This document shows, one piece after another, positions 1 through 64,000 of a stretch of DNA of 64,000 nucleotides. A program made the position numbers and the translations under genes. The stretch lies in the NCBI RefSeq assembly GCF_009650215.1, contig NZ_CP045851.1, positions 2,321,001 through 2,385,000 of the forward strand, read 5' to 3'. Source of the stretch: Actinomarinicola tropica. Lineage in GTDB: Bacteria > Actinomycetota > Acidimicrobiia > Acidimicrobiales > SKKL01. How positions within the stretch are numbered: position 1 is the first letter of the stretch; each line of letters opens with the position of its first letter. The notes under the pieces are model-generated. The model ran no database searches. It saw only the letters and a program-made list of their open reading frames with translations, and was not told the DNA's origin.

Positions 1-201
1 CACCTTCAGGTGGCTCGTGGGGGCCACGACGACGACCTGGTGACGAGGCTCCCGGGACAGGTGCTGGAGCACGGCGGCGAGGGCGAAGGTCGTCTTGCCG
101 GCGCCCGGGGTCGCGACGGCCAGGAAGTCGGGGCCGTCGTGCTCGGCCAGGCGATCTAACGCCTCCTTCTGCCAGCGGCGAAGCCGGATCGAGCGGGACA
201 T
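1..201 (-). CDS. DEAD/DEAH-box helicase, N-terminal fragment (runs off the window)
   Basis: This is the first 67 codons of a superfamily-2 helicase or ATPase; the rest lies left of the window. The N-terminus has a Q-motif-like stretch (RRWQKEAL) followed by Walker A TPGAGKTT at about residues 31-38 and a motif Ia-like VVVVAPTSHL. The family uses ATP to remodel or unwind nucleic acids; the substrate here is unknown. I chose ATG 201 because a -10-like TATCGT lies 10 nt upstream. An in-frame ATG at 252 would add 17 residues but leave only 28 bp before the divergent gene. Fold assignment is sure; the specific role is not. Confidence 0.8.
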   Translation of the reverse strand, partial: MSRSIRLRRWQKEALDRLAEHDGPDFLAVATPGAGKTTFALAAVLQHLSREPRHQVVVVAPTSHLKV

Positions 202-211
202 CGGCCGACCC

Positions 212-217
212 ACGATA
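212..217 (-). promoter_or_regulatory. candidate -10 element of the helicase gene
   Basis: TATCGT on the minus strand, 10 nt before ATG 201. No good -35 element was seen. If used, the mRNA would have almost no leader. Confidence 0.35.
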
Positions 218-280
218 GTGGCGAGCGGCCACGGCCCATCCGTGTGCGTCATGTCGTTTCATTGCCTCTTGACTCTCCAC

Positions 281-1687
281 ATGCCAGCCGACACCATGGC
301 GGTCGTGCCCGACGACCGCTCCATCGAGGTGGACGCCACCGGGGACCGTCCGACGGTCACCAAGACCGCCCGCGGACCAGCCGCCCGCCGGCTGCGGGTG
401 GAAGCCGCGGCCCTCACCGCGGCACGCCACCCCGGCGTGGTGGCCGTGGTGGGCGACCTGCCGACGACCTCCGACGACGGCACGGTCGTCCTGCGCACCC
501 GGTTCGTCGGCTCCCGCACGCTGGCCACCCTCGGTCCGGTCGAGCCCTCCCGTGCCGCGGCGCTCATCGCCTCGCTGGCCGCGACGGTCGCCGACCTGCA
601 CGACCTCGGCATCGTCCACCGCCGCCTCACCGCCGACCACGTCGTGGTCGCCACCGACGGTCGACCCGTCCTCTGCGGGTTCGCCGAAGCTGCGCAGGTC
701 GCACGGCCGGGCGCAGCCACCGCGGACGACGTCGCCCAGCTCGGGGAGCTCCTCCGCACCCTCGTCGCCGACGCGCCGACCGAGCTCGAGGAGCCGCCGG
801 CGCGACGACTCACCCGTCGCCGATCCGATGCCCACGTGCGCGGGGCGCTGCTCAACCTCGCCGACCAGGCGACCGCCGACGAGTGGATCCGGCGCCCCAC
901 GGCCCGCCAGTTCGCCGCCGCCATCTCGACCACCGTCCCCGGGGCCACCCTGCCCCCTCCCCCGCACGCGCTCCCGGGCCCGTCCTCCACCCCCACCACC
1001 CCGGCGGGCCCGGTCGCCCGGCGCCGCCGCAGCGAGCACCACCCCGAGGAGGATCCGGTCGCCCCTCCTCGCACCCCGCCCTCGCTGCGGCGGCCCGGGC
1101 TCCTCGTGGGCAGCGCCCTCGGCACCGTCCTCCTCGTCGGCCTCGCCGTGCCCCTGTCACTCGGCGGTGCCGACGGCACGCCGCCGCCGCCGACCGCACC
1201 TCCGGCCTCCACCACGACGACAGACGCGGCGATCGCCCACCCGGCCGTCTCGCCGACCACCACCACCGCCTCGCCTCCCCCGCTCGACCTCGCCGGCGCC
1301 GCGGGGTGCGCCACCGTGCCCGGCACCTCGCTCGCCGCCACCGCCAGCGGGCAGCCGTGCACCGCGGCCGTCGCCTTCGAGGCCGGGCGGCTCACCATCG
1401 ACGGCACGGCCTTCGACATCGGCGTCGACCCGGCCGCGATCGCGCTCGGCGACCTCACCTGCCGGGGCGAGGTCGAGCTGGCTGTCGTCGACCTCACCAC
1501 CGGCGACGTCGCCGTCTTCGAGCGCTGGGCCCGCCCGGGCGAACCGGTCCAGGGCGCGACGGTCGCTCGCATCGACTCCCCTCGCCAGATCGTGGCCGAG
1601 CCGCTCGGCGACGGCTGCCACCGACTCGCCGTCCTCGACACGTGGGGCATCCGCCACGTCGTCGACACCCAGGAGGACCTCCCGTGA
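281..1687 (+). CDS. membrane-anchored protein kinase-like protein (probable pseudokinase)
   Basis: About 468 residues. Residues ~20-220 follow a serine/threonine-kinase fold, but the catalytic loop near residues 110-123 reads IVHRRLTADHVVV, so the HRD aspartate is Arg. The DFG position reads CGFAEA, so the metal-binding aspartate is also gone. A lysine in VTK may be the remnant beta-3 lysine. A Pro-rich linker leads to one membrane helix (~272-292), then a Thr/Pro-rich segment and an extracytoplasmic domain with four cysteines. It is probably a catalytically dead signalling or scaffold protein. ATG 281 is the chosen start; ATG 296 is possible. Its stop overlaps the GTG of the LysM gene by four bases, so the two are probably translated together. 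Confidence 0.7.
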   Translation: MPADTMAVVPDDRSIEVDATGDRPTVTKTARGPAARRLRVEAAALTAARHPGVVAVVGDLPTTSDDGTVVLRTRFVGSRTLATLGPVEPSRAAALIASLAATVADLHDLGIVHRRLTADHVVVATDGRPVLCGFAEAAQVARPGAATADDVAQLGELLRTLVADAPTELEEPPARRLTRRRSDAHVRGALLNLADQATADEWIRRPTARQFAAAISTTVPGATLPPPPHALPGPSSTPTTPAGPVARRRRSEHHPEEDPVAPPRTPPSLRRPGLLVGSALGTVLLVGLAVPLSLGGADGTPPPPTAPPASTTTTDAAIAHPAVSPTTTTASPPPLDLAGAAGCATVPGTSLAATASGQPCTAAVAFEAGRLTIDGTAFDIGVDPAAIALGDLTCRGEVELAVVDLTTGDVAVFERWARPGEPVQGATVARIDSPRQIVAEPLGDGCHRLAVLDTWGIRHVVDTQEDLP

Positions 1688-2604
1688 CCCACCCCCTCGA
1701 CGTGCACCGGCTCACCGCCGTCGGCACGCTGCTCGCCGCCCTCGCCGTGCTCGCAGCCAGCGACGGGGCCATCCCCTCGGCTCCGCTCGACCCGTCGTCG
1801 TGGCCGTCGTGGTGGGCCTCCACCGACCCGGCGCTCGCCGTGGGAGCCGTCCTGCGGGCCGGTGCCACCGGCGCCGCCGGCTACCTGCTCCTCGTCACGG
1901 TCCTCGACCTGCTCGCCTCGGCGGTGGGCCTGCACGCCCTGGCGCGCCTGGCCCGCCGCATGGCACCGGCGGCGTGGCGGGCAGTGGTCCTCCGTCCCGT
2001 CGCAGCGGGTGCGCTCGCGCTCCCCGTCCTGGCCGCGCCGGGCGTCGGGCCGTTGCTGCCGACGCCCGCGTCGGCCGAGGGCGCTGCGCCCGAGTCCGCC
2101 GACGCCGATCGCCCGGTCCTGACGATGACCTGGGCCGGGTCACCCGACGCCCCACCGACGACTCTCGACCCCACGCCGCCGAGCACCGCTCCCGCACCGC
2201 CGGACGTCGACGCCACGACGACCACGACCGCGCCTCGGCCACCCATCGACGTCCCACCACCCACCATCTCGATGCTCCCCCCGCCGACCACGAGCCCACC
2301 TCCCGCCACCGACGTCCCCGAGCCTGCGCCATCGACCGCCCCGGCCCACCCGGCCGAGGAGCGCGCCGACGATCGGCCGGCCGACGCCGGGTCGGCCGAC
2401 GGCCACCACGTCGTGGTCCGAGGCGACTCGTTCTGGCGGATCGCCGAGCGGCACCTCCGCGCTGCGCACGGGCGCGAGCCGACGAGTGCCGAGGTCGGGG
2501 CCTACTGGCGGCGCCTGATCGCGGCGAACGAGGATCGCCTCCCCGCGCCGGGCAACCCGGACCTGATCTACGCGGGGATGCGGCTGGTGCTCCCCGCCGT
2601 GTGA
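1684..2604 (+). CDS. membrane protein with C-terminal LysM domain
   Basis: 306 residues. Two or three hydrophobic segments (~9-25, ~62-88, ~103-124) are followed by a long Pro/Thr/Ala-rich linker (~140-235) and a C-terminal LysM-like module. That module begins HHVVVRGDSFWRIAERHL and ends in YAGMRLVLP. LysM modules bind N-acetylglucosamine-containing glycans, usually peptidoglycan, so this end should lie outside the membrane. The GTG start sits inside the stop of the pseudokinase gene (GTGA), which argues for coupling and a shared function, perhaps sensing or organising the cell wall. It converges on bldD with nine bases between stops. Specific function is unknown. Confidence 0.75.
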   Translation: MTHPLDVHRLTAVGTLLAALAVLAASDGAIPSAPLDPSSWPSWWASTDPALAVGAVLRAGATGAAGYLLLVTVLDLLASAVGLHALARLARRMAPAAWRAVVLRPVAAGALALPVLAAPGVGPLLPTPASAEGAAPESADADRPVLTMTWAGSPDAPPTTLDPTPPSTAPAPPDVDATTTTTAPRPPIDVPPPTISMLPPPTTSPPPATDVPEPAPSTAPAHPAEERADDRPADAGSADGHHVVVRGDSFWRIAERHLRAAHGREPTSAEVGAYWRRLIAANEDRLPAPGNPDLIYAGMRLVLPAV

Positions 2605-2613
2605 GCGAGACCG

Positions 2614-3183
2614 CTACGAGGCGGTCGACTCGTCGTTCTCGCCTGCGAGCCCCATGACGGCCAGCCGGCGCGCCGCCTGGGCGACGTCGATGCCGAGGAT
2701 GCAGGCGATGGCCCGCAGGTCGTCGCGGCGGATCGTGAGGACCCGACCGTTGAAGTCCTGGCGCTCGACCTGGATCATCGTGAGGAACCGGTTGAGCATC
2801 TCGGCTTCGGGCCCGGTGAGGGTGTCGAGCCGGGTGAGGTCGATGGTGATGGCGGCCTGCGGCTCGGGCACCTGACCGGTGAGGTCGACGACCGCGCCGT
2901 CCTGCTCACGCTGGAAGCCGGGGCCGTCGTCGCGCGGCAGGAGCTGGTCGACCGGCACGTTGTAGAAGCGGGCCAGCCGCTGGAGCCGGGGCACCGAGAT
3001 CGCCCGCTCGCCGCGCTCGTAGGCGCCGAGCACCGAGGCCTTGAACTCCTGGTTCGACTCGGCCTCGACGTCCTGGAGGGACATGCGCTTCTGGCGGCGG
3101 ATCGCCCGCAGGCGCTCGCCCACGCGACGGCCGTACTCGGCGTTCACACCCTCCGAGCCCACGGGCTCGCTCTCGGTCGACAT
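2614..3183 (-). CDS. bldD: BldD-type transcriptional regulator with c-di-GMP signature
   Basis: 189 residues. An XRE-type helix-turn-helix occupies ~14-82 (RRVGERLRAIRRQKRMSL and a typical recognition-helix region). The C-terminal domain carries R141-x-D143, eight residues, then R152-x-x-D155. This matches the bipartite cyclic-di-GMP signature (RXD-X8-RXXD) known from Streptomyces BldD, and the flanking DFNGRVL and DDLR stretches match it too, from memory. In Streptomyces, c-di-GMP dimerises BldD on DNA and represses development and its own gene. ATG 3183 follows a GGAG-like site. It is transcribed alone from a good promoter at 3246-3274. The regulon in this organism is unknown. Confidence 0.88.
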   Translation of the reverse strand: MSTESEPVGSEGVNAEYGRRVGERLRAIRRQKRMSLQDVEAESNQEFKASVLGAYERGERAISVPRLQRLARFYNVPVDQLLPRDDGPGFQREQDGAVVDLTGQVPEPQAAITIDLTRLDTLTGPEAEMLNRFLTMIQVERQDFNGRVLTIRRDDLRAIACILGIDVAQAARRLAVMGLAGENDESTAS

Positions 3184-3240
3184 CGTTTGCTCCACTCCCG
3201 AGCGGCTCGGGCTCCCCACCCGCGGAGGGCCGCTCGTACG

Positions 3241-3268
3241 CTGTCAGGTTAACCGCGTTGCGTGACAG
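3241..3268. promoter_or_regulatory. inverted repeat around the bldD -10 (candidate operator)
   Basis: CTGTCA at 3241-3246 and TGACAG at 3263-3268 form a 6-bp inverted repeat with a 16-nt spacer. It brackets the -10 box and touches the -35 box of bldD. It does not match the published BldD box well, so binding by BldD is only a guess based on its known autoregulation. Confidence 0.35.
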
Positions 3269-3274
3269 GATCAA
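3246..3274 (-). promoter_or_regulatory. bldD promoter (TTGATC-N17-TAACCT)
   Basis: On the minus strand, TTGATC (3274-3269) and TAACCT (3251-3246) are separated by exactly 17 nt, which fits a housekeeping sigma-70 promoter. The predicted leader is about 55 nt. Confidence 0.6.
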
Positions 3275-3291
3275 TCACAGAGTGCGGTCGA

Positions 3292-4005
3292 TCAGCCGGC
3301 TTGACGCACCGATCCACCGCGCAACGCTGTCATCAGCGCACCTGCGGTCACCGCAGCGGTCTCCGCGCGCAGGATGTGGTCGCCGAGAGCGACGGCATCG
3401 CCCGCCACGTCCCGCTCGGCATCGCTCCACCCGCCCTCCGGGCCGACGAGCACCACGGTGTCGTCGGCACGCAGGGTGCGCCCACCACGATCGGCCCGGA
3501 CCGAGTGCGGGAGGGCGGCCGCCACGGCGATCTCGTAGGGACCGTCGATCTCCGGCAGGTAGCAGCGGCGGCACTGCATCGACGCCTCCCGCGCGATGCG
3601 CGCCAGGCGCTCCAGCTGCCGCGCCGCCCGCTCCCCCTCCCACCGCACGACGGAGCGCTCCGCCTGGAGGACGAGGATCCGGTCGATGCCGAGCTCGGTC
3701 AGCTTCTGGACCACCCACTCGGGCCGGTCGCCCTTCACGGGCGTGAACGCCACCGTCAGCGACGGCGAGCGGCGGGCCACGTGGTGCACGTCGTCCTCGG
3801 GCTGGATCGGCACGCCGTAGCGACACCGCCGCCACCGGCCGTGACCGTCGGACACCGTGAGCGGGTCACCGGCGCGCACCCGCAGCACCCGCTCGAGGTG
3901 GTGGCGGTCGTCGGCGCCGATGGCGGGACGTGCGATGTCGTCGACGAAGACGTGCGGACCGCTGCGACCGTCGGGCCCGAGCTCCGCCTGCTCCTCGCCC
4001 GCCAT
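3292..4005 (-). CDS. rsmE: 16S rRNA (uracil-1498-N3)-methyltransferase RsmE
   Basis: 237 residues, the usual size for this SPOUT-class enzyme, which methylates U1498 of 16S rRNA with S-adenosylmethionine. The N-terminal PUA-like part contains HHLERVLRVRAGDPL. The C-terminal knotted domain carries the SAM-binding VVLVGPEGGWSDAE and a terminal ILRAETAAV segment. It starts at ATG 4005, two bases after the dnaJ stop, so it is the last gene of hrcA-dnaJ-rsmE, an arrangement common in actinobacteria and firmicutes. It should be co-transcribed from the CIRCE-controlled promoter. Confidence 0.93.
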   Translation of the reverse strand: MAGEEQAELGPDGRSGPHVFVDDIARPAIGADDRHHLERVLRVRAGDPLTVSDGHGRWRRCRYGVPIQPEDDVHHVARRSPSLTVAFTPVKGDRPEWVVQKLTELGIDRILVLQAERSVVRWEGERAARQLERLARIAREASMQCRRCYLPEIDGPYEIAVAAALPHSVRADRGGRTLRADDTVVLVGPEGGWSDAERDVAGDAVALGDHILRAETAAVTAGALMTALRGGSVRQAG

Positions 4006-4007
4006 CG

Positions 4008-5126
4008 CTACTTGAACGCCGACTTGATCTTGGCGAAGAAGCTCTCGTCGGCCGGCGTGACGACGTCCCCGGTGGCCGCGGCGAAGCGCCGGAGCAGCTC
4101 CTCCTGGTCGTCGGTGAGCTTCGTGGGCACGTCGACGGCGATCTTCACGAGCAGGTCGCCCCGCCCCCGACCGTCGACCGACGGCACGCCGCGGCCGCGC
4201 AGCCGGAAGACCCGCCCCGGCTGGGTGCCCGGTGGGACGACGAGGTCCTCCTCGCCGTCGAGGGTCTCGAACGGCAGGTGCGTGCCGAGCGCGGCCTGCG
4301 GCATCGAGACGTGCAGCTCGTGCATCAGGTCGTTCCCGACCCGCTCGAAGCGGTCGTCGGGTCGCACGTCGAGGTGGACGTAGAGGTCGCCCGCACCACC
4401 GCCCCGAGGCCCGACCGCACCGCGCCCCGTGAGGCGCAGGGTGCTCCCGGTGTCGACACCGGCGGGGATGTCGACGGTGTAGGTCTTCTCGACGACGCGC
4501 CGGCCCTCGCCGCCGCACATCTCGCACGGGCTGGCCACGACCTGTCCGGTGGCGCCGCAGGTGTTGCACGGTCCGGCGGTGACGACCTGACCCAGGATCG
4601 ACTGGCGGACCCGGCGGACCTGGCCGCTGCCCCCGCAGTCCCCGCAGGTGGAGACCGACGTGCCCGGCGTGGCGCCGGTGGCCTCGCACGACTCGCAGGC
4701 GACGGCGGTGCGCACCGACACGTCGGTCTGGCAGCCGAACACCGCGTCGCGGAAGTCGATCGTCGCCACGGCTTCGAGGTCGGGGCCTCGCGCCGGGCCG
4801 CTCGGGCCCCTCGTCCGACCCGCTCCCCCGAACGGGCCACCACCACCGAAGAAGGCGTCGAAGATGTCGCCGAACCCGCCGGCGTCGAACGGTGCCCCAC
4901 CGGCCGCGCCGCCCACGCCGGCCTCGCCGAACTGGTCGTAGCGGGCCCGCTTCTCGGGATCGGACAGCACCTCGTAGGCCCGGGCGACCTCCTTGAACTG
5001 CGCCTCGGCCGCCGGGTCGGCGTTGGTGTCGGGGTGCAGCTCGCGCGCCTTACGGCGGTAGGCCTTCTTGATCTCGTCGGCGGTGGCGCCGCGGCTGACC
5101 CCGAGCGCCTCGTAGTAGTCGGACAT
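4008..5126 (-). CDS. dnaJ: chaperone DnaJ (Hsp40)
   Basis: 372 residues. The J domain (1-~68) contains the DnaK-stimulating HPD at 31-33. A Gly/Phe-rich linker follows (~70-110). Next come four zinc-binding repeats, [24 protein letters not shown] and CEMCGGEG, then two C-terminal substrate-binding domains. It is a complete type I DnaJ that delivers unfolded clients to DnaK. Its ATG overlaps the hrcA stop by one base (TGATG). The hrcA-linked copy is normally the stress-induced one where actinobacteria have two dnaJ genes; a grpE-dnaK-dnaJ copy is not in this window. Confidence 0.96.
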
Positions 5127-6124
5127 CAGCCCTCGCTCAGGCGGTGACCGAGCCGCTGGCTGACGACAGCGACGGCGGCCAGAGCCTGCGGGTAGTTCAT
5201 GCGGGTGGGACCGAGCACGCCGATCGTGCCCACGCCCTCGCCGTCGACCTGGTACGGCGCGACCACGAGCGAGCACTCGGCGAGCGGCTCGACGCCGGTC
5301 TCGGAGCCGATGGCCACGCTGAGGCCCCGGTCGAGGACGTCGCGCAGGAGCGACACGACGACGATCTGCTGCTCGAGGATGGTGAGCACCTGGCGGATGG
5401 TGTCGACCGCGTCGAACGAGCCGGCCATCTGCGAGGTGCCGCCCACGAACACGGAGTCGGGCTCGTTCTCGTGGACGCCGAGCGCGGCGCGGGCGGTGTC
5501 GACCAGCCGGTCGACGGCCGCGTCGCCCGACGGGGGCACGACGGAGAGGCCCGCGAGCGGCGAGCCCCTCAGGTGCTCCTGGAGGTGCGCCGAGGCCCGG
5601 TCGAGCACGACCTCGTCGACGTCCTCGTCGAGCTCGAGGGTGTGCTTGTGGATCGCCCCGTTGGAGAGGACGGCCACCTCCATCACCACCCGCGGCGTCA
5701 GCGCGACGAGCTGGATGGACCGGACCGTGGCGATCTCGTGGGGCGGACCGACGACGACGGCGGCGTGGTGCGTGATGTTGGAGAGGAGCCGCGACGTGTC
5801 GGCGAGCATCGACTCGAGCTCGCCGTGGGCCCGGGCGAAGAACTGCCGGACCTGCTGGGTCTCGGCGCTGCCGAGCGGGCCGGGCTGGGCGATGTTGTCG
5901 ACGAAGAACCGGTAGCCCTTCTCGGTGGGGACCCGGCCGGCGGACGTGTGCGGCTGCACCAGGTAGCCCTCGGCCTCGAGCACCGCCATCTCGTTGCGCA
6001 CAGTCGCCGGCGACACGGCGACCGACGGGTCGCGTGCGACGTGCCCGGAGCCCACGGGCTGGGCGGTGTCGATGTACTCCTCCACCACGGCGCGCAGGAT
6101 GGAGGCCTTGCGTTCGTCGAGCAT
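5126..6124 (-). CDS. hrcA: heat-inducible transcription repressor HrcA
   Basis: 332 residues. It opens [18 protein letters not shown], the characteristic HrcA winged-helix start, with the conserved [14 protein letters not shown] and [14 protein letters not shown] motifs. GAF-like and dimerisation regions follow. HrcA binds CIRCE and represses chaperone genes; GroEL activity normally tunes it. ATG 6124 is preferred over upstream in-frame codons because it matches the family start and lies downstream of the CIRCE/promoter. A GGAGGAGG site precedes it by about 13 nt. The gene should repress itself and dnaJ through the CIRCE at 6170-6196. Confidence 0.95.
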
Positions 6125-6169
6125 CGGGCGGGACCCACCTCCTCCGTCGCATCCCGGGGTCGGCACGGA

Positions 6170-6196
6170 TTCGCACTCGATGATACCGAGTGCCAA
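6170..6196 (-). promoter_or_regulatory. CIRCE operator with embedded -10 box
   Basis: TTCGCACTC, nine bases, then GAGTGCCAA. This differs from the CIRCE consensus (TTAGCACTC-N9-GAGTGCTAA) at only two positions. The nine-base spacer contains TATCAT on the minus strand (6185-6180), a near-perfect -10 hexamer, so bound HrcA would sit directly on the promoter. Confidence 0.92.
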
Positions 6197-6223
6197 CGCA
6201 CGGGCCGAGGCAGCGCCGTCCGC

Positions 6224-7258
6224 TCAGCTCGACGGCGAGCTCGGGGTGAGGTGGTGGGGCGCGGCCCAGGAGTGGAGCACCTGGACGTAGTTGGTGCGCT
6301 CGAACGCCGCGGCGTCGCCCGAGGTGGCGGTGGTCGCGCTCCCCCGCAGCTGGTCGGTCGACTCGTACTCGTGGTCCTCCAGCCACGCGACCAGCTGTGA
6401 CTCCACCGTGCGCAGGTGCGACGCGCCGTTCCGGAGCAGCGCCGAGGTGAGCATCGCCACGTCGGCCCCGGACATGAGGGCCTTCACGACGTCGGTGCCC
6501 GAGTGCACGCCCGTGGTCAGCGCGAGCGACACGTCGGGGCCCAGCTGGGGGCGCAGGATCGCCATCCACCGCAGCGGCAGCCGCATCTCGCCCGGATGGC
6601 TCAGCTCCACCCTGTTGACCACCTCGAGGGACTCGAGGTCGAGGTCGGGTTGGTAGAAGCGGTTGAACAGCACCAGCCCGTCGGCGCCGGCGTCGACCAC
6701 CCTGGCCGCGAAGTTGGCCATGGCCGAGTAGTGCGGGCTGAGCTTCACCGCCACGGGGATCGACACCGCGGTCCGCACCGCCTCGACGATCTGGAGGTCC
6801 CGGTGCTCCATGGCGGTGGCGTCCAGCGTCGGGTCGGCGGCCAGGTGGTACAGGTTCAGCTCCAGCGCCGCCGCGCCGGCCCGCTCCAGCAGCGAGGCGT
6901 GCCAGGTCCAGCCGCCGGGGCTCGTGGCGTTCAGGCTGGCGATCACCGGCACCTCGCAGCGCGCCGCCAGCGACTCGAGCGTGGCGAGGTAGCGGTCCGT
7001 GGTCGTCATGTAGGCGTCGTCGACGTCTGGGAAGTAGTCGAGCGCCTCGGCGAAGTGCTCCGAACCCGCTTCCAGCGCCCGGGTCAGCTCCACCTCCTCG
7101 TGGACGATCTCCTCCTCGAACAGCGACGGCATGACGATGGCCGCCGCGCCGGCCGCCTCGACCTGGAGGGCGCTGTCGACGTGGCCGTTGAGCGGCGACG
7201 CCGAGGCGACGATCGGCGTCCGCAGGTCGAGCCCCAGGTAGCGGGTGGTGAGGTCCAT
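6224..7258 (-). CDS. dihydroorotate dehydrogenase-like FMN protein paired with PFOR
   Basis: 344 residues with a TIM-barrel FMN-enzyme pattern: [22 protein letters not shown] at the start, [26 protein letters not shown] and the phosphate-binding [23 protein letters not shown]. It belongs to the PyrD/PreA-like group often encoded beside nifJ, and is probably not the pyrimidine-pathway enzyme; the substrate is unknown. ATG 7258 lies three bases after the nifJ stop, so the two form an operon and a redox link through ferredoxin or flavin is likely. The C-terminus ends in a Ser-rich tail. Confidence 0.8.
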
Positions 7259-7261
7259 CGG

Positions 7262-10897
<3,636 letters not shown>

Positions 10898-11019
10898 TCT
10901 CGGCTCCCGGGGTCTCGGATCCACGGCAGACGACGCCAGCCGCACCCCCGAGCCTGACGATCGGGCGGCCCGCCGCACAGGGCCGGAGGTCCACGCCGAG
11001 CCGGGACCTCCGCGGGTGA

Positions 11020-11029
11020 CCCCCCCCCC
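11020..11029. repeat. homopolymeric C10 tract
   Basis: Ten consecutive C residues lie in the gap between the nifJ start and the photolyase stop. The tract is three bases outside the photolyase stop codon, so length changes would not affect either protein. Confidence 0.8.
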
Positions 11030-11031
11030 GA

Positions 11032-12384
11032 TCAGCGGACCTCGTCGTAGCGGGCCAGCGCCTCCTCCCGCTCCGCGGCGTGGTCGACGATCGGCTCCGG
11101 GTAGTCGGCGTCGCCGAACAGGTCGGCCGGGGCCGTCCACGGCTCGTGGATCCGCCGGCGGTCCAGGTGCGCCAGCTCGGGCACCCACCGCCGGATGTAG
11201 TCGCCGTCGGGGTCGAACTTCTTCGACTGGGAGACCGGGTTGAAGATCCGGAAGAACGGCGCGGCATCGGTGCCGGTGCCGGCTACCCACTGCCATCCGT
11301 GCGTGTTGGACGCCAGGTCGCCGTCCACCAGGTGCTGCATGAAGTGGTGAGCGCCACGGGACCAGTCGACGTGCAGGTCCTTCACGAGGAAGCTCGCGAC
11401 GACCATGCGGACCCGGTTGTGCACCCATCCCTCACCGAGCAGCTGGCGCATCCCGGCATCGACGAGCGGGTAGCCGGTGCGCCCCTCGGCCCACGCCGCG
11501 AAGCGCTCGTCGGCCCGTCGTCCGGCGTCGACACGCATCCGGCGCATCTTCTCCTGGTACGCCCGTCGCGTCGTGTCCGGGCGGTCGAGGAGGACGTCGG
11601 CGTAGAACTCCCGCCACGCCACCTCGGACCGGAACGTCTCCTCCCCCTCGGTGCGACCGAGTCGGTGGAGGATCTGCCGAGGGTGCAGGCAGCCCCACTT
11701 GAGGTAGGGCGACAGGCGGGACGTGGCGTCCTGCGCCGGCTCGTCCCGCAGCTCCCCGTACCGCTCCACGCGGTGCCGGAGGAACGTGTCCAGCCGACGG
11801 CGGGCCGCCGCCTCGCCGGGCTCCGGCAGGTCGGCCGCGACGTCGGGCCGGTCGGGCAGCGGGTCCGAGGCGATGCCGGTGACCGCCTCGAGGGACCTCG
11901 GGCGCTGCACCGGATCCGGCCACCCGACGTCGCGCCACGCCCGGTAGAACGGCGTGAACACCTTGTACGGCGCGTCGGTGCGGTTGACCACCGTGCCCGG
12001 CTCGACGGCGTAGGCGGAGCCGATCCGCTCGAGCGGGACCTCGTCGCCGTCGAGCACGCGCTCGACCTCCTCGTCCCGGCGGCGCCCGTAGGGGCCGTGA
12101 TCCGCGGCGCAGACGACGGCGGACGCGTCGACCTCTCGTGCGGCGGACGGCACCACCTCCACGGGATCGCCGACGCGCACGACGAGGCGACCATCGAGAT
12201 CGGCGGAGAGGGCGTCGAGGCAGCCGAGGAGGAACCAGCGACGGTTCGCCCCGGCCGGCTCCCACAGAGCGGGGTCGATCACGAACAGAGGGAGGACCTG
12301 CCCGCGGCGCGCCGCCTCGGCCAGCGCAGGGTTGTCCGCGAGGCGCAGGTCCCGTCGGAACCACATGACGGTGGGGCGCGTCAC
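11032..12384 (-). CDS. phr: deoxyribodipyrimidine photo-lyase
   Basis: 450 residues, class I photolyase/cryptochrome family. It repairs UV pyrimidine dimers using light and FADH-. The N-terminal antenna domain begins VMWFRRDLRLADNPAL. The C-terminal FAD domain carries the canonical TGYPLVDAGMRQL, GWVHNRVRMVVASFLVKDL and HGWQWVAGTGTDAAPFFRIFNP blocks, so it looks functional. GTG 12384 overlaps the SDR stop (GTGA), so it is translated with the SDR gene; the internal ATG 12366 is a less likely start. The gene implies exposure to sunlight. Confidence 0.95.
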   Translation of the reverse strand: MTRPTVMWFRRDLRLADNPALAEAARRGQVLPLFVIDPALWEPAGANRRWFLLGCLDALSADLDGRLVVRVGDPVEVVPSAAREVDASAVVCAADHGPYGRRRDEEVERVLDGDEVPLERIGSAYAVEPGTVVNRTDAPYKVFTPFYRAWRDVGWPDPVQRPRSLEAVTGIASDPLPDRPDVAADLPEPGEAAARRRLDTFLRHRVERYGELRDEPAQDATSRLSPYLKWGCLHPRQILHRLGRTEGEETFRSEVAWREFYADVLLDRPDTTRRAYQEKMRRMRVDAGRRADERFAAWAEGRTGYPLVDAGMRQLLGEGWVHNRVRMVVASFLVKDLHVDWSRGAHHFMQHLVDGDLASNTHGWQWVAGTGTDAAPFFRIFNPVSQSKKFDPDGDYIRRWVPELAHLDRRRIHEPWTAPADLFGDADYPEPIVDHAAEREEALARYDEVR

Positions 12385-13346
12385 ACCTCTCCTCGGTCCC
12401 GGCGTGCGGCGGCGACCAGTGCGGCGACGTCGAAGGTCGCACCGGCCAGCTCCTCCGACACGTCCCACAGCTCGCGCCCCTCGCCGCGATCCATGGCCGC
12501 TCGGACGAGCGGGAGCCGGACGGCGTCGCCCCGCACGAGCCACCGCGGCCCGTAGAGCTCGCCGGACGCAGCCTGCGGATCGGTGGCGGCGCGCAGCTGC
12601 GGCGCCGCGCCCTCCCTGGTGGTCATGCCAGAGGTGCGGGCCAGCAGGTGCCAGAACCGCTGGCTCAGACCGCCACCGGACTCCACCACGCTCGTGGCCT
12701 GCAGCTCGCTGTTGGTGAGACCCGGGTGCGCCGCGAGGCTGGCCACCGGCGCGTGGGCCGTGGCCAGCCGCCGGTGGAGCTCGACGGCGAACAGCAGGTT
12801 GGCGAGCTTCGACCGCCCGTAGCTGCCCCACGGGTCGTACCGGCCGGCGTCGAGGTCGCGATCGCGACGGACAGGACGGCCGACGTGGCGGGCGACGGAG
12901 GTGACCGTCACGACCCGAGCGGCCGGCGCAGCGAGGAGCAGCGGCATGAGAGATGCCGTGAGGGCGAAGTGCCCGACGTGGTTCGTGCCGAACTGCAGCT
13001 CGATGCCCTGGACCGTCCGCCGCTCGGGCACCCCCATGATCCCGGCGTTGTTGACGAGGAGGTCGACGCGTTCGTGCGCTGCGATGGTCGTGGCCGCCGC
13101 CGCGACCGACGACAGGTCGGCGAGGTCGAGCGGCACGATCTCGATCCGAGCACCAGGGTGGGCGTCCTCGATGGCCCGGCAGGCGCTCGTGGCCTTCTCG
13201 AGGTTCCGCGCCGCCATGACGACGTGCGCCCCGTGGGTGGCCAGCGCCCGCACGGTCTCGAGCCCCAACCCGCCGTTCCCGCCGGTCACCACGGCCACGC
13301 GGCCGCTCAGGTCGGGGATGTCCTCTTCGGTCCAGTTCTCGCCCAC
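12381..13346 (-). CDS. short-chain dehydrogenase/reductase
   Basis: 321 residues, Rossmann-fold SDR. The NAD(P)-binding TGGNGGLG lies near residue 20, followed by NNAGIMG, the catalytic serine region VTVTSVARH and the catalytic YGRSK. It resembles the retinol/oxidoreductase-like SDRs that start with ENWTEEDIPDLSGRVAVVTGG. The substrate cannot be deduced. I chose GTG 13346, which has GGGGAG nine bases upstream and fits the family start, over an in-frame GTG at 13400. It is the first gene of a two-gene unit with phr. Confidence 0.85.
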   Translation of the reverse strand: MGENWTEEDIPDLSGRVAVVTGGNGGLGLETVRALATHGAHVVMAARNLEKATSACRAIEDAHPGARIEIVPLDLADLSSVAAAATTIAAHERVDLLVNNAGIMGVPERRTVQGIELQFGTNHVGHFALTASLMPLLLAAPAARVVTVTSVARHVGRPVRRDRDLDAGRYDPWGSYGRSKLANLLFAVELHRRLATAHAPVASLAAHPGLTNSELQATSVVESGGGLSQRFWHLLARTSGMTTREGAAPQLRAATDPQAASGELYGPRWLVRGDAVRLPLVRAAMDRGEGRELWDVSEELAGATFDVAALVAAARRDRGEV

Positions 13347-13410
13347 GGGTGCCCTCTCCCCTGCATCGACGTCATCGAACCGACCCCGGTCCAGTGTCAC
13401 ACCCCCTGCA

Positions 13411-13416
13411 TAGGCT
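13411..13416 (+). promoter_or_regulatory. candidate -10 element of the DUF222/HNH gene
   Basis: TAGGCT lies 3 nt before GTG 13420 and 9 nt before GTG 13426. It would give a leaderless mRNA if translation starts at 13426. Confidence 0.35.
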
Positions 13417-13419
13417 GGG

Positions 13420-14862
13420 GTGCAGGTGGTCGGGTCGTTCTTCCCCGGGTCCGGTCGCCTCGTTCGCCGGCGTCGGTGTCGGCCTGTGTGCGGCGATGGC
13501 GAGTGGGAGGTGGCGCCGGTGGTGCTGCTCGATGTCGGGGAAGCGGATGTGGGTCCGGTGGGTCCGGGTGTGGCGCTGTCGGCGTTGGCGCGGGCGGTGG
13601 ATCTGCTCGGGGCGGTGGATCTCGATGCGTTGGATGCGCGGTCGGAGATGGGTCTGGTGCGTGACGTGGAGGTCCTGCGCCGCCGCCTCGACGCCGTGAC
13701 CGATCAGCTGGCGGGGCACCTGGACGAGTCGCAGGCGTTCGCGGTCGACGGGTTGGCCTCCGCGGCGGTGGCGGTGCGCCACCTCGGCCGGTTGCCGCGC
13801 GGCGAGGCGCGGGCTCGGGTGCACTGCGCCCGGGTGCTGCGGGACCTGCCGGCGCTGGCCGCGGCGCACGCCGCGGGGGAGGTCCCGACCGCCCATGTGC
13901 GCGCGGTGGCACGGGTGGCCCGCAACCCGCGTGTCGTGGACCTGTTGCCGGTGATCGAGGACGTGATCGTGGAGATGGCACGGGACCACTCCCACGACGG
14001 GTTCTGTCGGTGGTTGCGGGAGTGGGAACGTCTCGTCGATGTCGACGGCACCGAACACGACGCCGAGACGTCCCACGCACGACGCAACGGGTCGGTGGTG
14101 GAGAACTACGACGGCGGGTTCACCCTCACCGGCGGGTTCGGCAACCTGCAGGGCGCCGCCGTCGCCGAGACCGTCGAGTGGTTCGCCCGTGCCGAGCTCC
14201 TCGCCGACTGGGCCGACGCCCGCGCCCGGCTCGGCGACGCCGCCACCGACGCCGACCTGCCCCGCACCGCCGCACAACGCGGCGCCGACGCCCTCGCCGC
14301 GATCTTCGCCCGCGCCCGCGCCCGCGCTGCGGTGACCAGTACGGCGGTGCCGCTGGTCAACATCGTCGTCGACCTGCACACCTTCGAGACCGCCCTCACC
14401 GGCGGCGAGCCGGCTGAAGCCCCGCAGGTGCCGCGGACGACCGGCCCGCGCGTGTGCCGCACCGTGTCGGGGGTGCCCCTCGCACCGTCCGACGTGGTCG
14501 CCGCGGCACTGGCCGGCCAGGTCCGCCGCGTGATCATCGACTCGAACTCCAACGTGATCGACCTCGGACGCCGCCGCCGCCTCTTCACCGGCTCGGCCCG
14601 CGAGGCCCCCGAGCTCACCAACACCCTCGCCCACCCCGACGGCCTCCGCTGCATCTGGAACGGCTGCCACCGACGACGCGACCTGCAGATCGACCACACC
14701 ATCGACGCGAGCCGAGGCGGACCCACAGACCAAGCCAACGCCGCCGTCCTCTGCGACACCCACAACCGGCTCAAGAACCACGGCTGGCACCCCACCCGCG
14801 CACCCGACGGCACCTGGACCATCCACCGCCCCGACCGCACACCCACCACACCACCCGCATGA
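13420..14862 (+). CDS. DUF222 domain-containing HNH endonuclease
   Basis: About 480 residues. The long helical N-terminal and central part matches the DUF222 (13E12 repeat) family abundant in actinobacteria. The C-terminus is an HNH nuclease with CIWNGCHRRRDLQIDHTID, a downstream Asn (QANAAVLC) and CDTHNRLKNH, so metal ligands and the general base are present. The biological role of this family is not established; many copies per genome are common. The true start is uncertain: GTG 13420, GTG 13426 or a later GTG near 13510, because the first ~30 residues look unlike a folded protein. It converges on lepA. Confidence 0.85.
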   Translation: MQVVGSFFPGSGRLVRRRRCRPVCGDGEWEVAPVVLLDVGEADVGPVGPGVALSALARAVDLLGAVDLDALDARSEMGLVRDVEVLRRRLDAVTDQLAGHLDESQAFAVDGLASAAVAVRHLGRLPRGEARARVHCARVLRDLPALAAAHAAGEVPTAHVRAVARVARNPRVVDLLPVIEDVIVEMARDHSHDGFCRWLREWERLVDVDGTEHDAETSHARRNGSVVENYDGGFTLTGGFGNLQGAAVAETVEWFARAELLADWADARARLGDAATDADLPRTAAQRGADALAAIFARARARAAVTSTAVPLVNIVVDLHTFETALTGGEPAEAPQVPRTTGPRVCRTVSGVPLAPSDVVAAALAGQVRRVIIDSNSNVIDLGRRRRLFTGSAREAPELTNTLAHPDGLRCIWNGCHRRRDLQIDHTIDASRGGPTDQANAAVLCDTHNRLKNHGWHPTRAPDGTWTIHRPDRTPTTPPA

Positions 14863-14885
14863 CCGCGGGCGTGATGCGGACGCTC

Positions 14886-16670
<1,785 letters not shown>

Positions 16671-16681
16671 GGGCACCGCAG

Positions 16682-16687
16682 ACGATA
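16682..16687 (-). promoter_or_regulatory. candidate lepA -10 element
   Basis: TATCGT on the minus strand, 11 nt upstream of ATG 16670 and 5 nt upstream of GTG 16676. No convincing -35 was seen. Confidence 0.45.
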
Positions 16688-16753
16688 CCGAGCGGGGCGG
16701 GGGCCTCCGACCGGTCCGGACCCCGGAGTTGTGGCAGGGCCGCCCGGTGTCGC

Positions 16754-16759
16754 TATCAT
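16754..16759 (+). promoter_or_regulatory. candidate rpsT -10 element
   Basis: TATCAT, a near-perfect -10 hexamer, with a weak TTGTGG 19 nt upstream (16729-16734). It would give a leader of about 57 nt before the rpsT GTG, a place where S20 autoregulation could act. Confidence 0.5.
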
Positions 16760-16822
16760 CGCACGGTTCCACAGAGGCCGAGCGGCCCGCTCGCGCCCAC
16801 CCCCGCCGACACAGGACACCTC

Positions 16823-17092
16823 GTGGCGAACATCGCATCACAGAAGAAGCGCAACCGTCAGAACGAGAAGCGCCGCCTCCGCAACAAGGCCGTGCGCGCC
16901 GAGCTGAAGACGCGCCAGAAGAAGGCCGAGACCGCGGCGACCAACGGAGCCGAGGACGCCGAGGCGACCTACCGCCTGGCGATCAAGCGCATCGACCAGG
17001 CCGCGGCCAAGGGCGTCCTCCACAAGAACGCCGCCAACCGCAAGAAGTCCCGCCTCACCAAGCGCCTCGCCAAGCTCTCCGCCGGCGAGTAG
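16823..17092 (+). CDS. rpsT: 30S ribosomal protein S20
   Basis: 89 residues, very basic, with the S20 pattern [18 protein letters not shown] at the start and [12 protein letters not shown] near the end. S20 binds 16S rRNA early in 30S assembly. It starts at GTG 16823. It is transcribed away from lepA and ends in a strong hairpin shared with the convergent holA gene. Confidence 0.97.
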
Positions 17093-17123
17093 CCCACCGG
17101 CCCGCAGCGGCCGCTCCGTCGAC

Positions 17124-17150
17124 CACGACCCCGCCCGGTGCGGGGTCGTG
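17124..17150. terminator. hairpin between rpsT and holA
   Basis: CACGACCCCG (17124-17133) and CGGGGTCGTG (17141-17150) form a perfect 10-bp stem with a 7-nt loop. There is no U tract, as is usual in GC-rich actinobacteria. It can serve both convergent genes. Confidence 0.75.
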
Positions 17151-17176
17151 TCGCGCCCGGAGCTCGCTCGAAACCC

Positions 17177-18190
17177 TCAGCGGGTGGAGCTGAGCCGGGC
17201 CAGGCGAGCGACCAGGACCTCGAGGACCAGCTCGTCGTCCCACTCCTTGGCGCCGCGGAGATCGAGGTCCGCCTCGGCGAGGAGCAGCACCTGCTGGCGG
17301 ATGCGGTCCGAGCCGAGGGTGCGAGCCAGGCGCATCAGCTTCTCGGCGGGGAACGGCGCCATCCCGAGCAGCTTCGCCGCCTCGTCGCGGGAGCGGACGC
17401 CGGAGCCGTCGAGCTTCATCAGGCCGGCCACGTGGCGGTGCAGGGTGGCCATGATCTGGAGGGCGTGGCGATCACCGCCCTCGATCATCCGGCGGAGCCG
17501 ATCGAGCGCGGTGGCGATGTCGCCAGCGGAGATGGCGTCGGTGAGCTCCCACGGGGGGACCCCGCCGGCCTCGCCGACGAAGGGCTCCAGCTCGGCGACG
17601 CCGACCTTCGCACCGGGACCGTAGGTGCTCTCGAGCACGCCGAGGATCGCGCCGACCCGGTTGAGGTCCTCCCCGAGCCGCTCGGCCAGGACCTTCTGGG
17701 CGCGGGCGTCCAGGTGCACCGGCGACGCGTGGAGGTGCTCCTTCAGCCACGCGTCACGACCCTTGGCGTTGGCCGGCACGTCGGTGGCGACGACCGTCGC
17801 CCCTGCCCGCTTCAGCGCGTCGTTCAGGCTCTTGGGGACAGCGGCACGGCCGGTGAACTTCGGGCCCTTGTCCCACACCAGGACCAACGAGGTCGTGGGC
17901 AACGGGTCGTCCAGGTACGCGACCAGCGGTGCCACCGACTCGGCGGTGGTGAACCGGGCGAGGTGCCGGCCGACGACGATCCGTCGATCGGTGAGGAACG
18001 GAGGTGTCTGCGCCGCGTCGACGAGGGGGCTGATGTGCGCGCCGTCGCCGGCGAGGTAGCGCTCCTCGTCGAGCTCGTCGACGAGGAGGGAGCGGTCGCC
18101 GTCGCCGACGAGCTCGTCGACGATGCGACGCACCTCGTCGGCCACGAGGATGGCGTCGTCGCCCTTGACGAGGAACACGGGGGTGCTCAT
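17177..18190 (-). CDS. holA: DNA polymerase III subunit delta
   Basis: 337 residues. Delta is the clamp-loader wrench that opens the beta clamp. The N-terminal FLVKGDDAILVADEVRRIV and the low-complexity middle region fit the HolA family, with the C-terminal collar domain containing LMRLARTLGSDRIRQQVLLLAEADLDLRG. Family members diverge strongly, but length and domain order agree. ATG 18190 overlaps the folP stop (ATGA), so it is translated after folP. Confidence 0.88.
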   Translation of the reverse strand: MSTPVFLVKGDDAILVADEVRRIVDELVGDGDRSLLVDELDEERYLAGDGAHISPLVDAAQTPPFLTDRRIVVGRHLARFTTAESVAPLVAYLDDPLPTTSLVLVWDKGPKFTGRAAVPKSLNDALKRAGATVVATDVPANAKGRDAWLKEHLHASPVHLDARAQKVLAERLGEDLNRVGAILGVLESTYGPGAKVGVAELEPFVGEAGGVPPWELTDAISAGDIATALDRLRRMIEGGDRHALQIMATLHRHVAGLMKLDGSGVRSRDEAAKLLGMAPFPAEKLMRLARTLGSDRIRQQVLLLAEADLDLRGAKEWDDELVLEVLVARLARLSSTR

Positions 18191-19014
18191 GCCGCGAGGA
18201 GCGCCGCGGCCACGTCGGCGGCGCGGCGGGTGGCCTTCACGTCGTGGGCGCGCAGGACCCGGCAGCCGAGCATCACACCGAGCACGTGGGCGCCGAGCGT
18301 GCCGTACCCGACCTGGGTCACGTCGGTGTCGAGGAGGTGGGCGAGGAAGCGCTTGTTGGAGGCGGAGAGGAAGACGGGGTGGCCGAGGTCCGCGAGCGAG
18401 TCGCTGTGCCGCAGCAGCTCGAGCGACTGCGCCTCGGTCTTGCCGAGGTCGAGCCCGGCGTCGACCATCACGCGCTGGGGCGGGATGCCGGCGTCGACCG
18501 CGCGCCGGGCCCGCTCGGCGAGGAACGCCCGCACGTCGGCGACCACGTCGTCGTACTCCGGGTTCGGGTCGGCCACCCGGGGAGCGAGCCGGATGTGGGT
18601 GGCGACCACGGAGGCGCCCCCGGCGGCGCACGTCGGCAGGTAGTCGGGATCGCCGAAGCCGGAGATGTCGTTGCCGACGACCGCGCCGGCGGCGATCGCC
18701 TCCCGGATCACGCTGCTCCGCCACGTGTCGACCGACAGCGGGAGGTCGAAGCGGGCGTGGAGGGCCTCGACCGCGGGGACCACCCGCTCGAGCTCCTCGT
18801 CCTCCCCCACCTCCTCACCCGGACCGGCCTTCACCCCGCCGACGTCGAGGAAGTCGGCGCCGTCGGCGACGAGGGTGTCGGCCTTGCGGAGGAAGTCGTC
18901 GAAGGCCCAGTAGCTGCCCTTGTCGTAGAACGAGTCGGGCGTCCGGTTGAGGATGCCCATGACGACGGCGCGATGGGTGATGTCGAAGCGGTGTTCGCCG
19001 AGCCAGAGCTCCAC
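18187..19014 (-). CDS. dihydropteroate synthase-like protein, FolP2 type
   Basis: 275 residues, a pterin-binding TIM barrel. The first loop reads NRTPDSFYDKG, not the NVTPDSFSDGG of standard synthases. The second reads DVGGVKAGPG instead of DVGGESTRPG. The SRK motif is replaced by SNKRF, and the DPGFGFGK block by DAGLDLGK. These features match mycobacterial FolP2, a paralogue reported to lack synthase activity, so sulfonamide-target function is doubtful. GTG 19014 lies 7 nt after TAGCGT, suggesting a leaderless mRNA. It overlaps holA downstream and is divergent from an MFS transporter. Confidence 0.8.
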   Translation of the reverse strand: MELWLGEHRFDITHRAVVMGILNRTPDSFYDKGSYWAFDDFLRKADTLVADGADFLDVGGVKAGPGEEVGEDEELERVVPAVEALHARFDLPLSVDTWRSSVIREAIAAGAVVGNDISGFGDPDYLPTCAAGGASVVATHIRLAPRVADPNPEYDDVVADVRAFLAERARRAVDAGIPPQRVMVDAGLDLGKTEAQSLELLRHSDSLADLGHPVFLSASNKRFLAHLLDTDVTQVGYGTLGAHVLGVMLGCRVLRAHDVKATRRAADVAAALLAA

Positions 19015-19021
19015 CGGTCGG

Positions 19022-19027
19022 ACGCTA
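19022..19027 (-). promoter_or_regulatory. -10 element of the folP-like gene (leaderless)
   Basis: TAGCGT on the minus strand, 7 nt before GTG 19014. It is one arm of the inverted repeat ACGCTAC-N5-GTAGCGT shared with the opposite promoter. Confidence 0.6.
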
Positions 19028-19034
19028 CACGGGG

Positions 19035-19040
19035 TAGCGT
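19035..19040 (+). promoter_or_regulatory. -10 element of the MFS transporter gene
   Basis: TAGCGT on the plus strand, 29 nt before TTG 19070, with a GGGGGGA ribosome site at about 19059-19065. It is the other arm of the inverted repeat with the folP-like -10. Confidence 0.5.
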
Positions 19041-19069
19041 GCCGGCCACGCCGACTCCGGGGGGACACG

Positions 19070-20407
19070 TTGGCCGAGCTCACCGCGGTGCCCGAACCGT
19101 CGACGACGGAACCGGAGCAGCGCATCTACTACGGGTACTACCTGGTCGTCGCGGCACTGGTCGCCCAGTTCGTGTCCATGGGTGCGGGGAACTACATCCT
19201 CGGTCCGTTCCTCGAACCGATGACCGAGGACCTCGGCTGGTCCCGCTCGGAGTTCACGCTCGCCCGCACGATCGGCCAGGTGGTCCTCGCGGGGTGCGGG
19301 GTGTTCATCGGCGCCCACGTGGACCGGAACGGCGGGCGCCGCCTGATGCTCGTCGGCACCGCCGTGCTCGCCACCTCGATGGTCGCCCTCAGTGCGATCG
19401 ACGTGCTCTGGCAGTGGCTCCTCGTCTACGGCATCGCCGCGTCGACCGGCGCGGCGATGACGGGGAACCTGGTTGTGAACGTCACGCTCTCCAAGTGGTT
19501 CGTCGTGCTGCGGGGACGGGCGGTCGGATGGGCCTCGATGGGCGTCTCGCTCGCCGGCGTGGCCCTCACCCCCCTGGCGACGGCGATGATCGACGCGTGG
19601 GGCTGGCGCGTGGCGTGGCGCGGCCTCGCCGTGGGTGCGCTCGTGCTGCTCGTCCCCGCGGCGCTCGTCATGCGGCGGGCCCCGGAGGACCACGGGCTGA
19701 ACCCGGACGGCGCCTCCGCCGAGCAGGCCGCCGGCGAGGACGGCGAGCGGGCGCGCGTGGACCTCGCCGAGTCGCTGACCGCGCGCGAGGCCCTGCGGAC
19801 CTCGGCCTTCTACCTCCTGGTCGTGGCGTTCGGCATGTTCGTCGTGACCATCGGCGTGATGCTGCTGCAGACGGTGCCGTTCATGACCGACGCGGGCTAC
19901 GACCGCTCCACGGCCTCGTTCATGATCACGCTCGCCTCCGTACCGGCGCTGCTCTCGAAGCCGGCGTGGGGCTTCCTGATGGACCGGTACCCGCCGAACA
20001 AGCTGGCGTCGCTCGGCGCGGCGGTGACCGGCGCGTCGATGGTGATCCTGACGAGCAGCGTGCGCGCCGGGTTCGACCAGGGCGCCTACCTCGGGTTCTT
20101 CCTGCTCGGACTCGGATGGGGTGGGCTCATCCCCCTCCAAGAGGTGATCTGGGCGACGTTCTTCGGCCGACGGCACCTCGGCGCGGTGCGCAGCGCCGCG
20201 ATGCCGTTCTCCCTGGTGATCGGAGCCGGTGCCCCGCTCCTCGCGTCGTGGTACTTCGACCAGGTCGGCAACTACGACGGCGCGTTCTACGCCGTGGCGG
20301 CGATGAACGCCACGGCCGCCGTGCTGCTGCTCTTCGCCCGGCGACCCACCAGGACGGCACCTCCGCCGGCGGAGGCCCCCGAGGTCGTGGCACCGGCACC
20401 GAGCTGA
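19070..20407 (+). CDS. MFS transporter
   Basis: 445 residues, about 12 membrane helices in two halves separated by a charged loop near ~215-240 rich in Glu and Ala. The loop between helices 2 and 3 has HVDRNGGRR, a version of MFS motif A. It resembles the monocarboxylate/oxalate-type MFS members, but the substrate cannot be assigned. The start is TTG 19070 behind GGGGGGACACG; no better ATG or GTG fits the family N-terminus (YYGYYLVVAALVAQF). The 3' 281 bases are overlapped on the other strand by the comEC reading frame. Confidence 0.85.
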   Translation: MAELTAVPEPSTTEPEQRIYYGYYLVVAALVAQFVSMGAGNYILGPFLEPMTEDLGWSRSEFTLARTIGQVVLAGCGVFIGAHVDRNGGRRLMLVGTAVLATSMVALSAIDVLWQWLLVYGIAASTGAAMTGNLVVNVTLSKWFVVLRGRAVGWASMGVSLAGVALTPLATAMIDAWGWRVAWRGLAVGALVLLVPAALVMRRAPEDHGLNPDGASAEQAAGEDGERARVDLAESLTAREALRTSAFYLLVVAFGMFVVTIGVMLLQTVPFMTDAGYDRSTASFMITLASVPALLSKPAWGFLMDRYPPNKLASLGAAVTGASMVILTSSVRAGFDQGAYLGFFLLGLGWGGLIPLQEVIWATFFGRRHLGAVRSAAMPFSLVIGAGAPLLASWYFDQVGNYDGAFYAVAAMNATAAVLLLFARRPTRTAPPPAEAPEVVAPAPS

Positions 20408-22181
20408 CCGTCACCTCCAGCTGCGGGGAGGTGTCGGCGACCTCGATGGTCAGCGCCCCGACCAGCACGCGGCTGTCGGCTGCGGGCACCGCACCGCCGG
20501 GGATCCTGTGACCCTCGGGAGCGAGGACGAGTCGCGGCCGGGCGCGATCGTGGAGGACCGCGACGGCTTCGGCCGCACGAGCGCCGCCGTGACGGGCGAC
20601 GACGACGTCGATCTCGCCCACGCCCTGGCGTCGCAGACCCTCGAGCAGCGCGTCGACGCGCACGTCGGCGTCGAGCACGACGACGACCGCCCCCTCGGCG
20701 ATGTGGAGGGTGGCACCCGGGCCCAGTGCCGCCGTCCGGTCCCCCGCGCGCTGGGCGACCCAGCCCGGGTGCACGAGGGCCACGGCGAGCACGACGCCGG
20801 CGAGGCTGCGACCGTGGCCCCTCGCCGCCGCCAGCACGGCGGCCGCGCCGGCGACGACCACGACGTGGCGCGCCGTGAGCTCGCCCAGCGGGAGCGCGGC
20901 GGCGCGCTCGGCCACGAGCTGGATCCAGCCGACGGCGAGGCGGGTGGGCAGGTGCAGCACGGCGTCGAGGGGTGGGCCGACGAGGCCGGCGAGGAGGCCC
21001 GCCGGCAGCCCCCACACGACGGTGAGCCCGGCCGCTGGACCGGCCAGCAGGTTCGCGGGGAGCGATGCCACCGGCATCGGGCCGAACGCCGAGAGGAGGA
21101 ACGGCGCCACGGCGAGCTGCGCCGCGCCGGTGACGGCGAGGGCCGCCGCCACCGGCCGCGGTCCGGGCAGCGCGAGCGCCAGGCGGCCGCTCCACCAGAT
21201 GATGCCGGCCGATGCCGCCGTCGAGAGGCGGAAGGCCAGAGAACGAGCGAGGAACGGGTCGACGAGCAGCAGGAGGACCACCGCGAGCGGCAGGATGCGC
21301 CGCGCGTCCGCTGCCCGGCCGGCCGCGACGGCGACGGCGCTCGACCCGGCCATCACCGTGGCCCGCAGCACCGACGGTTCGAAGCGGGTGAGGAGCGCGA
21401 AGAAGCCGAGCAGCAGCAGGGTCGCCACGAGCCGTCGCGGGATCGTGGTGCCGGCGAGCAGCGGTGCGGCCAGCGCCAGCACGAACGCCACGTTCGACCC
21501 GGACACGGCGAGGAGGTGCGACAACCCCGAGCCGCGGAAGTCGTCGACGACCTGAGGGGTCTGACCACGGTCGTCGCCGAGGACCAGCCCCAGGAACAGC
21601 GACCGCGCCGCGTCCCCCATCGACGACGCGCCGGCATCGAGGGTGCGGCGGAGCCCGTTGGCCGCGCGGGAGGGCAGGTGCCCGGGCGACCACCCCTCCA
21701 CCTCGTGGATCGTCATGCGACCGCGCACGTGGCGAACGCGGAGCCACGGTGCATCGGGAGGTGGCGGTGCGAGCGTCCCGACGACCACGACCCGCTCGCC
21801 GGCGAGCCGCGGTCCGAGGCGGGCCGCCGCCGAGCCACGGGCCCACGCCTCGACCCGTGCACCGCCGACGCGGACGTCGGCGCGCACGGACGGCCCGAAC
21901 CGCTCAGGGTCCGAGAGGAGCGTCACGGTGCCCGTGTGGGACCGTGGCTCGATCGGAGCGGCGCCGGACTCCGCCCGGTCCGCCATCGTCGTCGTCAGCA
22001 ACCCGACGGCCACGACGCCGAGGACGGTCGCGAGGGCCCGGCCCCACGTCGCCCGGGCCACGAGCACGGCCGCCGCGGCCAGAGCCGCACCGAGCCCCAG
22101 CGGCACCGGCGACGCGACGAGCGCGCCGCACCACGCCGCTGCGGCGGCCAGGAGGAGCGTGGCCGCGGTGCGGTCACCCAC
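20127..22181 (-). CDS. comEC: ComEC/Rec2-family DNA uptake channel, atypical C-terminus
   Basis: 684 residues. N-terminal helices and a DUF4131-like region come first. The competence domain then carries SGLSHLLAVSGSNVAF (~215-235), the family signature, plus many membrane helices. ComEC is the inner-membrane pore for single-stranded DNA. The C-terminal region (~530-590) looks like the metallo-beta-lactamase fold (VGEIDVVVARHGG) but lacks the HxHxDH metal ligands. The last ~93 residues are Arg/Pro-rich and antisense to the MFS gene, probably because an ancestral stop was lost. GTG 22181 overlaps the comEA stop by eight bases. Confidence 0.85.
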   Translation of the reverse strand: MGDRTAATLLLAAAAAWCGALVASPVPLGLGAALAAAAVLVARATWGRALATVLGVVAVGLLTTTMADRAESGAAPIEPRSHTGTVTLLSDPERFGPSVRADVRVGGARVEAWARGSAAARLGPRLAGERVVVVGTLAPPPPDAPWLRVRHVRGRMTIHEVEGWSPGHLPSRAANGLRRTLDAGASSMGDAARSLFLGLVLGDDRGQTPQVVDDFRGSGLSHLLAVSGSNVAFVLALAAPLLAGTTIPRRLVATLLLLGFFALLTRFEPSVLRATVMAGSSAVAVAAGRAADARRILPLAVVLLLLVDPFLARSLAFRLSTAASAGIIWWSGRLALALPGPRPVAAALAVTGAAQLAVAPFLLSAFGPMPVASLPANLLAGPAAGLTVVWGLPAGLLAGLVGPPLDAVLHLPTRLAVGWIQLVAERAAALPLGELTARHVVVVAGAAAVLAAARGHGRSLAGVVLAVALVHPGWVAQRAGDRTAALGPGATLHIAEGAVVVVLDADVRVDALLEGLRRQGVGEIDVVVARHGGARAAEAVAVLHDRARPRLVLAPEGHRIPGGAVPAADSRVLVGALTIEVADTSPQLEVTVSSVPVPRPRGPPPAEVPSWWVAGRRAAARRPWRSSPPRRRTRRRSCRPGRSTTTRGAGHRLRSPGRTASRRCAPRRGAVGRRTSPRSPLGGG

Positions 22182-22887
22182 CGACCACCACCAGGTCGCG
22201 GATGGCCTCGAGCTTGGCCTCGCCGATGCCCCGGACCTCGAGGAGATCGTCGACCCGGCGGAACGGGCCGTGCTCCTCGCGGTGCGCCACGATGGCACTG
22301 GCCGTGGCCGGCCCCACACCCGGGAGGGCCTCGAGCGCGGTGGCGTCGGCTCGGTTGACGTCGACCTTCGCGTCGGCGCCGTCCCCGGACGTGCCGGCGA
22401 GGGGCACGCCGCCGTCGGGGCCGAGCACGGCCGGAACCTCGGGTTGGCCGCGGAGGGGGACGAACAGGCGGCTCCCGTCCGCGGCCGGCGCCGCGAGGTT
22501 CAGCCGGTCGAGGTCGGCGTCGGGCAGCGGCCCGCCCGCGGCGGCGAGCAGGTCGCCCACCCGCGCCGGTTCCGGGAGGACGTACACCCCCGGTCGCTGC
22601 ACCGCGCCGGCGACGTGCACCGTGACCTCGGCGGGCACGGTCGTGGTGGAGCCGCCCTCCGGCGCCTCGGAGCGGTCGTCCGCGGCGGCGTACGGGATGG
22701 AGATCTCGGGCGGAGGCGGCTCGTCGCGTCGCCAGGCGACGACCACGGCCACCGCCACCAGGAGGACGGCGACCGTCCCACCGACGACGGCGACCACCGA
22801 CGCGCCGAGGCGGTCGGCGACCTCGACGACCAGCTCTCGGGCTGACGACGGCCCCGTCCCGGGGGACGGCGGCAGCGGCGACGACAC
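22174..22887 (-). CDS. comEA: ComEA-family DNA-binding protein
   Basis: 237 residues. A single membrane anchor (~33-52) is followed by a Thr/Pro-rich linker, an SLBB domain (~86-150, VTVHVAGAVQRPGVYVLP) and a C-terminal helix-hairpin-helix pair (VDVNRADATALEALPGVGPATASAIVAHREEHGPF). ComEA is the extracytoplasmic double-stranded DNA receptor feeding ComEC. GTG 22887 follows GGAGGG. The pair comEA-comEC is an operon and suggests natural transformation, if pilus and ATPase genes exist elsewhere. Confidence 0.95.
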   Translation of the reverse strand: MSSPLPPSPGTGPSSARELVVEVADRLGASVVAVVGGTVAVLLVAVAVVVAWRRDEPPPPEISIPYAAADDRSEAPEGGSTTTVPAEVTVHVAGAVQRPGVYVLPEPARVGDLLAAAGGPLPDADLDRLNLAAPAADGSRLFVPLRGQPEVPAVLGPDGGVPLAGTSGDGADAKVDVNRADATALEALPGVGPATASAIVAHREEHGPFRRVDDLLEVRGIGEAKLEAIRDLVVVGG

Positions 22888-22952
22888 GGCGGACCCTCCA
22901 CGAAGCGCGAGACAGCGACGTGGGGGAAGGTCGACGCGGACGTCGAGGCGTC

Positions 22953-22958
22953 AGGCTA
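22953..22958 (-). promoter_or_regulatory. candidate comEA -10 element
   Basis: TAGCCT on the minus strand, 65 nt upstream of the comEA start. The transcript would have a leader with a normal ribosome site. Confidence 0.4.
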
Positions 22959-23007
22959 CCGGCTCACCCGAGCGGGGAACAGGGGCGGCGGTGGATGCTC
23001 GGCCGGG

Positions 23008-23715
23008 TCAGTAGAGGCGTGCGGCGAGCTGCCGGCGGTAGACGGCCGTGCGCGGGTCGTCGGGGCCGAGCACCTCGAGGATGTCGACGAACTCCTGGCG
23101 GGCGGCGTCGTCGTCCTTCACCTGGTCGAGGAGCGCGGCCAGCTTGGCGTCCACGTCGTCGCCCTCCGGGGCGCCGCCGGTGCGGGCCAGGGCGGCCACC
23201 CGCCGGACCTCCGGCGTGTCGGGCACCCGGGCGAGGAGCTCGAGCGCCTCCTCGGAGCGGTCCGAACCCACCAGCAGCTCGGCGAGGGCCACGACGGCAC
23301 CCTCGTGCCCGGGATCAAGCTCGAGGGCGGCGCGCAGCGAGTCCTCGTCGCCAGCGGCGATCAGGCGATCGATCTCGGTCTCCTCCTCCGACGGCAGGAG
23401 GCCGTGGACGAACGCCGCCACGGCGGCCTCGCCCTGGGCGCCGACGAACCCGTCCACGACGTTGCGGTCCTTGACCGCGTAGACCGCCGGGATGCCCTGA
23501 ACCCGGAACGCGGTCGAGATCTCGGGGTTCTCGTCGACGTTGACCTTGGCGAGCACGACCTTGCCCTCGGTCCCGTCGACGACCTTCTCGATGATCGGTC
23601 CGAGGGTGCGGCACGGCCCGCACCAGGGGGCCCACAGGTCGACCACGACGGGTGTCGTGACCGACCGGTCGAGCACGTCGGACTCGAAGGTGGCGTCGGT
23701 GACGTCGATGACCAT
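23008..23715 (-). CDS. thioredoxin-domain protein with TPR tail (CnoX/YbbN-like)
   Basis: 235 residues. The thioredoxin fold (1-~110) has the intact redox motif WAPWCGPCRTLGP and the cis-Pro region GIPAVYAVKDRN. The C-terminal half is helical and TPR-like (ALELDPGHEGAVVALAELLVG and a family-typical end DPRTAVYRRQLAARLY). This matches YbbN/CnoX proteins, which act as holdase or redox chaperones for GroEL and DnaK clients in E. coli. ATG 23715 lies 6 nt after TATCCT, so the mRNA is probably leaderless. It is divergent from the phosphotransferase gene. Confidence 0.9.
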   Translation of the reverse strand: MVIDVTDATFESDVLDRSVTTPVVVDLWAPWCGPCRTLGPIIEKVVDGTEGKVVLAKVNVDENPEISTAFRVQGIPAVYAVKDRNVVDGFVGAQGEAAVAAFVHGLLPSEEETEIDRLIAAGDEDSLRAALELDPGHEGAVVALAELLVGSDRSEEALELLARVPDTPEVRRVAALARTGGAPEGDDVDAKLAALLDQVKDDDAARQEFVDILEVLGPDDPRTAVYRRQLAARLY

Positions 23716-23721
23716 GCCGCC

Positions 23722-23727
23722 AGGATA
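23722..23727 (-). promoter_or_regulatory. -10 element of the thioredoxin gene (leaderless)
   Basis: TATCCT on the minus strand, 6 nt before ATG 23715. Confidence 0.6.
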
Positions 23728-23748
23728 CGGACGTCGGCTGCGTGCCCC

Positions 23749-23754
23749 TATCCT
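23749..23754 (+). promoter_or_regulatory. candidate -10 element of the phosphotransferase gene
   Basis: TATCCT on the plus strand, 54 nt before GTG 23809. It is the same hexamer as the divergent thioredoxin promoter, 21 bp away. Confidence 0.45.
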
Positions 23755-23808
23755 CCCGGCGGGGAGGGCATCTGCCCGCCGGGGGACGCGCCGCGACAGG
23801 AGATCCGG

Positions 23809-24840
23809 GTGAGCGAGGACGTGAAGGGCATCCAGACCGAGCAGGTGACGGAGTGGTTCCGGGCGCACGCTCCTGCGGTCGAGCCGCCGCTGACGTTCGA
23901 CCTGATCGCCGGTGGGCACTCCAACCTCACCTACAAGGTCACGGACCAGGACGGGCGCCGGTGGGTGCTGCGCCGGCCGCCGCTCGGGCAGGTCCTGGCG
24001 ACCGCCCACGACATGGGGCGCGAGCACCGCATCATCTCGGCCCTGGCCCCGACCGACGTCCCCGTCGCACCCACGGTCGGGCTCTGCACCGACGAGGCGG
24101 TCAACGGGGCGCCGTTCTACGTCATGGACTTCGTCGACGGCCTGGTGATCCGCGCCGCCGAGGTCGGCGAGCAGCTCACGCCGGAGCAGCGCCGCGCTGC
24201 GGGCGAGTCGCTCGTCGACACGATGGCGCGCATCCACGCCGTGGACGTGGACGCCGTGGGCCTGGGCGACCTCGGCCGCAAGGAGGACTACCTCGCCCGG
24301 CAGCTGAAGCGCTGGTACGGGCAGTGGAACAGCTCGAAGACGCGGGAGCTCCCTGCGGTCGACGAGGTGCACGACCACCTCGTGGCCCACCTGCCGCCCC
24401 AGCACGGGGCGACGATCGTCCACGGCGACTACCGGCTCGACAACTGCCTCGTCTCCCCGGAGGGCGACGTGGTCGCGGTGCTCGACTGGGAGATCTGCAC
24501 CCTCGGCGACCCCCTCGCCGACCTCGGCCTCCTGATGGTCTACTGGGCCGATCCGGAGGACGACGCGTCGGGCCTCCTCTCCCCCGCCACCGCGCTGCCC
24601 GGGTTCCCGAACCGCCAGGAGCTCGTCGACAGGTACGCCGCCGCCTCGGGCCGTGACGTGTCGAACCTCCCCGTCTACGTGGCGTTCGGGTACTGGAAGC
24701 TCGCGTGCATAGTCGAGGGCGTCTACGCCCGCTACCTCGGCGGTTCGATGGGCACGTCCGACCCCGCCCAGTTCGAGGTCTTCAAGAGCCAGGTCGAGCA
24801 CTACGCCGAGTCCGCCCGCCGCCACCTGGAGCTGGCATGA
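23809..24840 (+). CDS. phosphotransferase family protein (APH fold, ACAD10/11-like)
   Basis: 343 residues with an aminoglycoside-phosphotransferase/choline-kinase fold. The N-lobe has IAGGHSNLTYKV. The catalytic Brenner motif is HGDYRLDNCLV, and the metal site is LDWEICTLGDPLADL. This subgroup resembles the kinase domain of acyl-CoA dehydrogenase 10/11, which phosphorylates hydroxyacyl-CoAs, so a lipid-catabolic substrate is more likely than an antibiotic. GTG 23809 follows CAGGAG. Its stop overlaps the PAC2 gene (ATGA). Confidence 0.85.
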   Translation: MSEDVKGIQTEQVTEWFRAHAPAVEPPLTFDLIAGGHSNLTYKVTDQDGRRWVLRRPPLGQVLATAHDMGREHRIISALAPTDVPVAPTVGLCTDEAVNGAPFYVMDFVDGLVIRAAEVGEQLTPEQRRAAGESLVDTMARIHAVDVDAVGLGDLGRKEDYLARQLKRWYGQWNSSKTRELPAVDEVHDHLVAHLPPQHGATIVHGDYRLDNCLVSPEGDVVAVLDWEICTLGDPLADLGLLMVYWADPEDDASGLLSPATALPGFPNRQELVDRYAAASGRDVSNLPVYVAFGYWKLACIVEGVYARYLGGSMGTSDPAQFEVFKSQVEHYAESARRHLELA

Positions 24841-25715
24841 CCGACCTCTACGACTACCACCAGCACCCCGACGTCGAGTCGCCGGTGCTCGTGCTGGCGC
24901 TCGAGGGCTGGATCGACGCCGGCGGTGCCGCGTCGCGCGCCGCCGCCGCGCTGCTCGACGAGGCCGAGACCACCGAGGTCGCCACCTTCGACGCCGACAC
25001 GCTGCTCGACCACCGGGCCCGGCGGCCGATCATGCACATCGAGGCCGGCATGAACACCGGGCTGACCTGGCCGAGCATCCGCCTCCTCGCGCTGTCCGAC
25101 GCGCGCGGCAACGACGTGCTCGTCCTCACCGGAGCGGAGCCCGACCACCACTGGCGTGCGGTCGCCGGGGCGGTCGTCGACCTCGCGCTCGAGCTCGGCA
25201 CGCGCAGCGTGCTCGGCCTCGGTGCCTACCCCGCCGCCGTGCCGCACACCCGGCCACCGCTGCTCGCCTCCACCGCCACCGATCCGCTGCTCGTCGAGCA
25301 GGTCGGCGGCATCCGCACCACGGTCGACGTCCCTGCCGGGATCCACGCCGCGATCGAGGACCGCTGCCGCGACGTCGGCCTGCCCGCCGTCGGGCTCTGG
25401 GCCCAGGTCCCCCACTACGCATCCGGCATGCCCTATCCCGCCGCGGCGCTGGTGCTCGTCGAGAAGGTCAACGAGCTCGGCAACCTCTGGTTCCCGACCG
25501 GCTCGCTCGCCGAGGAAGCGGCCGCGGTCCGGGCCCGCCTCGACGACCTGGTCGCCGACAGCGCCGAGCACCTCCAGCTGCTGCGGCAGCTGGAGGCACA
25601 AGCCGACGAGCGTGCCGGGCACCTCGTCGACCGGCCGGCGACCGAGGTCGACCTGCCGAGCGGCGAGGAGCTGGCCGGGGAGATCGAGCGGTTCCTGCGC
25701 GACCAGGACGGCTGA
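24837..25715 (+). CDS. PAC2 family protein
   Basis: 292 residues. The sequence has the PAC2 pattern: VLVLALEGWIDAGGAASRAAAALL, RRPIMHIEAGMN, VLVLTGAEPDHHWRAVAGAVVDLA and the conserved GLWAQVPHYASGMPYPAAALVLVEKV. Archaeal and eukaryotic relatives are proteasome assembly chaperones. The actinobacterial function is unproven, although a proteasome link is attractive; no proteasome genes lie in this window. It is translationally coupled to the phosphotransferase gene. Confidence 0.9.
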   Translation: MTDLYDYHQHPDVESPVLVLALEGWIDAGGAASRAAAALLDEAETTEVATFDADTLLDHRARRPIMHIEAGMNTGLTWPSIRLLALSDARGNDVLVLTGAEPDHHWRAVAGAVVDLALELGTRSVLGLGAYPAAVPHTRPPLLASTATDPLLVEQVGGIRTTVDVPAGIHAAIEDRCRDVGLPAVGLWAQVPHYASGMPYPAAALVLVEKVNELGNLWFPTGSLAEEAAAVRARLDDLVADSAEHLQLLRQLEAQADERAGHLVDRPATEVDLPSGEELAGEIERFLRDQDG

Positions 25716-25731
25716 GGTCGAGGCGCTGGGA

Positions 25732-25737
25732 TAGCGT
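25732..25737 (+). promoter_or_regulatory. -10 element of the LLM oxidoreductase gene (leaderless)
   Basis: TAGCGT, 8 nt before ATG 25746, with no ribosome site in between. Confidence 0.6.
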
Positions 25738-25745
25738 CCGGCCCC

Positions 25746-26753
25746 ATGAAGGTCGACGGCAACATCGGAAGCGTCACCCAGGCCGCGCAGGGCGCGGCCG
25801 CGGCCGAGGCGGCCGGCTACGACGGCGTGTGGACCGCCGAGACGAGCCAGGACCCGTTCCTGCCGCTGCTCCTCGGCGCCGAGCACACCGAGCGCATCGA
25901 GCTGGGCACGTCGATCGCGGTGGCGTTCGCCCGGAACCCGATGACGCTCGCCCAGACGGCGTACGACCTGCAGCGGTTCTCCGGCGGTCGGTTCATCCTC
26001 GGCCTCGGCTCCCAGATCAAGTCGCACATCACCAAGCGCTTCTCGATGCCGTGGTCGCACCCCGCGCCGCGCATGCGGGAGATGGTCCTCGCCATCCGCG
26101 CCATCTGGGACACCTGGAACAACGGCACGAGGCTCGACTTCCGTGGGGACTTCTACACCCACACGCTCATGACGCCCTTCTTCGATCCGGGCCCCAACCC
26201 GCACGGCGACGCCAAGATCTTCATCGCCGGTGTCGGCCCGCTGATGACGAAGGTGGCCGGCGAGGTGTGCGACGGGTTCCTGGTCCACGGCTTCACGACC
26301 GAGTCCTACCTGCGCGAGGTCACCCTGCCGGCGCTCGAGGAGGGCATGGCGGCAGGCGGACGGGCCCGGGCCGACTTCGAGATCTCGTTCCCCGCGTTCG
26401 TGGTCACCGGGGCGACCGAGGAGGCCATGGCCGCGTCCGCCGACGCGACCCGTCGCCAGATCGCGTTCTACGGCTCGACCCCCGCCTACCGCGGCGTGCT
26501 CGAGCACCACGGCTGGGGCGACCTGCAGACCGAGCTCAACACCCTGTCGAAGCAGGGCGAGTGGGCCCGGATGGGCACGCTGATCGACGACGAGATCCTC
26601 GGGACCTTCGCCGTCGTGGCCGAACCGTCGCAGGTCGCGGCGGGGCTGAAGGGCCGCTACGGCGACGTCGTCGACCGCATCAGCTTCTACGCCCCCTACG
26701 AGTCGGACCCCGACACCTGGCTGCCCGTGATCGAGGAGCTGCGCAGGTCGTAG
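25746..26753 (+). CDS. LLM-class F420-dependent oxidoreductase
   Basis: 335 residues, luciferase-like monooxygenase TIM barrel. Conserved blocks are AAEAAGYDGVWTAETSQDPF, IELGTSIAVAFARNPMTLAQTAYDLQRFSGGRFILGLGSQIKSH compressed in the first third, and GDAKIFIAGVGPLM in the middle. Family members use F420 or FMN to oxidise or reduce varied substrates; actinobacterial ones of this kind (TIGR03617-like) are usually F420-dependent. The substrate is unknown. ATG 25746 fits a leaderless transcript. The gene follows the PAC2 gene by 30 bp but has its own promoter. Confidence 0.88.
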   Translation: MKVDGNIGSVTQAAQGAAAAEAAGYDGVWTAETSQDPFLPLLLGAEHTERIELGTSIAVAFARNPMTLAQTAYDLQRFSGGRFILGLGSQIKSHITKRFSMPWSHPAPRMREMVLAIRAIWDTWNNGTRLDFRGDFYTHTLMTPFFDPGPNPHGDAKIFIAGVGPLMTKVAGEVCDGFLVHGFTTESYLREVTLPALEEGMAAGGRARADFEISFPAFVVTGATEEAMAASADATRRQIAFYGSTPAYRGVLEHHGWGDLQTELNTLSKQGEWARMGTLIDDEILGTFAVVAEPSQVAAGLKGRYGDVVDRISFYAPYESDPDTWLPVIEELRRS

Positions 26754-26855
26754 CGGCACAGGACGGGGTCGCGGTGTAAGGGATCCGGCGCCGGCCGGTC
26801 AGGACCTCCGCACAGCCACGGCAGCCGCGCTGCCTCGCCCCGAAGAGGTCCGACC

Positions 26856-27392
26856 ATGCGCCCCACGATCCGCTCCGCCACCTCGCTCGCCCTCGCCGCG
26901 CTCGTCGGCGTCACCGCCACTGCCGCCGGCGCGGCCTCGGCCCGTCCCGACGACGTCATCCCCGTCCCCGGCGCGACCCCGCCGACGATCCACATCAGCC
27001 AGGAGACCCACGCCGAGGGCACCGGCGGACCGACCGGCTTCCACTTCACGGTCAGCCTGTCCCACCCCTCGGACCAGCCGGTCTCCGTGGACCTGGTGAC
27101 GACGCCCGGGTCCGCGACCTCGCCGTCGGACCACCAGTCCGTCCCCGCCACGGTGGTGTTCGCCCCCGGTCAGACGACCGCGGACTACGTCGTGTCGGTC
27201 GTCGGCGACGCCGTGCCCGAGGGCGACGAGGAGTTCGTCGTCGAGATGAGCAACGCCCAGGGCGGCACGATCGTCGGCGGCGGCGGCCTCGGCACGATCC
27301 TGGACGACGACGGCCGGGGGCCGGGAGGGTTCACGACGTCGTGGGCCTCCGTCCGACACCTCGTGCAGCTGGTGCTGTCCCTCCCGGCCTGA
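26856..27392 (+). CDS. secreted protein with one Calx-beta-like domain
   Basis: 178 residues. A signal peptide (~1-29, basic start, hydrophobic LALAALVGVTATAAGAASA) is followed by one Calx-beta domain (~47-148). The domain includes TGFHFTVSLSHPSDQPVSVDL, the Asp/Glu-rich GDAVPEGDEEFVVEMSNA and a GTILDDD end. Such domains bind calcium or mediate adhesion, and usually occur as repeats in large proteins, so a free single domain is unusual. ATG 26856 follows GAGGT. It converges on the MMPL gene with eight bases between stops. Confidence 0.75.
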   Translation: MRPTIRSATSLALAALVGVTATAAGAASARPDDVIPVPGATPPTIHISQETHAEGTGGPTGFHFTVSLSHPSDQPVSVDLVTTPGSATSPSDHQSVPATVVFAPGQTTADYVVSVVGDAVPEGDEEFVVEMSNAQGGTIVGGGGLGTILDDDGRGPGGFTTSWASVRHLVQLVLSLPA

Positions 27393-27400
27393 GCCGGCCG

Positions 27401-29758
27401 TCAGTCGCCGCCGACCAGCGTCGACTCCGCCTCGGGCTCGGCCTCGCCGCCGTCGACCGGCACGGTGAGGTCGAGCACGGGCTCGGCGTGGCCCTCGACG
27501 TCGAGCGTGGGCAGGAGCCGGTCGAGCCAGCGGGGCAGCCACCAGTTCCTGTCGCCGAGCAGCTCCATCGTCGCCGGCACGAGGAGCATCCGGACGATCG
27601 TCGCGTCGAGGAGGATCGCCGTCGCCAGGCCCGTGCCCATCAGCTTCACGACCCGGTCGTTCTCGAGGATGAAGCTGCCGAAGATGAACACCATGATCGC
27701 CGCGGCGGCGGTGATGACCTTGGCGGTCGCCGCGAGCCCGTCGGCCACCGAGGTGCGGGCGTCACCGGTGCGGTGCCACTCCTCGCGGATCCGTGACAGC
27801 AGGAACACCTCGTAGTCCATCGAGAGCCCGAACACGATGGCGAACAGCATCATCGGCGCCCACGGCTCGATGGGTGCCGGCGCCACGCCGGTGAGGTCGC
27901 TCAACCAGCCCCACTGGAACAGGGCGACGATCACGCCGTAGGAGGCGCCGATCGACAGGAGGTTCATCAGCACGGCCTTCAGGGGCACGAGCAGCGACCG
28001 GAAGACGACCATCAGCAGGAGGAACGACAACAGGAGGACGGCGGAGAGGAAGTACGGCATCCGCGACGACAGGTAGTGGGAGAAGTCGATGTTGACCGCC
28101 ACGCCGCCGGTCACCGCCACATCGGTGCCGATGGCGCCTTCGAGGGGCGGCAGGACCTCCTCGCGGAGGCGCTCCACCAGCCGTGTCGTCTCGACCTCCT
28201 GGGGGCCGGTCGTGGGGACGACGTTCCACACGACGGCGGAGGGCGCCGCGGGATCGTCGAACTGGGCCGGCGACACGAACGCCACGCCGGGATCGGCGTC
28301 GATCGCCGAGGTCACGGCGGCGACGGCATCGAGGTCGGCGCCGTCGGGCAGGGGTGCGGCCATCAGCAGCGGGCCGTTGAACCCGGGGCCGAACCCCTCG
28401 ACCAGCAGCTCGTACGCCTGGCGGGTGGACGTGTCCTCCGGGAAGTTGCTCTCGTCGGAGAAGCCGAGCCGCAGCGAGAACACCGGGATCGCGAGCACGC
28501 AGAGGGCGGCGGCGCTGAGCAGCGCCGTCGTCCACGGTCGGTGCTGGATCATCCGGCTCCACCGGTAGGCGAGCGTCTCGTCGTGCGGACGCGGGGGGCG
28601 GTGGATGACCTGCCGCTTGAGCGGACCGACGAAGAGCCCGGCCACGAGCACGACGCCGGCGACCGGGAAGGCGACGACGAGCGGCGTGAGCCCCAATCCG
28701 ACGCCGACGAGCCCGAGCGCCACCAGTCCGGCGGCGATCAGCCCCCGCCAGCGGGTGAGCTCGACCCGCTCCCCCGCGAAGCCGAGGAGAGCCGGCAGGA
28801 GGGTGAGGGAGGCGGCGATCGTGACCGCGACGACGGACGCCGCCGCGACGGCCAGGCCCTGGACGAAGCTGACGGCCATCAGGAGCATGCCGAGGAGCGA
28901 GATCACGACGGTGGTGCCGGCGAAGAGGACCGAACGTCCCGCGGTGTCGAGCGCGGTGCCGACCGCCTCGCGGACCGTGTGCCCGCCGTGCAGCTGCTCT
29001 CGGTAGCGGGTGACGATGAGCAGCGCATAGTCGATGCCGACGCCGAGGCCGATCATGATCCCAAGGAACGTGGCGAAGTCGGGCACCGACATGACGTTGC
29101 TGAGGAGGCCGACGAGCGTGGTCCCGAGGCCGATGCCGAACAGCGCGACGCCCACGGGGAGCCCCATCGCGAGGACCGAGCCGAACGCGGCGATGAGGAT
29201 GACGATGGCGAAGGCGAGCCCGAGGATCTCCGACGACGGTTCCTCGAACTCGGCGAAGATGAAGCCACCGAGCTCGATCCGCAGTCCCTCGACCTCGGGC
29301 AGCGCCTCGACGACGTCGCCGCGGATCTCCTCGGCGCGCGGGAACGGGATGTCGGGGTCGAGCTCGATGTTGGCGTAGGCGATCTGCCCCGCCCCGGGCC
29401 CCTGCGACGAGATCAGCCGACCACCGTCCGCGTCGTAGGGGCTCTCGATGCGCACGACCTCGGGCACGTCGTCGAAGAGGGCGAGCACCGAGGTGACCGC
29501 CTCCTGCACCTCGGGGTCGTCGACGCCCTGATCGGCACGGAACACCACGGTGCCGACGATGCCGGTCCCCTCGCCGCCGAAGGACTCGTCGAGGATGTCG
29601 AACCCGACCTTCGACTCCACGTCGGGCAGGTTGAACTCGTCGCGGAAGTCGTTGCCGGCCGCCCCCGCCACCGCGCCGCCGAGCAGCAGCACGGCCACCC
29701 ACGCGCCGAGGACCAGACGTCGGCGGTCGTGGCACCACCTACCCAATCGAGCGAACAC
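27401..29758 (-). CDS. MMPL family RND-type transporter
   Basis: 785 residues, about 12 membrane helices in the RND arrangement with two large extracytoplasmic loops. Typical MMPL features include the first helix after MFARLGRWCHDRRRLVLGAWV, GIDYALLIVTRYREQLHGG near helix 5 and GLSMDYEVFLLSRIREEWHRTGDA near helix 11. MMPL proteins export lipids and lipid-linked molecules by proton motive force. GTG 29758 is preceded by GGGGAGG. It lies downstream of a fatty-acyl-AMP-ligase-like gene on the same strand, so lipid handling is a reasonable guess. Confidence 0.92.
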   Translation of the reverse strand: MFARLGRWCHDRRRLVLGAWVAVLLLGGAVAGAAGNDFRDEFNLPDVESKVGFDILDESFGGEGTGIVGTVVFRADQGVDDPEVQEAVTSVLALFDDVPEVVRIESPYDADGGRLISSQGPGAGQIAYANIELDPDIPFPRAEEIRGDVVEALPEVEGLRIELGGFIFAEFEEPSSEILGLAFAIVILIAAFGSVLAMGLPVGVALFGIGLGTTLVGLLSNVMSVPDFATFLGIMIGLGVGIDYALLIVTRYREQLHGGHTVREAVGTALDTAGRSVLFAGTTVVISLLGMLLMAVSFVQGLAVAAASVVAVTIAASLTLLPALLGFAGERVELTRWRGLIAAGLVALGLVGVGLGLTPLVVAFPVAGVVLVAGLFVGPLKRQVIHRPPRPHDETLAYRWSRMIQHRPWTTALLSAAALCVLAIPVFSLRLGFSDESNFPEDTSTRQAYELLVEGFGPGFNGPLLMAAPLPDGADLDAVAAVTSAIDADPGVAFVSPAQFDDPAAPSAVVWNVVPTTGPQEVETTRLVERLREEVLPPLEGAIGTDVAVTGGVAVNIDFSHYLSSRMPYFLSAVLLLSFLLLMVVFRSLLVPLKAVLMNLLSIGASYGVIVALFQWGWLSDLTGVAPAPIEPWAPMMLFAIVFGLSMDYEVFLLSRIREEWHRTGDARTSVADGLAATAKVITAAAAIMVFIFGSFILENDRVVKLMGTGLATAILLDATIVRMLLVPATMELLGDRNWWLPRWLDRLLPTLDVEGHAEPVLDLTVPVDGGEAEPEAESTLVGGD

Positions 29759-29847
29759 GGGACCTCCCCAGAGAGTCGTCGTCCGCGCTATGACGCCTCT
29801 ACGCTCCGTCGCTCATCGGTCGACGGCAAGGAGATTTCGGGCACAGC

Positions 29848-31491
29848 TCAGGCGCGCTGGAGGTCGACCTCGAGGTAGCGCTGGCGGCAGAGCGACCGCT
29901 GCAGCTTGCCCGACGAGGTCTTCGGGAGCGTCCCCGGCGGCACGAGCACGATGTCCTTGGCCGGCGTGCCGACCACGCGTCGCACGTGCTCGTTGATCGT
30001 CCCGTGCATGGCGGCCGTGTCCTCCGCCTTGGTCTCGGCGACGACGACGATCGCCTCGCGCCCGTTGCGCCCCTCGACGCCGAACGCGATGACGTTGCCC
30101 GGTCGCACGCCGTCCACGCCCGACACGGCCCGCTCGATGTCCTCCGGGAAGACGTTGCGGCCTCCGACGATGATCACGTCCTTGATGCGCCCGCACATCA
30201 CGAGCTCGTCGTCGATCGTGTACGCGAGGTCCCCCGTGCGGAGCCACCCGTCGCGGAACAGCTCCGCCGTCGCCTCGGGGTCGTTGTAGTAGCCCGAGCA
30301 CACCGACGTGCCCTGGATCTCGAGCTCCCCCGCCTCCCGGTCGGACAGGACCTGGCCGGTGGCGGGGTCGACGATGCGGATCTGCAGGCCGGGCACGGCG
30401 CGGCCGAGCTTGGCGAGCCGCCGGGCGTGGGGGGCGTCGGCGTCGATCGGCGCGGCGTAGCGCTCCGACTCGAGGACCTTCAGGTCGACCACGTCGGTGC
30501 GCAGACCGGCCAGCGGCGGCGGGAACGTGCCGGCGATGGCGACCTCGGCCATCCCGAAGGCGGGGAAGACGGCCCCCGGACGCATCCCGAAGGGGGCGGC
30601 GGCGGCGACGAACGCCTCCACGGTGTCGGGATCGACAGGCTCCGCGCCGTTCAGGGCGATCCGCAGGCGCGACAGGTCGAGCCCCTCGGCCCGCCGCAGG
30701 GCGCGAGCCGCGAGGACGTAGGAGAAGTTGGGGCCGGCGGTCGCCGTGCCGCCGAAGTCGGACAGCCACTGCATCCACCGCAGCGGCGCAGCCATGAAGT
30801 CCTGCGGGGCGCCGAGCACCAGGTCGGTGCCGGTGGTCATGGCCAGCGTGAGCAGTCCCACGAGTCCCATGTCGTGGTAGAGCGGCAGCCACGAGACGAG
30901 GACGTCGTCGTCGGGGTCCAGCGCCGCGGCCTCGGCGATGGCGTCGAGGTTCGCGCCGACCGCCCGGTGCGGGAGGGCGACGCCCTTGGGGTCGGCGGTG
31001 GAGCCGCTGGTGAACTGCAGGATCGCCAGGCGGTCGAGGTCGTCGGCCGGACGCTCGTAGCGTGACGCACCGCCCGGGCCCGACACCTCGTCGAGCCCGA
31101 CGATCGGGGGGTCGCCCGGCTCGGGTTCGACGAACGGGGCGAGGTCGGGGTCGATGAGGAAGAGGGCGACGTCCGCCCGATGGAGCCGGCGACGGGTCGC
31201 GGCGACGAACTCCTCGATCGAGCCCATCCGCATCGGGATGGGCATGACGACGATGGTCGCCCCGGCCAGCCAGACGGCTTGGATCGCCGTGACGAGCGGG
31301 CGGCTGGTGGGGCCGAGGATCGCGACGTGGTCACCGGGGGCGACGCCCCGGGCCTGGAGCCCCGCGGCCATCGACCGGGCGTCGTCGTGGAGCTGGGACC
31401 ACGGCACCCGCACCGGATCCTCGGCGCCGACGAACGTGATGGCCCCGCCCCTGTGGGCGGAGGCTTCGATGCGCGCGGAGAGGCTCGACAT
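29848..31491 (-). CDS. AMP-binding enzyme, fatty-acyl-AMP ligase type
   Basis: 547 residues, ANL-superfamily adenylating enzyme. The phosphate-binding loop is LQFTSGSTADPKGVALPH, followed by SWLPLYHDMGLVG, which is characteristic of the FAAL/FadD32 branch. Later come GWLRTGDLAY, KDVIIVGGRNVFPEDIE and a C-terminal lysine region PKTSSGKLQRSL. The enzyme activates fatty acids as acyl-AMP for transfer to a carrier protein or other acceptor. No polyketide synthase or carrier protein is adjacent. ATG 31491 is the family-like start. It may be co-transcribed with the MMPL gene 89 bp downstream. Confidence 0.87.
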   Translation of the reverse strand: MSSLSARIEASAHRGGAITFVGAEDPVRVPWSQLHDDARSMAAGLQARGVAPGDHVAILGPTSRPLVTAIQAVWLAGATIVVMPIPMRMGSIEEFVAATRRRLHRADVALFLIDPDLAPFVEPEPGDPPIVGLDEVSGPGGASRYERPADDLDRLAILQFTSGSTADPKGVALPHRAVGANLDAIAEAAALDPDDDVLVSWLPLYHDMGLVGLLTLAMTTGTDLVLGAPQDFMAAPLRWMQWLSDFGGTATAGPNFSYVLAARALRRAEGLDLSRLRIALNGAEPVDPDTVEAFVAAAAPFGMRPGAVFPAFGMAEVAIAGTFPPPLAGLRTDVVDLKVLESERYAAPIDADAPHARRLAKLGRAVPGLQIRIVDPATGQVLSDREAGELEIQGTSVCSGYYNDPEATAELFRDGWLRTGDLAYTIDDELVMCGRIKDVIIVGGRNVFPEDIERAVSGVDGVRPGNVIAFGVEGRNGREAIVVVAETKAEDTAAMHGTINEHVRRVVGTPAKDIVLVPPGTLPKTSSGKLQRSLCRQRYLEVDLQRA

Positions 31492-31529
31492 GGACCGTTC
31501 GACCCTCGCCGGCTGTACGGCGTTACGCC

Positions 31530-33995
31530 CTACGCGACGACGTTCACCAGCTTCGGCGGGCGGGCGATCACCTTGCGGGGCTCGGCGCCGCCGAGCTGGG
31601 CCTGGACCTTCTCGGAGGCCAGCGCCGCAGCCACCGCCGCGTCCTCGTCGAGGCCGGCGTCGACCTCGATGCGGTCGCGCACCTTGCCGTTGACCTGGAC
31701 CACCATCGTCACGGTCGCCACCGCCAGCTTCGAGGGGTCGGCGGTGGGCCAGGTCTGGGTGTGGACCGAGTCGCCGTGGCGGCGCTCCCACAGCTCGGCC
31801 GTGATGTGCGGGGTCATCGGCGCCATGACCTTCAGCAGGGTGTCGACCGCCTCGTCGAGGGTCTCGCGCCGGGCGCCGTCGTCGGATTGGGCGTAGCGGT
31901 AGAGCTCGTTCACGAGCTCCATGCACCCGGCGACCGCGGTGTTGTACGACCACCGCTCGAACTCGTCGGTGATGCGGACGATCAGCTGGTGCGTGGCCCG
32001 CTCGATCGCCTCATCGGCGGGCGTCGGGGCGCGGTCCACCGCCGTGCCGATCTCGCCGTTGGCCAGGCGCCAGACCCGGGCGAGGAAGCGGCTGGCCCCC
32101 TCGATGGTGACGGCGTCCCAGTCGACGTCGTCGCTCGGCGGGGAGACGAAGAGGTGGGCGAGCCGCAGCGCGTCGGCCCCGTCGCTGTCGATGATCTCCT
32201 CGGGGGCGACCAGGTTGCCCTTCGACTTCGACATCTTGGCGCCGTGGAGCCGCACCATCCCCTGGGTGAACAGGCGCTTGAACGGCTCGCGCAGCTCCTT
32301 CGGGGCGTAGCCGAGGTCGGCCAGCGCCTTGGTGAAGAAGCGGGCGTACATCAGGTGGAGGATGGCGTGCTCCACGCCGCCGATGTACTGGTCGACGGGC
32401 AGCCAGCGCGACGCCGCGTCGGCGGAGAACGGGGCGGACTCGTTGAAGGGGTCGGCGAAGCGCAGGAAGTACCAGGACGAGTCGACGAACGTGTCCATGG
32501 TGTCGGTCTCGCGGGTGGCCGGGCCGCGGCAGGTGGGGCACTCGGCGCGCAGGAAGCCCTCGTGGAGCTTGAGCGGCGACTCGCCGGTGGGCAGGAACTC
32601 GACGTCGTCGGGCGCCAGGACGGGCAGCTCCTCGTCGGGCACCGGGACGATGCCGCACGACGGGCAGTGCACCACGGGGATCGGGCACCCCCAGAAGCGC
32701 TGGCGGGACAGGAGCCAGTCGCGCAGGCGGTAGTTGACCGTGCGCTCGCCGATGCCGCGCTCCTCGAGCCAGTCGATGGCGGCGGCGATCGCCGTCGTCT
32801 TGTCCATGCCGTCGAGCCAGTCGCTGTTGATGCGCGGCCCGTCGCCTGTGTACGCCTCCCCCTCCCAGCCCTCCGGCGGCTGCACCGTGCGCACGATCGG
32901 CAGGCCGTAGGCGGTGGCGAAGTCCCAGTCGCGCTGGTCCTCGGCCGGGACGGCCATGATCGCCCCCGTGCCGTACGTGGTGAGGACGTAGTCGGCCAGG
33001 TAGATCGGCACCGGCTTCCCGGTGAACGGGTTGCGGGCGTAGGCGCCGGTGAAGATGCCGCGCTTCTCGAGCGGTCCCTCGGCCGAGAGGCGGTCGATCT
33101 CGGTCTCCTTGCGGACCCGAGCGACGAACGCCTCGACCTCCGCCCGCCGCTCCTCCACCACGATCTCCTCGACGAGTTCGTGCTCGGGGGCGAGGACGGC
33201 GAACGTCATGCCGAAGCTGGTGTCGGGGCGGGTCGTGAAGACGCGGAACGACCGACCGCTCGGATGCGGCTCGCCGTCGGCGTCGACGACGTCCATGTCG
33301 AACTCCGCGCCCTTGGACCGCCCGATCCAGTTGCGCTGCATCGTCTTGACCCGCTCGGGCCACTCGAGGTCGTCGAGGTCGTCGAGCAGCTGGTCGGCGT
33401 AGTCGGTGATCTTGAAGAACCACTGCTCGAGGTCCCGCTTCTCGACCACGTCGCCGGAGCGCTCGCAGGTGCCGTCGGCCAGGACCTGCTCGTTGGCCAG
33501 CACCGTCTGGCACCCGGGGCACCAGTTCACCGGGGCCTCGGCCCGGTAGGCGAGCCCGGCCTCGAGGAAGCGCAGGAAGATCCACTGGGTCCACTTGATG
33601 TAGCTCGGGTCGTGGCTCTTGACCTGGCGGCGCCAGTCGTAGACGGCGCCGATGCGCTGGAGCGACGAGGCCAGCTCCTCGATGCGCGCGTCGGTGAAGG
33701 TGCGCGGGTGCTCGCCGGTGCGGATGGCGGCGTTCTCCGCGGGCAGCCCGAAGGAGTCGAAGCCGATCGGCGACAGCACGCCGTAGCCGTTCATCGTGCG
33801 GTAGCGGACGATGAGGTCGCCGAACGTGTAGTTCCGGACGTGACCCATGTGCGCCCGTCCGCTCGGGTACGGGTACATCGACAGCACGTAGTACGGCGGC
33901 CGCTGGTCGTCGTTGTCGATCTCGTACGCGCCGGAGTCGCGCCACCGCTGCTGCCACTTGGCCTCGATGGCCTGCACGTCGTACCCGTCGCTCAT
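31530..33995 (-). CDS. leuS: leucyl-tRNA synthetase
   Basis: 821 residues, complete class Ia synthetase. The HIGH motif appears as HMGH (49-52) and KMSKS is intact (~587). The editing domain has [18 protein letters not shown]. The zinc-ribbon-like inserts [12 protein letters not shown] and CPSCG are present. It charges tRNA-Leu and edits mischarged products. ATG 33995 lies only 6 nt after a TACGAT -10 box, so the mRNA should be leaderless. The neighbouring tRNA-Ala and rsfS point away or belong to other units. Confidence 0.97.
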
Positions 33996-34001
33996 GGCGG
34001 C

Positions 34002-34007
34002 ATCGTA
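34002..34007 (-). promoter_or_regulatory. -10 element of leuS (leaderless)
   Basis: TACGAT on the minus strand, 6 nt before ATG 33995. Confidence 0.6.
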
Positions 34008-34154
34008 CCGAGGGGCCGTCGACCGGCCGAACCGTTCACCCCTGCTGCAGCGGCCGGATCTCGTCGTCCGCCGCCCAGCGGATGCCCTTGGTCTGGTTGT
34101 TCCGGGGAGGCGCCAGGCGGAGGTGGCGGCCGCGGGTGTGACGCTCGACCCGGC

Positions 34155-34185
34155 TTGCTCTGGCCGCCACGGGGTGCGATACAGT
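34155..34185 (+). promoter_or_regulatory. candidate tRNA-Ala promoter
   Basis: TTGCTC (34155-34160) and TACAGT (34180-34185) with a 19-nt spacer, 13 nt upstream of the tRNA 5' end. The spacer is longer than optimal. Confidence 0.45.
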
Positions 34186-34198
34186 GCACCTTCCACTC

Positions 34199-34271
34199 GG
34201 GGCTATAGCTCAGTTGGTAGAGCGCTTCCATGGCATGGAAGAGGTCAGGAGTTCGATTCTCCTTAGCTCCA
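34199..34271 (+). tRNA. tRNA-Ala, anticodon GGC
   Basis: 73 nt fold as a complete cloverleaf. Acceptor GGGGCTA pairs with TAGCTCC (one G-U), and the D stem is GCTC/GAGC. The anticodon stem is CTTCC/GGAAG around ATGGCAT, giving anticodon GGC. The T stem is AGGAG/CTCCT with TTCGATT, and the discriminator is A. No CCA is encoded. It reads GCC, expected to be the main alanine codon in DNA this rich in G and C. Confidence 0.97.
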
Positions 34272-34275
34272 CTCC

Positions 34276-34299
34276 CCGCCGGCGCAGCTGCGCCGGCGG
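34276..34299. terminator. perfect 24-bp palindrome after tRNA-Ala
   Basis: CCGCCGGCGCAG followed directly by its reverse complement, five bases after the tRNA. It forms a very stable hairpin without a U tract and can terminate both the tRNA and the convergent rsfS transcript. Confidence 0.75.
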
Positions 34300-34314
34300 T
34301 GTCGCGTCCGGGGC

Positions 34315-34707
34315 TCAGGCCTCGGCGGCGGCGGGCGGCTCGTCCCACTCCAGGCGGGGCACGTCGGACCAGAGCCGCTCGAGCTCGTAGAAGGCCCGGG
34401 CCTCGTCGTCGAAGACGTGCACGACGAAGTCCCCGTAGTCGACGAGGACCCACTGGAGCGTGTCCCGTCCCTCGACGCGCCGCGGCTTCGGACCGCCGGC
34501 CTCGGTGATCTTGGCCTCGACCTCGTCGACGAGGGTGCGGACCAACCGGCTGTTGCCGGCGCTGACGATGACGAAGGCGCCCGTGATCGCGACGACGCTG
34601 CCGACGTCGAGCACGACCGGGTCGTTGCCTCCCTTGGCGGCCGCGGCGCGGGCTGCGAGGAGCGCCCAGTGCGTGGGGTCCGTGTCCGTGTCGTGCTCGG
34701 TGCTGAT
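34315..34707 (-). CDS. rsfS: ribosome silencing factor RsfS, apparently starting at ATC
   Basis: 130 residues as drawn. The core VLDVGSVVAITGAFVIVSAG, GRDTLQWVLVDYGDFVVHVF and YELERLWSDVP match RsfS, which binds L14 and blocks subunit joining in starved cells. The first canonical start (GTG 34614) would remove the conserved N-terminal helix WALLAARAAAAKGGNDPV. Between that GTG and the upstream LCP gene's in-frame TAG there is no ATG, GTG, TTG or CTG. ATC at 34707-34705 follows GAGAGG with 7-nt spacing and is the best candidate. It lies 12 bases after the LCP stop. Confidence 0.85.
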   Translation of the reverse strand: MSTEHDTDTDPTHWALLAARAAAAKGGNDPVVLDVGSVVAITGAFVIVSAGNSRLVRTLVDEVEAKITEAGGPKPRRVEGRDTLQWVLVDYGDFVVHVFDDEARAFYELERLWSDVPRLEWDEPPAAAEA

Positions 34708-34719
34708 GGTGACGCCTCT

Positions 34720-35979
34720 CTACGTGCCCAGGGCGCCGGCGAGGTCCTGGCCGATGACGACCACGATGTCGGCGCTCTCGTCGACCTCGTCGACCCTGGT
34801 CACGGTACCGAACCCGAGGGCCTCCGCGACCTCCTGGGCCTCCTCGCGGCGGGTGTCGTCCCAGTAGGTGATCTGGGTCTCGGCGTGGTCGAACCGGTCG
34901 GCGTTGCCCACCAGCACGACCTGGCCACCCGCCGCGACCACGCGCCGGGCCACCTCCACCGTGCCCTCCTGCGGACCCGTGCCCGCGAGCACGCGGACGA
35001 GCGGTCGGCTGCCGCCCGCGTTGCTCGCCGGGAACGGGACGACCTCGGGGATCACCCGATCGAGCACCTCGGGGGCGGCGACGAACGTCTCCGGTGTCGA
35101 CGGGTCGCTCACGGGCACAGGCTCGACGGGAAGGGCCTCGAGGTGGACGGTGCCCGAGGCGATCGTCGGCAGGAAGCGGGCCAGCCCGCGCTCCTGCTCG
35201 CCGGGGAACTGCACGGCGGTCGGGTCCTCGGCCATCGCGTCGAGCCAGGCGCGCCACACGAGCTCCTGGCGGAAGAGGCGGTTGAGGCGGCTCTCGCCGG
35301 GCTGGAGCGCGGCGGCGTAGGCGGGCACCTGGCTCGGTTCGAGCACCAGCTCGCCGGCGGGGAACGCCACGTCGCCCTCGGCGTCGCGGAGGACGTCGGG
35401 GTTGGTGAGGGCCAGGGGCCCGGTCGAGCTGATGACGTCGCTCCATTCCGCCGGGTCGAGGACCACGACGTCGTCGATCGAGATGCCGAGCGCCCACTCG
35501 GCGGTGGCGCGCGCCGCGTCGAGCCCGCTGTACGCGTACGCCGCGTCGATCGGCAGCTCGCCGATGTCGGGGACGTCGCCCACCGTCGCCGGCGGCACGA
35601 GGAGCACACCGCCGCCGTCGCCGTCCTCGCTGGGCAGGCCGAGCAGGGTGGTGCCGACCAGCCCGCCGGCGTCGTCGACGTGGAGGACGAGCAGCGTCGG
35701 CGAGGGCGCGACCAGCGCCTGGAAGCCGGGCTCGTTCGGGTCGAGCTGGGGGTCGACGACCTGGCCGTCGCTGCTGTCGAGGATCACCTGCACGCCGATC
35801 CAGCCGAGCACGGGCACGGCGAGGCCGAGGAGGACCAGGGCCGCGACGTAGGCCGTCATCGCCCGCTGGTGGACGCGCTGCGCCCTGCGACGCTGCTCGG
35901 AGCGACGGGGGCGCCGATCCGGCGCGTCGGGAGCGTGGGGGAAGCGCGCCGGCACGTCCTGGTCCGCCTGGGTCGTCAC
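34720..35979 (-). CDS. LCP-like protein with LytR_C domain, catalytic site degenerate
   Basis: 419 residues. A short basic cytoplasmic N-terminus and one membrane helix (~45-68) precede an LCP-like extracytoplasmic domain (~90-260) containing LPIDAAYAYSGLDAARATAEWALGI. The C-terminal LytR_C domain (~320-415) has RPLVRVLAGTGPQEGTVEVARR and VGNADRFDHAETQITYW. Active LCP enzymes attach glycopolymers to the wall and have an IPRDT-like catalytic arginine motif. Here that position reads VPPATVGD, so activity is doubtful. GTG 35979 overlaps the nadD stop (GTGA). Confidence 0.82.
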   Translation of the reverse strand: MTTQADQDVPARFPHAPDAPDRRPRRSEQRRRAQRVHQRAMTAYVAALVLLGLAVPVLGWIGVQVILDSSDGQVVDPQLDPNEPGFQALVAPSPTLLVLHVDDAGGLVGTTLLGLPSEDGDGGGVLLVPPATVGDVPDIGELPIDAAYAYSGLDAARATAEWALGISIDDVVVLDPAEWSDVISSTGPLALTNPDVLRDAEGDVAFPAGELVLEPSQVPAYAAALQPGESRLNRLFRQELVWRAWLDAMAEDPTAVQFPGEQERGLARFLPTIASGTVHLEALPVEPVPVSDPSTPETFVAAPEVLDRVIPEVVPFPASNAGGSRPLVRVLAGTGPQEGTVEVARRVVAAGGQVVLVGNADRFDHAETQITYWDDTRREEAQEVAEALGFGTVTRVDEVDESADIVVVIGQDLAGALGT

Positions 35980-36554
35980 GCGCCGTCCCGGTACAGCCCG
36001 CGCCCGAGGACGCAGGCGATGACGTCGCGCGGCAGCAGGTAGTCGAGCGGACGCCCGTCGCGGACCCGGGCGCGGATGTCGGTGCTCGAGATCTCGAGCT
36101 GGGGGACCTCGACGACCTCGTAGCGGTAGCCCTCGGGGGGCCGCGCCCCCTCGGTGCCCGGCCGGTCGACCACGACGATGTCGGCCAGCTCCTTCAGGCG
36201 CTCCGTGTGCTCCCAGGTGGGCAGCCCGGCGACGGCGTCGCTGCCGAGGATGAGGAACAGGTCGGCACCGGGCAGCTCGTCGTGGAGCTGGGCCAGCGTG
36301 TCGGCGGTGTAGGAGCGGCCGCCACGCCGGATCTCGATGTCGCTCGCCGCCAGCCCTTCGACGCCGTCGACCGCGGCGTCGACCATCGCGAGCCGATCGG
36401 CGGCGGGGCTGAGGTCGCGCACCCCGAGCTTCTGCCACGGTTCGTTGGCCACGACGAGGAGCACGCGATCGAGGCGGGCGCCGTGGCGGGCGTTGAGGGC
36501 GGCGACGAGGTGACCGACGTGGGGTGGGTCGAAGGTGCCACCGAAGATGCCCAC
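35976..36554 (-). CDS. nadD: nicotinate-nucleotide adenylyltransferase
   Basis: 192 residues from GTG 36554; an in-frame GTG at 36572 adds six. The enzyme makes NaAD from nicotinate mononucleotide and ATP in NAD synthesis. It has the nucleotidyltransferase GIFGGTFDPPHVGH motif at the very N-terminus and the second motif ISSTDIRARVRDGRPLDYLLP. GGGGAG lies 10 nt before GTG 36554. It is the first gene of nadD-LCP-rsfS, all overlapping or nearly so. Confidence 0.93.
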   Translation of the reverse strand: MGIFGGTFDPPHVGHLVAALNARHGARLDRVLLVVANEPWQKLGVRDLSPAADRLAMVDAAVDGVEGLAASDIEIRRGGRSYTADTLAQLHDELPGADLFLILGSDAVAGLPTWEHTERLKELADIVVVDRPGTEGARPPEGYRYEVVEVPQLEISSTDIRARVRDGRPLDYLLPRDVIACVLGRGLYRDGA

Positions 36555-36918
36555 GCGCTCACGTCTCCCCACCGCCGGCAGCTTACGGCGGAACCGACAC
36601 CACTTCGGCGCACGGGCTTGGTACCTTGGTGGACCCCCTCGTCCCGCACCCACGACCCGACCGGCCGCCGCTGCGCAGGCCGCACCCGGTGCGACGGGGG
36701 TCACCCGCACCTTCCCTCACACGACGCCCATTACCGCCGATCCAATCGAGAGGCAACCCCGCCCGGGCCTGCGGTGACGCATTTCACCCGAGTGAGCGGA
36801 AGCAGCGCGGGGTACCAGTCGTTGAACCCCTTGCAGGGCTCCCCCCATCCCCCCACACCTCCCCTGCACCACGCGAGATGGGAATGACACGCACGTCGTT
36901 CCCGTTGGAGAGATCGTC
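36555..36918. other. 364-bp non-coding region between nadD and the sigma factor gene
   Basis: Divergent intergenic region. I see no protein gene or known riboswitch. It has C-rich tracts around 36841-36865 and one clear stem-loop (36880-36903). It must hold the promoters of both flanking genes, but no convincing -10/-35 pair was found. Confidence 0.6.
36880..36903 (+). promoter_or_regulatory. stem-loop just before the sigma factor ribosome site
   Basis: GGGAATGAC and GTCGTTCCC pair over nine positions (one G-U) around a 6-nt loop, ending three bases before the GGAGAG ribosome site of the sigma gene. It could be an RNA control element or a dyad operator. Confidence 0.4.
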
Positions 36919-37749
36919 ATGAGTGATTCCGTCGGCCAGTACCTCAACGAGATCGGCGCCGTCCCCCTGCTCAACGCGCAGGAGGAGCGCGAGCTCGCCC
37001 AGATCATCGAGAAGGGCGCCGAGGCGCGCGCCCGGCTCGAGGCCGGGGAGACCGGCCGCGAGCTCACCCGGGCGGTGCGCGCCGCCGCCGCGGCGAAGGA
37101 CCGCTTCATCCGGGCCAACCTGCGCCTGGTGGTCAGCGTCGCCCGTCGCTACCCGCTGCCCCCGAGCATGGAGCTGCTGGACCTCGTCCAGGAGGGCAAC
37201 CTCGGGCTCGAGCACGCCGTCGACAAGTTCGACTGGCGCAAGGGCTTCAAGTTCTCCACCTACGCCACGTTCTGGATCCGCCAGGCCATCGGCCGGGCCC
37301 TCGACCAGAAGGCCAGCCTCGTCCGCCTGCCGGGCGACCGTTCGGCGAGCCTGCGAGCCGCCCTCCGCCAGGTGTCCGGCGACGGCGACGAGCTCGACGA
37401 CGAGCACGCCCGCCTGCACCGGCTCACCACCCCGACCTCGCTCGACCGCACGATCGGCGACGACGACAGCAACGAGCTCATCGACCTGCTGTCCGACGGT
37501 GGCCCGAGCCCCGAGCAGGAGGTCATCGCCCGCTCCGACGAGGCGGCGGTCACCGGTCTCCTCGACGTCCTCGACCCCCGGGCACGTCGCGCCGTCGAGC
37601 AGCGGTTCGGCCTCGACGACGGCCGCAAGAAGTCCTACCGCGAGGTCGGCGAGGATCTCGGCGTCACCGCCGAGGCCGCTCGCCGGCTGGTCAAGCGGGC
37701 CGTCAACGTCGTGCGCGAGCAGGCGGCGGCGGCCACCGACGCCGCCTGA
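36919..37749 (+). CDS. sigma-70 family RNA polymerase sigma factor (group 2-like, reduced domain 3)
   Basis: 276 residues. Region 1.2 (2-25, DSVGQYLNEIGAVPLLNAQ) lacks a region 1.1 in front. Region 2 has FIRANLRLVVSVARRY, DLVQEGNLGLEHAVDKFDW and FSTYATFWIRQAIGRAL. A region-3.2-like SLDRTIGDDDSNELIDLLSD and region 4 (~215-265, KKSYREVGEDLGVTAEAARR) follow. The helix-turn-helix part of domain 3, normally about 30-40 residues after region 2.4, appears missing or replaced by a short Asp/Glu-rich loop. It is probably an alternative, stress-type sigma factor. ATG 36919 follows GGAGAG. The DAHP synthase gene starts 50 bp downstream. Confidence 0.88.
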   Translation: MSDSVGQYLNEIGAVPLLNAQEERELAQIIEKGAEARARLEAGETGRELTRAVRAAAAAKDRFIRANLRLVVSVARRYPLPPSMELLDLVQEGNLGLEHAVDKFDWRKGFKFSTYATFWIRQAIGRALDQKASLVRLPGDRSASLRAALRQVSGDGDELDDEHARLHRLTTPTSLDRTIGDDDSNELIDLLSDGGPSPEQEVIARSDEAAVTGLLDVLDPRARRAVEQRFGLDDGRKKSYREVGEDLGVTAEAARRLVKRAVNVVREQAAAATDAA

Positions 37750-37799
37750 CGCCGTGAACGGTGTTGCGCCGCGGTGCCTCCACGCATGAGGCTTGTGCG

Positions 37800-39149
37800 G
37801 TGAGCACCACCACCTGGACCCCATCGTCGTGGCGACGCCGGCCCGCGGGCCAGCAGCCCGACTGGCCCGATGCGGCCGACCTCGAGCGGGTCCTGAAGAC
37901 CATCGGCACGCTGCCGCCCCTCGTCTTCGCGGGCGAGGCGCGGGAGCTCACGAACCAGCTGGCGCGCGTGGCCGACGGTCGCGCCTTCCTGCTCCAGGCC
38001 GGCGACTGCGCCGAGTCGTTCGACGCCTTCGCCGCCGATCCCATCCGGGACAAGCTGAAGGTCATCCTCCAGATGGCCGTGGTGCTCACGTACTCGGCGG
38101 GCGTCCCGGTCATCAAGGTCGGCCGCATCGCCGGCCAGTTCGCGAAGCCGCGCTCCAGCCCGACCGAGACCGTCGGCGGCGTCGAGCTTCCCTCGTTCCG
38201 TGGCCACATGGTCAACGACCCGGGCTTCAGCGAGTCCTCCCGCATCCCCGACCCCGACCGGCTGCTGGCCGCCTACCACCAGTCGGCATCCACCCTGAAC
38301 CTGCTGCGGGCGTTCACCAAGGGCGGCTTCGCCGACCTCGGGCGCGTGCACTCCTGGAACCAGGAGTTCGTCGCCTCGTCGCCCGCCGGCAAGCGCTACG
38401 AGGAGCTGGCCGCGGGCATCGACCGGGCGCTGCGGTTCATGGAGGCCTGCGGCATCGACGCCGGCGAGCACCCGCAGCTGCACGAGGCCGACATGTGGAC
38501 GAGCCACGAGGCCCTCATCCTCGGCTACGAGGAGGCGCTCACCCGCCAGGACTCCCTCACCGGCGACTGGTACGACTGCTCGGCCCACATGCTCTGGATC
38601 GGCGAGCGCACCCGTCAGCTCGACGGCGCGCACGTGGAGTTCCTGTCGGGGGTCGGCAACCCGCTCGGCTGCAAGGTCGGCCCCACGGCCACGCCCGACG
38701 AGGTCCTCGAGATCTGCGAGCGGCTGAACCCCGACCGCATCCCCGGCCGGCTCACGCTCATCAGCCGCATGGGCGCGGCCAACGTGGAGGCCGGGCTGCG
38801 TCCGATCCTGCGGGCCGTCACCGACGCCGGCCACCCGGTCGTCTGGGCGTGCGACCCGATGCACGGCAACACGTTCACCAGCGAGTCGGGCCACAAGACC
38901 CGCCACCTCGAGGACGTCCTCGCCGAGATCAGCGGCTTCTTCGCCGCCCACCGCGCCGAGGGCACCTGGCCCGGCGGCGTCCACATCGAGCTCACCGGCG
39001 ACGACGTCACCGAGTGCCTCGGCGGGTCCACCGAGGTCCTCGCCGATCACCTCGACACCCGCTACGAGACGGTCTGCGACCCGCGCCTCAACGGCCGCCA
39101 GTCGCTCGACCTCGCGTTCCGCGTGTCCGAGCTCCTGCGGGAGAGCTGA
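37800..39149 (+). CDS. aroG: 3-deoxy-7-phosphoheptulonate synthase, class II
   Basis: 449 residues, plant/actinobacterial type II DAHP synthase, the first step of the shikimate pathway. It joins phosphoenolpyruvate and erythrose 4-phosphate. Conserved blocks are [68 protein letters not shown] and [14 protein letters not shown] 37800 has GAGG 8 nt upstream and matches the family start; an in-frame GTG at 37761 adds 13 residues. It may be co-transcribed with the sigma factor gene. Confidence 0.95.
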
Positions 39150-39158
39150 ACCGGCCGA

Positions 39159-40628
39159 TCAGGCCAGGTTCTCGACGAAGCCCTCGAGCTGGCGCAGGTT
39201 GCGCACCTCGAAGGTCCCGTCGCAGTGGGCGCCGTACTCGCCGACGATCGAGTCGCCGGTGTCCCAGTACGACTTGGGTTCCGGGTTCAGCCAGAACGTG
39301 CTGCGAGCCCGCTTGTTGATCTCCTGGATGATCCAGGCTTGCGAGGCGTGGTAGTTGTTCCGCGCGTCGCCGAGGATCAGCACCGTGGTCTTCGGCCCGA
39401 CCTCCTTGCCGTAGCGCTCCCAGAACACCTCGAACGCGTGGCCGTAGTCGGAGTGCCCGTCGACCCACACCACGTCGGCCTCGGTGTTCACGCGGTGGAC
39501 GGCCTCGGAGATGTCGTCGACGCCCTCGAAGTACGACGTGACCTCGTCGAGGCCGTCGATGAACACGAACGACCGCACCTTCGAGAACTGGTTCGAGATG
39601 GCGTAGACGAGGTGGAGCGTGAAGCGGGCGAAGGCGGCGACGGAGCCGGAGATGTCGGCGATGACGAAGATCTCGGGCTTCGCGGGCCGCGGGTACTTGA
39701 ACTTCGGCTCGGCCGGCACGCCGCCGTAGGACAGCGAGTGGCGGACGGTGTTGCGGAAGTCGAGCGGGCCCTTGCGACCGTGGCGGCGCTTGCGGGCCAG
39801 GCGCACGGCGAGCTTGCGGGTGAGCGGGTAGATCGCCTTGCGGAGGTTCGCCATCTCCTCCCGCGAGGCGTGCATGAAGTCGACGTCCTCGGGGAGCGGC
39901 TTGCGCAGCGTCTTGGCCATGGCCTCGACCCCGCGGTCGGCGACCAGCCGCCGGCGGATCTCGGCCTCGACCTCCTTCTTCAGCTTGTCGATCCGGGCCT
40001 CGAACTCGTCGCGCTCGAGACGCTCCTCGAGCGGGGTGAGCCCCGGGTCCGGCGCCTTCTCCCTGGCCTGCTCCATGAGGCGGTCGAGCACGCCGTCGAG
40101 ATCGAGGTTCCGCAGCGTCCGGTACAAGTAGTACGTGCCACCGACCGGGCGGCCCGGCTCCATCCCTGCGAAGCGCTGCACCGACTGGCGGGCGATGGCG
40201 CGCATCATGGCGTCGTCGCCGCGCATGAGGGCCTGGTAGAGCATCTCCGCCAGCTCCTCGGGCGACATCTGGGATCCGCCGCTGCCGTCGCCTCGGCCGG
40301 GCTGGTTGCCCATTCCGTCCATGTCGACGTTGTCGGACCCCTCCTCGCCCTCCTCGTCGGAGGCGATGCCGTACTCCTTGCCGCGCAGGGAGAAGTAGAC
40401 CTCGAACACGGTCTCGAACGCCCGCCAGTGGCTGTCGTGCTTCACCATCGTGGCGGCGAGCGCGTACTTGAGCGCGTCCCGGTCCTCGAGGGGGATGTGC
40501 TGCACCGCCTCCATCGCGTCGATGTTCTCGCTGAGGCTGACGGGGATGCCGGCCTCGCGCAGCTCCCGGCTGAAGCCGGTGAGCAGCTCGAACATCGGGG
40601 ACAGCTCGGTGGGGGCGGTGTCGGTCAC
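39159..40628 (-). CDS. VWA domain-containing protein, CoxE-like
   Basis: 489 residues. The N-terminal part is helical and charged, with Gly/Asp-rich loops near ~105-125. The C-terminal von Willebrand A domain (~315-480) has the metal-site DISGS and a following DGHSDYGHAFEVFWERYG. This domain order (DUF444/CoxE-like) works with a MoxR AAA+ ATPase as a metal-chelatase-like or chaperone pair; CoxD/CoxE mature CO dehydrogenase. No CO dehydrogenase gene is nearby, so the client is unknown. GTG 40628 follows GGAGG. It is 17 bases downstream of the MoxR gene. Confidence 0.88.
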   Translation of the reverse strand: MTDTAPTELSPMFELLTGFSRELREAGIPVSLSENIDAMEAVQHIPLEDRDALKYALAATMVKHDSHWRAFETVFEVYFSLRGKEYGIASDEEGEEGSDNVDMDGMGNQPGRGDGSGGSQMSPEELAEMLYQALMRGDDAMMRAIARQSVQRFAGMEPGRPVGGTYYLYRTLRNLDLDGVLDRLMEQAREKAPDPGLTPLEERLERDEFEARIDKLKKEVEAEIRRRLVADRGVEAMAKTLRKPLPEDVDFMHASREEMANLRKAIYPLTRKLAVRLARKRRHGRKGPLDFRNTVRHSLSYGGVPAEPKFKYPRPAKPEIFVIADISGSVAAFARFTLHLVYAISNQFSKVRSFVFIDGLDEVTSYFEGVDDISEAVHRVNTEADVVWVDGHSDYGHAFEVFWERYGKEVGPKTTVLILGDARNNYHASQAWIIQEINKRARSTFWLNPEPKSYWDTGDSIVGEYGAHCDGTFEVRNLRQLEGFVENLA

Positions 40629-40645
40629 GGCTCGACCTCCGGGGG

Positions 40646-41536
40646 TCAGGACTGCCCGGCGAAGTCGGACTGGTTGGTCGAGAACTCCTTGATGGCCTTC
40701 TCGATGTCGCTGCGGTACTTGAGGAGGATGTTGATCGTCTCGGTGGCGTCCTGGGCCGTGATCTGGTTGATGTTCAGCAGCATCAGGGTGTTGGCCCAGT
40801 CGAGGGTCTCGGAGACCGACGGCGCCTTCTTCAGCTCGAGCTGGCGGATCGAGCGCACGATGCGGGCGACCTGGTCGGCGAGCGTCTCGGTGATGCCCGG
40901 GACCTTGGTGAGGACGATCTCCTTCTCGCGGTCCATGTCCGGGTAGTCGATGTGGAGGAACAGGCACCGGCGCTTGAGGGCCTCGGACAGCTCCCGGGTG
41001 TTGTTCGAGGTGAGGAACACCATCGGGATCTGCTGGGCGGTGACGGTGCCGAGCTCGGGGATCGAGACCTGGTAGTCGGAGAGGATCTCGAGCAGGAGCG
41101 CCTCGGTCTCGATCTCGACCCGGTCGATCTCGTCGATGAGCAGGACGACGGGCTCGGTGGCCGAGATGGCCTCGAGGAGCGGACGGGTGAGGAGGAAGTC
41201 CTCGGAGAAGATGTCCTCCTCGATGTCGGTCCACGTGCCCTCGGCGTTGCGCTCGGCCTGGATGCGCAGCAGCTGCTTCTTGTAGTTCCACTCGAACAGC
41301 GCCTTGGACTCGTCGAGCCCCTCGTAGCACTGGAGGCGGATGAGCCGGGCGCCCATCATCTCGGCGACGGACTTGGCGAGCTGCGTCTTGCCGGTGCCGG
41401 CCGGACCCTCGACGAGGATCGGCTTCTGGAGGCGATCGGCGAGGTAGACGACGCCGGCGATGCCCTCGTCGGCGAGGTAGTTGATGTCGGCCAACCCCTG
41501 ACGGACGGCGGGCACTGACTCGAAGCGGTGGTCCAT
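40646..41536 (-). CDS. MoxR-family AAA+ ATPase, CoxD-like
   Basis: 296 residues. Walker A GPAGTGKT (44-51), Walker B VVLLIDEID (~130-140), sensor 1 LTSNNTRELSEALKRRC and a lid region give a complete AAA+ module. MoxR ATPases use ATP to insert cofactors or remodel protein complexes, together with a VWA partner, which is encoded immediately downstream. The mRNA should be leaderless: TAGGGT lies 7 nt before ATG 41536. The two genes form one operon. Confidence 0.93.
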   Translation of the reverse strand: MDHRFESVPAVRQGLADINYLADEGIAGVVYLADRLQKPILVEGPAGTGKTQLAKSVAEMMGARLIRLQCYEGLDESKALFEWNYKKQLLRIQAERNAEGTWTDIEEDIFSEDFLLTRPLLEAISATEPVVLLIDEIDRVEIETEALLLEILSDYQVSIPELGTVTAQQIPMVFLTSNNTRELSEALKRRCLFLHIDYPDMDREKEIVLTKVPGITETLADQVARIVRSIRQLELKKAPSVSETLDWANTLMLLNINQITAQDATETINILLKYRSDIEKAIKEFSTNQSDFAGQS

Positions 41537-41543
41537 TCCTGCG

Positions 41544-41574
41544 ACCCTATCGAACGGCTTGACCAGGGGGTCAA
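41544..41574 (-). promoter_or_regulatory. promoter of the MoxR/CoxE pair (leaderless)
   Basis: TTGACC (41574-41569) and TAGGGT (41549-41544) on the minus strand with a 19-nt spacer; the -10 is 7 nt before ATG 41536. The -35 box is also one arm of the dyad TTGACC-N4-GGTCAA. Confidence 0.55.
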
Positions 41575-41632
41575 TCGACGGCGGGCATGGCGCTCATCGC
41601 CTGCGGCGATGGTGGATCGGGGGACGTGGGCG

Positions 41633-42892
41633 TCAGCCCCGGGTCTGCCCGTCCCCGCGCACGACGTACTTCGCGGTGGTCAGCTGGCGCAGACCCATGG
41701 GCCCCCGGGCGTGCAGCTTCTGGGTCGAGATGCCGATCTCGGCCCCGAAGCCGAACTCCTCCCCGTCGACGAACCGGGTGGAGGCGTTGACCACCACCGC
41801 CGCGGCGTCGACCTCGGCGCAGAAGCGATCGGCGGAGGCGATGTCGCTGGTGACGATGGCCTCGCTGTGCCCCGAGCTGTATCGCTGCACGTGGTGGATG
41901 GCCTCCTCGAGCGAGTCGACGACGCGCACCGACATCTTCAGGTCGAGGAACTCCGTGCCCCAGTCGTCCTCGGTGGCCTCACCGATCGAGGGCACGAGGG
42001 CCCGAGCTCGGTCGTCGCCCACCAGCTCGACACCGGCCAGCACCGACGCCACGTCAGGGAGGAACCGGTCGGCGACGGCGCGGTGCACGACGAGGGACTC
42101 GGCGGCGTTGCACACCGACGGCCGCTGGGTCTTGGCGTTGACCACGATGTCGCGGGCCATGTCGAGGTCGGCCGACTCGTCGACGTAGACGTGGCAGTTC
42201 CCGTCGCCGTCGATCACGTAGGGCACCGTGGCGTTGTCGAGGATGGCCTGGATGAGCGACGGGCCGCCACGGGGGATGAGGACGTCGATGGTGCCGCGCA
42301 GCTGCATGAACTCGACGGCCGACTCGCGACTGGTGTCGTCGACCAGCACCAGGCTGTCGGCGGGGAGGCCGGCCTTGGCCACGGCGTCGCGCAGCACGGC
42401 GGCGATGGCGAGGTTGGAGTCGATCGCACCGGACGAACCCCGCAGGAAGGCCGCGTTCCCCGACTTCAGGCACAGGCCGAACGCGTCGCTCGTGACGTTC
42501 GGGCGGTTCTCGTAGATGATCGCGACGACGCCGAGCGGCACCCGGACCTGTGAGATCCGCAGCCCGTTCGGGCGCACCCAGCCGCCGACGACCTCGCCCA
42601 CCGGGTCGGCGAGCGCCGCCACCTGGCGGAGGCCCGACGCCATGCCCTCGACCTTGGCCTCGGTGAGTCGGAGGCGGTCGACCACGGTGGCGGTCGCGCC
42701 GCCCTCGGTGGCCCGGACCACGTCGCGGGCGTTGGCAGCGAGGATCTCCGGGGTGCGGGCGACGAGGAGGTCGGCGGCACCGAGGAGCGCAGCGTCCTTG
42801 GCCGCGGTCGAGGTGGTGGCGAGGACCCGGGCGGCGGCCGCGGCACGGCGGCCGAGCTCGGCGACGGGCGTGGGGCTGGTGGTGTCGCTCAC
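41633..42892 (-). CDS. proA: gamma-glutamyl phosphate reductase
   Basis: 419 residues, aldehyde-dehydrogenase fold. It reduces glutamyl 5-phosphate with NADPH in proline synthesis. It has [29 protein letters not shown], the catalytic-cysteine block RPSVCNAAE (Cys near 260) and the C-terminal [18 protein letters not shown] 42892 is 7 nt after a TAGCCT -10 and also has GGGAG, so it may start leaderless. It is separated from proB by the PspA gene pair on the opposite strand. Confidence 0.96.
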
Positions 42893-42899
42893 GGCTCCC

Positions 42900-42905
42900 A
42901 GGCTA
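42900..42905 (-). promoter_or_regulatory. -10 element of proA (leaderless)
   Basis: TAGCCT on the minus strand, 7 nt before GTG 42892. Confidence 0.5.
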
Positions 42906-42971
42906 CCGGCGACGGGCTGCTCGGCTGGAGGCGTCGGTGTCGCGGCGGAGGTCGCGTGCGATGCTGGCGAC

Positions 42972-43733
42972 GTGTCGCTGCCCGTCCCGATGACCAGCCG
43001 GTCGGTCGCCCGTGCCGGCCTCTCCCCCGTCGCCCTCGTCGCCGCCGTCGTCGGCGCCGGGCTCGGCCTGCTGCTGAGCGGCGGCCTCCTCGGCGCGATC
43101 GTCACCGCGCTGATCCTGTGGGGACTGGGCACCGGCGCCACCGTCCTCCTCCAGCGGGCGGGGACGGGCGGCACCGGCGGACGCATCGACCCCTTCGCGG
43201 TGAGCGAGCCGTGGCGCCACTTCGTGCGCGACGCGGTGACCGCACGCAACCGCTTCGACGCCGCGCTCCGCGCCGCCCGCCCCGGGCCGCTGCGCGACCG
43301 ACTGACCGACATCCGGCGCAGCGTCGAGATGGGTGTGCAGGAGTGCTGGCAGGTGGCCCAGCAGGCCCAGACGGTGTCCGACGCCCGCAAGCGCCTCGAC
43401 GCGCCGTCCCTGCGCCGCCGGCTCGAGACGCTCGAGAGCAACGGCAACGAGCCGGCGGCGGCAGCGGTGCGCTCGCAGCTGGAGTCGGCGGCCCGCCTCG
43501 ACGCCGTCATCGCCGACACGACGACGCGGCTCGAGACGCTCGAGGCGCGCCTCACCGAGGCGGTGGCCAGCGCCATCGAGATCAGCGCGCTGGCCGGCCG
43601 CGACGACGACCTCATCGGGCTCGGCTCCACCGTCGACCAGGTCGTGGACGAGCTGGAGGCGCTGCGGCTCGCCCTCGTCGAGAGCAGCGCACCCCCGCCC
43701 GACGCCCTGCCCCCGGGCGAACGACCTGGGTAG
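42972..43733 (+). CDS. membrane-anchored coiled-coil protein upstream of pspA
   Basis: 253 residues from GTG 42972 (ATG 42990 is possible). Two adjacent hydrophobic segments (~17-37, ~38-58) form a hairpin anchor. A long helical, charged region (~85-240) rich in Ala, Arg, Glu and Leu then has coiled-coil character ([30 protein letters not shown]). I do not recognise a named family. It ends two codons before the pspA -10 box, and its TAG stop is part of that box. It may anchor or modulate PspA. Confidence 0.7.
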
Positions 43734-43736
43734 GAT
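43731..43736 (+). promoter_or_regulatory. -10 element of pspA (leaderless)
   Basis: TAGGAT, 7 nt before ATG 43744. The first three bases are the stop codon of the upstream gene. Confidence 0.6.
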
Positions 43737-43743
43737 CGCCGCC

Positions 43744-44562
43744 ATGTTCAAGCTCTTGAAGCGGTGGTGGGCCTACACGACGGCGCGGCTGACGGGACGG
43801 TTCGAGGAGACCGCCGACCCGAAGGTCCAGCTGGAGCAGGCGATCCAGGAAGCCCAGGACCAGCACCGTCGGCTCAAGGAGCAGGCGGCGAACGTCATCG
43901 CCAACCAGAAGCAGACCGAGATGCGCCTGTCGCGGGCCCTCGAGGACTTCGAGAAGGTCAACGCCAACGCCCGCCAGGCGGTCCTCATGGCCGACGAGGC
44001 CTCGAAGTCGGGCGATCAGGAGAAGATGGCCGAGTACACCTCGGCTGCCGAGGCGTTCGCCAACCGCATGATCGGGCTCGAGCGCGAGATCGAGGACCTG
44101 AAGGCGCTGCACCTCCAGTCGAGCCAGGCGGCCGAGCAGGCGCGCGCCGCGGTGACGCAGAACTCGCAGCTCCTCCAGCAGAAGCTCTCGGAGCGCCAGA
44201 AGCTGCTCGGCCAGCTCGACCAGGCCGAGATGCAGGACCGCATGAACAAGGCCATGGCCAGCCTCTCGGAGACGGTCGGCGAGGACGTGCCCACGTTCGA
44301 GCAGATCCGGGAGAAGATCGAGTCCCGCTACGCCAAGGCGAAGGGCATGGCCGAGCTGTCGGAGAGCTCGGTCGAGTCGAAGATGCTCGAGATCGAGCAG
44401 GCGGCGCGCAACAGCGAGGCCAAGACCCGCCTGGAGGAGATCCGCGGCCAGCTCGGGCTGGCCGCCGGGCCGACGTCGGCGGGCGAGCTCGAGGAGAAGA
44501 TCGCCGAGTCGCAGACCGAGTCGCCCCAGGGCGCGACGGCGCCGGCCGACGGCGAGAGCTGA
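43744..44562 (+). CDS. pspA: PspA/IM30 family protein
   Basis: 272 residues, almost entirely helical with a long coiled coil. It opens with an amphipathic [32 protein letters not shown], then [23 protein letters not shown]-type heptads. This is the PspA/Vipp1 (ESCRT-III-related) family, which coats stressed membranes. Actinobacterial PspA normally works with a small set of partners, and the coiled-coil membrane protein upstream may be one. It is followed by hairpin-forming tandem repeats. Confidence 0.93.
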
Positions 44563-44570
44563 GCCCGTCC

Positions 44571-44670
44571 CGCCTCAGGCGGGCAACATGACACCCCGCC
44601 TCAGGCGGGCAACATGACACCCCGCCTCAGGCGGGCAACATGACACCCCGCCTCAGGCGGGCAACATGAC
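44571..44670. repeat. four tandem copies of a 26-bp unit carrying the proB stop codon
   Basis: Copies start at 44571, 44597, 44623 and 44649; the last is 22 bp. Each begins CGCCTCAGGCGGGCAACATG. Each contains CCCGCC-TCA-GGCGGG, which can fold into a 6-bp stem with the TGA stop in the loop. The fourth copy is the last five codons and stop of proB, so the other three look like duplications of it into the gap between convergent pspA and proB. The hairpins may act as terminators. Confidence 0.95.
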
Positions 44671-45750
44671 GAGGTCGTCGCGATGGACCACCTCGTGGGT
44701 GACACCCGCAGGGAGGTCGTCGGTGCGGCGTCCCTTGACCTCGTCGAGCATCGACGCGGACAGGCGCGCCAGGCCCTTGGCGAAGACCTTGCCGTCGGGA
44801 CCGGCGAGCTCGACGGCGTCGTCCTCGGTGAAGGCGCCACGCACGTCCACGACACCGGCGGGCAGGAGCGACCGGTTCTGCTGGACGAGGGCACGGCGCG
44901 CCCCGTCGTCGACGACGATGGTCCCCGCCGAGCCCACCGCGAACGCGATCCAGAGCTTGCGGGCGCTCAGCTTGATGGGGCGGGGCTGGACGACGGTGCC
45001 GATCCCGGCACGGCCCTCGACCGCGTCCCGCAGCACGTCCTGGCGAGCGGCGGCGGCGATCACCGCTCGCACCCCGGTCCACGCGGCGATCTTCGCCGCG
45101 GCGATCTTCGAGGCCATGCCCCCGCTGCCGCGCACGGTGCCGGCACCCCCGGCGAGCGCCTCGAGCTCGTGGTCGATCTCGACGATCTCCTCGATGAGCG
45201 ACGCCGTCGAGTCGAGCCGCGGGTCAGCGGTGAGCAGACCCGGGGCGTCGGTGAGGAGGACGAGGACGTCGGCCTCGACCAGGTGGGCGACGAGCGCCGC
45301 GAGGCGGTCGTTGTCGCCGAAGCGGATCTCGTCGTCGGCGATGGCGTCGTTCTCGTTGACGACGGGCACGGTGCCGAGCTCGATGAGGCGGGTCAGCGTC
45401 CCGCGGGCGTGCAGGTACTGCTGGCGGATCATGAAGTCGAGCGGCGCGAGCAGCACCTGGCCGCCGACGATGCCGTGGGAGCCGAGGACGTCGTCGTAGA
45501 CGCGCATCAGCCGGCTCTGACCGACGGCCGAGACCGCCTGGAGCGTTCGGGCGTCCCGGGGGCGCCGAGGGCCGCCGAGGCCGAGCGAGGGCAGGCCGGC
45601 GGCGATGGCGCCGGAGCTGACGACGACGACCTCGTGGCCGGCGGCGCGCACGTCGGCCACCTCGGCGCACAGCTTCTCGATCGCCCCGCGGGCGATCTCC
45701 CCTTCCTCGTCGGTGAGCGACGAGCTCCCGATCTTGACGACGACCCTCAC
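44653..45750 (-). CDS. proB: glutamate 5-kinase
   Basis: 365 residues, the two-domain form. It phosphorylates glutamate in the first step of proline synthesis and is usually feedback-inhibited by proline. The kinase domain has VVKIGSSSLT, VVVSSGAIAAG, VPVVNENDA, FGDNDRLAALVA and GSGGMASKIAAAKIA. The C-terminal PUA domain (~270-360) includes GTIVVDDGARRAL. It starts at GTG 45750, 25 bases after the obgE stop, so obgE-proB is likely an operon. Its last codons lie within the 26-bp repeat. Confidence 0.96.
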   Translation of the reverse strand: MRVVVKIGSSSLTDEEGEIARGAIEKLCAEVADVRAAGHEVVVVSSGAIAAGLPSLGLGGPRRPRDARTLQAVSAVGQSRLMRVYDDVLGSHGIVGGQVLLAPLDFMIRQQYLHARGTLTRLIELGTVPVVNENDAIADDEIRFGDNDRLAALVAHLVEADVLVLLTDAPGLLTADPRLDSTASLIEEIVEIDHELEALAGGAGTVRGSGGMASKIAAAKIAAWTGVRAVIAAAARQDVLRDAVEGRAGIGTVVQPRPIKLSARKLWIAFAVGSAGTIVVDDGARRALVQQNRSLLPAGVVDVRGAFTEDDAVELAGPDGKVFAKGLARLSASMLDEVKGRRTDDLPAGVTHEVVHRDDLVMLPA

Positions 45751-45775
45751 GCCGACAGCATCCCCGACGGTGCGG

Positions 45776-48739
<2,964 letters not shown>

Positions 48740-48746
<7 letters not shown>

Positions 48747-49360
48747 GACGTCTCCCCCTGCTGGCACGGGTCGATCTGGTAGACGGAGGTGCGCTCGAGC
48801 TGGACCTGTCCGGGGATGAGGCCGGTGACCGGCTCGTAGGTGAGGCGGACGTGGACGCCGATGCGGACGATCGAGTCCTGCAGGCGCGAGCGTCCGAGGG
48901 GGCACCACGCCGCATCGAGGGATCCGCCGCAGGTCGGCGACTGCGAGTTGCCACCGGAGAAGCCTCCGGGTGACGTCGTGCGCACCTGGGCGCCCGAGTA
49001 GGTGTTGCAGAGGCCACCGACCGAACCGGAGAGGCAGGCCGGCGGGACCGAGCCGCTGCCGCCGGTGGCGTTGAAGATCACGACCTGGTCGACCGTGACC
49101 CCGCTGAGGCCCCGGGTGGCGGTGTCGATGGCGCGGAGGGCCTCGTAGTCGGCGAACCGGTGGTTGGCCATCGAGGCCGCCGTGCGTGCCCCCTGCTGGG
49201 TGGCCCGCTCGACCGAACCGACCTGGCGCCAGGCGTTCCCGAACTCGAAGATCCCGAACAGGATGAGGACGAGGAAGGGAGCGACGATGGCGAACTCGAT
49301 GATGACTGCGCCGCGGTCACCGCCACGAGCTCGTCGGTGCAGACGGGAGAGGGCGCGCAT
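48740..49360 (-). CDS. TadE-family minor pilin (copy B)
   Basis: 206 residues. A basic leader ends in DRG, followed by AVIIEFAIVAPFLVLILFGIFEFGNAW, so the prepilin-peptidase site is G17/A18 with Glu at mature position 5. The ectodomain has paired cysteines. The segment VDQVVIFNATG...ACLSGSVGGLCNTY closely parallels the neighbouring copy, so the two arose by duplication. ATG 49360 overlaps the preceding gene's stop by one base (TGATG). It would be a minor subunit of a Tad pilus whose motor genes lie outside the window. Confidence 0.82.
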
Positions 49361-49995
49361 CAGTCGAGCATCCCCGGTTCGAGGCGCACGATGTACGCCT
49401 GGTCGATGGTGAACACGTCGCCGAAGAGACCCGACACGTAGGGCCGCTCCACCCGGATGTAGACGCCGAGGTAGTCGATGGCGGCGGTGGTGGGGCCGTT
49501 GCGGCGCGACGACGGGCGCCACGCGCAGGCGCGGCCGCTCGGGCAGCTGGAGAAGAAGGTGTCGTTGCCGGTGTCGACGGCGAGGAAGGCGTTGGCCGGG
49601 TCGTACACGTTGCAGACGTCGGCGACCGAGCCTCCGGTCTTGCAGGCGTTGGGGACCTGGTCGGACGGCGAACCCGCCCCCGGACCGTTGGCCTTGAAGA
49701 TCACGATGCGGTCGATCCACTCGACGGGCACGCTGCCCAGGCTGTTGCGGACCTGGCGGATGATCTCGAAGTCGGCCGAGACGCCCGAGTTGGTGGTGCG
49801 CGGACCGATCACCGCACCCGTCCGAGCCCCGTTGGCCACGGCGTCGGAGGTGGTGAGGATGTCGCGGTAGATCAGCCCGAACTCGAAGATGCCGAGGACG
49901 AGGGCGAAGAAGACCGGCGCGACGAGCAGCGTCTCGAGCAGCGCGGCACCACGGTCCGAGGACCGACGGCGGAGGCGGCGGCGCAGCGAGGTCAT
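49360..49995 (-). CDS. TadE-family minor pilin (copy A)
   Basis: 211 residues. The leader ends in DRG before AALLETLLVAPVFFALVLGIFEFGLIY, giving Glu at +5 after cleavage at G16/A17. The ectodomain contains IDRIVIFKANG and NACKTGGSVADVCNVYD, related to copy B, plus an additional SCPSGRACAW cysteine pair. ATG 49995 overlaps the pilin stop (ATGA). Expected to be processed by a TadV/CpaA-type peptidase encoded elsewhere. Confidence 0.82.
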   Translation of the reverse strand: MTSLRRRLRRRSSDRGAALLETLLVAPVFFALVLGIFEFGLIYRDILTTSDAVANGARTGAVIGPRTTNSGVSADFEIIRQVRNSLGSVPVEWIDRIVIFKANGPGAGSPSDQVPNACKTGGSVADVCNVYDPANAFLAVDTGNDTFFSSCPSGRACAWRPSSRRNGPTTAAIDYLGVYIRVERPYVSGLFGDVFTIDQAYIVRLEPGMLD

Positions 49996-50636
49996 GGCTT
50001 GTCGTACTCCGCGACGGCGGCGGGGACCGGGGCAGGCGGGGTCGAGTCCACACCGATGATCCGCAGCTTCACGTTGTCGACGTCGGTGTAGGGGACGTCG
50101 TAGCGCAGCGTGCACGAGCCGTCGGCGCCGGTGACGCAGTCGGTGTAGCCGCGCTCGTCGAGGTCCCTGGTGGCGTCGGCGGGGTCCCGCAAGCGGATCT
50201 CGGCCCGGATCCGGACGCCGGCGACCGGCTCGGGCGGGGTGGGCGGATCGGTGTTGGAGGGACGCTCCAGCGTGACCGGCAGCAGCACGGCCCAGCCGGT
50301 CGACGTGTCGTGGTCACCGATGCCGAGCGTGAGCGTCGGCACGTCGGCGGCGTTCGGCGGTGCGCTCGTCGGCGGCGAGTAGCCAGGATCGGGGAAGGTG
50401 ACGTCCGACGGCACCGGCGCGAAGCCGCAGTCCCCGGGCGGCGGCCGGTCCGAGACGCAGTCCGCCTGGTTGTTGATCTCCGCGTCGGACTGGGCGTTGA
50501 GGAACTCGACCGCACCGATGGCGAGGACCACGAGCAGTGAGAACACCAGTGCGTACTCGACGAGGGTGGCGCCGCGGGACGCGTCTGTCCCCCGCATGCC
50601 TCCTGCCAGTCGTCGCCCGTGAGATCGAGTCAGCAT
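49992..50636 (-). CDS. Flp-pilin-like protein with C-terminal beta-rich domain
   Basis: 214 residues from ATG 50636 (ATG 50597 is an alternative; neither has a well-spaced ribosome site). The type III prepilin signal is SRG/ATLVEYALVFSLLVVLAIGAVEFLN, with Glu +5 as in Flp pilins. Instead of ending after ~60 residues like Flp, it continues into a ~150-residue region with a Pro-rich linker. A beta-rich module follows (TLTLGIGD, VAGVRIRAEIRLRD, DCVTGADGSCTLRYDVPY), which looks like an Ig-like or transthyretin-like fold with a cysteine pair. First gene of the four-gene operon. Confidence 0.75.
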   Translation of the reverse strand: MLTRSHGRRLAGGMRGTDASRGATLVEYALVFSLLVVLAIGAVEFLNAQSDAEINNQADCVSDRPPPGDCGFAPVPSDVTFPDPGYSPPTSAPPNAADVPTLTLGIGDHDTSTGWAVLLPVTLERPSNTDPPTPPEPVAGVRIRAEIRLRDPADATRDLDERGYTDCVTGADGSCTLRYDVPYTDVDNVKLRIIGVDSTPPAPVPAAVAEYDKP

Positions 50637-50789
50637 CTTCCCCGCCACGTGGTGGCTCAGGGGCGGTCGTAGCTCCGCCCGTTCCCGACACCATCGGCCG
50701 CACCCGGGAGGAACTTGAGGCTTTCGAACCATCCGCGCACGTCGCCGGGGTGTTGTACCACCACTCAGGGTGGTCGGTCCAGCAGCCCC

Positions 50790-50795
50790 TAGGCT
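50790..50795 (+). promoter_or_regulatory. -10 element of dgt (leaderless)
   Basis: TAGGCT, 7 nt before GTG 50803. Confidence 0.6.
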
Positions 50796-50802
50796 GGTCG
50801 CC

Positions 50803-51933
50803 GTGACGACGAGCAAGCGCGCCGAGGCCTGGGCCGCCACGATGCACGGCCACGACGCCGGCTCGGTCCGGCGCGCCCACGACGACACCCGCGCCACCAT
50901 CGAGCCGCAGGCGCTGCTCGACCGCGCGGCGCGCGAAGCGCACGAGGACGCGTGGCTCACCCCGGGTGCCACCCGCGCCGTCGGCGCCGGCCGCCGTGCC
51001 GACGAGGAGGAGCCGGACCGCACGCGGACGTGCTTCGAGCGCGACCGCGACCGCATCCTGCACGGCACCACCGCGTTCCGTCGCCTGGCCGGCAAGACGC
51101 AGGTCTTCATCTTCCCCGAGGACCACCAGCGCACGCGGCTCACGCACGCGCTGGAGGTCGCGCAGGTCGCCACCTCGATCGCCCGGGCGCTGCGGCTCAA
51201 CGTCGCCCTCGCCGAGGCCATCGCCCTCGGCCACGACTGCGGCCACGGGCCCGGTGGCCATGCCAGCGAGGATGCCTTCACGCCCTACGTCGCCGAGGGG
51301 TACGACCACGCCGTGTGGGGCGCCGACGTCGTCCTCGCGCCGCTCAACCTGTGCGCCGAGACGCTCGACGGCATCCGCAACCACTCGTGGTCGCGCCCCG
51401 CGCCGTCGACCCCCGAGGGGGAGGTCGTCTCGTGGGCCGACCGCATCGCCTACGTCTGCCACGACGTCGAGGACGCCGTGCACGTCGGCATCGTCCGCGC
51501 CGAGGACCTCCCGGGCGTGGTGCGCGACCGCTGCGGGACGACCCGGCGCGAGCAGCTCCACACCTTCATCAGCGCGGTCGTCGACGCGTCGCTGCGGAGC
51601 GGCACCATCGGCATGGACGCCGACACCGCCGACGCCCTCGCCGCGTTCCGGCGGTTCAACTACGAGCGCATCTACATGCGGCCGGCATCGGTGGCCCAGG
51701 GCGACCAGGTCGTCCGGGTGCTCCGCGCCCTCGTCGAGCACTACGCCGATGCGCCCCACGCCCTGCCCGCCGACCAGCAGGCCGCCGACCTGACGGCGGG
51801 CAGCACCGATGCCCTGCGCGCCGCGGTCACCTACGTGGGCGGGATGACCGACCGCTACGCCTTCGGCCACGCGATCAGCGAGCTGGGATGGGACCCGGCC
51901 GACCTCCCCCGCGGCATCGACTGGCGGGGCTGA
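50803..51933 (+). CDS. dgt: deoxyguanosinetriphosphate triphosphohydrolase-like protein
   Basis: 376 residues, HD-domain dNTPase. It has FRRLAGKTQVF, RLTHALEVAQVATSIARAL, the metal-binding GHDCGHGPGGHASE (~143) and WADRIAYVCHDVEDA, so all HD ligands are present. These enzymes hydrolyse dNTPs to nucleosides and triphosphate, controlling pools. In many actinobacteria dgt lies near dnaG; here it sits between the Tad pilin genes and rpmA. GTG 50803 follows a -10 box by 7 nt. Confidence 0.93.
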   Translation: MTTSKRAEAWAATMHGHDAGSVRRAHDDTRATIEPQALLDRAAREAHEDAWLTPGATRAVGAGRRADEEEPDRTRTCFERDRDRILHGTTAFRRLAGKTQVFIFPEDHQRTRLTHALEVAQVATSIARALRLNVALAEAIALGHDCGHGPGGHASEDAFTPYVAEGYDHAVWGADVVLAPLNLCAETLDGIRNHSWSRPAPSTPEGEVVSWADRIAYVCHDVEDAVHVGIVRAEDLPGVVRDRCGTTRREQLHTFISAVVDASLRSGTIGMDADTADALAAFRRFNYERIYMRPASVAQGDQVVRVLRALVEHYADAPHALPADQQAADLTAGSTDALRAAVTYVGGMTDRYAFGHAISELGWDPADLPRGIDWRG

Positions 51934-51960
51934 CCACTGGCGGACCGCCCCCGGACGCGG

Positions 51961-51988
51961 CGATGCGGCCCCCGGAGGAGCCGCATCG
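51961..51988. terminator. hairpin between dgt and rpmA
   Basis: CGATGCGGC (51961-51969) and GCCGCATCG (51980-51988) form a perfect 9-bp stem with a 10-nt loop between convergent genes. No U tract. Confidence 0.7.
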
Positions 51989-52012
51989 GCAGATCTGGCA
52001 GTGGTGGGTCGG

Positions 52013-52264
52013 TCAGTCCGGGAGGACGTCGACCAGCTTGCGGCCCTTGCGGGAGCCGAACTTGACCTTGCCGCCCGACAGGGCGAACAGGGTGTCGTCG
52101 CCGCCACGACCGACGTTCTCGCCGGGGTGGATGCGGGTGCCCCGCTGGCGCACGATGATGGCGCCGGCGTTGACGGCGCCGCCGTCGAACACCTTCACGC
52201 CGAGGCGCTTGGACTCGGAATCGCGGCCGTTCCGGGTGGAACCGCCACCCTTGGTCTTCGACAT
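52013..52264 (-). CDS. rpmA: 50S ribosomal protein L27
   Basis: 83 residues with the L27 pattern: [20 protein letters not shown], then [18 protein letters not shown] and [10 protein letters not shown]. The N-terminal tail reaches the peptidyl-transferase centre. There is no long pre-sequence needing cleavage as in Firmicutes. It starts three bases after the rplU stop, in the standard rplU-rpmA operon. Confidence 0.97.
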
Positions 52265-52267
52265 CGC

Positions 52268-52576
52268 TCAGCCCTTCTCGATCTTGGTGATCTCGATGGT
52301 GGCGTACGTCTGGCGGTGACCCCAGCGACGCCGGTTGTTGGTCTTGTTCTTGTAGGTGAAGCCGGTGACCTTGCGGCCCTTCACCTCGCCGAGCACCTTG
52401 GCGGACACCGATGCGCCGTTGAGCTGGTCGGGCGTGGAGAGGACGGTGTCCCCGTCGACGAGGAGCACCGGGGTGAGCGCGACCTCGGTGTCGGCGGCGC
52501 CGAGCCGCTCCACCTGGAGCTGCTGGCCCTGCTCGACCCGATACTGCTTACCACCGGTCTTGATGACTGCGTACAT
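52268..52576 (-). CDS. rplU: 50S ribosomal protein L21
   Basis: 102 residues: MYAVIKTGGKQYRVEQGQ at the start and KVTGFTYKNKTNNRRRWGHRQ near the end are diagnostic of L21. ATG 52576 lies 9 nt after TAGAGT, so it may be leaderless or nearly so. It lies downstream of rne in the same direction, as in many bacteria. Confidence 0.97.
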   Translation of the reverse strand: MYAVIKTGGKQYRVEQGQQLQVERLGAADTEVALTPVLLVDGDTVLSTPDQLNGASVSAKVLGEVKGRKVTGFTYKNKTNNRRRWGHRQTYATIEITKIEKG

Positions 52577-52585
52577 AGGGATGCG

Positions 52586-52591
52586 ACTCTA
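52586..52591 (-). promoter_or_regulatory. -10 element of rplU-rpmA
   Basis: TAGAGT on the minus strand, 9 nt before ATG 52576. Confidence 0.5.
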
Positions 52592-52644
52592 TCTGCTCGG
52601 AGGACGGGACCGCTACTCGGCGGGTGGGACGGGTGTGGAGGTGC

Positions 52645-54528
<1,884 letters not shown>

Positions 54529-54543
54529 CGGGGTGGTCCCTTC

Positions 54544-55269
54544 TCATGACGCACGCTCGCCGACGTGCAGGGCGTCCGTCGCGTCGCTCGGGAGGACCTC
54601 CCGGCGCGCGCCGTCGCTCGTCATCCACTGGTGGGTCCTGCGCACCAGCCCCTCCTCGAGGGGAGGGTCGAGCGCGGCGAGCAGCTCGGCGGGGCGCAGG
54701 GTACGGGGTTGGGTGCCCAGCTCCGCGTGGAGCCGGGTGCCGGACGGTGTCGGGCCGACGACCTCGAGGGCCAGGATCTGGGGCCGCAGGTCGTCGGTGA
54801 CGACGTTGCCCTTCCGCTCTCGGGTGAGCATCAGGGAGGGCGCCGCCAGCGCCCGATCGACGACCGCGGCAGCCTCGCCGGGGTCGATGTCGATCACGTC
54901 GATGAGCCAGGAGCAGCTGGTGACGGCCTGCTGGAGCGACGGTTCGCTCCGGCTCACCTCGCAGGCCGCGGTGACGTCGATGCCCTCGGGGAGGAGGGCG
55001 GAGAGCCGACCGGGGAGCGCCACCATGTCATCGGGCAGCGCGTCGAGGTCGATGTCGAGGTACTCGCCGAGGCTCTCGTAGGCCGTGGAGAGGGCGAGAC
55101 CGAAGGCGAGGCGGGGCCGGGGGGAGAAGCCCTCGGAGTAGGTGACGGGCAGGCCGGCGCGGCGCAGGGCGCGCTCCCACACCCGGGCGAGGTCGCGGTG
55201 GCCGAGGAACCGGACCTTGCCGAGCTTGGTGAACCGCACCCGCACGCGGAACGGCACGGGGCGGGTCAT
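54544..55269 (-). CDS. DUF2344 / TIGR03936 family protein
   Basis: 241 residues. It begins FRVRVRFTKLGKVRFLGHRDLARVWERALRRAGLPVTYSEGFSPRP, a stretch typical of TIGR03936, here split only for reference to its key YSEGFSPRPRLAFG motif. The family almost always follows a TIGR03960 radical SAM gene or is fused to it; the biochemical role is unknown, perhaps RNA or protein modification. ATG 55269 overlaps the radical SAM stop (ATGA). rne starts 15 bases downstream. Confidence 0.88.
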   Translation of the reverse strand: MTRPVPFRVRVRFTKLGKVRFLGHRDLARVWERALRRAGLPVTYSEGFSPRPRLAFGLALSTAYESLGEYLDIDLDALPDDMVALPGRLSALLPEGIDVTAACEVSRSEPSLQQAVTSCSWLIDVIDIDPGEAAAVVDRALAAPSLMLTRERKGNVVTDDLRPQILALEVVGPTPSGTRLHAELGTQPRTLRPAELLAALDPPLEEGLVRRTHQWMTSDGARREVLPSDATDALHVGERAS

Positions 55270-57221
55270 CGGGCCCCTGCCCCGACCGGCTTGGTGCCGA
55301 TGCGGACCGGGACCCCGCCGGTGCTGAGGTCCTGGCCGGTGCCCTGGCTGCCGCCCGCCGGCGGCACGGCCGAGGCGACGACGTGCTCGATGCCGTAGCC
55401 GGTGCAGGCGCCGCAGTCGTAGCACGGCGTCCAGCGGCAGTCCGGGAGCCCGACCTCGGCGAGGGCGTCCTGCCACTCCTGCCAGAGGAAGTCGCGGTGG
55501 AGCCCGGCGGAGATGTGGTCCCACGGGAGGACCTCGTCCTCGGTGCGGTGCCGGTGGACGTACCAGTCGACCGAGAGGCCGTGGGCCTCCATGGTGTCGA
55601 CCCAGAGCTGGTGGTCGAAGTGCTCGGACCACTCCTGGAAGGTGCCGCCGCGCCGCCACACGTCCTCGATGACCGGGCCCAGCCGGCGGTCGCCACGGCT
55701 GACGATGCCCTCGACGAGGGTGGCCTTCGGATCGTGCCACTTGAGGTTGACGCCCCGGTCCCGCTTGGTGGCGTCGCGCAGGAGGCCGACCTTGCGGGAC
55801 AGCTCCGGGACGGTGTTCTGGCCGAACCACTGGAACGGCGTGAACGGCTTGGGCACGAAGCCGCCGACCGACACGGTGACCGAGGGGCTCTTGTGGTGGG
55901 CCCGGCCGAGCTCGACGCAGTTGCGGGCGAGGTCGGCGATGCCCAGGGTGTCCTCGTCGGTCTCCGACGGCAGACCGGTGAGGAAGTAGAGCTTCATCCG
56001 GCGCCAGCCCTGCGAGTAGGCGGACTCGACGGCGCCGTAGAGGTCCTCCTCGCGGATGAGCTTGTTGATGATCTGGCGCATCCGCCAGGTGCCGGCCTCG
56101 GGGGCGAACGTGAGCCCGGTGCGGCGGGCCTTCTGGATCTGGGCGGCGACGCCGACGGTGAAGGCGTCGACCCGGAGGCTCGGCAACGAGACCGAGACCT
56201 GCCCGCGGTTGGACGGGTCGTCCACGGTGTCGGCGACGACGCGCTCGATGCCGGAGAAGTCGGCGGTGGACAGGGAGGTGAGGGCGACCTCGTCGTAGCC
56301 GGTGCGGGCCAGCCCGTCCTGGACCATCTTGCGAACCTGCTCGGCCGGGCGCTCGCGGACCGGGCGGGTGATCATCCCGGCCTGGCAGAAGCGGCAGCCG
56401 CGGGTGCAACCGCGGAACACCTCGACGTTGAGGCGGTCGTGGACGACCTCGGTGAGCGGGACGAGCTGGTTCTTCGGGTACGGCCAGTCGGCGAGGTCGG
56501 CGATGGTGCGCTTCTCGACGATCTCGGGGACGTCGGGGAAGCGCGGGAACACGCCGACGAGCGACCCGCCGTCGAACTCCGCCTCGTAGAGCGAGGGGAC
56601 GTACACGCCGGAGATACCGGCGAGGGCCCGCAGCACGTTCTCGCGGGAGCCCTCGGTGCGACCCGAGGCCTTCCACTCGCGCACGACCTCGGTGATCTCG
56701 CCGATGACCTCCTCGCCGTCGCCGAGCACGACGATGTCGACGAAGTCGGCGATGGGCTCGGGGTTGTAGGTGCAGTGGCCCCCGACGGCGACGAGCGGGT
56801 GCTCGGGGCGTCGGTCGGCCGCCCGGACGGGGACGCCGGCGAGGTCGACGCAGTTGAGGACGTTCGTGTACGTGAGCTCGGCCGACAGGTTGAAGGCGAT
56901 GACGTCGAAGTCGGCGGCGGGACGGTGGGTGTCGACCGAGAACAGCGGCACGCCGCGGCGGCGCATGAGCTCCTCGAGGTCGGTCCAGGGGGCGTAGGAC
57001 CGCTCGGCCCAGGCGTCCTCACGCTCGTTGACGATCTCGTAGAGGATCTGGAGGCCCTGGTTCGGGAGCCCGATCTCGTAGGTGTCGGGGTACGACATCA
57101 GCCAGCCGACCTGGCCGGGCTGGGGGTTCGGCTGCTGCGACCCGTCCTCGAGGCCGATGTAGCGCGCCGGCTTCTGCACCTTCGGCAGGAGCGGTTCGAG
57201 CGCTGTCCACAGGGAACCCAT
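55266..57221 (-). CDS. TIGR03960 family B12-binding radical SAM protein
   Basis: 651 residues. The N-terminal cobalamin-binding-like domain has GWLMSYPDTYEIGLPNQGLQILYE and AVGGHCTYNPEPIADF. The radical SAM cluster is RGCTRGCRFCQAG (CxxxCxxC). TFAPEAGTWRMRQIINK and LYFLTGLPSETDED follow, and a C-terminal cysteine group CYDCGACTG may bind another iron-sulfur cluster. The reaction is unknown; the family is paired with DUF2344 and linked to rne/rplU across bacteria. ATG 57221 lies 8 nt after TAGCAT. Confidence 0.9.
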   Translation of the reverse strand: MGSLWTALEPLLPKVQKPARYIGLEDGSQQPNPQPGQVGWLMSYPDTYEIGLPNQGLQILYEIVNEREDAWAERSYAPWTDLEELMRRRGVPLFSVDTHRPAADFDVIAFNLSAELTYTNVLNCVDLAGVPVRAADRRPEHPLVAVGGHCTYNPEPIADFVDIVVLGDGEEVIGEITEVVREWKASGRTEGSRENVLRALAGISGVYVPSLYEAEFDGGSLVGVFPRFPDVPEIVEKRTIADLADWPYPKNQLVPLTEVVHDRLNVEVFRGCTRGCRFCQAGMITRPVRERPAEQVRKMVQDGLARTGYDEVALTSLSTADFSGIERVVADTVDDPSNRGQVSVSLPSLRVDAFTVGVAAQIQKARRTGLTFAPEAGTWRMRQIINKLIREEDLYGAVESAYSQGWRRMKLYFLTGLPSETDEDTLGIADLARNCVELGRAHHKSPSVTVSVGGFVPKPFTPFQWFGQNTVPELSRKVGLLRDATKRDRGVNLKWHDPKATLVEGIVSRGDRRLGPVIEDVWRRGGTFQEWSEHFDHQLWVDTMEAHGLSVDWYVHRHRTEDEVLPWDHISAGLHRDFLWQEWQDALAEVGLPDCRWTPCYDCGACTGYGIEHVVASAVPPAGGSQGTGQDLSTGGVPVRIGTKPVGAGAR

Positions 57222-57229
57222 CCCGGTCG

Positions 57230-57235
57230 ATGCTA
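57230..57235 (-). promoter_or_regulatory. -10 element of the radical SAM operon (leaderless)
   Basis: TAGCAT on the minus strand, 8 nt before ATG 57221. Confidence 0.6.
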
Positions 57236-57297
57236 CCCGATGACCCCTCGCTCCCCGTGACGGTCGCCCGGGGACATCGGCCCTGACCTGCGGTTTC

Positions 57298-58461
57298 TCA
57301 GCTGAAGCGCCGCATGTGCACGTTGAGGACGAACCCGGCGAGGATGAACGCCACCAACATCGACGAGCCGCCGTAGGACATGAAGGGCAGGGGGATGCCG
57401 GTGACGGGCATGATCCCGAGCGACATGCCGATGTTCTCGAACAGCTGGAACAGGATCATGCAGAAGACGCCCACGCACAGGAGCGTCCCGAACGCATCAC
57501 GTGACAGCTGGGCGGCCCGCAGGATGCGCCAGAGCAGGAAGCCGTAGAGGGCCAGCACCGAGGCCGCGCCGACGAAGCCCAGCTCCTCCCCGATGGCGGT
57601 GAAGATGAAGTCGGTCTGCTGCTCGGGCACGTAGCCGTTGCTCGTCTGGCCGCCCTTCAGCAGGCCCTGCCCGGTGAGACCGCCGCTGGCGATGGCGATC
57701 TGGGACTGCTCGGTGTTGTACCGGGCGTCGCGGTCGAGGGCATCGGGGTTGACGAAGTTGGTGAGCCGGGCCTTCTGGTACTCGGCGAGCACGTCGGAGG
57801 TGAGGACCACCCCGGTGGCGAGCGACGCTGCGAGCAGGAGGCCGAGCATGACCCGGGCGGGCACGCCGGCGACGAGGAGCACGCCGAGGGTGATGGCGCC
57901 GAACACGAGCGCCGTGCCGAGGTCGGGCTGGAGCAGGATGAGCACGACGGGGGGCGCGACGACCCCGAGTCCGGTGAGCGTGCCCCGTAGGTCGGGCGCC
58001 CGGTCGGCGAAGAGGGCGGCGAGAACGATCACGGCCGCGATCTTCATGAACTCCGACGGCTGGAGCTGGAAGCCGGCGATCGCGAAGCCGCGCTGGGTGC
58101 CCTTGGCCGAGATGCCGAAGAGCATCACGAACACGAGCGACAACATGCCGAGGGCGTAGACGCCGACCCACCACTCCCGCCAGCGGCGGTAGTCGATCAT
58201 GGCGACGCCGAACATCACCCCGAAGCCGATGACGACGAACATCGCCTGGCGGACCATGAAGAACGTGTCGTTCGTGGTCGTCCGGGGTCCGTGGGTGGCC
58301 GCGAGCACCATGACCACGCTGACGACCGAGAGCAGGCCGAGCACGACGATCAGGCTGATGTCGAGGTGGCGCCACGGCGAGCCGGACAGCCGGCTGCGGA
58401 CGCCGGTGGCCGCAGCCGACCGGCGTTGGGCCCGGACGAGGGGGGCGTCGGTGATCGCCAT
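57298..58461 (-). CDS. rodA: peptidoglycan glycosyltransferase RodA
   Basis: 387 residues, SEDS family with about ten membrane helices. Conserved blocks include FQLQPSEFMKIAAVIVLA, the catalytic-loop Asp in LLQPDLGTA, YNTEQSQIAIASGGLTGQG, PEQQTDFIFTAIGEELGF and GIPLPFMSYGGSSM. RodA polymerises lipid II in the elongasome, activated by PBP2 encoded just upstream. ATG 58461 overlaps the mrdA stop by one base. Last gene of mreBCD-mrdA-rodA. Confidence 0.96.
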   Translation of the reverse strand: MAITDAPLVRAQRRSAAATGVRSRLSGSPWRHLDISLIVVLGLLSVVSVVMVLAATHGPRTTTNDTFFMVRQAMFVVIGFGVMFGVAMIDYRRWREWWVGVYALGMLSLVFVMLFGISAKGTQRGFAIAGFQLQPSEFMKIAAVIVLAALFADRAPDLRGTLTGLGVVAPPVVLILLQPDLGTALVFGAITLGVLLVAGVPARVMLGLLLAASLATGVVLTSDVLAEYQKARLTNFVNPDALDRDARYNTEQSQIAIASGGLTGQGLLKGGQTSNGYVPEQQTDFIFTAIGEELGFVGAASVLALYGFLLWRILRAAQLSRDAFGTLLCVGVFCMILFQLFENIGMSLGIMPVTGIPLPFMSYGGSSMLVAFILAGFVLNVHMRRFS

Positions 58462-60437
58462 CAGTCGAAGGAGCCTCCTGCTTCGACCTCGATCTCGGGG
58501 ACGTCGGAGATCGGGGTGCCGTCGATCTCCCGGAGCGCGATCGGCTCGAGGATGCGACGGGCGATCGGCGCGGCGACGCGGGAGCCGTAGCCGCCTTCCT
58601 CGACGACGACGGCGATCGCGTACTCGGGGTCGTGGGCCGGTGCCCAACCGGCGAACAGCGAGTTCGACGCCCGGCCGTAGTTCTGCGCGGTGCCCGTCTT
58701 GCCGGCGACGGGGTACTCGGCGTGGGGGTACCCGGCGAAGACGCGGGAGGCCGTGCCCTCCTCGCTCTGCGTCACGCCGACGAGCCCGTCCAGGATCGGG
58801 GCCCGGACGCTGCCGTCGAGCTCCAGGTCGCGGATCAGTCGCGGCTCGAACGACTGGAGCACCTCGCCGGAGAGGGGGTCGGTGACCTGGCGCACGATGT
58901 TCGGGTTGTGGAGCTGCCCGCCGTTGCCCATGGTGGCGTAGGCGTTGACGAGCTGGAGGGGCGTGACGGCGATCTCGCCCTGGCCGATCGCGAGGTTGAC
59001 CGAGTCGCCGACGTACCAGTTGCCCTCGGGGTAGGCCTCGGGGTTGTCCTCGTGGCGCTGGGCGCGCACCTCGGCATCGATGAGGAGCCCTCCGGCCTCG
59101 TTCGGCAGGGCGAGGCCGGTGCGCTGGCCGAGTCCGAACTGCGCGGCCACGTCCTGGATCGGGCGCGGGCCGTAGGCACTCGGCTGGGCGTGGAACTGGG
59201 CGCCGAGCTGGAAGAAGTAGACGTTGCTCGAGATGGTGAGCGCCCGCTGCAGGTTCACCGGGCCGTTGCTGCCCGGGCTCGAGTTCTCGAACGTGCAACG
59301 CCCGACGCAGTTGTTGATCGTGTAGCTGCCGGTGTCGTCGATGTGCACGCCGGGCGCTCGGACGCCCATCGTCGCGGCCGCGTACCCGGTGAAGATCTTG
59401 AACGTCGAGCCGGGCGCGTACTGGCCGCGGATGGCGCGGTTCGTCATCGGGCTGAAGTGGGGCTCCATCGCGGTGAGCTCCTGGTAGCGCGCGCTGGAGA
59501 CGCCGCCGATCAGCTCGTTGGGGTCGAAGGTGGGGTACGACGCCATCGCCACGACCTCGCCGGTGTCGGGTTGGGTGACGACGGCGGAGCCGGCAGGGGC
59601 GCGGATCGGAAAGTCGTTGGAGGTGCCGCCCGCCTGCTGCGCCCGCACGATCTCGCTGGCCAGGGACTCCTCCGCCACGCGCTGCACGTCGGCGTCGAGC
59701 GTGAGCCACACGTCGTCGCCGGGCTGGGGCTCGACCCGGTCGAGGATCGAGACGATGCGGCCCATCGAGTCGACCTCGAAGGTGATCGATCCGGGGACCC
59801 CCCGGAGGCGGCCCTCGTACTGCTGCTCGATCCCCATCTTCCCGATGCGGTCGCCCAGCTGGTAGGCCTTCTCGGCGTCGACTCGGGCGGCCAGCTCGTC
59901 GGCGTTGATCTCGCCGGTGTACCCGAGGACGTGGGCCGCCAGGCTGCCGTTCGGGTACTGGCGCACGAGGCGCTTCTCGACGCCGACGCCCGGGAGCGAC
60001 GTCGCCCTCTCGCTCAACGTGATGTAGAGGTCGTCGCCGACGTCGTTCGCCACCACGATCGGCCGGTACGGGTCGCCGGTCCACCCGTCGATCGCCGCCT
60101 CGACCTCGTCGATGGTGGTCGGGACGCCGGCGCGGTTCAGCTCGGCCACCAGGTCGGTGAGCACCACCTGCGGGTCGTCGGCGGCCTCGAGCGTCGAGCG
60201 GTCGACGGTGACCACGACCGCCTCGCGGTTGTCGGCGAGGACGACGCCGTTGCGGTCGAGGATGCGGCCACGGGGCCCCTCGACGACGATCGTGCGCGTC
60301 CGGTTGGAGACGCCGACCGCCTCGTACTCCTCGACCGCCATGACCTGGAGGAACCACAGGCGCGAGAACAGCGCGGTGAACAGCGCCACGGCGACGATGC
60401 CGAGGATGCTCAGGCGAAGCGGCTGGGAGTCGTGCAT
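58461..60437 (-). CDS. mrdA: penicillin-binding protein 2
   Basis: 658 residues, class B transpeptidase. It has an N-terminal membrane helix (~8-28), a pedestal region starting GPRGRILDRNGVVLADN, and a transpeptidase domain. The active-site SxxK is STFK (~345), with SSN (~402) and KTG in VAGKTGTAQ (~577). It crosslinks peptidoglycan during elongation with RodA. The domain has a pair of cysteines (NNCVGRCTFEN) between SxxK and SSN. ATG 60437 begins 34 bases after the mreD stop. Confidence 0.96.
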   Translation of the reverse strand: MHDSQPLRLSILGIVAVALFTALFSRLWFLQVMAVEEYEAVGVSNRTRTIVVEGPRGRILDRNGVVLADNREAVVVTVDRSTLEAADDPQVVLTDLVAELNRAGVPTTIDEVEAAIDGWTGDPYRPIVVANDVGDDLYITLSERATSLPGVGVEKRLVRQYPNGSLAAHVLGYTGEINADELAARVDAEKAYQLGDRIGKMGIEQQYEGRLRGVPGSITFEVDSMGRIVSILDRVEPQPGDDVWLTLDADVQRVAEESLASEIVRAQQAGGTSNDFPIRAPAGSAVVTQPDTGEVVAMASYPTFDPNELIGGVSSARYQELTAMEPHFSPMTNRAIRGQYAPGSTFKIFTGYAAATMGVRAPGVHIDDTGSYTINNCVGRCTFENSSPGSNGPVNLQRALTISSNVYFFQLGAQFHAQPSAYGPRPIQDVAAQFGLGQRTGLALPNEAGGLLIDAEVRAQRHEDNPEAYPEGNWYVGDSVNLAIGQGEIAVTPLQLVNAYATMGNGGQLHNPNIVRQVTDPLSGEVLQSFEPRLIRDLELDGSVRAPILDGLVGVTQSEEGTASRVFAGYPHAEYPVAGKTGTAQNYGRASNSLFAGWAPAHDPEYAIAVVVEEGGYGSRVAAPIARRILEPIALREIDGTPISDVPEIEVEAGGSFD

Positions 60438-60471
60438 GGCTCGGGCCAGTTCAGCAGATGGAGACGGCGGG

Positions 60472-60984
60472 TCACCGGCGCGCGTGCACCGGGTCGTGGG
60501 GATCGGTGAGCGCCCAGCGCATGGCGGGCTGCATCAGGAGGACGGCGCCGGCGGCCAGGAGCGCCCCCACGACGAGGATGCGCACCACCGGCGCGTCGAG
60601 CAGGTGGTCCTGGCCGAGCAGGGTACCGACGAGGACGAACAACGTGGTCGAGCCGATCGCTGCGGCCACGGCGAAGGCGATCGTGCCGATCGGCGTCGAG
60701 CGGATGAGGTTCCGTCCCAGCAGCCCGGTGGCGTACCCGGTGACCGTCCACACGAGCGCGGTGAGGCCGAAGGGCGTGGTGACGAAGGCGTCGAAGAGCA
60801 GGCCGGCGGCGAAGCCGACCGTCGCTCCCCGCTCCGGTCCACCGAGGAGCCCGGCGGCGACGGGCGCGACGACGAGAGCGTTGCCGGTGACGCCCCAGAG
60901 GCGGAGGTCGGCGACGACCGACAGCTGGAGCATCAGGGCGACGAAGAGGACGAGCCCGACCCTCGCCCAGGTCGGCATCGTCAT
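60472..60984 (-). CDS. mreD: rod shape-determining protein MreD
   Basis: 170 residues, small polytopic protein with about five membrane helices. Sequence conservation in MreD is low; the call rests on size, topology, the PVAAGLLGGPERGATVGFAAGLLFDAF segment and position between mreC and mrdA. It helps anchor the elongasome. ATG 60984 overlaps the mreC stop (ATGA). Confidence 0.88.
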   Translation of the reverse strand: MTMPTWARVGLVLFVALMLQLSVVADLRLWGVTGNALVVAPVAAGLLGGPERGATVGFAAGLLFDAFVTTPFGLTALVWTVTGYATGLLGRNLIRSTPIGTIAFAVAAAIGSTTLFVLVGTLLGQDHLLDAPVVRILVVGALLAAGAVLLMQPAMRWALTDPHDPVHARR

Positions 60985-61904
60985 GTCGACGGTGTCCAGA
61001 GCAGGACGGTCAGGAAGTTGAGCCGGTCGAGGCGGGCGGCCGGCTCGACGTCGATGCGGCGCGAGAGGACGGGATCGATGTCGGGGAGCACCGAGCCGCC
61101 ACCCGTCGTGGTGGCGGTGGTGTCGTCCTCGTCGATGTCGCCGACGTCGTCGCCGCCGTCGCTCGGGGCGTCGTCGTCGGGCACGTCGAGCACCCGGCCG
61201 ATGGGGACGTCCGGTGGGTAGAGGCTCTCGGCGAGTCCGCTCGTCTGGAGGATGTCGCCCGCCGCCACCTCGGTGTCGCCGGAGACGACGAGCTGGGGCG
61301 CCTGGCCGGCACCGACCCCCTCGAGGATCGCCTGCTCCTGGGTCGACACGATCCGCACGCCGACGCGCATGCGCGGGTCGTCGAGCAGCAGCACGACGGC
61401 CTCGTCGGCGGTCACCTGGTGGACGCGGCCGACGAGGCCGGCGCCGGTGACCACCGCCATCCCCTCCTCGATCCCGTCGTCGCTCCCCTTGTCGATGCGC
61501 ACCGTGGACTCGAACGAGGTGGCCGGGCCGGCGATGACCCGCGCCGTGACCTGCTCGATGTCGGCGCCGAAGTCGATCTCGGTCTGCTCGAACCAGCGCT
61601 CCATGAGCGCCGCCGCCCCCTGGTCTCGCAGGAGCTCGCCCTCGAGCTCGGCGACCCGGGCGTGCAGCTCGGCGTTCTCGTCCTCGAGCTCGCCGTAGTT
61701 CGTGATCCCGTTCCAGACGTCGCCGAACGGCGAGAGGACCCACTCCGCGCCGGCGCGGAACGGCGACAGCACCGAGCTCACGACGCCCCGCATCGTGCCG
61801 ATCGGACCCGCGCCGCGGCTGTCGAGGGTCATGAGGCTGACCGCCGTGAGGACGAGGAGGACGAGGACGAAGCGGGTGCGACCGCCGCGGGGGAACGGGC
61901 CCAC
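60981..61904 (-). CDS. mreC: rod shape-determining protein MreC
   Basis: 307 residues. An N-terminal membrane helix (~10-28), a coiled coil (~70-105, ELEDENAELHARVAELEGELL) and the two beta domains with ARVIAGPATSFESTVRIDKGSDDGIEEGMAVVTGAGLVGRV give the MreC pattern. A Asp/Thr-rich insert (DIDEDDTTATTTGGG) near ~245-265 is unusual. MreC is the periplasmic-side scaffold linking MreB to PBP2. GTG 61904 is 15 bases after the mreB stop. Confidence 0.92.
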   Translation of the reverse strand: MGPFPRGGRTRFVLVLLVLTAVSLMTLDSRGAGPIGTMRGVVSSVLSPFRAGAEWVLSPFGDVWNGITNYGELEDENAELHARVAELEGELLRDQGAAALMERWFEQTEIDFGADIEQVTARVIAGPATSFESTVRIDKGSDDGIEEGMAVVTGAGLVGRVHQVTADEAVVLLLDDPRMRVGVRIVSTQEQAILEGVGAGQAPQLVVSGDTEVAAGDILQTSGLAESLYPPDVPIGRVLDVPDDDAPSDGGDDVGDIDEDDTTATTTGGGSVLPDIDPVLSRRIDVEPAARLDRLNFLTVLLWTPST

Positions 61905-61919
61905 GTGGAGCGGGGCGGG

Positions 61920-62942
<1,023 letters not shown>

Positions 62943-63101
62943 GCGGGAAGCCTCCGCCATCAGCGGGTGTGGGTGGGCGTGTCGAGCGCCCTCACCACGG
63001 CCGCCGTGGCGGTCGAGCACTGAGGGCCCCTACTCCGGGGACAAGTGTGGGCCGGATCGTCACGCGAACGCAACCTTCTGCGGACGCGCGTGCCCGAGGT
63101 C

Positions 63102-63512
63102 TCAGGCCAGGCCGGGGAAGAAGATGTCGATCTCGCGCGCCGCGGAGTCGGCCGAATCCGACCCGTGGATGAGGTTCTCGCCCATCTCGGTGGCCAGGTC
63201 GCCACGGATGGTGCCGGGAGGGGCCTCGGCCGGGTTCGTGGGGCCCATGAGGGTCCGCACGATCTTCCAGGTGTCGTCGGGGCCCTCCACCACGGCGACG
63301 AGGGCCGGCGACCGGCCGATGAAGCTGACGAGCTCGCCGTAGAACGGCTTGCCCTCGTGCTCCGCGTAGTGGCGGCCGGCGGTCTCGGCGTCGATCGTGC
63401 GCAGCTCGGCGGCGACGAGCGAGAGGCCCTTGCGCTCGAGGCGGCCGATGATCTCGCCCACCAGGCCGCGTTCGACGGCGTCGGGCTTGCAGATGACGAG
63501 CGTGCGGTTCAT
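63102..63512 (-). CDS. ndk: nucleoside diphosphate kinase
   Basis: 136 residues, standard size. [38 protein letters not shown] and the active-site histidine in ENLIHGSDS (~117) are all present. It balances NTP and dNTP pools by phosphotransfer through His. ATG 63512 lies 7 nt after TAGCGT, so it is likely leaderless; an upstream GTG/ATG three codons earlier would lie inside the promoter. It sits between folC and the mre operon. Confidence 0.97.
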
Positions 63513-63519
63513 GCCGCGC

Positions 63520-63525
63520 ACGCTA
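63520..63525 (-). promoter_or_regulatory. -10 element of ndk (leaderless)
   Basis: TAGCGT on the minus strand, 7 nt before ATG 63512. Confidence 0.6.
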
Positions 63526-63572
63526 CGCGCGACCGTCGTGACCTGGCGAAACGACGGCCGGCACGAGGTCGC

Positions 63573-64000
63573 CTAGAAGCCGAGCTCGTCCTCGGCCTCG
63601 GCGGCCTCCTTGGCCCTGACCATCGCCTCGGCCGTGCGGGAGTAGGCCGCGCGCACGGCGCCGACCACGTAGATCGAGCCGGCGACGACGACGAGGTCCT
63701 CCTCGTCGGCGAGGGCCACGGCCCGGGCCACCGCCTCGACCGGCTCGGGCACGACCTCGACCGAGCAGCCGAGGGACTCCGCGACCCGAGCGACGTCCGC
63801 AGCCGGGCGGGCCCGCGGGGAGCCCGGTGGGGTGCACACGACGACGAGGTCGAAGCCCGGCGCCCCGAGCGCCTGGAGCATCTCCTCGGTGTCCTGCTGC
63901 GCGAGCAGGCCGACGACGAGGTAGCGCGACCCGACGACGGTGAAGCTCTCGGCCAGCGCCGCGGTGAGGGACTCTGCGCCGTCAGGGTTGTGGGCCGCGT
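63573..64000 (-). CDS. folC: folylpolyglutamate/dihydrofolate synthase, C-terminal part (runs off the window)
   Basis: The last ~142 codons of a Mur-ligase-type FolC. It includes the conserved AAHNPDGAESL at the window edge, followed by a Rossmann-like domain with VVGLLAQQDTEEML, FDLVVVCTPPGSPRARPA and the final VVVAGSIYVVGAVRAAY. The enzyme adds glutamates to folates. The N-terminal ATP-binding half lies right of position 64000. A stop to the left of the region and the 60-bp gap to ndk suggest the same conserved folC-ndk order seen in relatives. Confidence 0.88.
   Translation of the reverse strand, partial: AAHNPDGAESLTAALAESFTVVGSRYLVVGLLAQQDTEEMLQALGAPGFDLVVVCTPPGSPRARPAADVARVAESLGCSVEVVPEPVEAVARAVALADEEDLVVVAGSIYVVGAVRAAYSRTAEAMVRAKEAAEAEDELGF

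Follow-up and report, generated by a model that had tools for sequence, protein, structure and literature searches.

An ATC codon as the likely conserved, non-canonical start of rsfS in the Actinomarinicola family

The best reading of the sequences compared here is that rsfS, the gene for a ribosome-silencing factor, has a real, conserved and non-canonical start codon in the Actinomarinicola family (SKKL01). In the window, i.e., the whole stretch of 64,000 nucleotides that was analysed, the proposed start is an ATC on the minus strand (34705..34707). The view that this AUC is the true initiating codon is well supported, as judged from the conservation of the ATC in relatives together with the absence of canonical starts around it. 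The codon belongs to the class rejected by initiation factor IF3, and the production of RsfS may be kept weak or conditional through it.

The rsfS locus and its start region

Counted from the ATC, rsfS occupies 34315..34707 on the minus strand and comprises 130 codons and the stop TGA at 34317-34315. The product was recognized as RsfS by its match to PF02410 in a profile search (E = 9.7e-27, 93.5 bits against the curated cut-off of 21.6) and by RsfS chains in the PDB, where RsfS of M. tuberculosis, 4WCW, was the best match (E = 3.5e-23). The alignment to 4WCW starts from residue 13, counted from the ATC, and the alignment to 2O5A from residue 17. Both include the N-terminal helix that precedes the first strand, which agrees with the claim of an earlier note on this DNA that the conserved helix is encoded. 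The gene order on the minus strand is nadD (35976..36590; PF01467, E = 1.1e-20), a LytR-CpsA-Psr-like (LCP) gene with a terminal LytR_C domain, and rsfS; beyond rsfS, and convergent with it, a tRNA-Ala(GGC) lies at 34199..34272 on the plus strand. The 3' part of the LCP gene lies at 34720..35925 on the minus strand; its LytR_C domain matched PF13399 with E = 1.3e-8, and the LytR_cpsA_psr profile gave 21.7 bits, which is under its cut-off of 24.6. LCP homologues were also found upstream of rsfS in two relatives, G001 and G002.

Around the start the minus strand reads GGC ACG TAG AGA GGC GTC ACC ATC AGC ACC GAG, where the TAG (34720..34722) is the stop of the LCP gene. No in-frame ATG, GTG, TTG or CTG was found in rsfS between this TAG and a GTG at 34614, and in the window no ATG, GTG or TTG begins within 30 nt of the ATC in any frame. 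The earlier note had stated that rsfS lacks ATG, GTG, TTG and CTG before GTG 34614 and had placed an ATC at 34707; sequence and coordinates bear out both statements, the ATC being 34707-34705 and in the rsfS frame. A Shine-Dalgarno-like GAGAGG (34715..34720, minus strand), the first G of which also ends the TAG, is separated from the ATC by a spacer of 7 nt. Its duplex energy is -6.4 kcal/mol. The median was -5.8 kcal/mol among 309 starts predicted in this genome and -2.8 among 3000 positions drawn at random, 12% of which had a match as strong. The motif and its 7-nt spacer had been described correctly before, but the description as ideal was too strong for an energy close to the median. In all three family genomes with rsfS a purine run (GAGAGG, GAGAGG, and GGAAGG) ends 7 nt before the ATC, with energies of -6.4, -5.8, and -6.0, respectively, values again close to the median of predicted starts; the part that aligns to the anti-Shine-Dalgarno sequence in G002 is AAGG, which gives a shorter spacer. 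The average strength of the Shine-Dalgarno match is a point against the ATC start. The start region was less folded than its shuffles (z = +1.78), and folding against shuffles revealed no notable RNA hairpin there.

A search of 59 genomes, the own one included, yielded rsfS in 55. The family consists of four genomes, again including the own one, and rsfS was found in three of them. The comparison of the start within the family therefore covers three genomes, two of them from one genus. In all three the ATC precedes a conserved Trp by 13 codons, in the same register (G001, locus L003; G002, locus L004), and none of the three has ATG at this place. Indeed, no ATG, GTG or TTG was found from the in-frame stop to the helix in any of the three, and only G002 has in addition a CTG, located 8 codons upstream of its ATC. 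The ATC is the sole codon of 13 leader codons that is identical in all three genomes. It is singled out by the variation around it, since codons +1 to +12 share 2, 1, and 2 identical codons in the pairwise comparisons and none of the 12 is common to all three. ATC is a common Ile codon in this genome, with 3.9% of codons in an own-genome sample, and its conservation is for that reason less telling than conservation of ATA would be. The locus of G001 forms part of JAENWR010000060.1, a public record of metagenome-assembled sequence (Acidimicrobiia). In the fourth family genome, G003, contig C57 carries nadD and part of the LCP gene and ends inside the latter, at about 12,955; since the contig ends before rsfS, the gene is probably missing from the assembly, and G003 is uninformative on the start.

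A simple coding score, applied to 464 kb of the genome that holds the window, predicted 390 genes, 338 of them outside the window. In nine of the 390 the first ATG, GTG or TTG comes 10 or more codons after the predicted onset of coding; long leaders of these nine genes were viewed to 45 codons, and homology was checked for rsfS only. An in-frame leader ATC within that distance was present in three of the nine, namely rsfS, L201 at 14551 and L191 at 3881. The coding score lost at L201 was 2.6, versus 8.9 in rsfS, and an ATG is found there at 17 codons. L191, on the minus strand near 3881, is an open reading frame of 104 codons with coding signal, where CTG is the first early start candidate. 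Near 11626 (own genome C1, approximately 431,600) L189 showed a short-chain dehydrogenase-like signal that, as judged by eye, seems to change frame near its 5' end; a frameshift, a pseudogene or an assembly error would account for it. Others of the nine genes, inspected by eye, were long overlapping frames or had CTG or a nearby canonical start.

Start codons of rsfS and control genes in a wider set

A survey of rsfS starts was built from 155 loci, consisting of order-mates and the best 80 contig matches, with a few titled as other groups. Fifteen of these had identical start regions and were removed before counting, which left 140 loci; rsfS is present in 377 genomes, and the survey read part of these. 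According to simple rules, which considered the codons before the helix or motif and leave single calls in distant genomes uncertain, 126 loci had ATG, GTG or TTG, nine had CTG, four had AUH only, and one (L098) had neither. A slightly different cut of the 140 loci gave 127 canonical starts, nine CTG and four AUH. One of the nine loci classed as CTG is L004 from the family genome G002. The AUH-only loci, i.e., those without ATG, GTG, TTG and CTG, were L001, L003, L091, and L099, two of which come from the Actinomarinicola family.

For the control genes the counts refer to the best 30 loci of the genomes with matches, these genomes numbering 38 for infC, 56 for nadD, 58 for obgE and 57 for pth. 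Loci without ATG, GTG or TTG were seen in obgE (1/30), pth (3/30) and nadD (2/30), each with a CTG available, and in none of 12 leuS loci. One of the nadD controls, L234, has an ATC in addition to the CTG. In the three pth loci, L285, L293, and L296, a TAG is followed closely by CTG, and no ATG, GTG or TTG is present. CTG starts thus seem to be fairly usual in this order, and since the obgE, pth and nadD controls show CTG as well, it is to be seen as common usage in the group rather than as a feature of rsfS. The counts do not support the idea that rsfS in the wider group generally tends towards starts that IF3 rejects, the CTG share being similar to that of the controls. AUH-only starts were counted in 4 of 140 rsfS loci and in 0 of 102 control loci (obgE, pth, nadD, and leuS), a difference that is too small to claim an excess. 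Two of the four rsfS loci are distant ones. L091 (JAUVNV010000107.1) and L099 (JABMPV010000356.1) have no ATG, GTG, TTG or CTG before the helix; in the former an ATC follows GAAGGAG, in the latter an ATT follows GGGAGG. They are possible independent AUH starts of rsfS.

The situation in infC, which served as a positive control from the same lineage, was different from that of the other controls. All 30 loci (L156-L185, the best 30 from 38 genomes with a match) have an AUH codon at the start position, ATA in 21 and ATC in nine, and in 22 of the 30 the 20 codons ahead of the motif contain no ATG, GTG or TTG. The own-genome infC is L171 (C1:1798949). In all four family genomes the start region reads GAGGAG-TGA-GTG-GCA-ATA, with GCG replacing GCA in one of them. 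The GTG lies only 3 nt and the ATA 9 nt after GAGGAG, and for this reason ATA is the likelier start of infC in the family; several other infC loci also have 9 nt to their ATA or ATC. The conservation of this ATA is telling, because coding sequence hardly uses ATA, which accounts for 0.01% of codons in a sample of the own genome.

A possible role of the proposed start, and rival readings

We consider it likely that rsfS is translated from the AUC at 34707, assisted by the Shine-Dalgarno sequence and by coupling, with RsfS kept low and maybe higher when IF3 is short. According to this proposal the initiator fMet-tRNA would read the AUC after Shine-Dalgarno pairing, and ribosomes that terminate on the LCP gene 12-22 nt upstream would probably aid initiation there. 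The third base of the AUC would mispair with the initiator anticodon, which would place the codon in the class rejected by IF3; UUG is tolerated by IF3, AUC is not. RsfS synthesis would be held low because AUC is in that class, and, as with infC, it may rise at times when IF3 is scarce in relation to 30S subunits. A control of rsfS through the level of IF3, as suggested in the earlier note, is a plausible idea, given that both factors keep the subunits from joining.

Published observations on the separate parts of this proposal are as follows. ATC, ATT, ATA, and CTG starts function at reduced rates in E. coli (excerpt of PMC13068326). In a reconstituted system more IF3 favours strong and disfavours weak third-base pairs, the example given in the available portion of PMC10158994 being AUU/CAU and not AUC/CAU. 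RsfS of S. aureus binds uL14 and blocks the joining of 30S and 50S, as stated in an excerpt of PMC7125091. In E. coli without RimM, where 30S assembly is impaired, the levels of IF3 as well as RsfS are elevated, and each factor counteracts subunit joining, according to part of a 2026 report (PMC13246957). A wider scheme for this family, in which infC (AUA), coding for the factor of the 30S side, and rsfS (AUC), coding for that of the 50S side, are both placed under one sensor, the start-codon discrimination of IF3, is rather unlikely. If it were true, a shortage of IF3 would lead to more of both IF3 and RsfS, and RsfS would take over the separation of subunits; the two genes would form an IF3 regulon joined by their start codons alone. 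If the link to IF3 holds, two factors of one step would be joined, and the start-codon class common to infC and rsfS would offer a simple route of coordination.

The rival that survives best accepts the same start site and differs on its purpose. The AUC would be a start without regulation, a weak codon fixed by drift in one family, with upstream coupling giving adequate output; we give this slightly less than an even chance. The control genes described above show that weak non-standard starts are no rarity within the order, rsfS itself lacks ATG, GTG and TTG in 14 of 140 loci, nine of them classed as CTG, and the LCP stop is located just 12, 22, and 20 nt upstream of the ATC in the three family genomes. 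However, two genera have retained the ATC, whereas each of the codons around it is changed in at least one genome, and GTG, TTG and CTG, which are common alternative starts, were not taken.

According to a second and serious rival, translation begins at the GTG (34612..34614, minus strand), either alone or as a second site, which would result in a protein of 99 residues without the first helix. This GTG stands 31 codons after the ATC, is the first in-frame canonical start-like codon of rsfS, and is conserved in all three family genomes. In the window it is preceded at 13 nt by GGGAGG (-9.3), and in G002 a Shine-Dalgarno-like stretch lies 10 nt upstream of the first GTG (-11.2), both stronger than the sequence before the ATC. 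In G001, however, the corresponding stretch is GGGCGG, with an energy of -4.8, which is weaker than the match before its ATC, and the stretch before GTG 34614 is at the same time made of codons for Lys-Gly-Gly of the RsfS domain. A start at the GTG would remove positions 3 to 16 of PF02410 together with the helix seen in the alignments to 4WCW and 2O5A. That helix changes mainly through synonymous codons (7-8 synonymous and 4-5 non-synonymous of 18 codons per genome pair), and it looks conserved as protein. Furthermore, an ordinary start lies ahead of the helix in 126 of the 140 distinct rsfS loci. The GTG may serve as a second start, but taken as a whole we regard this reading as unlikely by a wide measure.

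The remaining rivals are weaker. Another non-standard codon close to the ATC (ACC, GTC, GAC or AGC) could be the true start, or initiation could be spread over several; codons directly flanking the ATC in the window have equal Shine-Dalgarno energies, but none of the four codons is common in place to the three family genomes, and all fit the CAU anticodon worse than ATC, which makes this reading improbable indeed. A fusion in which RsfS extends the LCP protein, by read-through or by a frameshift, would find some reason in the window, where the LCP TAG is in frame with rsfS, but it is out of frame in G001 and G002. Measured from the R24 codon, the stop is at -72, -82, and -80 nt in the respective family genomes and falls in all three frames, and therefore neither read-through nor programmed frameshifting can be their common solution; such a fusion was rejected as extremely improbable. 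An error in base calling that masks a normal start was likewise rejected, its probability being next to nil: the comparison of the three family genomes gave no evidence for an error at the ATC, and the same codon stands in three separate assemblies with differing codons around it.

Comparison with known start codons of this class

With initiation at the AUC as the preferred reading, rsfS would join the known genes with AUU or AUC starts. Natural starts of this kind are known, and they are few. No AUC start of rsfS was found in a search of the literature among open-licence PMC papers; an arXiv survey by Gvozdjak and Samanta reportedly deals, by its title, with genes that keep non-AUG starts, and could list rsfS. 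Usual gene finders take only ATG, GTG and TTG, and RsfS of this family would therefore be cut at GTG 34614 and seem defective.

A close parallel is infC, where control by IF3 in E. coli was reportedly described by Butler et al. in 1987. Like rsfS in the reading preferred here, infC has a start of the AUH class with a Shine-Dalgarno sequence, conserved over relatives, and its product prevents the joining of ribosomal subunits. The difference is that the AUH start of infC is widespread, whereas the AUC of rsfS is fixed, as far as seen, only in the Actinomarinicola family. In Listeria, infC (ATT) and rnhC (ATC) have fixed non-canonical starts that were confirmed experimentally, according to an excerpt of PMC13068326. 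As a natural gene with a fixed ATC start, rnhC resembles rsfS with its putative one. The two proteins are unrelated, and Listeria belongs to another phylum. We know of no link between Listeria rnhC and the ribosome. The E. coli orthologue of rsfS, ybeB, starts with TTG. In the available part of PMC10917681 this UUG is called a minor start codon, and translation of E. coli rsfS is described as unchanged by polyamines. The orthologue thus also has a non-AUG start, with UUG in place of the AUC proposed here, and since E. coli rsfS uses TTG, it is only the AUH class of the start, and not a non-AUG start as such, that would be peculiar to the Actinomarinicola family.
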